Positions 1-64,000 of a stretch of 64,000 nt of DNA are shown here, in pieces (position 1 is the first letter of the stretch; the number at the start of each line of letters is the position of its first letter). The notes beneath the pieces are model-generated. The model was not told the DNA's origin and made no database searches. It worked only from the letters and a program-made list of their open reading frames with translations. Source of the stretch: Owenia fusiformis (Eukaryota; Annelida; Polychaeta; Sabellida; Oweniidae). The translations under genes and the position numbers were made by a program. Where the stretch lies: assembly GCA_903813345.2 (NCBI GenBank), contig CAIIXF020000001.1, positions 50,859,885-50,923,884 of the forward strand, read 5' to 3'.

Positions 1-761
1 TATATCATTCATTTACTTTTTTCTTGACTTTAAAACTCAGTTTTTTATTTCTCAATTATTCAAATTTCCTGCCATTTTTCAAATAAAAGATGAACCTTTT
101 TAATCATCATTCAAAGATACTTGTAACTTCAAAAATTGCATGATTTTTTTACCAAAAAATCCTTCAAAAACCACTTTTGGATAAGACTACAATATAAGCC
201 AAAGTGGTTTAACTTTATAGGGGGTCTTTAAGTATATGCTAAAGGCAATGTTGACATTTATGAAGAAACAATTAGTTTTGTTTTTGTTGGCAAAGATTTT
301 AAAATATACTGCCATATGCCAACAATATTTCAATACTATTTCTACTGGCATCTAGTCTATTTTACATAGAGGACCTAAGGCCTGGGAGTCCAGTAATTAG
401 TGGTTAAATAATCTAAAATCACGTTTTCACATTATTACAGAGTTATCAATCTTGTCAGTAAGTGGATTCTGGTCTTCTAATCTGTACACAGGGTATGGCA
501 ATATAACATTTATATTTTTTTCTTTTATAATACATGGATTCCAATAATATTTTCACAGGGGATGGAGAAACCAATCTATATCATAATGCTCTTTATCTAT
601 AATGGTATTTGAATGGGGAAAGTTAACATACAGGGTGGGCCAATTGTAACTTTTTTATTTATTAGGGGTGAGTCAACAGGTCAAAATTACTTTTGGTGAG
701 GGACATTAAATATTAGCAAAGGATTTATCTGAGTTCCAAAGAACAATGAAGAAACCTTTTT
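1..761. other. AT-rich sequence, no gene seen
   Basis: AT-rich DNA with no long open frame and no recognisable motif. If the FAAP20 call at 2909-2981 is right, this is intronic sequence upstream of its last exon. I looked here for the missing CxxC half of the zinc finger and did not find it. Confidence 0.5.
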
Positions 762-1060
762 AATTTGTGGGCTCAATCTAGTACATTGCTCATTACATTA
801 AATAAGGGCTTAGAATTTTTTGCTTGTACTGGCAGATTTTCTGAACCATTTTTTCTTGATACTAAATCATCTTTTTTTTCATTTTACTTAATTTTTTAAT
901 TTGTGGGCTCAATCTAGTACATTGCTAATTACATTAAATAAGGGCTTAGAATATTTTTTTGCTTGTACTGGCAGATTGCTTATACTGGCAGATTTTCTTA
1001 ACCATCTTAACCATCTTTTTCTTGATACTAAATCCTCTTTTTTTCATTTTACTTAATTTG
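762..1060. repeat. Tandem duplication, two copies of about 136 bp
   Basis: The stretch beginning AATTTGTGGGCTCAATC at 762 is repeated from 898, with the same order of landmarks (TTGCTTGTACTGGCAGATT, then TTCTTGATACTAAATC). The second copy has a short internal duplication of TACTGGCAGATT. It is non-coding; an open frame running through it is chance plus repeat sequence. Confidence 0.85.
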
Positions 1061-1182
1061 TCCTATTCTTATGTTCCATTTTGTGTCTTTAAATCATTTG
1101 AGAATAAACTGAGCACACCTACATACATACTTTCTCTTTTTTTAACTTTTAACTTTTTATATAAAAAAAAACAAAAAAACTT

Positions 1183-2470
1183 TTATTATCCCATCGAACA
1201 AAGTTCGGAGGAATATAGGGAATGCCTCCGTCCGTCCGTCCATCCGGGTAATAACTCAAATACCGTTGGCCCGATTTTGTTCATAATTTGTACACATATA
1301 CCCTATGGGGGTAGAAATTCTGCTCGAAAGCCGATTTTCAAAATGGTCGCTCATTTAAAAAGTGCCGATCTTACAGTAATTTAGGTGCAATATGTAAAAC
1401 TGTAATAGCAATATGTTTTAAACGTAAAAAAATTATATAGGACATTAATAAAGCTAGAAATGTAGATATTAAAGAAGCACATGGCAGCCATCTTGAAAAA
1501 TGGCGGTCTTTACTCGTTATTTTACGATTTTTGCTTTAACTCGAAAAGTAGTGGAGCGATTTTGTTCATATTTAGTATGAGAATACTATAAGCATGGCAC
1601 ACTGTTTAACGACACTTTTGGAAGAAGGCCGCCATTTTGAAAAATGGCCCTCGTTTTAACGTATTTTACTATAACTCGAAAAGTAATGAGCGATTTTGTT
1701 TATATTTGGTATGTGAAGACTATAAGCATGGCACACTGTCTAATGACACTTTTTGTAAAGGCAGCCATTTTGAAAAATGGCCGCCATTATAACATATTTT
1801 ACTATAACTCGAAAAGTAGTGGAGCGATTTAGTTCATATTTGGTATGTGAATACTATAAGCATGGCACACTATCTAATGACACTTTTGGTAGAAGGTGGC
1901 CATTTTGAAAAATGGCCACCATTTTAACGTATTTTTCTATAACTCGAAAAGTAGTGGAGCGATTTTGTTCATACTGTACTCCGGGTATTGTTCGCGTACA
2001 ATTTAATTTCGCTTTGTTCGCGAATGTAGTAAAATCGCGAACATTTATCGTCTCAAAATTTGTCTTTTAAATTCCCGGGGATTTGACCCGGGACTTTTGA
2101 TATGTTTCGTTCGCTGTAAAACGTTTCATCCAGTGTTGTTCGGCGATAATTAAAGTTATCATGGGGTATTGTTCAATTTTATATCAACAATTGATGTACT
2201 TGGCTGCTAAGTTCATGCATATGTAAAAAGGCATGTAAGTATATTAATATTATCAATATGGAGTTTACAGAGCTGGAGGAAAAAATTCAACTTGTGCAAT
2301 CCACGAAATGTCATCAACTCAAATCCGCGAAATTGCAATTTTGAAAAATCGCGAAATTTTATAGCGTCAAAATTTACCAGGAGTACAGTATTTGGTATGT
2401 GAATACTATAAGCGTGGCACACTGTCTAATGACACTTTTGGTAGAAGGTGGCCATTTTGGCAGCCATTTT
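1183..2470 (+). repeat. Polar dispersed repeat with 134-bp internal tandem units
   Basis: The start reads TTATTATCCC followed by CGAAC-GAA-GTTCG-like hairpin sequence (one base changed here), then a CCGTCC-rich tract and AATAACTCAAATAC. The same head occurs at 16795 (+) and, inverted, at 59820 (-). From about 1490 it carries tandem units with the marker GCATGGCACACTG at 1592, 1726 and 1860, a period of exactly 134 bp, each ending in a Gly/Ala-codon-like AAAATGGCCGCCATTTT palindromic box. The array is split by a 415-bp insertion (1974-2388) and resumes at 2391. The superfamily is unknown. Confidence 0.8.
1974..2388. mobile_element. Nested MITE-like element with TA target duplication
   Basis: The ends are CTGTACTCCgGGTA and its inverse TACCaGGAGTACAG, a 14-bp terminal inverted repeat with one mismatch. 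TA flanks both sides (1972-1973 and 2389-2390). Removing the insert and one TA restores the host repeat phrase TTGTTCATATTTGGTATG seen intact in neighbouring 134-bp units. Subterminal CGCGAA motifs recur at both ends. There is no coding capacity. The TA duplication fits the Tc1/mariner-type or another TA-targeting superfamily. Confidence 0.85.
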
Positions 2471-2908
2471 TGCTATATACTTTGTTTGTAAAAATGCCAG
2501 CCATGGCTGTTCGATGGTATTTGCTACGCTTTGGTGTTGCTGTTGTCTAGTTGACATCTTGTATCATTACATTGGTCTTTTCTTGAAACCCCATGGTACA
2601 TGTATCTTTCTTACAGACTGGATGAGATGTCTGTTACTATTATTTGAGGCATGACCAATATTGATATAAAAGTGTTGTTTTGGCTATTAATATTTTATTT
2701 TATCTGTTAACCATTCATATTCAGAGACCACTGAAGATTTATTTAATCTATATCAGGATAAATTGCAAAAGTGATTTCTGCATCTATATACAAAGGAAAT
2801 AAAAATATATATGCATCATTGAAACTATTGCCAAATATATGGACATTTTTGACCTATACTGTAGATGTAAATTTCCTTGGCTTCAGAATATTTTTGACTT
2901 TTTTTCAG

Positions 2909-2981
2909 GGTGAACCAAATGGAGATTGATAGTCACATAGCAACATGTCTTGCTTCAGCTGATGATGATACAAATTGGTGA
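2909..2981 (+). CDS. FAAP20: FAAP20-like, last coding exon (partial gene)
   Basis: The exon follows a long pyrimidine tract ending TTTTTTTCAG. After one base that completes a split codon, it encodes VNQMEIDSHIATCLASADDD, then T-N-W and stop. The H-x3-C pair is the second half of a UBZ zinc finger. FAAP20 of the Fanconi anaemia core complex ends with such a UBZ followed closely by an acidic tail and a C-terminal Trp, and in human it lies beside SKI. Its known role is ubiquitin binding and stabilising FANCA at DNA crosslink damage. The CxxC half and the rest of the gene should lie left of the window. Sequence alone is short; the SKI neighbour makes the call much stronger. Confidence 0.75.
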
Positions 2982-4391
2982 ATTGTGATAAACAAACGGG
3001 TGATATAGTGATACAAGTACATGGAAACGCAAACTGAAACAACTTGCTTCATCAAGCTTCGGACCAGTCCTCAGAACGTAGTAGATTGAGCATAGGAACC
3101 GATGATGTACTGAACCCTCAATGGAAATACTTCAAGACAAGACAAGAAGTTGAAACACCCATGTAGTTAAAAATTCATTCTATATTTATGATGTAAATTA
3201 GCTTTGTGATAAGACGATTATATTTTGAACTGGATCCTTTTTGAACTGACATTTAGACTCAACTTTAATGCCTCATATCTGCGTCATATCTGCTCACCAG
3301 ATAGAAACCCAGAAATTCATGAAAGTACATTTGTAAATCTTAATTTATAAAATAGATGGCAACAATGAATTTTCAGTTATGGAAAATAGACTCATGGGCT
3401 TCAAAGAGAGGTATAGGAAACTGTTCTAAGACTTGTCTTTGGAGATTTTAGTTTAACAAAATTCATATGGTTTAGGTTTATGATGTGCTGTCCTATCAGA
3501 TGAAAGGGGTGAAAAAGATTTTGATACGAGTTAAGAAAAGAATTGCATGCATTCTGAATATTTGTGAAATGAAATGGTAGAAGGAAATATAGGATTTTCT
3601 ATACACAAATGAAAAATGTGTATTTTGTAATAAATGTGCTTGTTGAATATAATGGAGGGCTATTATGTAAGCATTCAAAATTTTTCTCAATCTTGTGATA
3701 ATTGAACATACACAAAATGTCATTAGAATTACACACAAGCTCAGATATGATATCCATGCCCCTAGTAGCTGTATTGAGAAGTAATTATAGGGTGAGACCA
3801 TTGAGTCAATGGAAGATTCATATCCATTTCTTCAAGTCCATAATAATTGCAGTCGTTGGCCTGCTAGGCTGATAGCCAGTGTGGTTATCTATGGAATTAA
3901 CACAATCTCACAACAGTTAGATCAATACCTGTCTCAAGGTTTTTGATAAGTCTATTCTACATTTATCTGTGTGCTATCAATGAAGACAAAATATTAATCA
4001 CACGAAGGAGACCGTTCTTGCAGTCTGGATGATGCTGTGTGGTAAATCTCTCTTCATACATCCAACCTCAGGGAATTACGATTTAATCATTATAGACTAA
4101 TATTGGCTTCATAGTAAAGACAGTTAGAGGAGAATTCAATTTTCCACATACTTGGGTCGAATCAGTTCACGTCATTCAGACGTTATTTTGCCAACGAATC
4201 TCAGGAGGGATAGAGTGAAGTCCTCAGTCTGTCTATATGTCTGTCAACCAGTTCATTTAGCTCACTAATGTTCAATGTACCAATAAACCAATAATCCTCC
4301 ATGGAGTCACTGTTTTCTAGTTCACTTATTTGCTCAATGTTTAATGTGTCAATGAATTCAACAACTTGGAGAAGGTACAGTTTTAATAGTA
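2982..4391 (+). other. Probable FAAP20 3' UTR
   Basis: Non-coding sequence after the FAAP20-like stop, without another gene. The first convincing poly(A) signal I see is at 4681-4686, so the untranslated region may span this stretch and the small transposon at 4392-4575. Confidence 0.4.
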
Positions 4392-4575
4392 CAGTAAAAC
4401 TGTCTTATGCGAATGCCTCTGGGACCAGCCAAAAGTGTTTGGATTAGCAGGTGTTCACATTTCAAAGCTTTTTAAACATGTGACTGAGTCAATGGGAGAT
4501 AACTTTAGGACCGTGAAAAAGTGTTCACATTGAGGATACTCGGATTAGAAAGGTCTAGATATACCGGTTTCACTG
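4392..4575. mobile_element. Short pogo/Tigger-like MITE
   Basis: The ends read CAGTaAAACtG and, inverted, CAGTgAAACcG. The left end is preceded by TA; the right flank is mutated to TG. Internal phrases such as GGATTAG and GTGTTCACATT recur in both orientations. The terminal CAGT[A/G]AAAC pattern resembles the larger element at 42425-43266. Non-autonomous, 184 bp. Confidence 0.6.
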
Positions 4576-4680
4576 TGCTTGAGTGAACACTAAAATCCAG
4601 TTTCTTGTTTTGGATAAACATCAATTTTATAATAATATAATCATGTTATATTGAAGATATGAAAGTATTTCCAGCACATA

Positions 4681-4686
4681 AATAAA
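4681..4686 (+). terminator. Candidate poly(A) signal for FAAP20
   Basis: AATAAA followed within 15 bases by a TG-rich stretch (CTGTATGTGAGTT). Assigned to the FAAP20-like transcript only by position, 1.7 kb after its stop codon. Confidence 0.35.
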
Positions 4687-5963
4687 ACTGTATGTGAGTT
4701 CTCTGAATTGTTAACAGTATCAATATTTTATCGTATAACCATTGGCTTAAGTCCATATTTTCAAGAGAGGGGTCAAGAAACAATGATACATAATTCTGAT
4801 TTTCCCAAAATTTTCATTACCACAAAATGTTTGATGATTTTTTCGTTTTTGATTTTTATCTATTTGTCAATAAAATTGTAGCCTTCAAAAACTAATGTTG
4901 AATGATATGAGCTCTCCTAGTGGAAATGACAAACTAGTCATTAGAGAAGTTTTATTGTATAGTAATGTGCCATTTGCTTATCAGGGCTTGGCATAAAACA
5001 TTGTGATGTCATGATTCATTCAATATGAGATCCTTGATATGAGATGATGGTATGATGGTTGAAAATTAATATGTATTATAAATCATAAATATGGCGAAAT
5101 TACTTATTGCATCATTACCGACATTGCATCATTGATCTGTCAACTTCATTATTCATCCCATTAAATGAAGTTCAAGGGGATATAGAGAATGCCTCTGTCT
5201 GTTAGCATAATGTCTAACTAAAACAGGGTTCAAGATGGAAGATGATGGAAAACATGATAGCATCTTGGCCTCGATTTTGGCATTGAGTAGCTTGGCCAAC
5301 TTGTTTTTCCAAGTTCATCAACGAAAGTGAAAAATGGTTGCCACTGGCAGTCTGTCGGGTGTGCGTTTCCTAGGCATTTCAAACCCTTTAGTAGAGGCAA
5401 AACATTGCAATCCAATATTGCAGTACAGTCAACCCACAGTCAACCCACAGTCAACCCACAGTCAACCCACAGTCAACCCACAGTCAACCCACAGTCAACC
5501 TACAGCTGGATTTGAAAAAAAGTCCCTGGATTATTGGTTGCATATTCTTGGAAGCACATATTAGTATAGCCAATTTATTGACACTGATAATAAGATTATT
5601 CTTGTATTTTTGAATGTCTCGTGTACTTTATCTATTAATTAATATAACTTATCTGGTTAATTAATTCAAAACATGACACTAATTATTAATAACACAGACT
5701 TACTTTAGGTACTGCATCAAAAGATCATTGTAGGAAAGTTAACATTATATTGATAGTTACGTCTCAGACACCCACACACCCACCATCAGTGTGGACACAT
5801 GGGATGAATATTGTTTATCCAGAAAAAAATATTGGGATTTAAATACTGGTGTCCCATTTTTAATAATCAGACTGTCATGTTTAGTACATACATGTATTTT
5901 CCTCTGCCTCATCTTTATTATCAATGTGAGCATAACTTACATTAAAAGGCTAAGAGTTGGCCT
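4687..5963. repeat. Intergenic; 11-bp minisatellite at 5424-5507
   Basis: Mostly featureless. At 5160-5208 there is a decayed fragment of the polar repeat (AAGTTC, GGGGATATAGAGAATGCC, TCTGTCTG). At 5424-5507 the unit AGTCAACCCAC is repeated about seven times almost perfectly. Open frames running through the array are products of the repeat. Confidence 0.75.
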
Positions 5964-6042
5964 TACCCTTTGCATTCGTTTGACTTTGCTTCTTAAAAGA
6001 GAGCTTCGTCTTGTAGTTTAACTAGACTCTGCATGCAGGGGA
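5964..6042. mobile_element. Deleted copy of the 9-bp-TSD element
   Basis: It begins TACCCTTTGCATTCG and carries the internal phrase AAAGAGAGCTTCGTCTT, then ACTAGACT and GCATGCAGGGGA, matching the two ends of the element at 47580-47918 with the middle removed. The flanks AGTTGGCCT and GGTTAGCCT agree at 7 of 9 positions, as expected for an old 9-bp target duplication. Confidence 0.65.
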
Positions 6043-6058
6043 GGTTAGCCTATACAAT

Positions 6059-6201
6059 CAGGCCCGTAGCAAGGATTTGCCGAGGGGGTACACTTTTTGA
6101 AAAATTCCAGGGGGGGTTCACTTTTGACAATTTTGGTCCAAAAATGGCCAAAATAATTCGCCCAAACCCATTGAATCCCCCCCCCCCTGGCTATGGACCT
6201 G
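6059..6201. mobile_element. hAT-like MITE with 5-bp target duplication
   Basis: The left end is CAGGCCCGTAGCAAGG and the right end, read inverted, is CAGGTCCATAGCCAGG. Such CAGG termini are typical of hAT elements. The exact flanking duplication is ACAAT (6054-6058 and 6202-6206). The right end is preceded by a C-run. It is 143 bp with no coding capacity. Confidence 0.75.
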
Positions 6202-7047
6202 ACAATTATATTAAAATTTCAAGTTTCTTTACATGTTACCCCGGGATGTTACCCCATTCTGATTTATCAGAGCCTTTCTTTACCTAACGGGAAAGTAAAG
6301 GCTGTGGATCGCACAATGATGTTACACCCTTCCCCGGGGGTTCACTGTGTATAAACCTTGACGGGGATCCTCGGCGCACATGGGGTACCTTTTTTGACAT
6401 TTGGTATGGCAATGGACCCAAATTTTAGGAGTATGGCAATGGTCTGATTTTTCCATTTTCTTCATATTGATATCTGAGGGTTCAGCAGGACCCCAGCAGA
6501 ATTTTGTATACAGTGAACCCGCCGGGCACCCTTCCTAAATCTGAGGGATATTACTAGTCTTTTATTGGATAAAAGCCTAAAATAGTGCATTGCTCTAACC
6601 TCAACAGTCTATTCTAATTATGATGTCTCACAAGATCCCCTTATACTCCCCATTACTTTTTCATTCATATTTCTTAGTTTTATCACACTAAGGGTTTTGT
6701 GAGTCATTCTGTCACAGCACTTCTTATGATTTGTCTTTGACCTATGACTGCTGACCTATACCGGCGATTACTAGAGTGCTGCTATCTCGATAAAAGGCTG
6801 GCTCTGGCTAGAATTGTCTATGGTTCTAGCCAGGATAAAGATACCAGTTCTTCAACTCGACAATGGGAAGAACTGCTCTACCTAAGTGACTAATATGTCA
6901 TGATATGACATCTAAAGAGTCGATAAAAGATATATATATATTCTACTCGACCCTTTCTTAGTTTTTACCGTATTTATAAAATTTTTCATAATTTACAGAA
7001 AAATAGTACCATGGGTACTGGGCTCACATGGTGTTGCTCAAAAGTGA
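6202..7047. other. Intergenic, no gene seen
   Basis: No conserved open frame. It contains decayed repeat-like GGGG/CCCC stretches (around 6330-6560) that resemble old transposon debris but have no ends I can define. Confidence 0.4.
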
Positions 7048-7730
7048 ATGATGGCTAAAATGACAACATATAAAAAAAACGGATATAACTTTTTGCCGAT
7101 TTTTTGTAACAAAATTATTTCATACAGCTACTCTTTACAAAGACATGGCTTTTTACAATGCAGGACACTTGAAATTATTTGTAAAGCTAGGAAATGGCCC
7201 AAAGGTGAATTTCACGAAACAAAAATGGCTACCATTTTGAAAATAGCCGAGCTTTTGAACCAGGAGTCATAGGGGAGTTTTTTGTATTGATGTTGAACAA
7301 AAATAACTTAAAACTGGAATCCTATCGACAGAGGTTTTAAAGCAAATGGTCCAAAAGAGGATTTCGCGAGACAGATGGACAAATCAATGTTAACTATAAA
7401 ATGGCTGAAAATAAAAACCGGATATAATTTTTGCTGATTTTTTGTAACAAAATTATTTCATACAACTACTCTTTACAGTGACATGGCTTCTTACAATGCA
7501 GGACACCTGAAATTATTTGTAAAGCTAGGAAATGGGCCAAAAGTGAATTTCGCGAGACAAAAAGCTTTTGAACCAGGAGACATAAGGTAGTTTTTTGTAT
7601 TGATGTTGAACAAAAATAACTAAAAACGGGAATCCTATCGACAGAGGTTTTAGGGCAAATGGTCCAAAAGTGGATTTCACAAGACAGATGGACAAATCGT
7701 AAAATGGCTGAAAATAAAAAAACTTCTCAT
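7048..7730. repeat. Tandem duplication, period about 338 bp
   Basis: Landmarks ACATGGCTT, TACAATGCAGGACAC, TTTGTAAAGCTAGGAAATGG and ATCCTATCGACAGAGGTTTT occur in the same order from 7048 and again from about 7386 (CAGGACAC at 7161 and 7499). The two copies differ by small deletions, including loss of an AAAATGGCTACCATTTTGAA box in the second. It shares the AAAATGG style of the polar repeat but not its head. Confidence 0.85.
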
Positions 7731-8436
7731 GATTCATTAAATATTCAATTTGAACAGGGACCTGGTCAATAATGGTTTTACATAATTTGGCCATCCAAAC
7801 AATATGGGGGACATGTTCAATGTTTATCAGCTTTTACAAAGAGGGAGGGAAGTCTATTCATTTTTGCAAAATATTATATATTTTCACCTGACCCATTTAG
7901 TTTGCATCATGAGGAAGCACCAGTGACCATTAATGTTAATCACAGACCTTGTTTGGCATTTGAATCATCAATGCCTGGTTTACTCTCTATATGATTTTAT
8001 AGATCAGTGTGTGGGTTGCAGGAGCAGATGGCTCTTGGTAGCTTATATATATGTATAATTCTGTGATCTAGAAATTTTATACGCACACTACATCTAATAT
8101 CTAAATATCACACAATTGTGCCTGTTGATGGCTTATGACAGTTTATACTTTATAAATATAATATTAATCTATCAGATTCAATACTTTTACCATGAAATTT
8201 TCCCGGGGTTCACTCTAGGTTGATTTTCTAATCAATCTTAACGATAATTTGGGTCTGAGAGGAATAAAACATGGAAACCTTAGTTCTTGAGAGGAAATTG
8301 ACATGGAAAAAATGCTCAAAAAGGGGGTTTTTGGAGCGGCACATAGTATTAAGTTAAGAGGTATATTGGAGTGAAACCCCCGGGGAATTTTTTTTCCTGA
8401 ATTGAGACAGGGACTTGATGCCTTGCTTCTGATCAT
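7731..8436. other. Intergenic, no gene seen
   Basis: AT-rich, without a credible open frame or a repeat whose ends can be defined. Confidence 0.4.
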
Positions 8437-8662
8437 ATAATGTACAATCTTCCGATCCTATAATGTACAATCATCCTATAATATACAATCTTCTGATCTT
8501 CCGATCCTATAATGTACAATCTTCCGATCCTATAATGTACAATCTTCCGATCCTATAATGTACAATCTTCCGATCCTATAATGTACAATCTTCCGATCCT
8601 ATAATGTACAATCTTCCGATCCTATAATGTACAATCTCCTGATGCTATAATGAACAATCTTC
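8437..8662. repeat. 23-bp minisatellite
   Basis: The unit CCTATAATGTACAATCTTCCGAT is 23 bp, repeated about nine times, with shortened units near the left end (around 8460-8500) and a diverged last unit. Confidence 0.9.
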
Positions 8663-8815
8663 AACAGACTTGATACAAACCTTTTCTTTATATTTCTTAT
8701 TATATTAGTTTGAAAAATATAAACATATGACATGAATGAACAGAATTCACACGTTCCAATGATTTATCAAGGGGTATACTGTTATCAGGGTACAAAATGG
8801 AAGATCTAAAGTAAT

Positions 8816-8918
8816 CACGGACGTCAAGTAAGTTTCTGGCGAAAGCCGGAGCATAGATTATAAATAATAAAAATAGTCTATGCTCCAGCTTTCGCCAGAA
8901 ACGTACTTGACGTCCGTG
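8816..8918. mobile_element. Fold-back MITE with perfect 8-bp target duplication
   Basis: Two 45-bp arms (8816-8860 and 8874-8918) are reverse complements with three mismatches and enclose a 13-bp loop. Both are flanked by AAAGTAAT (8808-8815 and 8919-8926). The ends read CACGGACGTC. An 8-bp duplication with CA..TG ends fits the hAT superfamily. The element is almost all inverted repeat. Confidence 0.9.
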
Positions 8919-8926
8919 AAAGTAAT

Positions 8927-9731
8927 ATTATAAATGTGTTTCATAACTGTACTTATTTCGCCAATAGATTGCTTTCTTATTGCATTTCCAATGTTACCAA
9001 ACAGTGTATATGTACTTTGTATAAAATATAATTGAAATTGCAATCTATGATAGTAATATTGTAAATGATATTATATTTTTGAAATTTTCGTTATCATATA
9101 GATATCTTATCTATGTATATTATCTTATCCAGAAAACATTTTTGAAAAAATGATATTCCTGCCCATGTTGTTTTCTGGTTAAGTAATGATGCTTTCCTGA
9201 AAAAAGCAAAGAAATAAAAACATGCCTTCATACTACATGTACTATATTTTGTACCAGAAAATAACATGTGCAGGTATAGCAATTTTTCAAAACTGTTTTT
9301 TTAGAAGTACCTATTAAAAATCTAATTATATAAAATAACAATTTACAACAGATCTCGCCTTAGATCTATAGGTCAATACATAATAAAAAACATATAACGT
9401 CAATAATTAGAGAATGAGACATGATTATTATTTATTATCCCAATATTTGTATTCAGAAAGTGTAATCAATTAACAGATTGATCGATCCCCTCATTCATGG
9501 CGTCAATTAATCGTGCGAGGGAGTGAATAGAAGATCCCAATAGTTTGTTTACAACGCTGATCTGGATATGTATCTGGAATTATCACACAAATATTTGCAA
9601 TATCAACCACTTTGCATAAAAAAATAAGTTACAGCATACCTATAATCGATTATTATAATGTATATGGAAGATATATATCAAAGTTTTATTTAAACGGGGG
9701 TGCAGAGCACAGACAGAACAGCCAGATATTT
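8927..9731 (+). other. Upstream region and probable 5' UTR of SKI
   Basis: AT-rich sequence before the SKI start. I see no clear TATA box at a defensible distance and cannot place the transcription start or any upstream non-coding exon. Confidence 0.35.
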
Positions 9732-9821
9732 ATGCAAAGCAGTTGTGTACAGTCTGCACCCAGTCACCGATTCAAGTATCGAGAAAGAAGACACATGCGA
9801 AAAAATTACACGGATATTTAA
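9732..9821 (+). other. Possible upstream ORF in SKI leader
   Basis: An ATG at 9732 opens a frame of 29 codons that stops at 9821, 26 bases before the SKI start codon. If this region is in the mature leader, it could reduce SKI translation. The product is not recognisable, so only a regulatory role is conceivable. Confidence 0.3.
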
Positions 9822-9847
9822 GTTCTGCGAGAATTAGTGGATCCAAG

Positions 9848-10750
9848 ATGGACCATCTTATACCAGCACATTATAATCCACATCTGAAGAAGGTATTGAA
9901 AAGTTTACAAAGCGCTGCAACCGGTAGTTTAAGCGGACCGAGCCGTTTTGTTGCCACATGGGGCGATCCATCAAAATTGAGCCCGAGCGAAATGGACAGA
10001 AAAATGATGGAGGCGGCTTACGCCAAAAAAGGAGAAACGAAAGTGGATTACGACCCTTTGCTTGTTCCTCCTCCGTTTCCCATACAACAGATGCCCATGT
10101 TCATACCCATGGATTTATCGAGAAGCGACAAAACGGAGACCGTTCTGGAGGGTGAGAACATTGCCTGTTTTGTTGTTGGTGGAGAAAAGAGGCTATGTTT
10201 GCCTCAGATTTTGAACACTGTCCTTCGGGACTTCAGCTTGCAACAGATAAATACTGTATGTGACGAACTACATATATTCTGTTCCCGGTGCAATCCCAGT
10301 CAGTTGGAAATATTAAAATGCACAGGCATTTTGCCTCGAAGCGCACCCAGTTGTGGACTTATTACAAAAACTGATGGTGAGCGACTTTGTCACCGATTAT
10401 TACATGGAACCCCAGAGAAATCGATGGACCCCCCTACACCAAACAGTTTTAAAGTTTACCATGAATGCTTTGGTAAATGCAAAGGACTCTTCATGCCAGA
10501 AGTTTATGTGTCGCAGAATGCAAAATGCATTGAATGCTTAGACTGTAAAGGAATGTTCACCGTAGAAAAGTTTGTGTGTCATTCCCACAAGGCACTAGAA
10601 AATCGCACATGTCATTGGGGGTTCGATTCCGCTAACTGGAGATCGTATTTACTAATAGCAAAAGATCAGGACAATCGTGATCGCCTAAATGATGTATTAG
10701 ATTGTATGAAAGATCGTTTTGACCTGACAAATTCCTACAAAAGGAAACAG
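9848..10750 (+). CDS. SKI: SKI/SnoN transcriptional corepressor, exon 1
   Basis: The first in-frame ATG is at 9848 in a good context (AAGATGG). The exon encodes residues 1-301 and ends at the donor CAG|GTAAGT. Residues 1-40 match the Smad2/3-binding N-terminus of SKI proteins ([21 protein letters not shown]). Residues about 97-187 are the SKI/SNO Dachshund-homology domain, with [17 protein letters not shown] and [13 protein letters not shown]. Residues about 200-297 are the SAND-like Smad4-binding domain, with its zinc-ligand Cys/His set ([34 protein letters not shown]). SKI/SnoN proteins bind nuclear Smad complexes and recruit NCoR/HDAC to repress TGF-beta and BMP targets. The seven-exon model gives 707 codons with every junction in phase, close to vertebrate SKI and SnoN length. 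SKI and SKIL are vertebrate duplicates, so this is probably the single ancestral-type gene. Confidence 0.97.
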
Positions 10751-13700
10751 GTAAGTTGTATTCAGACCCCGTTATAGTTAAAACTTTAACATTATATTTT
10801 CAGCAACATTCAGGTAGTCAGGAGGGTAGAATCACAATGTTAAATGAGGAATCCATATGTTATATGCAAGTTACATTGTTTCTAAATGTAGTATTCAACA
10901 TAAAATCTTGCCGAACATTCAGTTTTCACTGATTCACGCAACAAATTGGTTTTTAGAGGATTATAGTTACATTAAGTAGTCTTGAATTAAGACCTACATC
11001 CCCCTCCCTGTCTCTGTGATGCTAGACAACTGCATTAGGTAATGATTTGGATACTCTTTTAAAAGTTTATAGACTGTGGAACATAAGTATGTATTAACTA
11101 TTAATATGGTTTTATTTTCATGTAAAGCCCTTCCTTTGTTTGTTTAAACGATTACCATGTTATCTCACCGACTTCTCATCAAAAAACTTCAATATTGAGA
11201 TAACAATGGAAAATGTAAATATTATTGTATCACATATTGGCTTGTTTACTTGGCAAATTAAAAAAGTTTTGATGATATTTTACACATTATTATTCTTATT
11301 CTTGAGATATTAGATATATTTGATTGGGTAGACTATGTGAAATTCAAATTATTGCAATTAATAAGGAGAGAATCAGGTCTGTCAGTCATGCAAATGACAT
11401 TTGCCTTTGTTTGGAATTCTGTTGATTTCTATGAATGAAAAAGTTGTTTACTCCAAGAGCTGGTCAGTATTGTTGACTTAAGCTCATGTACTTCAATCCT
11501 GTTCTATTTGTCATAAAGTTGCATAATCTTAACTTCACCTTTGGCTAGTTCTGGCAAATGTCCAATTTGATCTGGCTCTTACATTTGTCACAAAGATCAT
11601 TAGTCTTTGGTATGTGTGTCTCCATTAAGTAATCTCTCTGATTCAAGCTATCTATGTTGATGTTATGTCACAAGGTATATGACATCATATTAAGAAAATA
11701 ATCATTTGTAATTGTACAAATCAGTGATTGGTGTGGATAGTTAACTAGAGCATTATTACATTGTCAAATTCTAATATTGTATAGATATTGTGTATGTTTA
11801 GTTACCTCTAATTAATAGAGGATATAAAAAGAAATATGTTTAACTATCTTTGTCCATTGATCTCACCAGTTCATAAATCTCTGGTTGAGACTGCAGATAG
11901 ATCTAAATTTGACTTACCAAGATATGAATGGAATATGCCGGTCTGTTAAACTCAGAAAGAATTTCAGCATGCTGTTCTTGATAGGAACTAGGAGCATTGT
12001 GGTTTGGCTGGTTCAAACATCGTCCTTATTATAATAATGCACAGAATTTGTCCTCATGGGTTTACTACAATATTAGACGATATTACAAAGTGTTACCTGT
12101 TGGAACATAAGTAAATTAGATAAGCAAAGACCTAACCACCAACTGCAATAAGTATATGTCCGTTAACAGGTTTAGCTTGCAGATAGGTGCATAGAGGTTA
12201 ATGAGTGTAATATTAGTGGTCAGGATTCATATTGAGTTAAATCTATGCTGTAATACTCTATTGAATTACTTGGTGTTTGTTCGATCATTTACCTGACCAA
12301 CAATCGTTTCTTTTCATGGTAGGCTTATCTGACTAAGATATGAAATGTACATGGTTTTAGGGTCTAGACCCATGGACCAATTACTTGTGTGGGCAGCTTT
12401 AGATAATCTTATGTAAGAGGCTTATCCTGGCTGTGTATTTACAATTTGGATTTGAGCTTTTACATTTGCATGGCTGCATTCACTTCAGTTCAGTCTGTCT
12501 GGAGTATACATTTGTTGATAACCATATCTTACAGAACAGTTAATAGACCCATGGATGTTTTATGTCATTCTTTGACTCCTGCATTATAAAATGTTATGAT
12601 TTTTATAAAAGTATTTGTTTCTTGATCATGATTTGATAAGGGAGTTATTTTCTACTTGTTTAGTCTTGATAGTTTTGTAACAGTGTATTGCTCTTTTGTA
12701 TGCAAATGTAATGGATTGCTTGTGCATAGTTCATGTAAATACATTTTTCCCTTTATGAAGTAACCATGGTATATTACATAAGGCTACATAATATTAGGAG
12801 CCAGCAGTCAAATAAGTCTAGGTAGTCTACCTGTACCTGGTAAATATAAATTACATGTATCACCGGGTGTCATAATTAATATTAAATTAGGAAATTATTG
12901 CCTCTGTACATGTTTGGAATTTCAATATTACTATTTATATGTGGGTAAGATAACATTGCAATAACTCAGATGCGATTCGGTAGTCACCAGTTTCAACACA
13001 GTGTTCAATAATTTGGGTCAGATACCATGGCAGATATAGTAAAAAGTTACCTTTAACTTAGTTCAGTGTTTAGTGTTTCAATTTTCATAACACCCTTATT
13101 TATCTAATGTATCTGTGATTTTATGACATGGGCTCTATGGGGAATTTCCCTGAACTAGAAGTCACATTTTCAAATAAAAATCAAATCTTCAATGTTGATC
13201 AACAATTTTTGAAATCATATTTCCAGACATACTTTTACATGTAGATTTCACCACTTTAACTGAATTTTGAATATTTAATTATGTATTTCTACTCGCATCA
13301 AGTCAATAATACAGTAAGATTGTTCTGAATTATTTATATCTACCTAAATAAGGAACAATATTGCAATTTCACAACACAGTCATAGTGATTATTATGTAAT
13401 AAGTAATGGTTCACATTGTCTATGTCACACAGTGTACTTTAATTAATGATGTTAGACTAATTTTACAAAATTCATTTTTGGTTTGGCAATTATAGGTGAT
13501 TGAGTTTCACAGCTTGCATTCATTTTAATACAGTCATCAGCATGTCTGGTCCTTCCCTTACATATTTTATCACTAACCATGTACCAGTCAGGCACATGTT
13601 TATCAGACTTGTCATATTTGATGTAGGGCCTTGACGTCACCACCGTTTTTCAGGTAGACTTTATTGATTTATTGACGGGGACTCTAAGGGTGTACCATTA

Positions 13701-13855
13701 GCTATTATTGTACCTTACTCTATTTTTGTCTTATCTCGACTCATAATTCTTCTATACCAAAAAGAGCCATTTTCTACTTATCCAAACAAAAAATATTTTC
13801 TTCATTTAATATTCAGCCCCAAAGTATTTTTACGCATAGTTTAGATATCTATTCT

Positions 13856-14189
13856 CACTGGCGGATCTGGGGGGGGGGCCCAGGGGCCCGGGCCCCCCCC
13901 CCCCCTTGGGTGGGCCCAGAAAAAAAAATTTGTGCCCAAAAAAAATTTTGAGCCAAAAAAGGCCTTAAGGCCCCTAAAAGTAGGCCTTTTTGGTCATAAA
14001 TTGGCCTTCTAAGGCCTTATTTTTTAATTTTAGGCCAAATTTTGAAGAAAATAGGCCTCTAAATTCCAAAGTTTGGGCCCACTTTTGGGTTTTTGGGGCC
14101 CAAAATTTTTTTTTCCGCGCAAGCGCGGACGTTTTTTTCTCAGACTAGAAGTTTGGCCCCCCCCCTGTTGGTTCCCAGATCCGCCCCTG
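13856..14189. mobile_element. hAT-like element with 5-bp target duplication
   Basis: The ends read CACTGGCGGATCTGGG and, inverted, CAGGGGCGGATCTGGG, with 12 perfect inverted bases GGCGGATCTGGG. ATTCT flanks both sides (13851-13855 and 14190-14194). The interior is built of G/C runs and AAGGCC/GGGCCC palindromes, and includes CGCGCAAGCGCG near the right end. Non-coding; a relative with a similar right end lies at 52456-52694. Confidence 0.75.
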
Positions 14190-15495
14190 ATTCTAACCCT
14201 GTTTGCTATTGAAAAGTATGTGCCTCAGATCAATGTTAGATCCCCTATATACAGATTTAATGGTTGCTCCTGGGGTGCTATTGATTAGTCTGTGTAGCGT
14301 TTCGAGTAAATCAATAGACTTTATATAAAATAGGTCTGTACTTTATTTTGCATGGTATTCATCCTTTGCAGGGTTGAAGGTTTTTGTTATTTAAAAAACT
14401 ACAATAAGTTTCAATGGCAATCCATCTGTCTATGAATTAACACCACCCAGTTGATTCACATTAAAATCCCACAGTCTACAAAATAATACTTTTCATAAAA
14501 ATATTACATTTTAGATAGTACTGCACTGATGGAGTTGTTTTCACAAATCGGCAAAGAATCTAGATAAAGGTCATGAACACTGAACTAATTTGAAAGTGAT
14601 TTACAATCATTTTACTTTCTATACCAAGCCAGCTGCCTCTTATATTTGTTTACCAAAGTCATTCGTTCTGGGCTATGTACTGCAGTCTCCCGATTATGAT
14701 ATGACACTATAAACGTACTAGGCCATCTAATGATAGTACAGAATATGTATATGAAATTTTTCTGATAAGTGTTTACGAGGCCACCTCGTTATCGATCACA
14801 TTAATTTTTGTGTATTTGAATAAGCTCATTGCAAGTTTGAATTATCGGGTACTGATGAACTTTTTACAGTCCCACCTGGATTCAGTCCAAAATGTCAAGT
14901 TATTCTTAGACCCTGAGCCTACCATTAACATTCTATTATAATATATACATTAGGCTTATCTTTAGTTATTTCATATGTGAACATTTTTAAAATTTAACCC
15001 AAGTAATTATTACATTTTGACTTTTAGATGCTAGTTTTTTATTATTTTATTTATATTAATCATGCTTAGATACTTTTTCTAGGAGATAGTTATTTTCACC
15101 AAAGTCAGTATAGTGTATTTCATTTCTAGGTTTCTAGGTTCATGAAACTTTCTTTCAAAGGTATAAAATTTCTTAAAAGTGTACATTAACTGAACCCTCT
15201 CTGCAGATTGGTTTCCCCAGAAAAGTGTAATCTATTAACAATGGCCATCATAAATTGTATGTCTTATATGAATTGTTTAGTCTTGTACTGCCTCATTAAT
15301 ATGACTAATTTAACCAATATTGTAAAATTAATTTTGTTTAGGTAGTCTCAGCGTGATGTAATTGCAGGTCATCAAGTATAAATGTAATTGGTTTCATCCA
15401 TTATATTTGTGTTATGATGTTGCATCTTGACCCATAGAGATCTCTAATGCTCATAAGCAAGGGGGGTTACCCTAAGATGCATATTTTGCCTTTTA

Positions 15496-15637
15496 TGCTG
15501 TGGTCACATTTGCCACGATTTTTAGGACCAGCACCCAGCCGATGAATACTTTGTAATACAAAATTGCATTCAGTTTTGATGAAATACTCATCGGCCAGTC
15601 GCCGGTGTTGAAGATTGGAGCAAATGTGACCATGGGA
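15496..15637. mobile_element. Harbinger-like MITE, copy 1
   Basis: 142 bp with inverted ends containing TGGTCACATTTGC / GCAAATGTGACCA and a second inner inverted pair around GCCGATGA / TCATCGGCC. TTA flanks both sides (15493-15495 and 15638-15640). A 3-bp TTA/TAA duplication is characteristic of PIF/Harbinger elements. A second copy lies at 40703-40846. Confidence 0.8.
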
Positions 15638-16794
15638 TTATTCTGCCTCAAGAACCAACCTTGTTCCAGGATGCATTCCGAAATAGATCAATTGTAAATC
15701 CCACTAAACACAGACAGTTTAGACTATAATTCTTGAGCAGGGTGACCTCTTATTTTGATTTATGATAGTGAATTCACTGAATTGTTAACGGGTCCAGGTT
15801 CCAGATCTAGGTACCATGTAGTAGATCATTCTATGTTTCTTCACAAGATCAAAGAGCAACAAAGCTAATAATCCATCAAGGATTATCAGGAATTATATAG
15901 TTTTAAAGAAAACAGGATGCAGATCATGTGACTTGAAAATGAATCGATTTATGTATGTTAAGGGGTGTGATAAATACATCCAATCAGCAATCAGTTCTTT
16001 TAACTATTAATTCATAGTTTGTATTGATCGGTACAAACAAAACTCCAATTAAACATTACTCAATCAAATTGATAATTTTCCGATTTCAGTAAGATTTTTC
16101 ACATTGATATAAACAACAGCAACCATTCACGTTGTAACGGAGTGTTACATTCGTGATCTCAACATAAAAATTGTTTCAGAAGTAGTTCCTGTTGATTGAT
16201 GAATATAACCACATTGCTTCACATTCCCCATGTTGTTTCAAGTATTTTGCTGTAATATTTATATTTAGAATGATTCCACAGACTCTTCACCTATATTCCA
16301 TGATCTTGTAGCAAGAGGTGTTGCTCAGACACTAGGCACCAGCCTATGAAGAATCAAATGATGGAATGCTGTAACATGGCAAACAGACAGACTTCATGCT
16401 TAAAACTAGAGCCAAATATATGAAGCCTTGGCTAGGTTACACTTCAAATTTATCCAAATAGAGTCCATGTAACTGGGCCACCATTGCCTTATTTTGAAAT
16501 ATGAAACACCATAGACTAATCAAGTGTCAGTCTTGGTTTAAATCGGTCTTTGGTTTTGGGCCAAAATTTTAACAGGGCATCACTTATTTTTTGTGGAAGA
16601 TTTGAAGCTCTAAGATTTTTGATAGTATTGAACATGCTGAATACTAATTGTTGGCTTTACAAATATATTTTGTGTTTTTATTTTGATTGTCACTTGCATG
16701 TTTATAATTACAAATGGTATGTTTGTTTTTCTTGGTTTGAATTAGGGATGGTTTGGAGACATTGTTTATTCTTACCCTCTCAGAAATATTAGGG

Positions 16795-16870
16795 ATTATT
16801 ATCCCAACGAACGAAGTTCGGTAGGGATATTTAGTAAGCGCTTCGTCCGAATAGTAACTACATGCACTAC
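16795..16870 (+). repeat. Polar dispersed repeat, truncated copy
   Basis: Begins ATTATTATCCCAACGAACG and continues GAAGTTCGGTAGGGATAT, then CGTCCG. It matches the head of the copies at 1183 and 59820 and loses similarity within about 75 bases. Confidence 0.75.
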
Positions 16871-19800
16871 AAAAATCAAACTACTGTACCTGGTGTTTAA
16901 AATGGTTATTAGGGTTAAAGACTAGGAAGGAATCAAGATTTAGAACTCTTGGAAGTGAGCACTTCACATTCTGAAGATAACAAGTAATACGTCATTTTCC
17001 GCAACCTTGAGACGGAAGAAAACAACTAGCCAATTTCTATCAATTCCATTCATTTATCAGTCCCCTGTCTGCTTTTGTATCATACTAGTGACTAGACTAC
17101 AAAAAAGTATTGGCTAGCATGCGGACTATATTAGATTGTTGTCGGCATTCCATTTTGAACGGCTCCACATTATTGATTATTCAGCGGCGTTTGGTTTGAA
17201 CTATGCAGTTTCGTAAGAGATTTTTTACATGACGTTGTTATTGAAAATAGATCCAGTGGGAAGCCAGACACGGAATGACTGAGTCTCGTTGTATTGATTT
17301 TCTCTGCTTAATTTAAAAAACTGTAGAGTGTAATTGATTCTCATCGTGAGCTTTTGTATCTTCAGAGTAATGAAAATATTTACTTCTACTTATCAAAGCT
17401 TTTTGATTCAACGATCATTTTAACGTTCAAACAATCTACTTGCGGAATAACCTTCATATTACAATTATATATTGAGAAAAGTTGTTTACAAAAGGAATAT
17501 TTGAACATATGAAATTTGTGCATAGTGAATTGATGAGAAATTGTGTTAATTGCCTAGTGGTGATATGTAGCACTTCTTTTATGGAGTCAGTCACTATCTT
17601 GGGGGTTTAATAAATTACTAAGATTTTAGTACGTAATTTATATAAAATATGGCTTGGTATATGGACTACTGAGGTTGTAACTCATTATGAACTCATAGTA
17701 TTTATTTAAAAGCGATTTAAAGATAGATGAGTACATATCTAAACAGTATTAGTCGCAAAGCAGAAGTATTTTTGCTCTGTTTCTGTGCTCCCTTGATAGA
17801 ATTTATACATGATGTAGAAAATACCCTGATTTAAATGTGGTTAGGTGTTCGTGGTTAGGTTGTTACAAACCAGTCTTAGTCCAGACACTGGCTCCAGAGC
17901 TCTTAGTCTAGGGAAGTGGTCCACTATCACCACATTAATATTCTACCTGCATAAAAGTCATCAATTCTACCCTCACTGTGTCTCAAGGCTTGTTGTACTT
18001 AGACGCATGTATCTAGTAAACATGTTTCCTGTTGTGAAAAATTCTGGGTAAATAGGTTGCATGACTCAACCACAGACGGGTCATTCAGTGCATTTTTCAA
18101 AGCTATTTTGGCAACCATTTTATTTTGGTAATTCTCCATATATGTCTCATTCTGTAGCTTTTTCATATAACTCATCTGTATACATGTATACATAGCAAGA
18201 ACTATGTAGAGGCTATAGATGCTATTATAGTATATTTGGGTTTGATTTGATATATATGATCCAATGGAAGGAGATTACTAAAATAGATTCATTATCAAAT
18301 AGTTTCAAGCTCATCTATTCAGAAGTCTGCTCTATACTTATCTAATATGCCGTAACATAGTAACCAGAAATTAAATATTAGCTAATCTCATGCTAGCTGA
18401 GACTACAATTCCCAATTGCATAACATATTCTAATATCCACAGAGATGGGATTAGCTGAAATTCTAGGCATGCCTCTATTCCTAAGGGGTTAGCTAATACT
18501 GAACTATTTCTTGGTTCAGCTGAGTTCACTATAGGCAAATATTATGTAACTCAGTCTTCACTATATCCAGAATATCAATATAGCAGCATTGATTCAGTAT
18601 TTAATCTCCATTTACAATTTTCAGGGTGATATTTCTGTGTGTTTTTTTTTTACATTTTGGTAACAGTTTTGAGTTGGTTATGTTGGCATTTCCCTCAGAC
18701 GTCCTGGGTAGTCCTTATATACTTTGTGATGATCGGAGACCTAGGAATTCCTGCAGTATAAACTATTAAAAGGGCCCCTGACAAAAACCTCTGTGTCAGA
18801 CAAAACAAAAAGTTCTACAATTTAAAACAATTTATGTTATGAAATTCTTTTTCCCGAATTGAGACATTGGTTGGTTATTCTTTTCAACATACTAGAACAT
18901 AATATTTATTATTGCTATTCTTAATGAAATATTAGCTGATGATGTATGAGAAACAAGTGCTGAAATACAAAGTAGAGACTGGAGAGATTATGGAAAAGTA
19001 GAGACACAAATATAACTTTGTTGAGTCAGTGTTTAGTCTATCAATCTGCTTCCATAGCCAACTTGCCAAGTGGAAATTTGAGCTTATCTTGGCAAAATAA
19101 CAGTTTTACATTTTCATGATTTCTTTAAAACAGACAATATAAATCTCTTATGATTTAAACCTCTTTTTATATATGGGAATACAGAATTGATTATCGGCAA
19201 TATGTTCATCTTTGACTGAGCCAAACCAGAGGATCGTTGCTATAATTTTTGAAAGAGACAAAACAAGATGTGGGTTTCTCAAAGTTTTGAAAGCTGATTC
19301 TACATGGTGGATAATGATGCAGTGATGCTATTGGTATTGGTTATGCTGATATTGATTTTCTAAAAAAACGCTGGTATTTAATTATGATTTGTATGTCTGT
19401 ATGATAAATTGATCTTGTTTATTGGGTTGATAGGCATTGACTGACAGCAGATGGAATTCTACCTGTCTGCTATGATGAGCTCTCCCGCCACAAGAATCTG
19501 TACCGACTTAACACACTGTGCCAAATATATCCTGACTAATACAACTTTGGTTAATTTGGCCAGACTGTGGGACTTAGTCATCAATACGGGTCACTTGGTG
19601 CATTCCTATTAAACTTTTTTAATGCCCACAATTTTTGAATTGTATGAGACCTTTTATATATCAAGTGGAGATATTTCAATATGTTATTAAATCAGCATTG
19701 TCCTCAGTCATTAGCCTGAGTGTGTTGTAATGATAGTATGTGTCCGCCCACATTTGCCTGCCGTACTTTACCAAGTTTGCTATTGTAATTGTAATTGATT

Positions 19801-22800
19801 ATCTAGTGAGGTCATTTGAGGTGTCTCCTAACATTGTACTTTTCCATAGTATTGTATTATAGGGTCATTGTTCTGATGCTTGGCTCTTGTTATTTGAGTG
19901 TAGTGTTATGTCACTGTATATGGGCTCTTTTCATCTGTCTAGTCAGTTGGGATTTCTTCAACTTGTAGGGTTACATATGTTTTTTGTACTCAAAACACCC
20001 TGAATGGTCTGTTCAGCATATGTTAAAAACCTGTTACTATTAAAGGGAGACTCCTACGATATATTATATATTGTTTTGTAGCAGACTTTAAACTTTGTAC
20101 CCTTGTCAATATTTTGCTATGGCCTGTCTACCTGGACAATTTGTCTTAAGTAGTTTTGGGCCGATAACAAATAACCTCATCAATCACTCCCATAAATTGT
20201 GTTTTAACATTCAATACCAACAGACGGCTATATGATTTATCAAAGCTAGGGGATCAATAAGTGAATGACTAGCCTATTGGCCAATTGTGAGCTCCTTATT
20301 TGTAGACTCATGGTCAGTAGACGGTAGACTAGTCTGGCAGGTGTAAGAGAGGCAGCACTGTTATTTAAGGTCAATGACACGCCATGCTTTCAGGCGTAAA
20401 TTGTGTAATTTTAAGGACATGTTTTATTATTTTTATGCAATTTAATGATTTAAAATCAAACGTGACTGGTGAACTTTGTTTCACCTAGGGATATTTAAGG
20501 TCAATTATGTATTAATTCATGTATATTCATTATTTATAGCACCGTGATATTATATTGCAGCAACTGGTTTAATATGTTTAATAAGTATGTGTATACTATT
20601 GGCTTGGTTTAACAAGATGGATTTATTTTTTCTATTTTATTGCTTGAGTTTCATAAATGTGTATAGTGTACATAGTACAATATTCTGAATGTCAATGTTG
20701 CATGGTTCTCAAATCATTTTAATCTTGTATTTGACCATTTTACACATTTACTGATCTTATAAAAAATTTATGTTCTCTGGCCTCAGACCTTAAGTGCCAC
20801 CTTAGAAGTGTATATAGACCTTGAAATGTCAGATTTGGAACAATGAAAAAAAACGGTTTAGTGTGAGATAAGGTTCCAAGGCTAAATATAGAAAAAGTAT
20901 GCTGTTAAAGAGCAAATATTGAAATAAAATGCTTCAACACCAAATGTACTAATTTGAGCTTTCCGGTTTTGACTCATATTTTTTATTCATGAAATATTCC
21001 TTTACTTTCTCTGAAATGTGAGATTTTCCACATTTACTAATCTGGTAGCCTGTATTCAGTGGTCTGTTCTTTGTAAGAAAGTGTTCTTTATGTACTTTTT
21101 GCAATGCTATGTGATTTACCAGAGCTAACGTGCACCATGCAATGGGTAATTGAATACCATATGAATAGAGAGCTTTTAGAGAGACTGATAAATCAGAGTG
21201 CTTGATAACTATGCATACCACAATGAAAGTACTGAAACACAAGATACTGCTAGATGTGAGAAGAAATACTTGATTCAAATCATTAAAAATTAAAAATTCA
21301 GTCAAAGTGATATCATATTTGAAATTTACATGCAAAATTACATTTAGAATCGTGGTTTTAAAAAGTGTTTAATCAACTTTGAAAAATTTAATTTTCTCTG
21401 AAAATGTAATTTCTATGTTAGGAGAGATTCCCCATATTTTTCTTATCTTGGTCAGATAATATTTTACTTTTACTGGACATATTTTGATTTGTATAGCTAT
21501 CAGATACATAAGGGTAATATGAAAATTGAACCACTTAACTGGTGAATATTCAAGTTATTGAGTACTTTTTAATACCCTGCCATGTTATCGACCCCGAATC
21601 AGCCACCTGGTGGTGAAAATGGTAACTACCTACTCGCATCTGTGCAATTCTATTATGAATTTTCACTAATCTATAGTTAATTTGGGCTGGGTTATAGTTA
21701 TATGTATATTTCAATTTTTTTTTATATATAGCATTAGAGGATTTGAGCTTACCTACCTGTGGACTTAACTACAATACCACTATATTTTCACACATACTTT
21801 TCCTCCGGCCTTTGTCTTATTAAAACAGACCAACCTTTCAAACTATTTATGATATATGGGGATGCATATGCTGCCCTATATCCATTATCTAAGTTTGATA
21901 CAAAACAACATTACCATTTACAAGTTGTAAGCTACAAAGGCCAAGTGTTGTATGTAGTCCTGGTTACAGGACAGGGCAGATAGAGTTCAGTGCTATAATT
22001 GCTTGTTATAATGAATTAAGATATGATTCTCATTATTCAACCTATATAGCCTATCTTCACAATGTACTTTTATTTTTACAATTGTTGTTATATGGTTATA
22101 ATTATCTATAATTGTGTTTGTCACAATGTTAACAAATCATCCTTGTTTCTTTTTTATTTTTACATGGTCGTTTTATTGGCTATTAGCAAAAATATAAAAG
22201 TAGAGTTTTTGTTATTGATTCATTATTAGTTATATGTATGGCGCCTTATTGCATGCTACAGTGTACTGTTCAATATTCTTTCTGCATTGAAATTGTTTTA
22301 TAATGCAAATATGAATGTTGTTAGGAAGATCTATATCGTAAGCATATTCATAGTAGATATTCATATGTCCATTATAAATTACATCTACTAGAACATGTCC
22401 CTGGCGTTGAAAAGTTTTGCCTTAAGCTTATCTATTTCAGTATTTATTATTTTATCAATAATTAATTTTTTTCATATTCATTTGTTAAATATGATAAATA
22501 ATTAATCCATTTGGAATGATTTTTTTTATAATCGTATTTACAATTTTTGTAATCGTTATTGTGAGAATTGGTACTCCTCACCTTCTACAATCCTTAATAT
22601 TCTTTTCACCTGTTTATAGAGAGCTGTCAGCTTGTGGCCTGATATGACCCTCACCCCTTGTTGTGCTGGTGACATTGTATGAACTTGGCACAACCACTGC
22701 CAAGATAATTTATAATGTCATGTGAGCATTCAGTTTTGCTGTATTAGGTTAATTGCTCAAAACATCCCACAATTTGCAATTTGATTCATGTTTGTTTGTC

Positions 22801-22813
22801 AGAGCTCTCCGAT

Positions 22814-22908
22814 CTCCTTTTCAAATCCTGAACTCCTTTTCAAATCCTGAACTCCTTTTCAAATCCTGAACTCCTTTTCAAATCCTGAACTCCTTTTCAA
22901 ATCCTGAA
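22814..22908 (+). repeat. 19-bp pyrimidine-rich array before SKI exon 2
   Basis: Five near-identical units of CTCCTTTTCAAATCCTGAA (starts 22814, 22833, 22852, 22871, 22890), then a partial unit. The array ends about 20 bases before the exon 2 acceptor AG (22929-22930). Each unit has a pyrimidine tract and a CTGAA(C) string resembling a branch-point context, so the array may supply redundant 3' splice-site signals. Confidence 0.85.
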
Positions 22909-22930
22909 CTCCTTATGTTATGTTTTCCAG

Positions 22931-23130
22931 AGTCCAAGTCCATCGCGGGAAGATACAAAACGGCAACGTCACCAAGATGAGAGTACTTCACCTCAACAGG
23001 GAGATCCTACATGGCCCGAGAGTAGTCATCTTCGCCATCTATCAGCATTCAGACCCTGGTCCCCCAGTGTCCTCAATCTGCTTAAAGATGGTGGTGGTCT
23101 ACCCCCACCCCCTGCACATATGAGAGAAAC
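22931..23130 (+). CDS. SKI: SKI/SnoN, exon 2
   Basis: Enters in phase 0 and encodes residues 302-367 plus two bases of codon 368; donor AAC|GTAAGT. It is rich in Ser/Pro and basic residues (KRQRH) and carries HLSAFRPWSPSVLNLL, the short SKI-family motif after the Smad4-binding domain, followed by a Gly/Pro run. KRQRH may act in nuclear localisation. Confidence 0.93.
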
Positions 23131-25320
23131 GTAAGTAACATGGTTTAATGATAGAGTCGAAAACATGATCGAGTTATACATAGTAAATTGGCAGTACTTA
23201 TCAAAAAGGCAAAGTGTCCTTATCTGTTACACTAACCTATGTGTTTTAAGTTTTTGACTTAAGACTAACAATAGTTTAGTCTATAAAGTGAAAAAAGGCA
23301 ATTACACTCAAAAATAGGAAACTGAAAATATTTATATCCTGTAGTAGGAGTGGCTTAGAACTAAAGTGATTAATGAGTTCACATCAGACAGACAGTGATT
23401 AATTCACAAAGAAAAAATAATCAGTAGATGAAAGTTTTCCTGTTCAGTAGTTGCAGAGCTTTGTTAATGTGTTTTTAAGGATATATATTTCCCTGGTTTG
23501 TTTATCTCTCAGCTAATACACTTTGAGGGGTCAATTCATTGGGTTCAACATTCAATTCATTTGGTTCAATAGATTTGTTTTTCTACTAGCTTATACTTGG
23601 ACTAAAAGGGGTCAACATATGGAGGTCAAAGTTAAGTTTATAAGATGAAGTCAACTTGTGAATGTATTTTTAATCAACTGTATTTCTTATATCAGCTTAT
23701 GTTAAATGTCGTTGAAATTCTATTTTGGCTTATTTTTCTGAATTTCCCACTTGTAAAAGCCAGTACTTATCAATATAGTTTATTTGTCCAAGATGTCTGG
23801 ATCTCAAAATTGAAGCAATCTTCCTCAATGGCAAGTCATTGCAGAATCTCCTTACAAATAAATCCCTTATTTAAACTACTTGATACTTGGCATGCTTACG
23901 TCAGATGGCAGAGTTATTACACAAACTTTGATTGTTAATCAATATTGAACCGTATACTCAGAACCGTCTACCTGAGTATACGTATGTTTGATTCAGGTTA
24001 GGATCAAAGGCATCCATAATAGAAAATGTATTAATAGTAGATTGGTGTATTTTTTACATCTGAGTGGCGAATATATCTTAATTTTTTCAGTTATATATGT
24101 TAAAGAGGGGTGTGATCATATAAGATATGTTTTTCAAATTAAGTTTTTCGAGAATTGCATATTAGAACAAGACGAAGTTGAGTGCCAATACAGGATATCG
24201 AGAGCAGAATATATCCTGTATTGCACTTCAAATCATTCTATAACGTTTCTATCGTGTGATCCTCTGTATTGCTAATGAGAATGTCCCCTCCGTGATAATA
24301 TTTTCTGTATTGTGACAGAGATGATCAATGGGGACAATCTCAGTAGCAATACAGATCGGTACAGCACAAGAACTGACCAATCAGAAGGCTTCATTTTACA
24401 GATCATGATAATAGTACATATGACAACTGATACGGCAAACACATGTGTACAATTCAGGAGCGATCTTTGTTTATTCTATTGTGTGATGTTATAGAGTAAG
24501 ATCATATAAATAGCAAAGATAATGAACATTCAGGTTATTCACCCTTGCACTTGTCACCCATTGAATAATTAAAACCATGACAAGCTAATACTGCCCTGAT
24601 AATGTCTTCATCTTTTTTTTTTCTTAATGGCAGATATAATGCTCGCAAAAAAGCAATTGAATACTCAGCCATTTATGTATGATGAAATAAGATTTGTACA
24701 TTTGATATTCTATGGTAACATGCCTAAAAGCATGGGGTTTCTCTTGAAAGCCCATGCTAAAAGGAAATTGATGTTTTTTCTTTTAATATCAGTGGTATTG
24801 AAAATCTTATTGTATATGCTCATTGAGACATGAGTCTGTGCTTGTGCTGTCTGTCATCCATTTTGACTGGATGCTGTGAGCAGACATATCATTTAAAGTG
24901 TTTATATCCTCATAGTGTCATGCACTCTACTTGTTCATTGACTTTGAAATGGTAGTGGCCTATATATCCTCTAAATACTTGTGTACTTTTTCATGATTAC
25001 AAAAGATCACTGAAAGATTTATGCATTTATGTGTATTTTAGTTCATATTGTTAACATGTCAGCTTTGTCACTTCTATTTATATGCAGTTTGGAAATGGGA
25101 TGTTGTGTATATAATGAGGTGTTGAACTTTCTATATGCAATATTTCCATTTTGTGATCACCACCCAAACCAATTAATCATTGTATTATCTTTCTCTACAG
25201 AATTTGCTAATGTATTGTGAAAATCATTGGGTCCTGTCCCTTCACCAGTAAGTGGAATCCCCTTACTTCAAAATAAGATTTTAGATTTTGTTTTAAAAGC
25301 TCTAGTTCTTGTTATTCCAG
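23131..25320 (+). other. SKI intron 2
   Basis: Non-coding. It holds two small hairpins: CGTATACTCAG / CTGAGTATACG near 23949-23981, and a longer fold-back at 24178-24232. No other gene is seen. Confidence 0.7.
24178..24232. repeat. Small fold-back sequence
   Basis: Arms of about 22 bp (TTGAGTGCCAATACAGGATAT and its near-inverse ATATCCTGTATTGCACTTCAA) around a short spacer. GCAATACAG-type strings recur downstream near 24260 and 24345. It may be a degenerate MITE; flanking duplications are not clear. Confidence 0.55.
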
Positions 25321-25413
25321 TGTGCCAAGACAGCCTGTACCATCATTCCTCCATACAGGAGCCCCTGTCTTATTGAACCCAGAACGAGTTATACCCCACA
25401 CAGATAACACCCA
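25321..25413 (+). CDS. SKI: SKI/SnoN, exon 3
   Basis: A 93-base exon between TTATTCCAG and CA|GTAAGT. The first base completes Thr368; it then encodes VPRQPVPSFLHTG through NTQ (last codon split). It lies in the poorly conserved linker between the Smad4-binding domain and the coiled coil. Inclusion rests on phase, good splice sites and its open frame rather than strong similarity. Confidence 0.85.
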
Positions 25414-25655
25414 GTAAGTTGATTGCTCCTTGGCTAACAAAATTGAAAAGAGTAACTCACGGAAGTTGTAAAAATATATATTGCTTTTGAAAGAACGTAA
25501 AGACCCATTCTGAAACTCATAACATCTTTCTGTTTCACCAGAAATATCTTGTGGCTTAGACAAAATGAGTTGTCATTGTTTATTTTGATGGTAAATGCCT
25601 TCATTTATTAAAAAGTCAAGAGAAATATTGTATGATCATTTTTGATATATTTTAG

Positions 25656-25825
25656 GCGTGAACGTCACTTTGCACCAAATGTATCACTAGCGCCACCTGC
25701 AGCGCAGAAGATTAAGAAGGAACCAGAATTTGATGAAAATACTGAAATCAAAACTGAGGTCGAAGATGAAGAGTTCATTGATGTGTCTACTGATAGTGGC
25801 GACGATACTTCAGTTGATCACTCAG
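25656..25825 (+). CDS. SKI: SKI/SnoN, exon 4, with SUMO-consensus sites
   Basis: 170 bases between TTTTAG and CAG|GTTGGT. It encodes RERHFAPNVSLAPPAAQK, which aligns with the APNVALAPP motif of vertebrate SKI, followed by an acidic segment. Two sumoylation consensus sites (psi-K-x-E) are visible: IKKE followed by PEFDE, and IKTE followed by VEDEE. The acidic residues behind each are typical of negatively charged SUMO motifs. Vertebrate SnoN is known to be sumoylated; use of these sites is inferred. Confidence 0.93.
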
Positions 25826-26411
25826 GTTGGTGACATCATAGGGAGAATAGTATAAGATATTACCAGGAGCATAGCTCTTTCTTTAATCAATCAGAAAACA
25901 CTGACTGTGACCTGTGAGCATTTATTTCATTTTATTGGGAGAATGAAGGCACAATTTGACTTTTCAGTGATACAGGCTCGGTAGCTTAAGTTACCAGTAA
26001 TAGATCTTGTAATATTTCTCCCTTGTTTTTCACAGAATTTGAATCAGTGTTTTCATTAACTAATATGATATGATCGTATATCGAATTACTTGTTATATAG
26101 CTGAACAAAATCCGCTCGATCATGGATTTATAATTAATATCCCTGATATATATTGAATTTAATTCAATATTGTGTATCGAAGAAAGACTTATAATTACAG
26201 ATATACAAAAATAGTAAATTGGCCTTTCATGCTGTTGTGTAACTGACATTTTGTTCTTGAGTTTCAAATTCCTTTAGCATACTATAGTAAATAGGCACAA
26301 AAGACTATTTCAACCCAAAAGACTATATTGAATTCTGATTTCAATTCAATTTCATTAACATTTTAACAAACTGTACATAACCTTATTTTGATTTATATTT
26401 TTACTTTATAG
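25826..26411 (+). other. SKI intron 4
   Basis: Short intron without recognisable features; donor GTTGGT is weaker than the others in this gene. Confidence 0.8.
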
Positions 26412-26617
26412 TGTCGAGTCCACCAGAAACACCATTTGGCAAAACACCTGATGATCCCATTGAAGCGGAGATTGAACTACTGCGCCAAGCTCTAGAGGGG
26501 AAAATTGGACGAGGGGAGGGTGAACGGAACAGCTACTTGGAAAAGTATCGATCTTTAAGACGCAAGCACTCCCAGCAATTGAGAGATGCTTTGGAAGCAA
26601 ACTTGGTTCTAAACCAG
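26412..26617 (+). CDS. SKI: SKI/SnoN, exon 5, start of coiled coil
   Basis: 206 bases, residues about 456-524, between TTTATAG and CAG|GTAAGG. After a Ser/Pro-rich lead it encodes IEAEIELLRQALEGKIG, then KYRSLRRKHSQQLRDALEAN. The first phrase matches the start of the C-terminal coiled coil of SKI (EAELEHLRQALEG in human), used for homo- and heterodimerisation. Confidence 0.95.
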
Positions 26618-27866
26618 GTAAGGACTGATTTTCTACCTGTGTCTTGTCTTGGTCTTGTCGGTCAATTAAATCAATACAGATGTTGTTGTCAGCTTGGTGG
26701 GTGGGAAAAACTGGCATTGCTCACCTTTCTTCACTGCATCTTTCCAGACAGACTTCATGACAAAAGGATTTGAAAGTTTCAGGGATGTTTCTTAATATAA
26801 AAATCAAGTATTGTTTCATTTATTGGCATGTTGGTTAAATTCTAATGTGGTAATTTTTTTGGCGTGTATATTGTTCACTCTGTACCTTGTTTATATAAAT
26901 AGTCTCACTTTCCTCCATTTACCGACCTCTTGCCAACTAAAGTAATTTGAGAAGGTATGGGGCTATTTCTGTTGCATTACATACATTTTACATGTAGCAC
27001 AATCATAAATAAGGTTTTCTTTGGTATTACTTTTTGATATCAAGGGAACTATTATTTAGAGTTGTAGGTTGATTTATAATGATTTATAGGTTCAACTAAT
27101 AGGTTCATTAGAGATCTCAATCGAAGTCAGACCCTAACTAATTCATTTTTTATTGACAATTTAGGCTTTTATCTTTTTTGTTATTCATAGTGTATTTTAC
27201 ATTTGTAGATTGTAGTTATTTATTGTATATCACTTTGATCTTTTATTATTAGGACATTGCTAATTGAACTCACTAAACTTTGGTAATCAATACAGAATAG
27301 TGAATATTGTTAATTGATTGTGTTTTACCTGGGTGCATTGCAATTTCCATAAACATCTATAGGACAATGATATTATAGATATTATTGAATTGAATAGTTT
27401 TGTCTGGTGTGTAATTATCAAGGCCCATGAATACACTATTGCTTAAAACAAGCCATATATTCATATCATTCTGATTATTGTTGCCCCTTAACGATCAGAA
27501 TTTAGCAATAAGTCTGAAGTTACAAAAAAACTAATCTTCTGACATTTGTATAATGTGGAATATTGTGAAAGTTACCTGCATCAGTTAATGTTTTACAAAC
27601 ACCTGGATGGTTATTATGAATTCACCAATTGCTGTCATGCACCAACTGCACTAAGAAAATGTGCATATAAGTGATATCATTATAAGGCATGCGGTTTGAT
27701 GGAGTTAAGGCAGAAAAAACTCTGCCTTGAACTTTCATTACAGTGTATGTAACAGCTGGACTGGCATTTAGATTTTCTCATGATGGTGGAAGTAGGACAA
27801 ATGTAGGACAATATTGAGTTACCGAATAATGTTCATAGAATGAGTTGCAATATATTGTGTGTTCGT

Positions 27867-27972
27867 CATAGTCTTGCTTCAAGACCCTGGACCCCCCCCC
27901 CATCTTCTTTTCATCAGTATTGTGTTGGGGAAGTAGATAAGGAGGGGTCCACAGTTTTGAAGTAAGACTATG
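27867..27972. mobile_element. Fold-back MITE-like element
   Basis: Arms of about 30 bp: CATAGTCTTGCTTCAAGACC near 27867 and the near-inverse GTTTTGAAGTAAGACTATG ending 27972, each next to a C- or G-run. The outer context GTTCGTCAT / GTTTGTCAT suggests a 7- to 9-bp target duplication with one mismatch, but its exact edge overlaps the arms. Confidence 0.6.
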
Positions 27973-29865
27973 TTTGTCATATCTGGTCAGCATCCACATG
28001 TTCCCAGTATTTGTCTAAATGGCCTTGAATGTTATTGTTTGATCTACCTGTCTGCAAGGAAAATGATCCCAGTTTATCACAAGGCCAGTATCTTCCCATG
28101 ATCCCACCATCTGTCATGTGACCATGCAAAACCAATTACAGCAAAATATTTGATTTATGATGTTTTTTAACTGTATTTGCGCCCCTTAACACTGGACAGC
28201 CAAATAAGTCAAGTATTGTACTTTCAGTTTGTTTAATAATACAAGTGGGTTCCCTTGAAAAAATGAACTTTTCACATCCATTATTGGCTTTGTAGTTCTA
28301 GCCCAACCAAACACAAATGTAGACATTATTGTAAGGTAAACCCATAATTCAGTCTGCATTTAGAAGTAGTCTAAGATCTAGGTATACATGTATATATGTT
28401 AACTACATATCAGCCATATTCTGTAAGATAATAATAATGATTATAATGGAAGAATCATCAAGACTTTGAATGCACGCACAAATGTTTTGTGTGGAACCAT
28501 ACTACATGTACTTATTTTACTTTTCGATGTCAACCATTATTAAAAATCCATTCCTATTGAAATTCAAGATAAGACTTAAAGATGAGTACAAATACTGAAG
28601 GTTGTTATATTTCTCCAATGATGCAATGTTAAAAGTACGGTCACAGTACAAAGTTAAACAGTAGTACAGTAATCTGGTTAGATGAAAAGTCCTTTACATT
28701 TGTTTGATAACATTTTACACTGCTCATGATCATACTGTTAATATACCTCTTATCTACCAACGTCCAAGTTAATGTCAAGTATTGAATTGTACTCCAACGC
28801 GTCATTAGTGTTATACCGAGTCTCAGGATCCCCTCTTATATGAAAGGGGATGAGGTATATATTGGAGGGATGAAGTATATATTGGGGGGACTATGGTACC
28901 CTGAATATATATCTAGGATTGATCTGTGTTCTTACATAAGGTTATTCGGTCAAAATTATAAAAATTATTGCATCAACCCCTCTATCACTAACAACCACAT
29001 CTTCCACACAATCTAGTTAGGAAGATATCGGAAGGGGGGGGGGGAAGTCCAGGCTTTCAGGGTCAAAATCCTTTCAAAAAATACCAATAGATAGATAGAT
29101 ACAAAAATTCATCATATTTGTCATAAACCATTTACTTTTCAATGCAAACTGAAGTCTAAACTAGCCCTATGTAGTCTATAATATTCTAAACTAACCCTAT
29201 ATAGTCTATAATATTGAGTAGCACACTAGAAATATTAAATTATTTATCTCTTCTGTACTTTACATGACATTTTCCAATTACAAAGATTTGGCACCCTTTA
29301 TATTAGTAATTTCGGAGATTGTTCTGTAAGTAGACACATCCAAGATTGTTTGAGATCTGTGGAGACACTGCATTTATGGTTACTCTTTGTTAATTAAGTT
29401 ACAATGGATATCTGTTGATTTTTGTAGTAGCTTACTAAGGTAACATTCCTAGATAACCTATCTATCTGCTCTTCATGGCAAGAGTTGCTGTGAACACTAA
29501 AGGAAACCAAGGTTACCAAAATGCCTAAAATATCCAGGGTATGCATACTCCCCAGGCGTTCTCAGACCATACTCAACATATACCAGTTTTTTTTATAAAT
29601 CACTTTATAGGTGAATGATAGTTACTGAGAATAAGCTGAAACTGGACATGAAACATTGAAACCATAGGGTGCCAATATGAAAATCAGAACTCTGTGCTGG
29701 GTGATTGTTTCACCAGATTTGCACTTGTTGTCTGACATTTCTCAATAACATGTTCTGTTCTTGAGTTCATTTGCTTGATTAACTATTTTTGCAATACATG
29801 TACTAAATATCCAAGACAACCAGAAGGGGTTCCTCTATGCTATTGGCTGGGTTGTATATAGTACA

Positions 29866-29930
29866 GTACAGTACAATACAGTACAGTACAGTACAGTACA
29901 GTACAGTACAGTACAGTACAGTACAGTATA
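29866..29930. repeat. Pentanucleotide microsatellite (ACAGT)n
   Basis: About twelve copies of a 5-bp ACAGT unit with one A variant (ACAAT). Open frames on both strands through it are repeat artefacts. Confidence 0.95.
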
Positions 29931-30289
29931 CCTCTTCCTTTTGGTACTTGGGCGAGGGTACACTGTTTACAATTATTACCCACAGAGACATTATGCACAG
30001 TAAATTGATATACAATTTATTGAACTCCGTCTGATCATAAGTAGACAATTGAGGAGTACCTGTCTGCCATGTTAATTGCAGTCAATACGAATTACATAAC
30101 AATACCCGAGATATTGAATAAGGGTACAAGATATTGGCTAACACAATCTACGTCCTTACTGATTACATGCAATGTATTATGAAATGGCAATTACCCTTTC
30201 CAATCTGTAACAAGTTTTACATATTTGTAATCATTTGCAATATCATAAGCAGAAATGATCAGCTTGACTTCAGCACTTAACATGCAATA

Positions 30290-30600
30290 AAGTCCACCCG
30301 TATAGCTCAGCGGTAGTACAGGTACCTCTTACGCAATAGGTCCCCCGGATTCGTTCCCTGGTTCAGGCAAGACTAAATTTGCTTGTTTGCGTAAAGTACT
30401 TCAGTGTGTTTGACTGAGTGGTCCACAACTCGTACAAAAGGCTGTGGTGTGTACTTGTATGTCTATATATGGGTGCACATAAAAGAACACAGGGCTCCTT
30501 TGAGGAGGGTTTTCTTCCAGACTTATTACGTTAATTACGACTGTATATATACGGGATATACCTACGAGGTATTGCTCCCTTTCATTGGTGATAAACAAAA
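30290..30600 (+). mobile_element. Probable tRNA-derived SINE
   Basis: TAGCTCAGCGG at 30303-30313 is a clean RNA polymerase III A-box in tRNA context (GTATAGCTCAGCGGTAGTAC). GGATTCGTTCCC about 45 bases later resembles a damaged B-box. The cloverleaf is not restorable by eye, so it is not a functional tRNA. A tRNA-unrelated body follows, including GCACATAAAAGAACACAGGG, which resembles the core of several animal SINEs. The 3' end is not sharp; CAATAAAG before and CAATAAG after may be a target duplication. Confidence 0.6.
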
Positions 30601-32671
30601 TACAATAAGATATACATGCGCTGATTATGTTTTTAAGTTTCAACAGATTTTTTGCTTTATCTTTTATCCTGGCATCAATTTAGGATGTCTAAAATTTTGT
30701 AACATGATATTAATTCAAGGAGAAATGAACTTAAATTGGAGGCTATATTATTATGAATTCCTATATACATTGTATACATATATTATAATGTCCAGATTTT
30801 GGATAAAATCTGTTGCCTTGTCAACAAATAATGGGATTCGAACACTTCTTATATTTGTTACATAGTGGTAACTCAAGGAGTCTTAGTCAGGTTGATATTG
30901 GTTTCCATGGTAATAAGTTACACCTACATACGTTTTCACTCTTTAATACTTTGTGCAACAAGGTAATGTCAACTGTCATATCTCATTTTTATTGTTTATT
31001 CCATGGGCTTAGAGGTTTTTTTAATAACACGCAGAGGTTCATCAACAGGTAAAGTATCGCTAAAGGCATTGTCTGCAGCTGGATGTCCTTGTCTGGATAT
31101 ATGTGAAAAGTTCATCTAACATCAGCAGTCCTTCACTTGTCATTAATGTCAGCAAAATGATGTATGTCATCTGAAATTGTAAAGTACAATAGGGAGTAGT
31201 GGCCAGTCCTGTCAGTTGCAGTTTTATTAAGTGTGTCAGTTAGTCATTATTATATACCATACATTTGTTTTTATGTGGTCCTGTCGTATGATTCTGCTTT
31301 CTAGTCGTGCTTTACAGCTGTCTGAGAAGCTGTAAGTAGTTATCATAAAGAAGGATAAGGTAACACATAAACTAGGAGTCATTCCTTTTATAGGTGAAAC
31401 TAGGTATTTGATGGGGGGTGATATCTGGCTGGGAGGCTTCTCCTTTAGGAGACATTGGGATATGACTGATATTGCTCCTTAACTGTGGCATCATATTGCC
31501 AAAACCAGTCAACCAATATATTATGTCATTGTAAATTCTTCAATAACAGCGTGGTTCAATAATGGATATTGTTTCAGATTCTAAAATATTTCTCGATGAA
31601 TCATCCCGAGCCACTTAACATTTGATTAACTTGGTGATATGGTGATTATACAAATAGATCTAGGGGTCACAGTTGTTTTATTACTAACTCTCATTAAAGT
31701 TGATGTGAGGCGCCTGTATGATATACAGTATACATAGACGGTCTATATCTAGGTTGGCCCTAGAAAGTTGTTTATATCATACAAACCAGGATATATTTAG
31801 CTTTTTTATAAAGCTGTTTTTTTAAAAATCAAAATTAAATGTTGAACAATTTGTCATTTGGGATGCTCAGATTTTTTACTTTTCTTTGAAGTCTGCCATT
31901 TGTTCCATAAATATGTCATTTTTATTGAGGCCTGAAGGCATAATGACAACGTGACAGAGTGTTCAGTGTTTGTTTAGGACACATATGTGTTTGTTATTTA
32001 TTATGTTATTTTAGTAATCAAAAATGCAATTTTTCATAGATTATGTTGATATATAGCTTCCTGGTATGAGTTGCCGGTTTTAAAGTTCAGAGTGCATGTG
32101 ATTACATCACGTAGATAATAAAGTTATGATGACTTGTGCTTGTCATTGAAGGTTGAACTTTTCACAGGGCGTGATAGCCTTTATTTTTAATATGGCATTT
32201 TATGCATCATGTTATATTTGAAATAGACTCTTGTAACATTTCATGTCTGCCTTACTCAGAGACTGGCGTGGATTATTAATTAGACTGAACTGTATTTCAC
32301 ACCTCAGAAAATGTTTATCTAAACATTATTTTATAACTATTGTTTTATAGCTGTTTTTATTACAAGGTAGCTATATTGAGTATAGTGTCCTGACTTTATT
32401 TATGAACTTCAGAAATCATTTCAAAATGATTCAGACAGGGGCTAGGCAAAATAAACATTTTTTACTCTATAATATATTTACATCTGCATGTACTGTTATA
32501 TAATACAATCATTACCATATAAGTTGTAGTTGTCTCAGTGAGGGGTTTAACAGGTTACCAAAAACCTCAACCAATATTTACAAAAGTTGCCAAAAACCGT
32601 TTCAGTTAATTTTGTTTATTTAATGCTTTATGAAGACGTCCTCATCAAAGTGTTTTCCTTGTGTCTTTTAG

Positions 32672-32872
32672 GAGCTCGCTTCACTGCGTAAGAGTCAAAA
32701 TGAAGAGTTCCGGAAAACAAAGGAATTACGAGAGAAGTTTATGTCTGACTTGGATCAGTTACGACAAGAAAATGAGGCACAAGTGAAAGCCCTGGAGGCA
32801 AGTCAAGAAAAGTTGAGCGCGGAACTTGAAAGAGAGAGAAAACAACAAAAGTCCAACTCAGATATTGTAAAG
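32672..32872 (+). CDS. SKI: SKI/SnoN, exon 6, coiled coil
   Basis: 201 bases in phase 0 between CTTTTAG and AAG|GTAAGG, residues 525-591. It encodes a continuous heptad-type helix rich in Glu, Lys, Arg and Gln (ELASLRKSQNEEFRKTKELR, SAELERERKQQ), the middle of the SKI dimerisation coiled coil. Confidence 0.95.
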
Positions 32873-35800
32873 GTAAGGTTTCAGGCGTTTCTTGGCTTAG
32901 ATTTCACATCTATTGTTATTATTTATAACATACTAAAATCAATTCTAACTCTGTTCATGTGAAAGTGCACATGCAAAAATGATGGCAGTTAGACAATGGA
33001 AAGAGTCCTAATATTGATCCAACTGCCATCGCCCTCCAAGTATTTTTGTATATACCATTGAATGTTGAAGTTCAAAGCTATAAATTTCCAAGCTGAATAT
33101 TCCCGCTATGACATTACTAGGTTGATAGATGGCTGTCTGAGTAGAGTTCATTCTGATTAAAAGTGCAAGTAGAATACAGTCGGCCTGGTTGTGTACATCC
33201 TCCATTGAGAACAGATTATCAAGACCCAGTTAGTTTGGTCTCAATATCCTATTAGCAGGGACTCAAGATACAGTTAGTAGGGTCTCAAGATACAGTTAGT
33301 AGGGTCTCAAGATACAGTTAGTAGGGTATCAAGATACAGTTAGTAGGGCATCAAGATCCAGTAAGTTTGGTCTCAATATCCAATTAGTAGGGACTCAAGA
33401 TACAGTTAGTAGGTCTCAAGATACAGTTAGTAGGGTATCAAGATACAGTTAGTAGGGCATCAAGATCCAGTAAGTTTGGTCTCAATATCCAATTAGTAGG
33501 GACTCAAGATACAGTTAGTAGGGTCTCAGGATACAGTTAGTAGAGTCTCAAGACCTACAACATATAATCATATAATTCAATGTCTGATTGGAAATATTGA
33601 ACTGTTTTAGCTCATGTATATATTATGCTGTATCAGTTATAAAGGCTGTTATAACATTTCTTCTTGATATTTGATTTAAAAAGCACAGAAAATCATTAAC
33701 ACAATACAACCATCATGTATGATAGATCAATTACGTGTAGATTATCATGTTGATAACGTGCGGTTTATGGAAATTGATATTGGATATTTCCTCTTTTCTT
33801 TTTCTTATTACTCAAATAAAACAAGATGATGTATTAGCATATTGTAATTTATTTTCTTCTTTTTTCATCAGTGATGAATGATGAATATATATACATGGAC
33901 ACTACTTTTAAAAAAGGTTACACCCCAAGATGTAGTTATAAGCCACTTAAATAGACTAGCCCATACATGTAGTATGTCTGTTATAAGTTAATACTTTAAG
34001 ATAAGACCTTATAAGTGAGTAGTGCTTGATTTGTACATACAATACAGGTATATATGATCACATATCCTATAAGATCTTGTTTGAATTATCATTTAACTCC
34101 CTATACAGATATTAAACTGTGCCTGGATTTCTATGATGCTTATCAAAATAAAATGTACTTTAAAATAATAAGTTGTGTATCGATCTCATCTGTGTCATTC
34201 TAAGTGCATTTAGTATTTAGATTTTGAACTTATCCCGACGTTTATTTATATGTTAAGAGATGTCAGTATAGGTATTGATATAAACTGTAACATTGGTAAT
34301 GTTTCTTTGAAGCTTTTCCTTCTGGGAATCATGAAAAACTCATATAAATATTATAATACTGCTTTCATATGAGCTTATCGATCATATTTTTATGACACTA
34401 GTTTAGTTCAGTGAACTTTCAATATTGTTAAACTGACACATGTGGGAGAAATACACAGGCTTTTTATGTGTTTTTTTATCAACATTAACCTAATTAATAT
34501 TTCTAAAGTTCAGGGTAGTTCTATTCTTTATGGGATGGTTGTTTATATTTCCCTACTACATACTGTCAAGTCAGAGTTGTTTTGCAAGCTATTAGTATTT
34601 TATTTTTTCATGAGGAAGTAACCATTTATAACTATAATTTATATGTATCTCAGTGAATGATCGCTTTAGTATGTTGAGTTAATCTTTCTTAGAGAAAATA
34701 TTAGCTGTAAACTACCAAACTGCTGAGCCTTGGTGCCTTAAAATGTCAGAAATAAATCATGGAATATTCTAAACACTCAAAATAAGATATTTTAAGATGG
34801 CCAGTCTAATAGCCCCTTTTTAATTAAAACAGAGTAGTGTATTAGGTAAAGTGCCCATGTAGATTCTTATAAAATTTAGTGTTGTTCATCAAAGTGGTAG
34901 TACCACTGCTCAGTATTGCATATGGAAAACACAATGTCTAGCTCTGGTTTAGGGACAAAGCAAACATGGTGATATCTAGCTCTGGTTTAAGGGACAAAGC
35001 AATTAATATAGTTATAGTTAATGAATGATATTCCTGTTTCAGTGGCAAGCAGCATGTTTCAATTATTGTGTGGTTTTATTGTTGTGTTTATGGATGGTAA
35101 AAGTCATGGTAGCTCCATTTAAAATGTCAGTATGGTGATTAAGGTTAATTCTTAATATAAGAGTGAATTTGAGAGAAGGAAGCTAGAAATATAGTAAAAT
35201 AACATGCAGTACAAATTGAATTACATGTACATTGATTTGAAAGAAAAATGAACATTTGATATTTTTTGCAAGAAATTGATGAATAATTTATTAATTAGAC
35301 GAAGGAGATGCTTCATAGAAAAGAGTAGTGTTCAACTTCTAATTCTTAGAATCCTGTTATTGCGTCATTATGTAGTTAGGCAGTAATGAGAATATAAAAT
35401 CATCCTGTCATGTCATGGTATTTTTATATAAACATGTATATAAATGTTTTATTAATGTCTATCCATGCTCAGCCATATGTTATCATTAAATTAGGTATTA
35501 ATAATCAACACACTAGCTATACATCTTACAAATATGTAATTTTGTCCATGCAAAGACGATATTAAAATTGTACTGTTTCCTTCATCTTTTTATGAGCTTG
35601 CTTGCATACATAAAAAATGTCATAAAAATACTAGCATGCGTACTATTTTCATTACCTCAGCGTATAAGGCTATTCACCATAGCTCTTAGTAGTGACAAAA
35701 ACAATTTTCAAGGAAATGTAATTAGATAGAACATTTTACTACAATCCACTGTTAGCAAGCATCATTGAAGTCTTAATGTTATTCAAAGTTTTCTTTTATC

Positions 35801-36100
35801 TTCTGGCTTTCATCCTCTTAACATGTATTTATTTTCTCATAAAACATTTACTGCTGGTCAGAAAAATGAAATCAACCCAGAATTAATCCTCACATCTCAT
35901 TATCACGCATATAAAAATGTTATGATTCACTTCAATGGTGTGAAATGAAGCATTGATGAAGTATAAATGTTGTCTTTTAAAATGGTTATCTATCAAGATT
36001 GTATTTTGTATTTATGGATGATAAAGGTTGTGTTTTTATTTTTATTTTATATTGTTTGACTAGGGGCTGTGCTTTATATCGATGTACTCTGTCGTTATAG
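32873..36100 (+). other. SKI intron 6
   Basis: Non-coding apart from the array at 33219-33556 and a short duplication near 34930-35010 (TCTAGCTCTGGTTTA.GGACAAAGCAA twice). Confidence 0.75.
33219..33556. repeat. 22-bp minisatellite with higher-order pattern
   Basis: The basic unit GATACAGTTAGTAGGGTCTCAA is 22 bp. Variant units (CAGTAAGTTTGGTCTCAATA) recur at about 110-bp spacing, near 33221, 33357 and 33467, showing that blocks of several units were duplicated together. Confidence 0.9.
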
Positions 36101-36451
36101 GTGAAGGCACGTTATCGAGCACAAATCACCGAACTACAATCCCAGTTGAGACAACAAGAGCGGGAAACATCAACCTTACGTGATGAGTTAAATCAACTGA
36201 AGAAAGAACTCACTCAGTTCAAGCCAGTCAAATCACCCCTTGCACCAGTGAACCTTGTGCAGAAGTCATCATTGGAAGGCCATGTTAAACAAAAGACTAG
36301 CGACAATGATGCATGTGAGAATGTGAAATTATCAGTATTAGCTACTGGTGATAAAGACAGTAAAGATAAAGACACTGGTGAGAATAGAGACTTGCATGGG
36401 AGTAGCTTGCTAATAGAGAGTGTGGGCACAGCATCAATCGCACCCTCATAA
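36101..36451 (+). CDS. SKI: SKI/SnoN, last exon (7)
   Basis: Begins after GTTATAG in phase 0 and ends with TAA at 36449-36451; residues 592-707. VKARYRAQITELQSQLRQQE matches the second half of the vertebrate SKI coiled coil. The coil continues to about residue 632, followed by a polar tail rich in Lys, Asp and Ser without a recognised motif. Stop position and tail length are consistent with a complete gene. Confidence 0.95.
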   Translation: MKARYRAQITELQSQLRQQERETSTLRDELNQLKKELTQFKPVKSPLAPVNLVQKSSLEGHVKQKTSDNDACENVKLSVLATGDKDSKDKDTGENRDLHGSSLLIESVGTASIAPS

Positions 36452-37293
36452 ACTACAATGGGTATGTGTATATTGTATGGGATTATGGGTCTAATCTACA
36501 TACAAGTTTTAGCAAGTAGATGCTATTATTATTGTAAATATGTTAGATCTAAAGTAGCTTAATGTCTACAGAATGTAGAGAACGGAGAATACTCAGCTAC
36601 TGAAGACTATAATGCCAAGTAAACTTGACACTGGATACAGCCCTGCGAAGGGCCGCATTATACAGGAGCGGGGCCTTGGGTGCTATAATATACAGGGGCT
36701 GTGTCCAGGCTAACTGAAGAAATCTTTGTCACTAGAATATATTTGCCAAAGGGTGGCGTTAATGCAGTACTGAATGTATGGAAAGATATGAATGTGATAT
36801 GAGATCAGAGCTCTTTTGGGTTGGAGGAGAAATAGTCTCTGATAGAGCTCTTCAGTGAAGAAGGGGAAACTAGGGAGTGTAAATATGATATTGTCAACCT
36901 GGGGTATGTCCCATATAGTATTGTATATAGCTAAATATTGTACATAGTATGAGAGGATATATTGTATTCAGACATTACATCATGTATAGAGTGATATATA
37001 TAAGAATCAAGGTAGTAGTGTAAGAGGGGATCTGATGATCATCTTTCTGGAATACTCTAGACATCCCACTTTTCTGATTTGATTTGCAATAATTTTTTTT
37101 GTTTATGCTTATGTACCCTAAATTGCAATAGGTAGAGTGCAAAGCAAGTCTGGCTCTCTATTAATATGTGTGTTTTCCGGAACCCAACTTTTTGATATTT
37201 CTGTCAGTTTTTACCTCATTATGAATTTAGAACCTGACATGCGAAGTCTTAAGTAAATAATGAGTCATTTTTAAAGCCTGGACATAAAGGTCA

Positions 37294-37299
37294 AATAAA
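37294..37299 (+). terminator. Proximal candidate poly(A) signal for SKI
   Basis: AATAAA about 840 bases after the stop; the downstream T/TG-rich element is weak. Confidence 0.35.
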
Positions 37300-39476
37300 G
37301 TCATATATAAATTTTGATGCAGACTGGTGTTATACATATAAGTAAACATTATAGATTTTATAAATATTCAAATAGAACACAGTACTTGAGATTGACCCGA
37401 GTGGTTATATAGTGATATTTACACTAATAGCAAATCACTCTAGATATCCAAAGTCCCCTGACCCTGCATGTAAAACAACGTGCTTCAATTTTGTTCTATT
37501 TTTGTAAAACAAGCATTTAGATTTAGCTTAAAATATGATAAGTTCAAAAGGTATAAGTATTGACTAGGTGTCATTTTGGTCATTCAGATTTCACAAAATC
37601 AGCCAATATTCTGCCGTGTTACAAGATTCTTCAGTCACAATAACAATGTTCTCTCTTGATCAACAATGTGAATGCCCCAAGCAACTCATGAGCACATGCC
37701 AACATTGAACTTGTTTATAACATGATGCTGTATCAGATCTTGTCTGGGTGCAAGGGATTAAAAAGATCTATTTGTGAATAGTTCGAATGTTTTTGTAGCG
37801 TCTAGAGCTTCATTGAATCCCAGGTCTTTGCACTTTACTCACCTAGCATCTGTTTAATCAGTCTCTGTAACCATAGCAACAGTTGCATCTGAGACGTCAG
37901 CTTAAAAACATCTTTATTTGATCAAAATGAATTCTTATCTAAATATTGGTAAAACATGATCTTTATCAATTAAAATGCTTACCATTATTTTGAATATCGT
38001 TAAAATATTGTTAAAAAACATGAGCAATGTTTTTATAGCGAAAATGGAGGATCAATATATGTAAACTTTACTCTTTAGTTTATCTGGTTCAAGCTATGGC
38101 CAGGCACTGTTCAAGAGCTTTCTGTATTTGATGAGATCAAGTTTAAAGTGGCATGATACACTAGGTTACCTTATACCAGCTTTTTTTAGCTCTTGTTGTA
38201 AACAACTTTTTTTACACAACTTTTTACGAACATACAGTGTTCTTATTTAAGTTGAATCCCTGGATGCATCTAGTACTAGTATACAAGGTGATCAACAGAA
38301 CCCCTCTCTTACTACACTATGAGGCTCATGTCTTTGACCGGTGTGTGTTATATATGTGAGGTTGATGTTTCCCCACATGTTGTAGCACAGCAGCTATATA
38401 GCCATAATGTAGGTGTCAATGAATAGGTGGGTTGATTCTAGTTAAGAAGCGAAGGATTAGAACGTAGGAGTGATTCCACGTACAATAACACTCCTTTCCA
38501 GCCTCCTACGCTCCTGAGATCATTTTCACTGGTAATATTGAAAGTTCTTGAATTGTCACAATTTGTCAAGGTTAACAGATATCAACCTATAGAAAAAAGA
38601 GTATATTAAAATGTCAAGAGGTTTGGCACTGACAGGCAAAATGTCACCATTTTTAAAATGGCAAACTTCTATCCCACTCTACCCTCCTACGCATTGACAC
38701 TTACTTATAAGATATTAGGTCAATCAAGCAATGGAGCACTGCATAATGTTTAAAGATCAATGTGTAAATGTAATATGATTTGTTATAAAATCAGTCAACT
38801 TTCAATTGTTTCAGTCACCAGTATTTCAGTGCTGATATAAAGGTGTATTTGTTTTTTGTTAGTGTCTATATAAAGCTATTTTAATACGGGTATATTTTAG
38901 TAAATGCTGTGTCTACTCCAGCATTAAAAAGCTAGAAATTTACAAATTTCATGGCTGGAGTATGGTGGGGTGTGACAGGTGGCAGATAGTGTAAATACGC
39001 CTGGGTAGAGTACTAGAGAAACATATAGTTAGGTAGATAAACTAGTCTCGGCTAAGAGACTTGACAGGGCACTTGGATACGTCATGTAAGCTCTCAATGG
39101 TTAAAATTTAGAATAGATGTATATGTAAGGCTACGATTTGCCTTACCACTGAATTATATTGAGCTCAGGGTACCCAATATTACGGGGAAAATTGTGAATG
39201 TTTATTACAATACTGAGACATTGCTGCCAAGTGCACTGCTAGAAGCAACAAATCAAACTGTAAATTTCATGTGTGGGACGTATACATGCATTAAGTGTTA
39301 CTTACACTTGTATGTATAAAGTGTAAGTAACCTGCTTAGATTAAGTGTAATCTACACATTTCAGGTGTAATGTATATAGGTAAGGTAGCTATAGCCAAGT
39401 ACATGTACTAAGTCTTGGTTTTAGCTCTCAATTTGCAGATACTAAAGGTATCATTACCAAGAACAATGTATTATAT

Positions 39477-39716
39477 TCATCTATGTGATATGGTGGTCCA
39501 TGAAAAATGGTCAGCCATATGATATGGTGGTCCATGTAAAATGGTCAGCTATGTGATATGGTGGTCCATGAAAAATGGACAGCTATATGATATGGTGGTT
39601 CGTGTATAATGGTCAGCTATGTGATATGGTGGTTCGTGTATAATGGTCAGCTATGTGATATGGTGATCCGTTTAAAATGGTGAGCTATTTGATATTGTTA
39701 TCCATATACCATGTGG
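39477..39716. repeat. About 34-bp minisatellite
   Basis: The unit is roughly TGATATGGTGGTCC followed by ATGTAAAATGGTCAGCTATG, six to seven copies with progressive divergence to the right. Confidence 0.85.
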
Positions 39717-40360
39717 TTGGCAATGTATTAAATCGTGTCAAATCTCTAGTCCCTCTCCTTGTCATCAAGTTGATGAGGGGGGGGGTTATCCAGAGATTTG
39801 GTAGGAGACAATGCTATGTAATATAGGTCAGCTAGATAATATGGTTTACTTTTAGTGATACAGTCAACTATGTACACTGTACCGTGGGTCATTGTTGCAT
39901 GTGTTATCTCGAGATGTGCACATGTTCTTAATCTGCGATATTTACCATGAAAATTATACATAGTAGTAAAAATCTGTCAAAGGTTTTTTCACCCTTATTT
40001 TTATTTTATGTTGAAAACCTTTCGACAGTTCAGTACGTTTTTGACTTAATTTCTATGTATGTGTTGCAGATTGGGAATATGTTCACATCTAGTTATTTGG
40101 TACCATGTTATATATAATAAGCTGAAGATGGCGCCACTTGCTAGGTGTTGGTATAGTAACTTCAATTGGAACAAGCCTTTAACAAATGGTGCATATTAAA
40201 ATATTCAGGGCATTTCAAATTTTGAGAATTCAGGGATTTTTCAACTAAGACAATTTAGATTTCTCTCTGTTATTTTTAACTTTATTCTATAAATGTGATA
40301 GTAGTTAATAGATGTGTCTTATAGTAAAGTTTTTCCATGGTTTCCATGTGAATATTTTCC

Positions 40361-40366
40361 AATAAA
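40361..40366 (+). terminator. Distal candidate poly(A) signal for SKI
   Basis: AATAAA followed after about 10 bases by TGTGATTTCTGTGT, a good GT-rich downstream element. The better-formed of the two SKI candidates, but 3.9 kb from the stop. Confidence 0.4.
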
Positions 40367-40702
40367 CTTTCAAATGTGATTTCTGTGTCATTACAAATAG
40401 TCAGATACATAGCCTATTAGTGTAAAAGTCATATTGTTCAAATTTAAAGTAGTAAGCACAATCAGAGACATATAAGTGACAATGTTTTCTATGTCTCTGG
40501 CACGATGCACCAGAAGTAAGCTGTTCCACATGCAATATGCTATTCATGTAATATTCTATTCATATTCTGCCAATGTATTCCAATGTTGAACTGTTGAGAC
40601 TGAGGCCAGTTTCTCAACTTAGTTTATGATTCTAAATTCCAAATTAAAGAAATATTGGCAATTTTTCATGAAATCAAATCAAGGAATTATGTCATGGAGT
40701 TA

Positions 40703-40846
40703 TGCCGTGTTCACATTTGCTCCGATTTTTACGACGGCGCCCGGCCGATTGAGTATCTTGTTCAAAATTGAATACAATATTGAATGAACAACACATACAA
40801 TCGGCTGGGCGCCGGCCGATGGATCAGAGCAAATGTGACCAAGGCA
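40703..40846. mobile_element. Harbinger-like MITE, copy 2
   Basis: 144 bp, related to 15496-15637. The ends contain TTCACATTTGCTCCGA / GAGCAAATGTGACC, with an inner GGCGCCCGGCCGAT / ATCGGCTGGGCGCC inverted pair. TTA flanks both sides (40700-40702 and 40847-40849), the same duplication as copy 1. Confidence 0.85.
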
Positions 40847-42424
40847 TTAGAGTATTTGAAGAGAATACAGGTTCCCTAGATGTATACTGTATATATTGTA
40901 CATCATCTAAATGCTTTTGTCTGTAATGTCAGATGAGACTCTCGGCTAAATGTTAAAAACATTTTAGTTGCTTGGTGAAAAAATAAATATCACTTTAGGC
41001 TGATAAACATAAAAAACAATGTGTTTTTGTTTGCTTTTTTTAAAACAGGTTACCATGACATTTGCAAGTCAGATACTTAATGAAACCTGGCTTCTGCATG
41101 TGTTTGGTGTTACTCCATTATATTATGTAGGAATGTCTCTAAGCTCTCGACTATCCACATACTAGCGTGCATACCCTCATTTATTGACATTTGAAAAATC
41201 TCCGCATTCGATTCCAAGTAATTAACATTTTCCTTCACATTGCACTGTTCCATATCCCCAGTTATTGACAGCATCCTCCGCCACGTTTCAATATCAATAG
41301 CTATTATGTTGTTGATTCACTCTTGAAACAAGCCAGAAGTCAAAAATTTCTTTCGCAGTTTGACATTTCAAAAGTGTAATATGTTTTTGCTCATTAAGGA
41401 TGTGGCTTTTATTGATGGAAAAGAATTTGATACTGCAGAGGGCATAAGCTTACTGCCTGTGTGTCAAAATATGATCCTCAAAGGTGAATATCGTATTGAA
41501 TAAAGTTACATTCCATGCGAAATGCAGCATTTTGCTTGGTATGGAAAATAATGATTTAAAATGATACAGGACTGAATCCTTATAGACAGGTTCCAATTCA
41601 AATAATTCAAGTTTTTGAGGCATTTTTTAGAAAAAGCAACAGACCTATTTTTACTAGATCAGTTTTTCATGCTGATAAAGATATTAAAAGATGACAGCTC
41701 AACCGGGTGGTCACGACACTAAATTTTGGCATTTTTACCCCCCTAGGAAAATATTCTAGGGGGTACTATGAAACTAGTTCATAACTCAAAGGATATATGA
41801 GCTATTGTTCTGAGTTGTACACCATACATTGCTAGTACAAATATGAATACTATCCTAAAGTTATGGGTTGATACCCTTATTGGTCTCAGAAAAATACAAA
41901 AAACAGGAAAAAGATACGCAATTTTTGTCTTGCCAATTTTATATTTGTAGCTTCAAACACAATATGAGAGCTTTAACAGCTCATAGTAGTATTCTAAAAA
42001 CATTTCCAAGCTATGTGTGGTATTGTAATACATCTATTTTAGTTATGAAGTACTATTTTGTAATTTTAATATGACTTTATAGTGCCCTACCCCTGAAAAA
42101 TTGAAGAAAGTGGATGTGGTGAATTTTATCATTTTGCAGCATTAAGTTAGAAACATGTATTGATAGACACCAAATCAATAAATTCATACTATCATCAAAT
42201 GTTAGGTGACATTCTTATTCATTTATTACTAGAATATAGGACTTAAGATATTTTATATGTAAGTTTTCAATTAAGTACATGTATCATAATGAAATCTAGT
42301 GTAATCACATACTAGAGAGGTTGGCATACAGTCTGGACATTGACATAAAGTCTAAACATTATAATCATCAATTGATCTCATTTGAGCAACTAGACTATGG
42401 TGGTCATCATGCACAAGTAATGTA

Positions 42425-43266
42425 CAGTAGAACCTGCTAAGTGGAACACTTCCGTAAGTGGAACACCTCCCAAGTGGAACGCCTTTTCAAAGCCCCGTTT
42501 TAAAAACCCATTGACTTAATGTTAATTGAACCTCTGTAAGTGGAACACCTCCAAACTTGAACAGTGAACACCCCATATTGAAAAATTAACCTGCTAAGTG
42601 GAACAGTCAATTTCCATAGATTTCAATATTGAAATATGTAAACAGAATTAATCTCCTTCAATGATATCTGGGTATGAAAACAGGTAATACTGTGATAATT
42701 GGCAAATTAGGATTTTAATGGATTTTAATGGATTAACCTCCTGCAGAGGTCAACATGTGATGCAACCAATAATTAATTTGACAATCAGCAAATTTCATAA
42801 GATTTTTATTCAGAAAATTGGATTAACCTCCTGTAGAACTGGACACGTGATGCTACCACTAATTAATATCCCTTGCTGTTTGTTTCAAACTTAATAAGTA
42901 AGATTAAAAATGTCATTTAAAAACAATTGAATTATTAGCAGTAGGAACAAGTCTTTAAAATTCAATTGCCTAATCCTTGTACCTGAGACTGGCACAATTA
43001 GGAGGATTAAGAATGTCAGAAAACATTTTTGGCAGAATGAGGAGGATTAAGAATGTCCGATACCTTTTTGAGTAAAATAAATGGATTATTAATGGTATAT
43101 ACCTGCCCTGTAATGAAGGGAGAATCATATTTCCAATGATACATATAAATTTTATATTTGATCTTGTATGTTCCCTTTGAACCCAAAACCTCCGTAAGTG
43201 GAACACCTTCTAAGTGGAACACTTTGTGGCAGTATGGAGAGTGTTCCACTTACACAGGTTCTACTG
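42425..43266. mobile_element. Pogo/Tigger-like element, nested
   Basis: The ends are CAGTAGAACCTGCTAAGTGG and, inverted, CAGTAGAACCTGTGTAAGTG, with TA on both sides (42423-42424 and 43267-43268). AAGTGGAACACCTCC-type strings are repeated near both ends, and a direct duplication around GATTAACCTCCTG lies in the middle (about 42722 and 42822). CAGTAGAACC termini with TA duplication are typical of pogo-type Tc1/mariner elements. 842 bp, no transposase frame. Confidence 0.8.
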
Positions 43267-44170
43267 TATTTACATAATAATGTTATAAAGGTTATGTAGG
43301 TTATCGCAAACAACTTCAGACAATTCTAACTTGAATTATGAATATTTTCTGACCATGAACATGGGTATATCTTTTAGATCTATTCATTATCTTCAAGAAA
43401 AGTAAATATAATGATTAATCAGATCTAAGTGATATTAAAGGGAATGGCCCGATCAACATACTTTTTACTAAAAATGTTGACCTAATTTTTACCAAAGATG
43501 CAAACTTTAATTATATTGTTGAATGCATAATTAGAATATGCTTTGAGACATGTTCTATTTCCTAAGAGGAAAAGTGGATTGCTCCAGGGACTTTAAAGAC
43601 ACTGAATTTGGATGACCAAAATGAACTGAAACCAATGGATAGCATGAATTTTTTCAAAGGGGAAATAACATGGGGAACACTAATCTTAGGGGAATTCAGT
43701 TTTCTTTTCAAGAGCTATTTGATACATTAAAATAAAGAATAGTAATGCATTAAACATTAATAAAATGATAGCATTTTTGGTGAAAATGAGGTCAACAACT
43801 TTGAAAAATATATTGATGGGTTGATTGCTAGTGAAATATAAAAAAAATAACAACAAAATGACATAGAACTGATAGATGTTTTCTCCTGTGCGTGTCAGCC
43901 TTGGTCTACCAAATTGCTATTCAGTAGGAAGAAACTCATTTTTCAGTTTCCATTTTAATTTCCTGACAAATAGGGTGATCATCCCAGGATTTTTTCTATG
44001 ATCTATGTGTCACCATAGCAACTTCTGTTTTAGAGAACAACAGAACAATAGAAACGATTACTTTACCATAATTTTGATCATCCCACATTGTAGACATATT
44101 TAGAATTAAAAATATGAAGAGAATAAACACATTTCTTAGGAAACAAATAGTGTCATATTCTTGTTACGCT

Positions 44171-44276
44171 TCCTAGTCAACTCGTAACCCAAGACAACTC
44201 GTACCCAAGACAACTTGTACCCAAGACAACTCGTACCCAAGTCAACTGGTACCCAAGACAACTCGTACCCACGTTT
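44171..44276. repeat. 16-bp array, left member of an inverted pair
   Basis: About six units of ACCCAAGACAACTCGT (with TTGT and GGT variants). The same unit appears in the opposite orientation at 45117-45190 (ACAAGTTGTCTTGGGT). Confidence 0.9.
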
Positions 44277-45116
44277 ATTTTCTGTATTATGGGTCCATAT
44301 AAGAAAACAAATTGAGTCTGTGTCAAAATGTTTAATGTTATAATGTGCCTCAATATTTTTTCTGAATTTAGAAGACATTTTTTCTTAATGGATTAAGCAA
44401 AGCATTTTGTTTTAACTTGGATTACCTTTGAAGTGCTTTGAAGGGCTTGTTCTCAACTTTTTTTGTAATACATATATATAAATGAATATAATTAAAACAG
44501 TAACTTTTCAACAAATGAATCAAACAATTAATTTAGCTTAGTGCATTCAGAGAAAATTAATAAGAGAACTTTAATCTGTTCATTTCTTTTCCATTTTGAA
44601 CTTAATTGGATTATATTTGAACACATGCATGCAAAGTGTATTATATCATGTATGAATAAGTATCAAAATAATATTTGATATTCATATTATTTAGAATATT
44701 TTTTATTGCTTAATTTTATGAAGGTGACTTCTTAGAATTATCATTCTTTAATCTGATAATATGAAATCCTAAATAGATTATCTGTTTAATAAAAAATAGG
44801 CGCAAGTTTTGAAAATCGTTATATTTTTGATAATACCATATTTCAAGATGAATTAGATCTGATACTTGTTCCAAACACTCATTAACATACAAAAATACCA
44901 CTAATATTGTGAACAATGATTATGAATATGTGGATTAACATAAATCTCTTCCCTCGAATATCTGAATCTGTGACCAATATATTTGGTCACAACTTTCAAT
45001 CGATTTCTTCCAAAAAACTCTTACACATACTTCAAACTATTCTGAACTGTATGTAACCGTTATAATATGTATATCTATACCCATTCCCAGCCCAACACTT
45101 GATTCAAAACAAAACA

Positions 45117-45190
45117 TATACTTGGGTACAAGTTGTCTTGGGTACGACTTGTCTTGGGTACAAGTTGTCTTGGGTACGACTTGACTTGGT
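45117..45190. repeat. 16-bp array, right member of an inverted pair
   Basis: About four units of TTGTCTTGGGTACAAG / TTGTCTTGGGTACGAC, the inverse of the array at 44171-44276. Isolated unit-like strings (CTAAGTTGACTTGGGTCT) also occur near 53840. Confidence 0.9.
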
Positions 45191-45961
45191 ATAGTGTCCT
45201 CTGCAGATTTTATCGGATTATATAAGGAAAATGCTCTGAAGAGGGTTGCCGAAGGATGCCACTTAACAGTTCTGGTATTTTTGAGGTCCCAACCCTCTAT
45301 TCATGGGAATAGTTAACCATTGTAAAGCTACTCATGGTTAACTGACAGAATTGATTGTATCTTCAACTAAGAAGACAATAAAATGTTAAAACCAGAAGAA
45401 AACCACACCAACTTTCTTCTATTTACCAGGGGTAGGGCACTATAAAGTCATATTAAAATTACAAAATAGTACTTCATCACTATAATAGATGTATTACAAT
45501 ATCACACATAGCTTGGGAATGTTGTTAGAATACTACTTTAAGCTGTTTAAGTTATCATATTTTGCTTGAAGCTACAAATATAAAATAAGCAAGGAAAAAA
45601 TGACAAAAATTGCATATTTTTTTCTAATTAATTGTATTTTTCCGAAACCAACAAAGATATCAACCTATAACTTTAGGGTAGTATTCATCTCTGTACTTAC
45701 AATGTATGCTATAGAACTCAGAACAATAGCTTATATATCCTTTGAGTTATGAACTAATATTATAGTACCCCCTAAAATAATTTCACAGGGGGGTAAAAAC
45801 GCTAAAATTCAGTGTCGTGACCACCCCGTTGAGCTGTCATCTTTTAATATCTTTATCAGCATGAAAAACTGATCCAGAAAAAATAGGTCTGTTGCTTTTT
45901 CTAAAAAATGCCTCAAAAACCCTTTCCCTTGAGATATTCTGAAATTGGAACCTGTCTATTA

Positions 45962-47579
45962 CTTTATTTTGACAATATTTCACAGGAAAATCTGATATTC
46001 ATGGAATAAATATAGATTATTTCATGGGATGGAGTGATTATGAATTTCCTATGAACAATATGGTACTCACCAAGGAAAAAATCATAGACTACAGTCATTA
46101 ACCTTATTGCTATTCAATAATTATCAAGGTTAAAATAACTCAAGAGTAAAACAAACAAGTGAAACACCTGTTCAATATTACTCCATTTTACACGCTTGAT
46201 ACACTGCAGCCTTTGCTTTTGGATACAGGGAATATCCCGAGAGAGATATTTATATTTAACATTTTCGTAATATTATTTTTGTTCAAAACAATGAAATTGT
46301 AACATTTAAACTAAAAAAAAAAAAATTTAAATTAAAACATTAAAACTTTTGATATTTAAACTTTTTTAAACTTTTGAAAAATTCCCGGGAGCGGGATGGA
46401 TATATTATATCTGCCCGCATTTGGCCTGGAGCGGGACATATACAATATATCCTGCCCGCTCCTCAGATACGATATATATTCCCGGGTGATATCTACCCCA
46501 AACCCACTCAAGTATGAGATACATACCCATATATGGTCTCAATACAGAGAACTGAACAATCAATTCCCTTAAGCATGCACTACATTAATGTCATCCTCCA
46601 AAATTGCTGTGAAATGCAATATCTATGTCCACAGGGATAAGGTCATCTTTTTTACAGAGATGAGATGCTCTTTAATACATGCATTTCGTCTTTATTTAAA
46701 CAAACTAGTGCACATCATGGTACTGTAACATAGGGAGTAGATATATAAATGATGAATATACTTGATACCATAGGTAAGGTGGTTTTGAGTCAAAGGTTCA
46801 AGGAAATGGTTGCATAACTTTTGAACATAAGAGAAAATTAATGTTATTTTATTTAGGTATGATACCAAAATAGGTCATAGCCACCTGTTTACTGTATTTG
46901 GATACATTGACATTACCATACATACATCCAAAATAACTCTCAGTTGAAGTAATTTAATGATTCATGAAAAATAAAGGTATCTAATCTTTTGAAATTAATT
47001 AATTTTTAAATTAATTCCATGTTCCATTAAGTTTCAATTAATACCTAAACCTCTGATCTGAGGTACGTAAAGGTTGCAAATGCCATATGTGGGTTTGAGG
47101 TATTCCTGTGCACTTTTGCTGAAGGCCACCATGGAAATGAGAAAACATTGTTTTTGTTCAATGATATTGGATATACCACTAGCCTACACTGCAATTCCCT
47201 GACATAATACCAACCTACACTGCAAAAATTAAACAACTGCCAGGCCAAATTGCAGTATCTGGTCAAAGCACTAACCTATACTGCATATATCATATTTGGT
47301 GTTTTAAAGGATTTTTTAAACTGAAAATGATGACATCAATGAACGACTTTAGTGAGATATTTTTTTTTTACAAGAGAAAAAGTTATTGATTTTTGGTGAA
47401 ACTATGACTGAGATGAAGGTCAAGAATGAAGGTTCCAAAATATTACTTTTCAGAAATGTAGAGTATTTTTTAAATTTGAAATTAATTAATTTATAAATTA
47501 ATTCCACGATCCATTTCCAATTAATTCCTCAACCTCGAGTCTGAGGTACAAGGTTGTAAATGCCATATCTGGGTTTGAG
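45962..47579. repeat. Intergenic; segmental duplication and fold-back
   Basis: 46384-46486 is a G/C-rich fold-back bounded by CCCGGG on each side with GAGCGGG / CCCGCTC inside. A segment beginning TTGAAATTAATTAATTT at about 46990 and running through GAGGTACGTAAAGGTTG and GGGTTTGAGGTATTCCTGTG to about 47140 is duplicated from about 47477; the second copy is split by the element at 47580-47918. No gene is seen. Confidence 0.7.
46384..46486. repeat. G/C-rich fold-back bounded by CCCGGG
   Basis: CCCGGGAGCGGG at the left and CCCGGG at the right bracket an inner stem GGAGCGGGACATAT / ATATCCTGCCCGCTCC. ATATAT tracts alternate with GCCCGC boxes. No target duplication is readable. It stands out from the AT-rich surroundings. 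Confidence 0.6.
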
Positions 47580-47918
47580 TACCCTTTGCATTTGTTCGAC
47601 TTTGCTTCTCAAAAGAGAGCTTCGTCTTCCCTCTTTCAGTTTCCAATAAATCTCTTAACTCACCGAGTGAATGAGAGATCGTCGTTGAAATACAGACATA
47701 TGGACATTTTCTCTAACATAATCGCATAATTATTGTGCACGCATTTAGCACTTGTTCCTTCAAGTTCGCTCATTGGTTGAGAATAGGTCAGCCCAGTAGG
47801 TGTGAAATGATTTAAGACCAGAGCTCTCACGGGCATCGGTCGTGGGGAGGGGGCTGCTAAACTGTAATATAGTCTATAGGCAGAGGGTAGTTCATAACTA
47901 GACTCAGCGCACAGGGTA
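47580..47918. mobile_element. MITE with perfect 9-bp target duplication
   Basis: 339 bp. The ends are TACCCTTTGC and GCACAGGGTA (inverted, one mismatch). GGGTTTGAG flanks both sides (47571-47579 and 47919-47927). The undisrupted sister segment near 47090 shows the same context with a single GGGTTTGAG, so the insertion event can be read directly. A 9-bp duplication fits Mutator-like elements. A shortened relative lies at 5964-6042. Confidence 0.88.
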
Positions 47919-48531
47919 GGGTTTGAGGTATTTCTGTGCACTCTTGATGAAGGCCACCATGGATATTAAAAATACATCTAACATCTGTTTTTGATGTTTT
48001 ATTCAATATCTCCATTCATGCAAAGATATTCTCAAACAATCAATGAATACTTAAATCACAACTTCAAAGTCGTCTCAATTATGAAATATCAATATTATTA
48101 CAGCTTTCACGTAAAAGGATTTCCCATAGCCGCGACAATATAAAATAATGTGTCTTATCACAAAAGCACTTACTATAGTAATAAAATAGATATAACTGGA
48201 CAAATTACAATGTAAATGTATGTATTTCGCTATTTTGATTGGACATGGTACATGATATCAGAACTGCATATGCAACATTGTGTTTGACAGTTCAATGTTA
48301 TCTCTCTTTAAAAAATTACAGTTCGGCTAGTGTCCAACAGTTGAAATAGCCATACTGTTAAGTGTTTATCAATAGATAGGGCTGTCTGTAATTTCCTGGT
48401 CTTTTATCCACTGTTCAATCATGAGTTAGCAAACATGCTCCATTATTTAGTGAAAGAGGTTAACACCATCATGACTGTGTAGCTCTTAGCGTAATGCACT
48501 TCAAGAGTCTCCAAGAGTTGTGATGTTACCA
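47919..48531 (-). other. USP48 3' UTR region
   Basis: Non-coding sequence after the USP48 stop. The candidate poly(A) signal is listed separately. Confidence 0.5.
47998..48003 (-). terminator. Candidate poly(A) signal for USP48
   Basis: TTTATT on the + strand, AATAAA on the - strand, about 530 bases after the USP48 stop codon; a modest TGTT/ATGT-rich stretch follows. Confidence 0.4.
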
Positions 48532-48584
48532 TCATTTCCCTCCTAGTAATCCAGTCCCCTTAAATCCCTCTTCTGGATAATTCA
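48532..48584 (-). CDS. USP48: USP48, last coding exon
   Basis: On the - strand it follows GTGATTTCAG. Two bases complete a split Val codon; it then encodes NYPEEGFKGTGLLGGK and stops (TGA). PEEGFKGTGLLG is the hallmark C-terminus of animal USP48, which makes this 53-base exon secure despite its size. It lies 3.5 kb from the preceding exon because of the minisatellite between them. Confidence 0.93.
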
Positions 48585-48699
48585 CTGAAATCACAAATAT
48601 AATCTTACATTAACAAGCCATACCAAATAATATAAACATGTAATACAATTATACATGGTGAAAAAGTATGTTAAAAAATAAGCGCAAATAAGGGCACTA

Positions 48700-51050
48700 T
48701 CAGGCTGTACCACAAACCTACACTGCAGTATCGAATCATGCCACTAGCCTACACTACAATATCTGATCATGCCACTAGCCTACACTACAATATCTGATCA
48801 TGCCACTAGCCTACACTACAGTGTCCAATCATGCCACTAGCCTACACTACAGTGTCAAATCATGCCACTACCCTACACTACAGTATCCAATCATGCCACT
48901 AGCCTATACTACAGTATCCAATCATGCCACTAGCCTACACTACAGTATCCAATCATGTAACTAGCCTACACTACAGTATCCAATCATGCCACTAGCCTAT
49001 ACTACAGTATCCAATCATGCCACTAGCCTACACTACAGTATCCAATCATGCTACTAGCCTACACTACAGTATCTAATCATGCCACTAGCCTATACTACAG
49101 TATCCAATCATGCCACTAGCCTACACTACAATATCCAATCATGCCACTAGCCTACACTACAGTATCTGATCATGCCACTAGTCTACACTACAGAATCTGA
49201 TCGTGCCACTAGCCTATACTAAAGTATCGAATCATGCCACTAGTCTACACTACAGTGTCCAATCATACCACTAGCCTACACTACAGTATCCAATCATGCC
49301 ACTAGCCTACACTACAATGTCCAATCATGCCACTAGCCTACACTACAATGTCCAATCATGCCACTAGCCTACACTACAATGTCCAACCATGCCACTAGCC
49401 TACACTACAGTGTCCAATCATGCCACTAGCCTACACTACAATGTTCAATCATGCCACTAGCCTACACTACAATGTCCAATCATGCCACTAGCCTACACTA
49501 CAGTATCTAATCATGCCACTAGCCTACACTACAATATCCAATCATGCCACAAGCCTACACTACAGTATCTGATCATGCCACTAGTCTACACTACAGTATC
49601 TGATCATGCCACTAGTCTACACTACAGTATCCGATCATGCCACTAGCCTATACTAAAGTATCCAATCATGTCCCTAGCCTACACTACAGTACCTTATCAT
49701 GCCATTAGCCTACTGTGCACTTCCAGGTCATATCACATATTATCACTAGCCTAAACTGCACTATTGGGACATACCACTAGCCTAAACTGCACTATTGGGA
49801 CATACCACTAACCTACATTCATGATTGCACTATCAAGACAAACCACTAGGCTACATTGCACTACTAGGGCATACCATGAGCCTAAACTGCACTATCGGGA
49901 CATACCACTAGCCTACTGTGCCCCTCTGAAAAACATATCTTAGCCTACATTGCAGTATCAGGATTTACAACTAGCCTACACTGCACTATCGGGACATACA
50001 ACTAGCCTAGACTGCACTATCAAGACATACTACTAGCCTACACTGCAGTATCAGGACATACCACTAGCCTATATTGCACTACCAGGACATACCACTAGCC
50101 TACATTGCAGTATCAAGACATACCACTTGACTACATTGCACTACAAGGACATACCACTAGCCTACATTGCAGTATCAGGACATACCACTAGCCTACATTG
50201 CAGTATCAGGACATACCACTAGCCTACATTGCACTACCATGACATACCTCTAGCCTACATTGCAGTATGGGGACATACCACTAGCCTACATTGCACTACC
50301 AGGACATACCACTAGCCTACATTGCAGTATCAGGACATACCACTAGCCTACATTGCAGTATCAGGACATACCACTAGCCTACATTGCACTACCAGGACAT
50401 ACCACTAGCCTACATTGCAGTATCAGGACATACCACTAGCCTACACTGCAGTATCAGGACATACCACTAGCCTACATTGCACTACCAGGACATACCACTA
50501 GTCTACACTGCAGTATCAGACCATGTCACTAGCCTACATTGCACTACCAGGACATACTACTAGCCTACATTGCACTACCAGGACATACCACTAGCCTATA
50601 TTGCACTACCAGGACATACCACTAGCCTACATTGCACTACCAGGACATACCACTAGCCTACATTGCAGAACCAGGACATACCACTAGCCTACATTGCAGA
50701 ACCAGGACATACCACTAGTCTACATTGCACTACCAGGACAAAATTGTACTTTTTCCTTTTTGTTTATATATGAATAGTTACGAATAATTGTAACAAATTT
50801 GTATTGCATATAAGTGTATGGTATATTTACTTCGAAGTTCAACACAAATGTTAAATTGATTAACCTTGTTGAATTTTCATTGTATGAAATTAAATGTTAT
50901 AATATATGAACTTGAAATAAAAATGAATAATAAAAAAAAACTACCAGGACATACCACTAGCCTACATTGCACTACCAGGACATACCACTAGCCTACATTG
51001 CACTATCAGGACATACCGCGAGCCTACAATGCACTATAATGACATTCCAA
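48700..51050. repeat. 31-bp minisatellite, two subfamilies, in the last USP48 intron
   Basis: About 65 to 70 units of 31 bp. From 48716 to about 49730 the unit is of the type ATGCCACTAGCCTACACTAC + AGTATCCAATC. From about 49740 to 50740 and 50941 to 51050 it is of the type GGACATACCACTAGCCTACA + TTGCACTACCA. The shared core is CCACTAGCCTACA. The two types barely mix, with a short transition near 49690-49990. A 200-bp retroposed insert interrupts the second block. Confidence 0.95.
50741..50940 (+). mobile_element. Retroposed poly(A)-tailed fragment
   Basis: A 200-bp AT-rich sequence ending AATAAAAATGAATAATAAAA and an A-run interrupts the 31-bp array. CTACCAGGACA precedes it (50730-50740) and is repeated directly after the A-run (50941-50951), as expected for a target duplication from L1- or RTE-type retroposition, although the host array itself contains this phrase. 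It is a 5'-truncated non-LTR element or an mRNA 3' end. Confidence 0.8.
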
Positions 51051-52091
51051 GTCTTCATAATATACATCTTACAGAAAATACTGAAAAGTTCCATTCAACT
51101 TCAAATAAAACATCAATTATCATTTTTGTTATTTTTAGAAAATTAAAATTCTGTAGTTAGTGATACCTTGACAACATAGAAACAGGAAAAACAACATATA
51201 AAGAAACCAAGTAAAAGAACATATAACAACATAAAAAACACCATATAAACACCATATAAAACAAGTAGGCGATTCCATACGCCCATCATGGGATCAGAAA
51301 GTAAATGTCAATGAACAATCCTACTCAAGATATTACTAATTGCTATAATTAATTTTAATTTATGTTGCACAACTGCAGGGGAAGATATTGGCAATTTTCC
51401 AAGTATTTATAAATCGAGAAGAATATGAACATCTATATGTGAATTATAATTTTGTTTTAATTAACTGAAAAAATAATATAGGAAAGATGACAAAAAACAG
51501 GCCAAGCTGAGTTATATTCAGAGGTAATAAATAATATAATAAAACAGAGCAAGCTTATGAGATTTTACACACAAGCTGCTTGCATTTGCTTTATATTCTT
51601 AAACAAACAACCATCATGTTCTCAAGGATTCCAAGAGATGGTCACAAAACGGAATCTGCCATAAAATAGCATAATTATATCAAGGTGCAAATAGATTGTA
51701 CACGTACATACACTAAAACTCGGTTGCATCTTGCAACTACAGTATACACTCGAATTAAAACATCCAATATGATAACCAGATTTTCACACAAGAGCTATAG
51801 AACTTGATACCATTTGGCCAGAGTAGTTTCCTGATGCAGGAAAGGGGGATGTAACACAAGACATAACACAATCATGCTGGGAGTATCAGAGTGACTAAAA
51901 GACATTTAATTCACCACTGTAACTTTAGAACAACTTTTCTGAGAACTGAGATTCCCAACTTATACTGAACAGGGGCATAGCAAGGATATTTATTCAGACA
52001 GTTTTTTTCTATTGAAACTGTTAATGTCTTATATTATATTTCCTCTAAAAGATTGCATCCTATGTTATATTATTTTTTATGTTTAGCATAC
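51051..52091 (-). other. USP48 intron, remainder
   Basis: Non-coding intron sequence between the 31-bp array and the ADEP-encoding exon. No repeat with definable ends. Confidence 0.6.
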
Positions 52092-52143
52092 CTCTGGACA
52101 GATCCTCTATTAGCATGGGGTCCTCATGGCAAGGCTCATCTGC
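52092..52143 (-). CDS. USP48: USP48, penultimate coding exon
   Basis: 52 bases on the - strand between TTTGTAG and AGAG|GTATGC. It encodes ADEPCHEDPMLIEDLSR plus one base. The LKADEP junction with the preceding exon is the conserved end of the ubiquitin-like domain and the start of the acidic tail of USP48. The length of 3n+1 is exactly what is needed to join the neighbouring exons in frame. Confidence 0.9.
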
Positions 52144-52455
52144 CTACAAATATAAGACATAAAGTACATCAGACATTTAATTGCACTTTACTTGGGACTT
52201 CAAATTTCAAATACTTTACATTCAAGAGACATAAATACTAGTTTGAGTTGTCTGATGAAACGGCCACAAACTCTTGTAGTTCCAGTGAAATGTATCCACA
52301 TTGCTCATAATCAATATAATGATACAGAAACAATGCAGGAAAAGAGACACATTAATCTGAGAAACAGATAAGCGTCATTTAGCAAAATAAGGCATTAACA
52401 TGCAAAATGTCACCACCATTTGTTACAGACACCAACCACCGATCACCATTACTCT

Positions 52456-52694
52456 GCCTTTTTGGCCCTTTTTTAATTTTGGCCAAAAATAGGCCTTAAA
52501 GGAGTATTGGAGACTGAAGTTAATCACTCTAGTTGAGCATTACCCCTGCTTTGGACAAAGATTTTTTTTACATAATATAGATGAAATGGGCCAAATAACA
52601 GGCCTTACATTTTTAGGGCCCCAAATTTTTTATAGGGGCCTAAAAATCTTTTCAATGCAAGAGCGAAAAGATTTTTTTCAGATCTGCCACTGAT
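52456..52694. mobile_element. Diverged relative of the hAT-like element at 13856
   Basis: TTTTTGGCCC, TTTTGGCCAAAAATAGGCCTT, AGGGCCCCAAATTTTTTAT and a hairpin (CTTTTCAATGCAAGAGCGAAAAG) precede the end CAGATCTGCCACTG, which parallels CAGATCCGCCCCTG at 14189. The left end is lost or unrecognisable. Confidence 0.6.
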
Positions 52695-53026
52695 TGAGCT
52701 TTTCTGGCAATGTTATACCACTTGGGCAGTATCTGTACATGTTTCAGTCTAGATGTATATAAACACTGTAGTACATTAATATTTTCATTGTAAATAACTT
52801 CCTACCTCATTGTAATCTTTTTAATTCTTTTATATACTGTACATGTATAACTTAATATTAGGAAATAAAACTGAAATTGAATTAAATTGAGCTAATGTCT
52901 ATGTACCATTTCTACTGTGTAAAACACTGTAAAAGCTGGAGAAAGACTGACATGATTATGAGACAATAAAAGACACACATATATCATGAATCTTGTAATA
53001 AGACCCACACAACCAGTAGGGCTTAC

Positions 53027-53152
53027 CTTGAGGTAGATGATAGACTCTGGTATGATATTTAAGGCAGCTAGGGTTTCAGTGTCTCCAATAAGAGCTCTCC
53101 CATCCAATGACAGGTTCTGGTCAAATGGTGCTACAGAAAAGTTCCTCAATAT
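53027..53152 (-). CDS. USP48: USP48, ubiquitin-like domain exon
   Basis: 126 bases in phase 0 between ATTTCAG and AAG|GTAAGC. It encodes [20 protein letters not shown], then [22 protein letters not shown], the second half of the C-terminal ubiquitin-like fold. [10 protein letters not shown] and the ALGxIPES-type strand are nearly invariant in USP48. The fold probably helps regulate the deubiquitinase or its substrate docking. Confidence 0.96.
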
Positions 53153-54000
53153 CTGAAATACAATGATAAGTTCATTAATATTAAATATACATGTATGTAT
53201 TCATAACCTTGCTTTGTCAAGGTTTAAACCTCTTTCCTCAGATAGAACATTGTGATTGAGCAAGGGAACGAGCAATGTATTCATTGAATGACCAAGATTG
53301 GTCAGACAAGCTAAATGAGGTTTGGCTCCAGGTCAAAGGTCCATTGTACTATGGCCAATAAATAATCCTCCTTGGATCATAATTTAAAACATGTTTGAGT
53401 ACTTTTAATATCAATTTTTATTTATTTCTCAGAACATCACACTTTTTGGGTGCTAGTTACACGTGGCAATATCAAATACAAGCATGCATGAACTGACGAG
53501 ATTAGTTAACTCAGATCATTATGAGCCCCATTCTGATACTCAGACCATTTCTGCCATGCACAAGAATGTTCTAGAAGGAAACTGAGAGAAGGCTGTGATA
53601 TTTCACTATGTATGAGCCAAGACTATAGTCAATTTGGACTAGTTAACTCGTACCCTATAGTCACATTTAAATTATGTAGAGTCATTTATGTTGTATATGG
53701 ATACTGAAATATTGTAGCTTTAGACAAGACCATGAGGTTTCCAAATAAAGAATCCATTTCATATAATATAAGAGTCATTTCAAAAATTAAGTCAAATGGC
53801 AGGAACAAATCTAGCAAAACTACTTCCAAAATTAATCTGGGTCTAAGTTGACTTGGGTCTGAGTTGACTATCAATTGATGTGATGACCTAAATTTTACAC
53901 AAGTTTCCGAGAACTTTTTTCAAAAAGGAGCATTTTTATGGCCTGATTAAAAGACCTGAATACCAAGGATAACCTATTTGATATGACAATTCTGAATTAC
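53153..54000 (-). other. USP48 intron
   Basis: No second gene and no repeat array. Includes an isolated GACTTGGGTCT string resembling the 16-bp units of 44171. Confidence 0.65.
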
Positions 54001-54165
54001 CTGTATTTTGAGATCGCGTAATGTTTGAGACGATGAGACAATTATTTCTTTTTCGCCTCGTGTTTTTCTGTGCCGTGTGCTACGTCTTGTGATACTTTCA
54101 TCGGTTTGTAGGTTCTTTATCGGCACCTCAATCGACCCATCATCAAGTTTCTTTCGTTTTGCCCC
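54001..54165 (-). CDS. USP48: USP48, basic region and start of the Ubl domain
   Basis: 165 bases in phase 0 between AATGATAG and CAG|GTAATT. It encodes [15 protein letters not shown], then [14 protein letters not shown] and [15 protein letters not shown]. The two basic clusters resemble the nuclear-localisation stretch of USP48. [12 protein letters not shown] is the first strand and helix of the ubiquitin-like domain and continues directly into the next exon. Confidence 0.95.
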
Positions 54166-54456
54166 CTATCATTTAAAGGACAATGAATTAGCAAGGCATT
54201 AACATGCAAAATATCACCACCTGCCATTCGTTAGATGCCAAACGGGGACTGTCAAATGCCAACCACCAAATACCATCCACAAAAATTTTAAAGACAATAA
54301 CAATATGTCACCACATCTTACTCATTGGTCACATCTATTAATTTTATTGTGAAAGGAAATTCTGTACTTTGTATTTGGAAGTTTAATTATCTGTACAGTT
54401 ATACGTGTGAATACCTGAGAGAAAAGTGGAATTATCTGCACAAAACATGTGTTTAC

Positions 54457-54629
54457 CTGGGAGAAAAGTGGATCATCTTTGTCTTCTGTGGGACCAGCTA
54501 ACCTATCAATACTTCCAGGTAAATCTTTGTTGCTCGTTACTTTACGCACATACAGCTTTGCATCTTTGTATTCCAGCCTCTCTTTCATTTCTTGTGCATT
54601 GCGGGCAGAACAGCATTCTCGACAGACTT
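54457..54629 (-). CDS. USP48: USP48, exon after the DUSP modules
   Basis: 173 bases between CGTCTTCAG and CCAG|GTAAAC. Two bases complete a Glu codon; it then encodes VCRECCSARNAQEMKERLEY, then KDAKLYVRKVTSNKDLPGSI and a variable acidic end (DDPLFSQ). The CxxC and LEYxxAxxYVRKVTSNK are conserved in USP48. A second donor 42 bases further on, in the same phase, would lengthen the exon to 54415 (see findings). Confidence 0.93.
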
Positions 54630-54680
54630 CTGAAGACGAAAGATGCATGAACATTTACTGAGATGACTTTAATTTGATAT

Positions 54681-55355
54681 GAAAAAGCTTATAAACTCTA
54701 TTTTTGTATGAAGGCTAAATTGATTTCAGCTAAGGAATGGCATGTAGAATCAGATTATAAACTCTATTTTTGTATGAAGGCTAAATTGATTTCAGTTAAG
54801 GAATGGCATGTAGAATCAGATTATAAACTCTATTTTTGTATGAAGGCTAAATTGATTTCAGCTAAGGAATGGTATGTAGAATCAGATTATAAACTCTATT
54901 TTTGTATGAAGGCTTAATTGATTTCAGCTAAGGAGTGGCATGTAGAATCAGATTATAAACTCTATTTTTGTGTGAAGGCTAAATTGATTTCAGCTAAGGA
55001 ATGGCATGTAGAATCAGATTATAAACTCTATTTTTGTATGAAGGCTAAATTTATTTCAGCTAAGGAATAGCATGTAGAATCAGATTATAAACTCTATTTT
55101 TGTATGAAGGCTAAATTGATTTCAGCTAAGGAATAGCATGTAGAATCAGATTATAAACTCTATTTTTGTATGAAGGCTAAATTGATTTCAGCTAAGGAAT
55201 AGCATGTAGAATCAGATTATAAACTCTATTTTTGTATGAAGGCTAAATTGATTTCAGCTAAGGAATGGCATGTAGAATCAGATTATAAACTCTATTTTTG
55301 TATGAAGGCTAGATTGATTTCAGCTAAGGAATGGCATGTAGAATCAGATTATACA
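54681..55355. repeat. 66-bp minisatellite in a USP48 intron
   Basis: About ten units of 66 bp, including AAACTCTATTTTTGTATGAA and GCTAAGGAATGGCATGTAGA. Since 66 is divisible by three and most units lack a stop, open frames arise on the + strand (22 residues per unit, KLISAKEWHVESDYKLYFC), but some units read TAG in place of TGG. Starts about 50 bases upstream (in gene sense) of the exon at 54457-54629. Confidence 0.93.
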
Positions 55356-56023
55356 GTTTGCACCATGGTATTATTACTTCATGATAAATACAAGGCATTA
55401 ACATACAAAAGGTCATCATCTGCAATTTGTTACAGACGCCGAACTCCAAACACCAGATTCTAAACACCATTCACAAAAATGTTGGAGACTATAACAATAT
55501 GTCAACTAGAAGTGGTGACGTAAATACAAAACAGAGAACCTAGAAATATTATAAAACAAATCCGTCATCCATCTACGTATTTCATTCTCTGACGTATTTT
55601 CTGATTAGCACATCTTGGGAGGGCAGCCCTGGGAATGCCCCTTAAATGTGCTAATATGTGCACACTGTACAGGACATCTTTTTATTTTATTAGCATGTTA
55701 ACACCCTCCTAAATCCCAAATGTGCTAATATGAACTTTTTAAAATTTCATAAGCACAGACAGAAACTGTCTATCCACATGTCTCTGATGTTATGCATGTT
55801 ACAATACTCTTGGTGTCCATATTTCAATTAGAGCTACCAAAGACTAGAGATGGTAAACTGTAGGAAGTAATCGTTTCAATAAGCATGCCAATGATTCCCT
55901 TACAATCCTGATTCTATTTTCTTATAATGGCATTAAGTAATCAAATCAAATTCAGAAGCTACTCGTTAAAAATATTTAATATGCAGAAATATCCAAATTC
56001 AATAGAATTGAAAAAGAATTCTT
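55356..56023 (-). other. USP48 intron between two arrays
   Basis: Non-coding. A phrase near 55390-55500 (AAGGCATTAACATACAAAA, CCAAACACCAGATTC, ATGTCA) is similar to 54195-54310 and 52390-52450, so a diverged low-copy repeat recurs in these introns. Confidence 0.55.
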
Positions 56024-56845
56024 CTAGTCTCACCTGGTTATGTTATGAATGTGACAAGACCCGATTCTTCTCTTTTCACCTGGTTGCGTTATGAATGTGA
56101 CAAGACCCGATTCTTCTCTTTTCACCTGGTTGCGTTATGAATGTGACAAGACCCAATGCTTCTCTTCTCATCTGGTTGTGTTATGAATGTGACAAGACCC
56201 AATTTTTCTATTCTCATCCAGTTATGTTATTAATATGACAAGACCAGACTCTTCTATACTCACCTGGTTGTGTTATGAATATGACAAGACCCGATTCTTC
56301 TCTTCTGAACCTTATGTTATTAATATGACAAGACCTGATTTATCTATTCTCACTTGGTTGTGCTGTGAATGTGACAAGACAAGTGATTCTTTTATTCTCA
56401 CCTGGTTGTGTTAGGAATGTGACAAGACAAGTGATTCTTTTATTCTCACCTGGTTGTGTTAGGAATGTGACAAGACCTGATTTATCTATTCTCTCTTGGT
56501 TGTGCTCTGAATGTGACAAGACCCGATTCTTCTCTTTTCACCTGGTTGCGTTATGAATGTGACAAGACCCAATGCTTCTCTTCTCATCTGGTTGTGTTAT
56601 GAATGTGACAAGACCCAATTTTTCTATTCTCATCCAGTTATGTTATTAATATGACAAGACCAGACTCTTCTATACTCACCTGGTTGTGTTATGAATATGA
56701 CAAGACCCGATTCTTCTCTTCTGAACCTTATGTTATTTATATGACAAGACCTGATTTATCTATTCTCACTTGGTTGTGCTGTGAATGTGACAAGACAAGT
56801 GATTCTTTTATTCTCACCTGGTTGTGTTAGGAATGTGACAAGACC
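56024..56845. repeat. About 46-bp minisatellite carrying splice-donor sequences
   Basis: About 18 units of 46 to 47 bp, of the type TCACCTGGTTGTGTTATGAA + TGTGACAAGACCCGATTCTTCT. A block of nine units is duplicated as a whole, with a higher-order period of about 416 bp (56105 and 56521 align). On the - strand nine of the units contain CAG|GTGA, a strong donor. The array runs into the 3' end of the USP48 exon at 56818-56939, so the last 28 coding bases of that exon are themselves the first repeat unit. Confidence 0.93.
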
Positions 56846-56939
56846 TGACTCCTCTTCTATTCTCGTGACAGCTATTTCTACATCAGAACTTAGGAAACCA
56901 CAAAGGATGTTCCATTCATCAGGCTTGATGTAACACATA
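56818..56939 (-). CDS. USP48: USP48, exon with repeat-derived 3' end
   Basis: On the - strand it follows ATTATTCCAG. It encodes MCYIKPDEWNILCGFLSSDV, EIAVTRIEEES, then GLVTFLTQP, ending at CAG|GTGAGA. The PDEW and VTRIE phrases fit the third DUSP module of USP48. A weaker donor (TCAG|GTCTTG, exon end 56845) gives the same phase and a product nine residues shorter. I prefer 56818 because its donor is consensus and the spacer before the next CxxC then has about the usual length. The extra residues come from the minisatellite unit. Confidence 0.85.
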
Positions 56940-57803
56940 CTGGAATAATATGGGATAAAAATGTTTGATAGAGCCCATGGTTTAGATGAGGCAATTTTAA
57001 GGCTGATCCAAAATATCAATGTTATTAAAAGTAACTTTATGCGCATTTTCAATGTTCTCAAGCAAAATAATGACTTACTGTCCTTTGCCCTTGTATTTAA
57101 GTACTTAATCTTTCATATGACACCAATGACATCTCAAAGGGACCTTACAATTAATCATCAAAAATATTCTCTGATCTCTCAAAGTTTTATGACAAGTTCT
57201 ATATTTTCAAACGCCAAGTGGTGATGATATTCATGTTACATGATTCATTTATTTTTGGTCTAGAAGTATGCGCCATCTATTCATTAAAAATTAATTGAAA
57301 AAAAACACATACAGTATTAGTTAAAAGAGTGCATGCGCTGCTAACTTCTAATGCTACTGGACAAGGTTACACAATCAGTTGATTGTGTAAAAGATTTCCA
57401 CATTTTTTTCTTTTACTTCTTAAATTCACTTAGAGTGTCTCTCCAAAGCTTAAAGTAAAACTGATAGTTTCCATATTTTCAGTTCAATACAACAAAACAG
57501 TTATACAGCAACTTGTCCCTGTTGAGGCAAAATTTAAAATAAAAATACTGGGTTAGAACATGGAGAATTATGGTTATCTATCTGCATCCAATTTTTGATC
57601 TACCTTTACTTCAAAAATATGCTTGTGATAATCTCATGATAAAATTGGCTGATTTTGGTCAAAACTACAAGACAAAAGTGACACTTCAAAAATCAAAATT
57701 AGCATAAATTGTGAGCTTACCCCTCTCTGAAAATCAAACTGTTCATCTAGCATGACTACCCTTTCCATTTCTACACTTAACAATTTTAATGATGGAAACT
57801 CAC

Positions 57804-57917
57804 TGCTCAGTGGACTGGTCTATTCCTATGAGATCAGGTTCAAACATGACACCACCGTGGGGACAGAGCAGAGGTGTATTACATATGGCATCTGGGGGAG
57901 ATTTGGATGTAGGGCTT
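57804..57917 (-). CDS. USP48: USP48, DUSP module exon
   Basis: 114 bases between TTTGTTTCAG and GCA|GTGAGT, joining its neighbours in phase. It encodes SPTSKSPPDAICNTPLLCPH and GGVMFEPDLIG. The LLCPHGG motif recurs at the start of each DUSP-type module of USP48. The preceding Ser/Pro linker is variable in the family. Confidence 0.93.
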
Positions 57918-58359
57918 CTGAAACAAAAATCATTTGATTTTCTGTTAAAGGGGCAACGAAGGATTGAAACTTGTTGTTTGTCATTAGTCATATTTTATAC
58001 TCACATCATTCCCTTTCATGCCTATTTTCTCAAGGATCCAATAATCCCATTTTGCAATAATTTAATGAGTATGAATCCGTTTTCAATTCCGATGACTGTA
58101 TCTTCAAATTCTCAATAGTTTCCATATTTGATTAGGTATCTGAAATCCTTTTTAGAAATTTCAGATGTCATTATATTCGGGTTGTAAGGGAAACATTACA
58201 TGTAGCTGTTTTTTAAAGGCAACTATAATTCTATTAAGGATCTGAGAGAAGGCTGTGATCACTCTCAATGAAGAGGAGTATAGCTAGTACAGTGGCATCA
58301 ATTTAAATCATTTATTTCATATTAAAATCACAAGCCTGAAATTATTCAATAAAGCTTAC
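57918..58359 (-). other. USP48 intron
   Basis: 442 bases without features beyond the splice sites. Confidence 0.75.
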
Positions 58360-58535
58360 TTGATAAATCTGCGCCAGTTGTCTATGAGATCTTGACTGAT
58401 AATGTTCAACTGGGATACATTCTTGGACCATTTAGGTCTGTTCTTATCAAGGTAGAGGTCATTAAGTGCAGACTTTTGTTCAACTGCCATATTCTTGTGT
58501 AATACTTTCAACTCTTCTTCAGCTACTAACAATTT
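58360..58535 (-). CDS. USP48: USP48, exon between DUSP modules
   Basis: 176 bases between TCTGTTGCAG and CAA|GTAAGC. It encodes KLLVAEEELKVLHKNMAVEQ, then KSALNDLYLDKNRPKW and IISQDLIDNWRRFIK. The helical EQKxALxDLYxDKNRP stretch and xIVSxxFxxxWRxF-like end are characteristic of the USP48 region between its second and third DUSP modules. Confidence 0.95.
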
Positions 58536-58772
58536 CTGCAACAGACAGCTGTACTGGTACATGAATTTGAAACATTCAAAATATTGTGATCACGAAAAAA
58601 TTGATTTCAATAATATGTGTCTACTTCAACTGAAATTTATGAGGAAATATATATATAAAGAAAAATTGCAATAACGTACCTTATACAATTACATAAAGGA
58701 CAAAGGTCAATCGTGTACCTTTCAGAAATGCATCAAGGTCACATTTTTACACCAAGGAAAAGGGCCACATAC

Positions 58773-58897
58773 CTTACATAAAGGACAAGGTTCCACATCA
58801 TACTTGAACTGAGGGCAGTCGGGGAAATATTTTCTCAATCTACCCCAGACTTCCTCAGATACCAAACTGCGGCATTTTTCATCAATCACTAACTGAT
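58773..58897 (-). CDS. USP48: USP48, DUSP module exon
   Basis: 125 bases between ATTTTCAG and AAG|GTATGT. Two bases complete Asp; it then encodes QLVIDEKCRSLVSEEVWGRL and RKYFPDCPQFKYDVEPCPLC. SEEVW, the FPDCPQF strand and the CxxC pair are diagnostic for the second DUSP module of USP48. Confidence 0.96.
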
Positions 58898-59029
58898 CTG
58901 AAAATATCAAATGAGAAATAATAATAGTTGTAACCCATGACAACTAAACTACACTATACAGGTATATTACATCTAAAAATATGACATATAAAACAATTCC
59001 AAAAATATCCCTCATTATTATTCAAAACT

Positions 59030-59820
59030 AGATAACGGCAACTTCGCGGAGTAGCAAATCCCAACAAACAAAATATCAATTACCGAATTCCAATCAATTA
59101 TACTCATTACTTTGGTTGAAAATGAAAAAATTAGATTTTAAAATTGCGAATTCCTGCAAAGCAGCCATTTTGAATTTTCTGAGGTACAAATCTGAAAAAT
59201 AATACCATAATTGTGATCTACTCCAAAATTCCTTCAATTTGAGTATAATATAGCCATACTTTGAAGGGATCGAAAAATTATTGCGAAATCGTACATTAGA
59301 CGGCCATTTTGAATTTTACGAGGCTCCAATCAGAAAAAAATACAATATTTGCAATCTACTCTTAATTGCCTTTCATTTGAGTATAATAAAGCTATACTTC
59401 AGAAAGATCTAAAAATTAGCGAAAATTTCTGTTTTCCTGTCCCCCCATACATGGCCCCTGGGGGTCAGGATGAAAAACACGGAATATATGTGAAATAGAT
59501 AAATGTTGTGAATACACTACCAAAATTTCAAACAATAATATTAATTACTTTGGTTTAGAATGAAAAATTTATGATTTTTGCGAAAAAGTCCCGTCATTTT
59601 TAAAACGGCGGCCATCTTGAAAAAAAGATGCGTAAAACTATTCACCAATATACATCTTTCCACTAAATATGAAAAAAATCTGTCGACTAGTATTTGAGTT
59701 ATCTTCCGGACAGACGGACGGACTGACTGACTGACGGACTGACAGACTGACGGACTGACGGACGGACGGACGGAGGGCTTCACTATATCCCTAACGAACT
59801 TCGTTCGTTGGGATAATAAT
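59030..59820 (-). repeat. Polar dispersed repeat, inverted copy in a USP48 intron
   Basis: Read on the - strand it begins TTATTATCCCAACGAACGAA, with a GACGGACGGACTGACTGAC-type tract (+ strand 59708-59775), then an ATAACTCAAATAC-like phrase and AAGATGGCCGCCGTTTT-type boxes. Two partly similar sub-blocks (about 59090 and 59525) share ATTACTTTGGTT and ATGAAAAA. It represents the same family as 1183 and 16795. Confidence 0.8.
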
Positions 59821-59847
59821 TTCATTTATGGTAATATGAAAGTTGGA

Positions 59848-60057
59848 TTATAAAGGGAGCAATTCAGTCTGATTCAATATTCTTTCATTGTTGAAAGGTT
59901 TAGGTGTTAAGACTAAATATTCCACATCCAGGTAATCATAGGCAGGGATTCTTGATAATTCAATTTTTAATGGGAGATCATGAGAGAATCTGATGCACAC
60001 ATTATCATACTCCATTTTAGGATACATCACTTCTCGCAAGTGCAATTTATCCAGTTA
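59848..60057 (-). pseudogene. Possible sliding-clamp (PCNA-like) C-terminal fragment
   Basis: An open stretch after TAA encodes, without an ATG at its start, LDKLHLREVM, then NVCIRFSHDLPLKIELSRI and YDYLDVEYLVLTPK before running on to a stop. The pattern V-x-(L/I)-x-x-S-x-D-(V/L)-P-L-x-(V/I)-E followed by a YL(x)PK strand resembles the end of PCNA. No acceptor with a pyrimidine tract precedes it, and USP48 splices from 60407 to 58897 in frame without it. If real, it is a retrocopy or duplicated exon fragment; the match was made by eye. Confidence 0.25.
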
Positions 60058-60406
60058 CATCAATATTAATACAACATATTCATTTCCCTACTTACACAAC
60101 TAGTTTGGAGCCTTATTTGGCTTGAAAAACTGAGTGGGAGGAAATTAATATTGAGGAGGAATTTATAGTCTTTTTTATCTTTATTTTATTTTTGTTCAGG
60201 ACTTCTTGTTAATTGAGCTAATTTCTACCCATTTCTTCTCATAATTTTCATTAGCATTTGCTTACTTAGTAGTTTGAACTCAAGTAACCATACCAACAAA
60301 TTGCCAAATAGAAACTCGCCAAAACAAACCTGTACTGGTGTATAGAGTTCATCTGCAAAGTGAGACATTTCATTTTCAAGATTGGGTATATACAATACAA
60401 ACTCAC

Positions 60407-60589
60407 CATGCTCAATGCAGAGCAGATCCTCATTAAATCTCAATTTTTCAATTGCACCTTCATGATCAACAGTATCATTTTTCTCAGCTTTCATCTCATT
60501 TGTACTATTTGGTTCTGTGTTCACGGGAGGATGATCCTGCTCTGTACTTGAACCAGGCATACAGGAGTGTCCTTCTGGGTGATTATTTT
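60407..60589 (-). CDS. USP48: USP48, first exon in the window (gene continues to the right)
   Basis: 183 bases on the - strand between TGTTTCCTAG and CATG|GTGAGT. Two bases complete a codon, then a variable polar linker (NNHPEGHSCMPGSSTEQ and onward) leads to LRFNEDLLCIEH, the start of the second DUSP module; one base remains and is completed by the next exon. USP48 is a mainly nuclear deubiquitinase reported to act on substrates including histone H2A and RelA. Its catalytic USP domain and first DUSP module are upstream, beyond 64000. The ten exons here total about 428 codons with all junctions in phase and no stop, so the gene looks intact. Confidence 0.93.
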
Positions 60590-60684
60590 CTAGGAAACAG
60601 AAAACATTTTGTTTGAGAGGCAAAGTGAAAATATCAACTAAGCTTATATTTGCGATTACAACCTTTGGCTGTCAACTACCAGAT

Positions 60685-61005
60685 TAACTGAAGATTTTTT
60701 TTATTAAATCAACCGTTTATGGAACTTACTTACCTCTTAATTATATGCCATTACCTTAATAAATTGACTAGTCGAAAGGTCTAACACCCCTATTGAATGA
60801 ACGGATTAGTGAATGAACTCGTCCAATACACTGCCTATCCATGCTTCATGCTACGACCTACTTCATATTACCGAGAGACCTCGAAGATACAAAAAAATAA
60901 AATAAAAAATTTCCCTCAAGCGGGGAAGGTGGGTGGGTCTCTGGTAATTAAGAGGTAAGTAAGTTCCATAAACGGTTGATTTAATAAAAAAATCTTCAGT
61001 TTATA
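60685..61005 (-). repeat. DIRS right terminal repeat plus internal complementary region
   Basis: 60685-60742 (AACTGAAGATTTTTTTTATT and on through AACCGTTTATGGAACTTACT) is repeated inverted at 60943-61000 with a single length difference in the T-run. Immediately after the inverted copy, 61008-61035 (CTTACTTCCCTCTTAATTAT) resembles 60726-60753 in direct orientation. Adjoining pieces complementary to both element ends form the internal complementary region of DIRS1-type retrotransposons. A GC-rich CCCGC box lies in the 200-bp spacer. Confidence 0.8.
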
Positions 61006-61094
61006 TCACTTACTTCCCTCTTAATTATATGTCATAGCATGTAACATATTGGATAGGTGGGGTGAAAAAAGTTGTTGTGTACTTACTGCACCTG

Positions 61095-62597
61095 CTACAG
61101 GTCGCACACAGTTCCAGCCAGCATCACAGGTCCTAGCTTTCTAGCTTCATCTTGTAGGACTGTGACACCACGCAGATAAAAGTCGATAAAAGTGTTGTTG
61201 TGAGCCCAAGAGCAACTTTTCAATATTTCTGTTAGGCTAACATTCGACTGTACTGCATATGAGGCTGATAACGCTCTTATTTCATGTGCGTTAACTTTCC
61301 CAATTCTTCTACTCTCAGCTGTGGAATTATTGTAGGTTAGAAGAATCAGATGTTTCATCCAGCTGGATAAAGTATTTAAGTGTAAATTGCTATTACACCC
61401 TTTCTTCCAAGGTATGAAGATCCTATTCCTGGTACCTCTGAAGACTCTGGTAGCAGCAAGATAAAATCTGAGTGCTCTAAGTGGGCATAAGCATCGATCT
61501 GGATCATTTCCCACATGGCTTGCCAATGATTTCAGATGTATAGGTTGAAATCTGGCTTGTCCCTCTGCTGCTTCCAAGCTCTTTGGCAGAAAACCAATGA
61601 ATGGATAGAGGAAAACTTCTGTATTGTTATTTTTCCATTGTATCCTTGTAACATCTAAGGCATGTATCTCACTACGTCTCTTGCCCGAGGCTAACAGTAG
61701 AAGAAATACAGTCTTTAAAGTCACCCATTTGATATCTGCCGAATTCATAGGTTCAAATGGAGGCTTTAATAGTTCATGAAGTACAAAAACCAAGTCCCAT
61801 TTGGGTAAGGTAGACTTTGGAATTGCATCTTCTAATTTAAAGGATCTCAACATATCATGTATCACTTGTGATTCTGAGAGATCTTTAGATTGTGTAGATT
61901 TCCTGACATTGTTTATAGCTGTTCTGTAGCCCTCGATAGTAGAAAAAGACCTCTTTTTAGTGTTTCTGAGATAAATGAAGAAATCTGCAATCATTGGAAT
62001 AGATGCCTCGATGGGATTGGTATCTCTTTCCAAACACCAAACAGAGAATAATTTCCACTTTGAATCGTAGATGGCATTGGTAGATTTTCTCCTAGACTTT
62101 TGTACTGCTTTGGACACTTCTTCAGAAAACCCCTCCTCTCGCAAGTTATTGTTGATAACAGACAAGCGTGTAGAGACATCTTTTCTGGATCTTGATGAAA
62201 AATCGAGGTCCTTGGCATAAGAAGGAGTTTCTTCCATATTGGAATCAGTACAGGAAAATCTACTAGTAGACTGAGAAGGTCTGGGTACCATGGTTGATTG
62301 GGCCATTTTGGTACTATCATTACACATTTTGTGTTTTGGTGAGCCTGCAGTTTGTTCAGGACTGCTGCTATCATTGCTGTTGGGGGAAATATGTAGAAGT
62401 ACATGTTGTCCCAATTCAGTGACATGGCGTCTGTTTTCCACGACTGAAGATCTGGAACTGGAGCCACGTAAACTGGAAGTTTGTGATTGTGAGATGTGGC
62501 CATCATGTCCAGATTGGGAGTTGGCCATATTTTCCATAGATTCTTGGTTATGTCTGCATGAAGAGACCACTCTGTGTTGACAATCTGGTTTTTCCAA
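61095..62597 (-). CDS. DIRS tyrosine recombinase ORF
   Basis: An intact 500-codon open frame that opens at a TTG; the first ATG is about 20 codons in. The core-binding region lies at residues about 165-260 (KWKLFSVWCLERD, STIEGYRTAINNVRK). The catalytic set is visible: Arg in LLLASGKRRSEIHAL (about 307-308), His-x-x-Arg in NAHEIRALSASYA (438-441), Trp in SWAHN (464) and nucleophile Tyr in FIDFYLR (474). This is the phage-integrase fold used by DIRS elements to integrate their circular DNA. The first 130 or so residues overlap the preceding ORF in another frame and are probably not true recombinase sequence; translation may begin near residue 120-140. Confidence 0.92.
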   Translation of the reverse strand: MEKPDCQHRVVSSCRHNQESMENMANSQSGHDGHISQSQTSSLRGSSSRSSVVENRRHVTELGQHVLLHISPNSNDSSSPEQTAGSPKHKMCNDSTKMAQSTMVPRPSQSTSRFSCTDSNMEETPSYAKDLDFSSRSRKDVSTRLSVINNNLREEGFSEEVSKAVQKSRRKSTNAIYDSKWKLFSVWCLERDTNPIEASIPMIADFFIYLRNTKKRSFSTIEGYRTAINNVRKSTQSKDLSESQVIHDMLRSFKLEDAIPKSTLPKWDLVFVLHELLKPPFEPMNSADIKWVTLKTVFLLLLASGKRRSEIHALDVTRIQWKNNNTEVFLYPFIGFLPKSLEAAEGQARFQPIHLKSLASHVGNDPDRCLCPLRALRFYLAATRVFRGTRNRIFIPWKKGCNSNLHLNTLSSWMKHLILLTYNNSTAESRRIGKVNAHEIRALSASYAVQSNVSLTEILKSCSWAHNNTFIDFYLRGVTVLQDEARKLGPVMLAGTVCDL

Positions 62598-62610
62598 ATA
62601 ACTGATCTGC
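61991..62610 (-). CDS. C-terminal domain of the DIRS RT ORF, in a shifted frame
   Basis: The RT/RNase H frame stops at 62548, but an adjacent frame, open from upstream of 62610 down to 61991, carries the sequence that normally follows RNase H in DIRS proteins: NTEWSLHADITKNLW, DMMATSHNHKLPVYV, KTDAMSLNWDNMYFYIFPP and MIVPKWPNQPWYPDLL. DIRS1-type elements are described as having a Dam-like methyltransferase-related domain here. The conserved part ends near 62270. The split points to a one-base frameshift around 62585-62615 or to programmed frameshifting. Confidence 0.75.
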
Positions 62611-64000
62611 CCTTCTGTTCAGTGATCCTGGAATATGATTCGCTCTGAGTACAATTTGCTGATTGTGACACCATAAGAGAATCTCCTGAGTTAACTGGAG
62701 TAGTTGAGGGGAATGTGTTCCGCCCTGGTTGTTGATATATGCTGCTACAGTCGTGCTGTCTGTGCAAATCAGAATATTCTGTCCAGTTATCATTTCCTTG
62801 AAGAACATCAGAGCTTTCTTGACTGTTAGTAACTCCAGAAAGTTGATGTGATGACTTGATTCCAACTGGGACCAGACTCCAGAGCATTCCTGCGATTGTG
62901 TGTGGGCCCCCCATGCTTCCAACGATGCATCTGTGTAGATTGTCATTGTTGGGTGAAATCTGTTGAGAGGCTGACCAGCTTGTAAATTCCTGGGGTCTAG
63001 CCACCATAGGAGTGCCCCCTGAGCATCTGGTGAGAGGACAACTAGATGTGACTGGGGCTGAGATAGAGGAGACCACTGTTGGAACAGACAACACTGTAGA
63101 GGTCGTAGATGAAGACGACCCAATGGCACTTGTTTCTCCGCAGATGACAACAGGCCTAGTAGAGACTGCCAAGTTTCTGCTGAGGCTATTCCCTTCTCTA
63201 GAAGATGTTGTCCAGCTTTCCATATCTTTTCTACTCGATCGTGAGGGGGACGGCAAATTCCCTTGCTGAGATCGTATTCTACTCCCACATAAGTGAACTT
63301 CTGAGTTGGTTGTAGTTCCGACTTCTTGAAGTTTATGAGGAAACCCAGAGCCTGAGCCAGTTCCAGCACCATCTGAGTATGTTGTAGAACTACTGTAGGT
63401 GAATTGCCTCGAATCAGCCAATCGTCGAGGTAATAATGAAACAGTATGCCTCTGGAGTGAAGATGAGCTGCTAGAGGCCGTAACAGATGTGTCCAAATCA
63501 TCGGGGCTGATGCCAGACCAAAGGGCAGGGCTTTGAATTGAAGTACTTGGTCCTGAACAACAAAGCGCAGGTATTTCCTGAATGACTGCTTGATTGGGAG
63601 ATGAAAGTAAGCATCTACGCAGTCTATGGACGTTACCCACTGTTGAGGCTGTACTGCATCCATGATCTGTGCTACTGTTTCCATCTTGAACTTTGGAACT
63701 TCTAGATGAAGGTTCAGATGATGCAAGTTGATGACTGGTCTTAGAGAGCCGGATTTTTTTGGGACGAAGAAAAGATGACTGTAAAGGCCTGGACTGGATA
63801 CGTTCTGGACAACTTCTATGGCCTGTTTCTCCAGAAGTTGAGTGACTGTAGCTGCATAAAGGTCTTTTCTGTCTCTTGTTGATGACTGGAAAGGCCAAGG
63901 ATTGCATGTAAGGGTAGGTTTTGTGTGAAGTTTCGGCTGGTAACCTTCCTTTATGATCTGTAGAAATCCTCCTAGATCTGTGATTTCTTTCCATTTGGCA
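62548..64000 (-). CDS. DIRS reverse transcriptase / RNase H ORF (partial)
   Basis: This frame is open from the right window edge to a TAA at 62548-62550. Its beginning reads KWKEITDLGGFLQII, then YSHLFFVPKKSGSLRPVINL, the fingers region of DIRS reverse transcriptase. The palm motif LPFGLASAPMIW and catalytic YLDDW follow (Tyr codon about 63432). RNase H signatures are YTDASLEAWGA (about 62934), FLELL and CTDSTTVAAYINNQGG. The frame breaks shortly after NRRADQL. RT copies the element RNA and RNase H removes the template. Confidence 0.93.
   Translation of the reverse strand, partial: AKWKEITDLGGFLQIIKEGYQPKLHTKPTLTCNPWPFQSSTRDRKDLYAATVTQLLEKQAIEVVQNVSSPGLYSHLFFVPKKSGSLRPVINLHHLNLHLEVPKFKMETVAQIMDAVQPQQWVTSIDCVDAYFHLPIKQSFRKYLRFVVQDQVLQFKALPFGLASAPMIWTHLLRPLAAHLHSRGILFHYYLDDWLIRGNSPTVVLQHTQMVLELAQALGFLINFKKSELQPTQKFTYVGVEYDLSKGICRPPHDRVEKIWKAGQHLLEKGIASAETWQSLLGLLSSAEKQVPLGRLHLRPLQCCLFQQWSPLSQPQSHLVVLSPDAQGALLWWLDPRNLQAGQPLNRFHPTMTIYTDASLEAWGAHTQSQECSGVWSQLESSHHINFLELLTVKKALMFFKEMITGQNILICTDSTTVAAYINNQGGTHSPQLLQLTQEILLWCHNQQIVLRANHIPGSLNRRADQLFGKTRLSTQSGLFMQT

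Follow-up and report, generated by a model that had tools for sequence, protein, structure and literature searches.

How does a tandem repeat come to straddle the junction between a coding exon and its intron, and what becomes of the splice sites that it multiplies? The question is raised by a minisatellite on the minus strand of the window (the whole 64,000-nt stretch of DNA analysed, in whose numbering positions are given unless a contig is named), where repeat units of about 46 bp run from the end of an exon of a USP48-like gene into the following intron. TRF placed the array at 56018-56864 (period 46, 18.3 copies, 81% matches), and cutting it at the anchor GGTCTTGTCA with up to two mismatches gave 18 units, in agreement with the first-pass annotation, which had described an array of about 46-bp units beginning within the exon at 56818-56939 and entering the intron. 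As had also been counted there, CAG/GTGA (the slash marking the splice junction) is present in nine of the 18 units, with GT starts at 56817, 56679, 56541, 56449, 56401, 56263, 56125, 56079 and 56033; two other units carry CAA/GTGAG (GT starts 56769 and 56353), and the remaining seven have no GT at the donor place. In the whole window, CAGGTGA occurs 11 times on the minus strand, nine of them inside the array, and not once on the plus strand. A block of units had further been proposed to be duplicated again with a period of about 416 bp, and TRF reported exactly such a second-order repeat (56018-56844, period 416, 2.0 copies, 96% matches). Pairwise comparison of its first copy (56430-56845) with its second (56014-56429), both on the minus strand, gave 397 of 416 identical positions (19 differences), and identity rises to 336/337 over 56844-56508 versus 56428-56092, indicating that the block duplication is recent or has been homogenised.

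The array appears to be confined to this locus. A 1-kb query of the locus matched a single place in the assembly, a 283-bp query of the array matched four places, all four within the array itself, and a search of the 498-Mb assembly with the unit pattern (up to three mismatches) returned 13 matches, every one of them in the array, compared with 0 for the control. An origin from a dispersed satellite or transposon was rejected, since neither the unit pattern nor the array query matched any other place in the assembly, although the DNA search passes over simple repeats and high-frequency words. Among 27 tandem arrays with a period of 10-200 and a score of at least 100 (14 from the window, four from two upstream 10-kb pieces and nine from ten sampled 10-kb regions), the USP48-like array was the only one with a donor-like unit.

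The exon at the edge of the array (56818-56939, minus strand, 122 nt) has predicted AG/ and /GT ends at 56939 and 56818, respectively, and joins in frame to the next exon (54457-54629, minus strand), its expected acceptor partner; it ends in TRIEEESGLVTFLTQP, and EVCREC follows across the junction. Alignment of the last 28 bases of the exon with the intron array gave a score of 56, which none of 1000 shuffles reached (maximum 22), and the exact match between exon and array spans 31 bases (TCAGG...). The 16 bases at 56864-56849 are only suggestively similar to the repeat unit (score 21, reached in 26 of 1000 shuffles), whereas the remaining exon bases, 56939-56867, show no resemblance to it (score 14, reached in 731 of 1000). 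We accordingly rejected a reading in which about 47 exon bases are firmly repeat, the shuffle test bearing out 28-31 nt as repeat unit 1 and leaving about 16 nt as suggestive.

The gene is USP48-like in that it contains both a UCH domain and a C-terminal region of the USP48 type, a name that rests on a presumed human sequence and on the upstream domain. This strand carries matches to the UCH domain 14.3-17.5 kb upstream (C1:50931076-50931447 and 50934069-50934338). The protein predicted from this exon and its neighbours, in the window, was identical at 90 of 237 aligned columns to a fragment that we take to be human USP48, and both this exon and the next align with it. Across the splice junction, the exon end lines up with TRIE...QYISEPKLCPEC of the presumed human protein in the pattern F/Y-L/I-T/S-Q/E-P-E/K-V/L-C-x-E-C, three residues being gapped after TRIE. 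The Pfam Usp-48 model scored 17.4 bits, below its cut-off of 27, and a search of the genome with this model returned 0 matches, as did its controls. A PDB search with the USP48 C-terminal region found 13 sequences at E<=1 (best 0.071), of which eleven were ubiquitin or ubiquitin-like and two were phosphatases.

The splice donor that the array multiplies is a strong one. The proximal donor (GT at 56816-56817, CAG/GTGAGAAT), which we predict to be the default, has a U1 duplex energy of -11.1, the strongest of eight donors of the gene that were scored (the other seven range from -4.5 to -9.5), in support of the earlier claim that the array multiplies a strong donor; that its first unit forms the exon end is supported as well. 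The corresponding energies of the ten downstream GTRA donors were -14.1 (two), -11.1 (three), -8.4 (three) and -4.6 (two), the strongest decoy being the GT at 56678-56679 (CAG/GTGAGTAT), the block copy of which starts at 56263. Five of the ten thus equal or exceed the proximal donor in U1 pairing, making competition plausible. Nevertheless, when frames were joined to the next exons, nine of the ten downstream donors, that is, all of those beyond unit 2, included the same TAA stop at 56758-56756. The sole donor with an in-frame, stop-free insert is that of unit 2 (GT at 56768-56769, CAA/GTGAG, U1 duplex -4.6), which lies at +48 and would add 16 residues. In addition, a weak alternative donor inside the exon (GT at 56843-56844, TCAG/GTCTTG, U1 duplex -5.6) would keep the frame open with an exon 27 nt shorter, removing 9 residues. 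The predicted outcome is therefore many competing donors but few protein lengths, one longer, one shorter and otherwise a single truncated or decayed message, because nine of the ten donors share one stop. Of the first-pass expectation of competing donors and protein length variants, the former is physically plausible by U1 pairing, whereas only the +48 donor yields a longer stop-free form. As for possible acceptor character, which might permit re-splicing within the array through AG/GT, the pyrimidine tracts are weak: the 16 bases before AG include 8-9 pyrimidines in the CAG/GT units, compared with 9-12 in seven real acceptors (one read one base off), the expected acceptor being that of the exon at 54629.

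Minisatellites over splice junctions have been named 'mirages' in amphioxus (the original Adh paper is NAR 2002, 30:2871). The present genome, with a G+C content of 34.7% in ten sampled 10-kb regions, does not fit amphioxus, in which G+C is about 41%, and its host may not be a cephalochordate; a COX1 search gave no match. PMC3087553 describes mirages as minisatellites across exon-intron boundaries (Adh3 and the globins BflGb6 and BflGb9) that affect both 5' and 3' boundaries, have units of 10-160 bp, many but not all of which keep AG/GT, and are unstable in length, with RNA data suggesting that regular splicing is undisturbed. The USP48-like array resembles them in that its tandem units span a predicted exon-intron boundary and in that splice signals are kept in many but not all units; it differs from the amphioxus mirages reported in lying in another gene and in having 18 units with a second-order repeat. 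A human precedent is the splice-donor minisatellite of IFI6 (6-16, G1P3), two downstream repeat units of which serve as donors according to a passage of PMC4526556 citing Turri et al. 1995, so that there, too, a minisatellite supplies several donors at one exon. The first-pass remark that no named family of splice-donor minisatellites is known is thus answered by the mirages, as described in PMC3087553, and by IFI6. A third relative is intron gain by AGGT tandem duplication (the Rogers model, with multi-copy cases in fission yeast, and the case of potato RdRp, as outlined in PMC4974935), which likewise involves a duplicated exon segment containing AG/GT; in contrast to that model, the AGGT of the USP48-like array straddles an existing exon-intron junction and its copies enlarge that intron. 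A literature search returned nothing closer by title to the USP48-like array, and for arrays on the acceptor side it returned only the globin paper PMC3087553, mirages outside amphioxus not having been sought by name; PMC12771815 contributed nothing relevant. The host, with its low G+C content, may be the new element, the kind of array being already known as a mirage.

Whether the spare donors are used is a separate matter. One account would have splicing choose the downstream donors often enough to matter, as in IFI6, with unit 2 giving the form longer by 16 residues, the others giving truncated or decayed messages and the length of the array tuning USP48 output. The U1 pairing of half of the downstream donors and the use of two repeat donors in IFI6 (the same passage of PMC4526556, after Turri et al. 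1995) speak for it, yet the IFI6 donors are reported to be used, whereas those of the USP48-like array are predicted and all but one of the ten would bring in a stop codon, and the sole stop-free donor is among the two weakest. Against it also stand the amphioxus RNA data (PMC3087553), which suggest undisturbed splicing, and the conservation of the units. Over 13 distinct unit rows, mean conservation was 0.74 in the CAGGT columns versus 0.88 in the other columns; CAGGT was the lowest of 44 five-column windows, and 2.9% of random five-column sets were as low, although the test is weak because the rows share ancestry and because a deletion at the donor puts two 44-bp rows out of register. The donors hence seem not to be maintained, the test leaning toward their being neglected or removed as decoys, and selection preserving the donors was rejected because conservation within the unit is lowest at the donor core. 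On balance, we regard appreciable use of the downstream donors as unlikely.

The direction of the duplication is more likely from exon to intron, the intron copies deriving from the exon and the exon end being old coding sequence. What favors this direction is the alignment, across the junction, of the exon end with the sequence taken to be human USP48. The first-pass annotation had it the other way, deriving the last 28 bases of the exon from the first unit; its 28-base extent stands by the shuffle test, whereas the origin it assigned is disfavored by that alignment. For the present exon end to be repeat-derived, either the array would have come first or exchange among repeats would have overwritten the exon. 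Overwriting is possible because repeat unit 1 and intron unit 9 agree at every one of 48 bases, of which 28 are exonic and 20 intronic, and because the near-identical block begins at 56844, within the exon, which places the exon in the exchange tract; the homology past the last 31 exon bases, which is suggestive only, also fits a repeat origin. However, such an origin must be reconciled with the alignment of both exon end and junction to the presumed human USP48 sequence and with the fact that the repeat unit had no other place in the assembly by the searches made, and we consider it very unlikely. That the array is an assembly artefact or a merger of haplotypes is scarcely credible, for although the 416-bp copies are nearly identical over one stretch, the units match their consensus at only about 81%, the array is shorter than 1 kb, the 1-kb locus query found one place and two more arrays of like type are present in the genome.

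We consider it probable, therefore, that the array is a mirage-type minisatellite spanning the junction, most likely seeded by the exon and enlarged by unit turnover, with the proximal donor as default and the downstream donors mostly silent; the order and direction of these events, and the splicing itself, are what we infer from the sequence. A tandem duplication would have carried the exon end and the donor GT together into the intron, and each copy would bear a CAG/GTGAGAA-like donor because the duplicated piece spans both. The bases after the GT may be descended from the exon's GAGAATAG, a resemblance that is suggestive only, and the seeding step is weak in detail because, ahead of the final 31 bases of the exon, the similarity to the unit is only suggestive (26 of 1000 shuffles, as given above). 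Unit turnover, including duplication of the 416-bp block of 9 units, would then have expanded the array to 18 units. The array would persist because the exon continues to be completed by the copy closest to it while the other copies leave as intron, and the proximal donor would remain the default, with an early-stop message expected from nine of the ten downstream donors if they were used.

Two further junction arrays were found in the genome, both on the acceptor side, so that, as in mirages, both types of boundary are duplicated. The first (C9:8170600-8174400, array at 1351-3029 of this region) consists of a 150-bp unit in 11.2 copies by TRF and spans the 3' end of an intron together with the beginning of an exon that encodes a deubiquitinase and contains the catalytic cysteine box. 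It has 11 acceptor-like sites (up to two mismatches), and all ten exact ones give open exons in the same phase; a single 666-codon open frame covers the array, and an exon read through it would bear the cysteine box many times. The best PDB matches of the gene were the ubiquitin carboxyl-terminal hydrolase 6tbm, USP36 and USP15, and we take it to be USP22/Ubp8-like. The second (C2:23265700-23270300, array at 646-3489 of this region), a 159-bp unit in 17.9 copies by TRF, covers an acceptor and the exon start of a kinesin whose best PDB match is KIF4. Of its 18 acceptors, 17 lead to a stop after 45 codons, and an open exon results from the last one alone. In both arrays the copy touching unique exon sequence gives an exon of normal length, and duplication across a splice junction would be tolerated because splicing removes the rest.

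These arrays emerged from match tables of seven gene families, inspected by eye for at least three matches to one profile stretch at a constant spacing of less than 200 bp. UCH (73 listed matches; 98/98 candidates scored) gave one array of 11 rows, and kinesin (at least 144 listed matches; 122/218 scored) gave at least one, of 18 rows. Among the matches listed, no array was found for kinase (at least 144 matches; 124/876 scored), AAA (at least 22; 19/154), myosin (at least 92; 65/210), DEAD (at least 52; 47/149) or P450 (at least 106; 92/719). The counts are lower bounds because six of the families were scored in part. The USP48-like array itself is absent from the seven tables, and two of the three array genes are deubiquitinases because of where the search looked. 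The presence of three arrays in a single genome, two of which surfaced in a survey of just seven families, suggests that such arrays are more common than the few reports from amphioxus would imply. It is possible, if doubtful, that mirages recur genome-wide outside cephalochordates, surviving since splicing hides all but the exon-touching copy, with spare signals worn away by selection against decoys. If so, mirage-type arrays would be natural experiments on splice-site choice and intron growth. The 11 to 18 tandem junction copies in the three arrays offer a clean test of how one site is chosen among near-identical ones and of how introns grow.

The same tables contained two clusters of another kind. 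At C9:37986009-37994334, twelve listed matches to one stretch of the myosin head (profile about 18-84) are irregularly spaced and perhaps form a cluster of alternative exons. At C10:2256500-2257700, two diverged kinase exon-like matches to one profile stretch lie 178 bp apart with no TRF array, and are possibly mutually exclusive exons.

Several other features lie near the array in the window. Toward its 3' end, the USP48-like intron holds a second array (54689-55353; 66 bp in 10.1 copies, 97% matches), in which a candidate acceptor-like sequence, TTCCTTAG, was seen by eye on the minus strand. At 61095-64000, also on the minus strand and inside a USP48-like intron, open frames that by eye are reverse transcriptase-like and tyrosine recombinase-like accompany inverted repeats near 60690-61000; the element, a putative DIRS-type retroelement, perhaps continues beyond the window. 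Finally, the longest array in the window by TRF is a 31-bp repeat in 64.6 copies at 48708-50729, and GC skew is -0.297 over 48001-52000.
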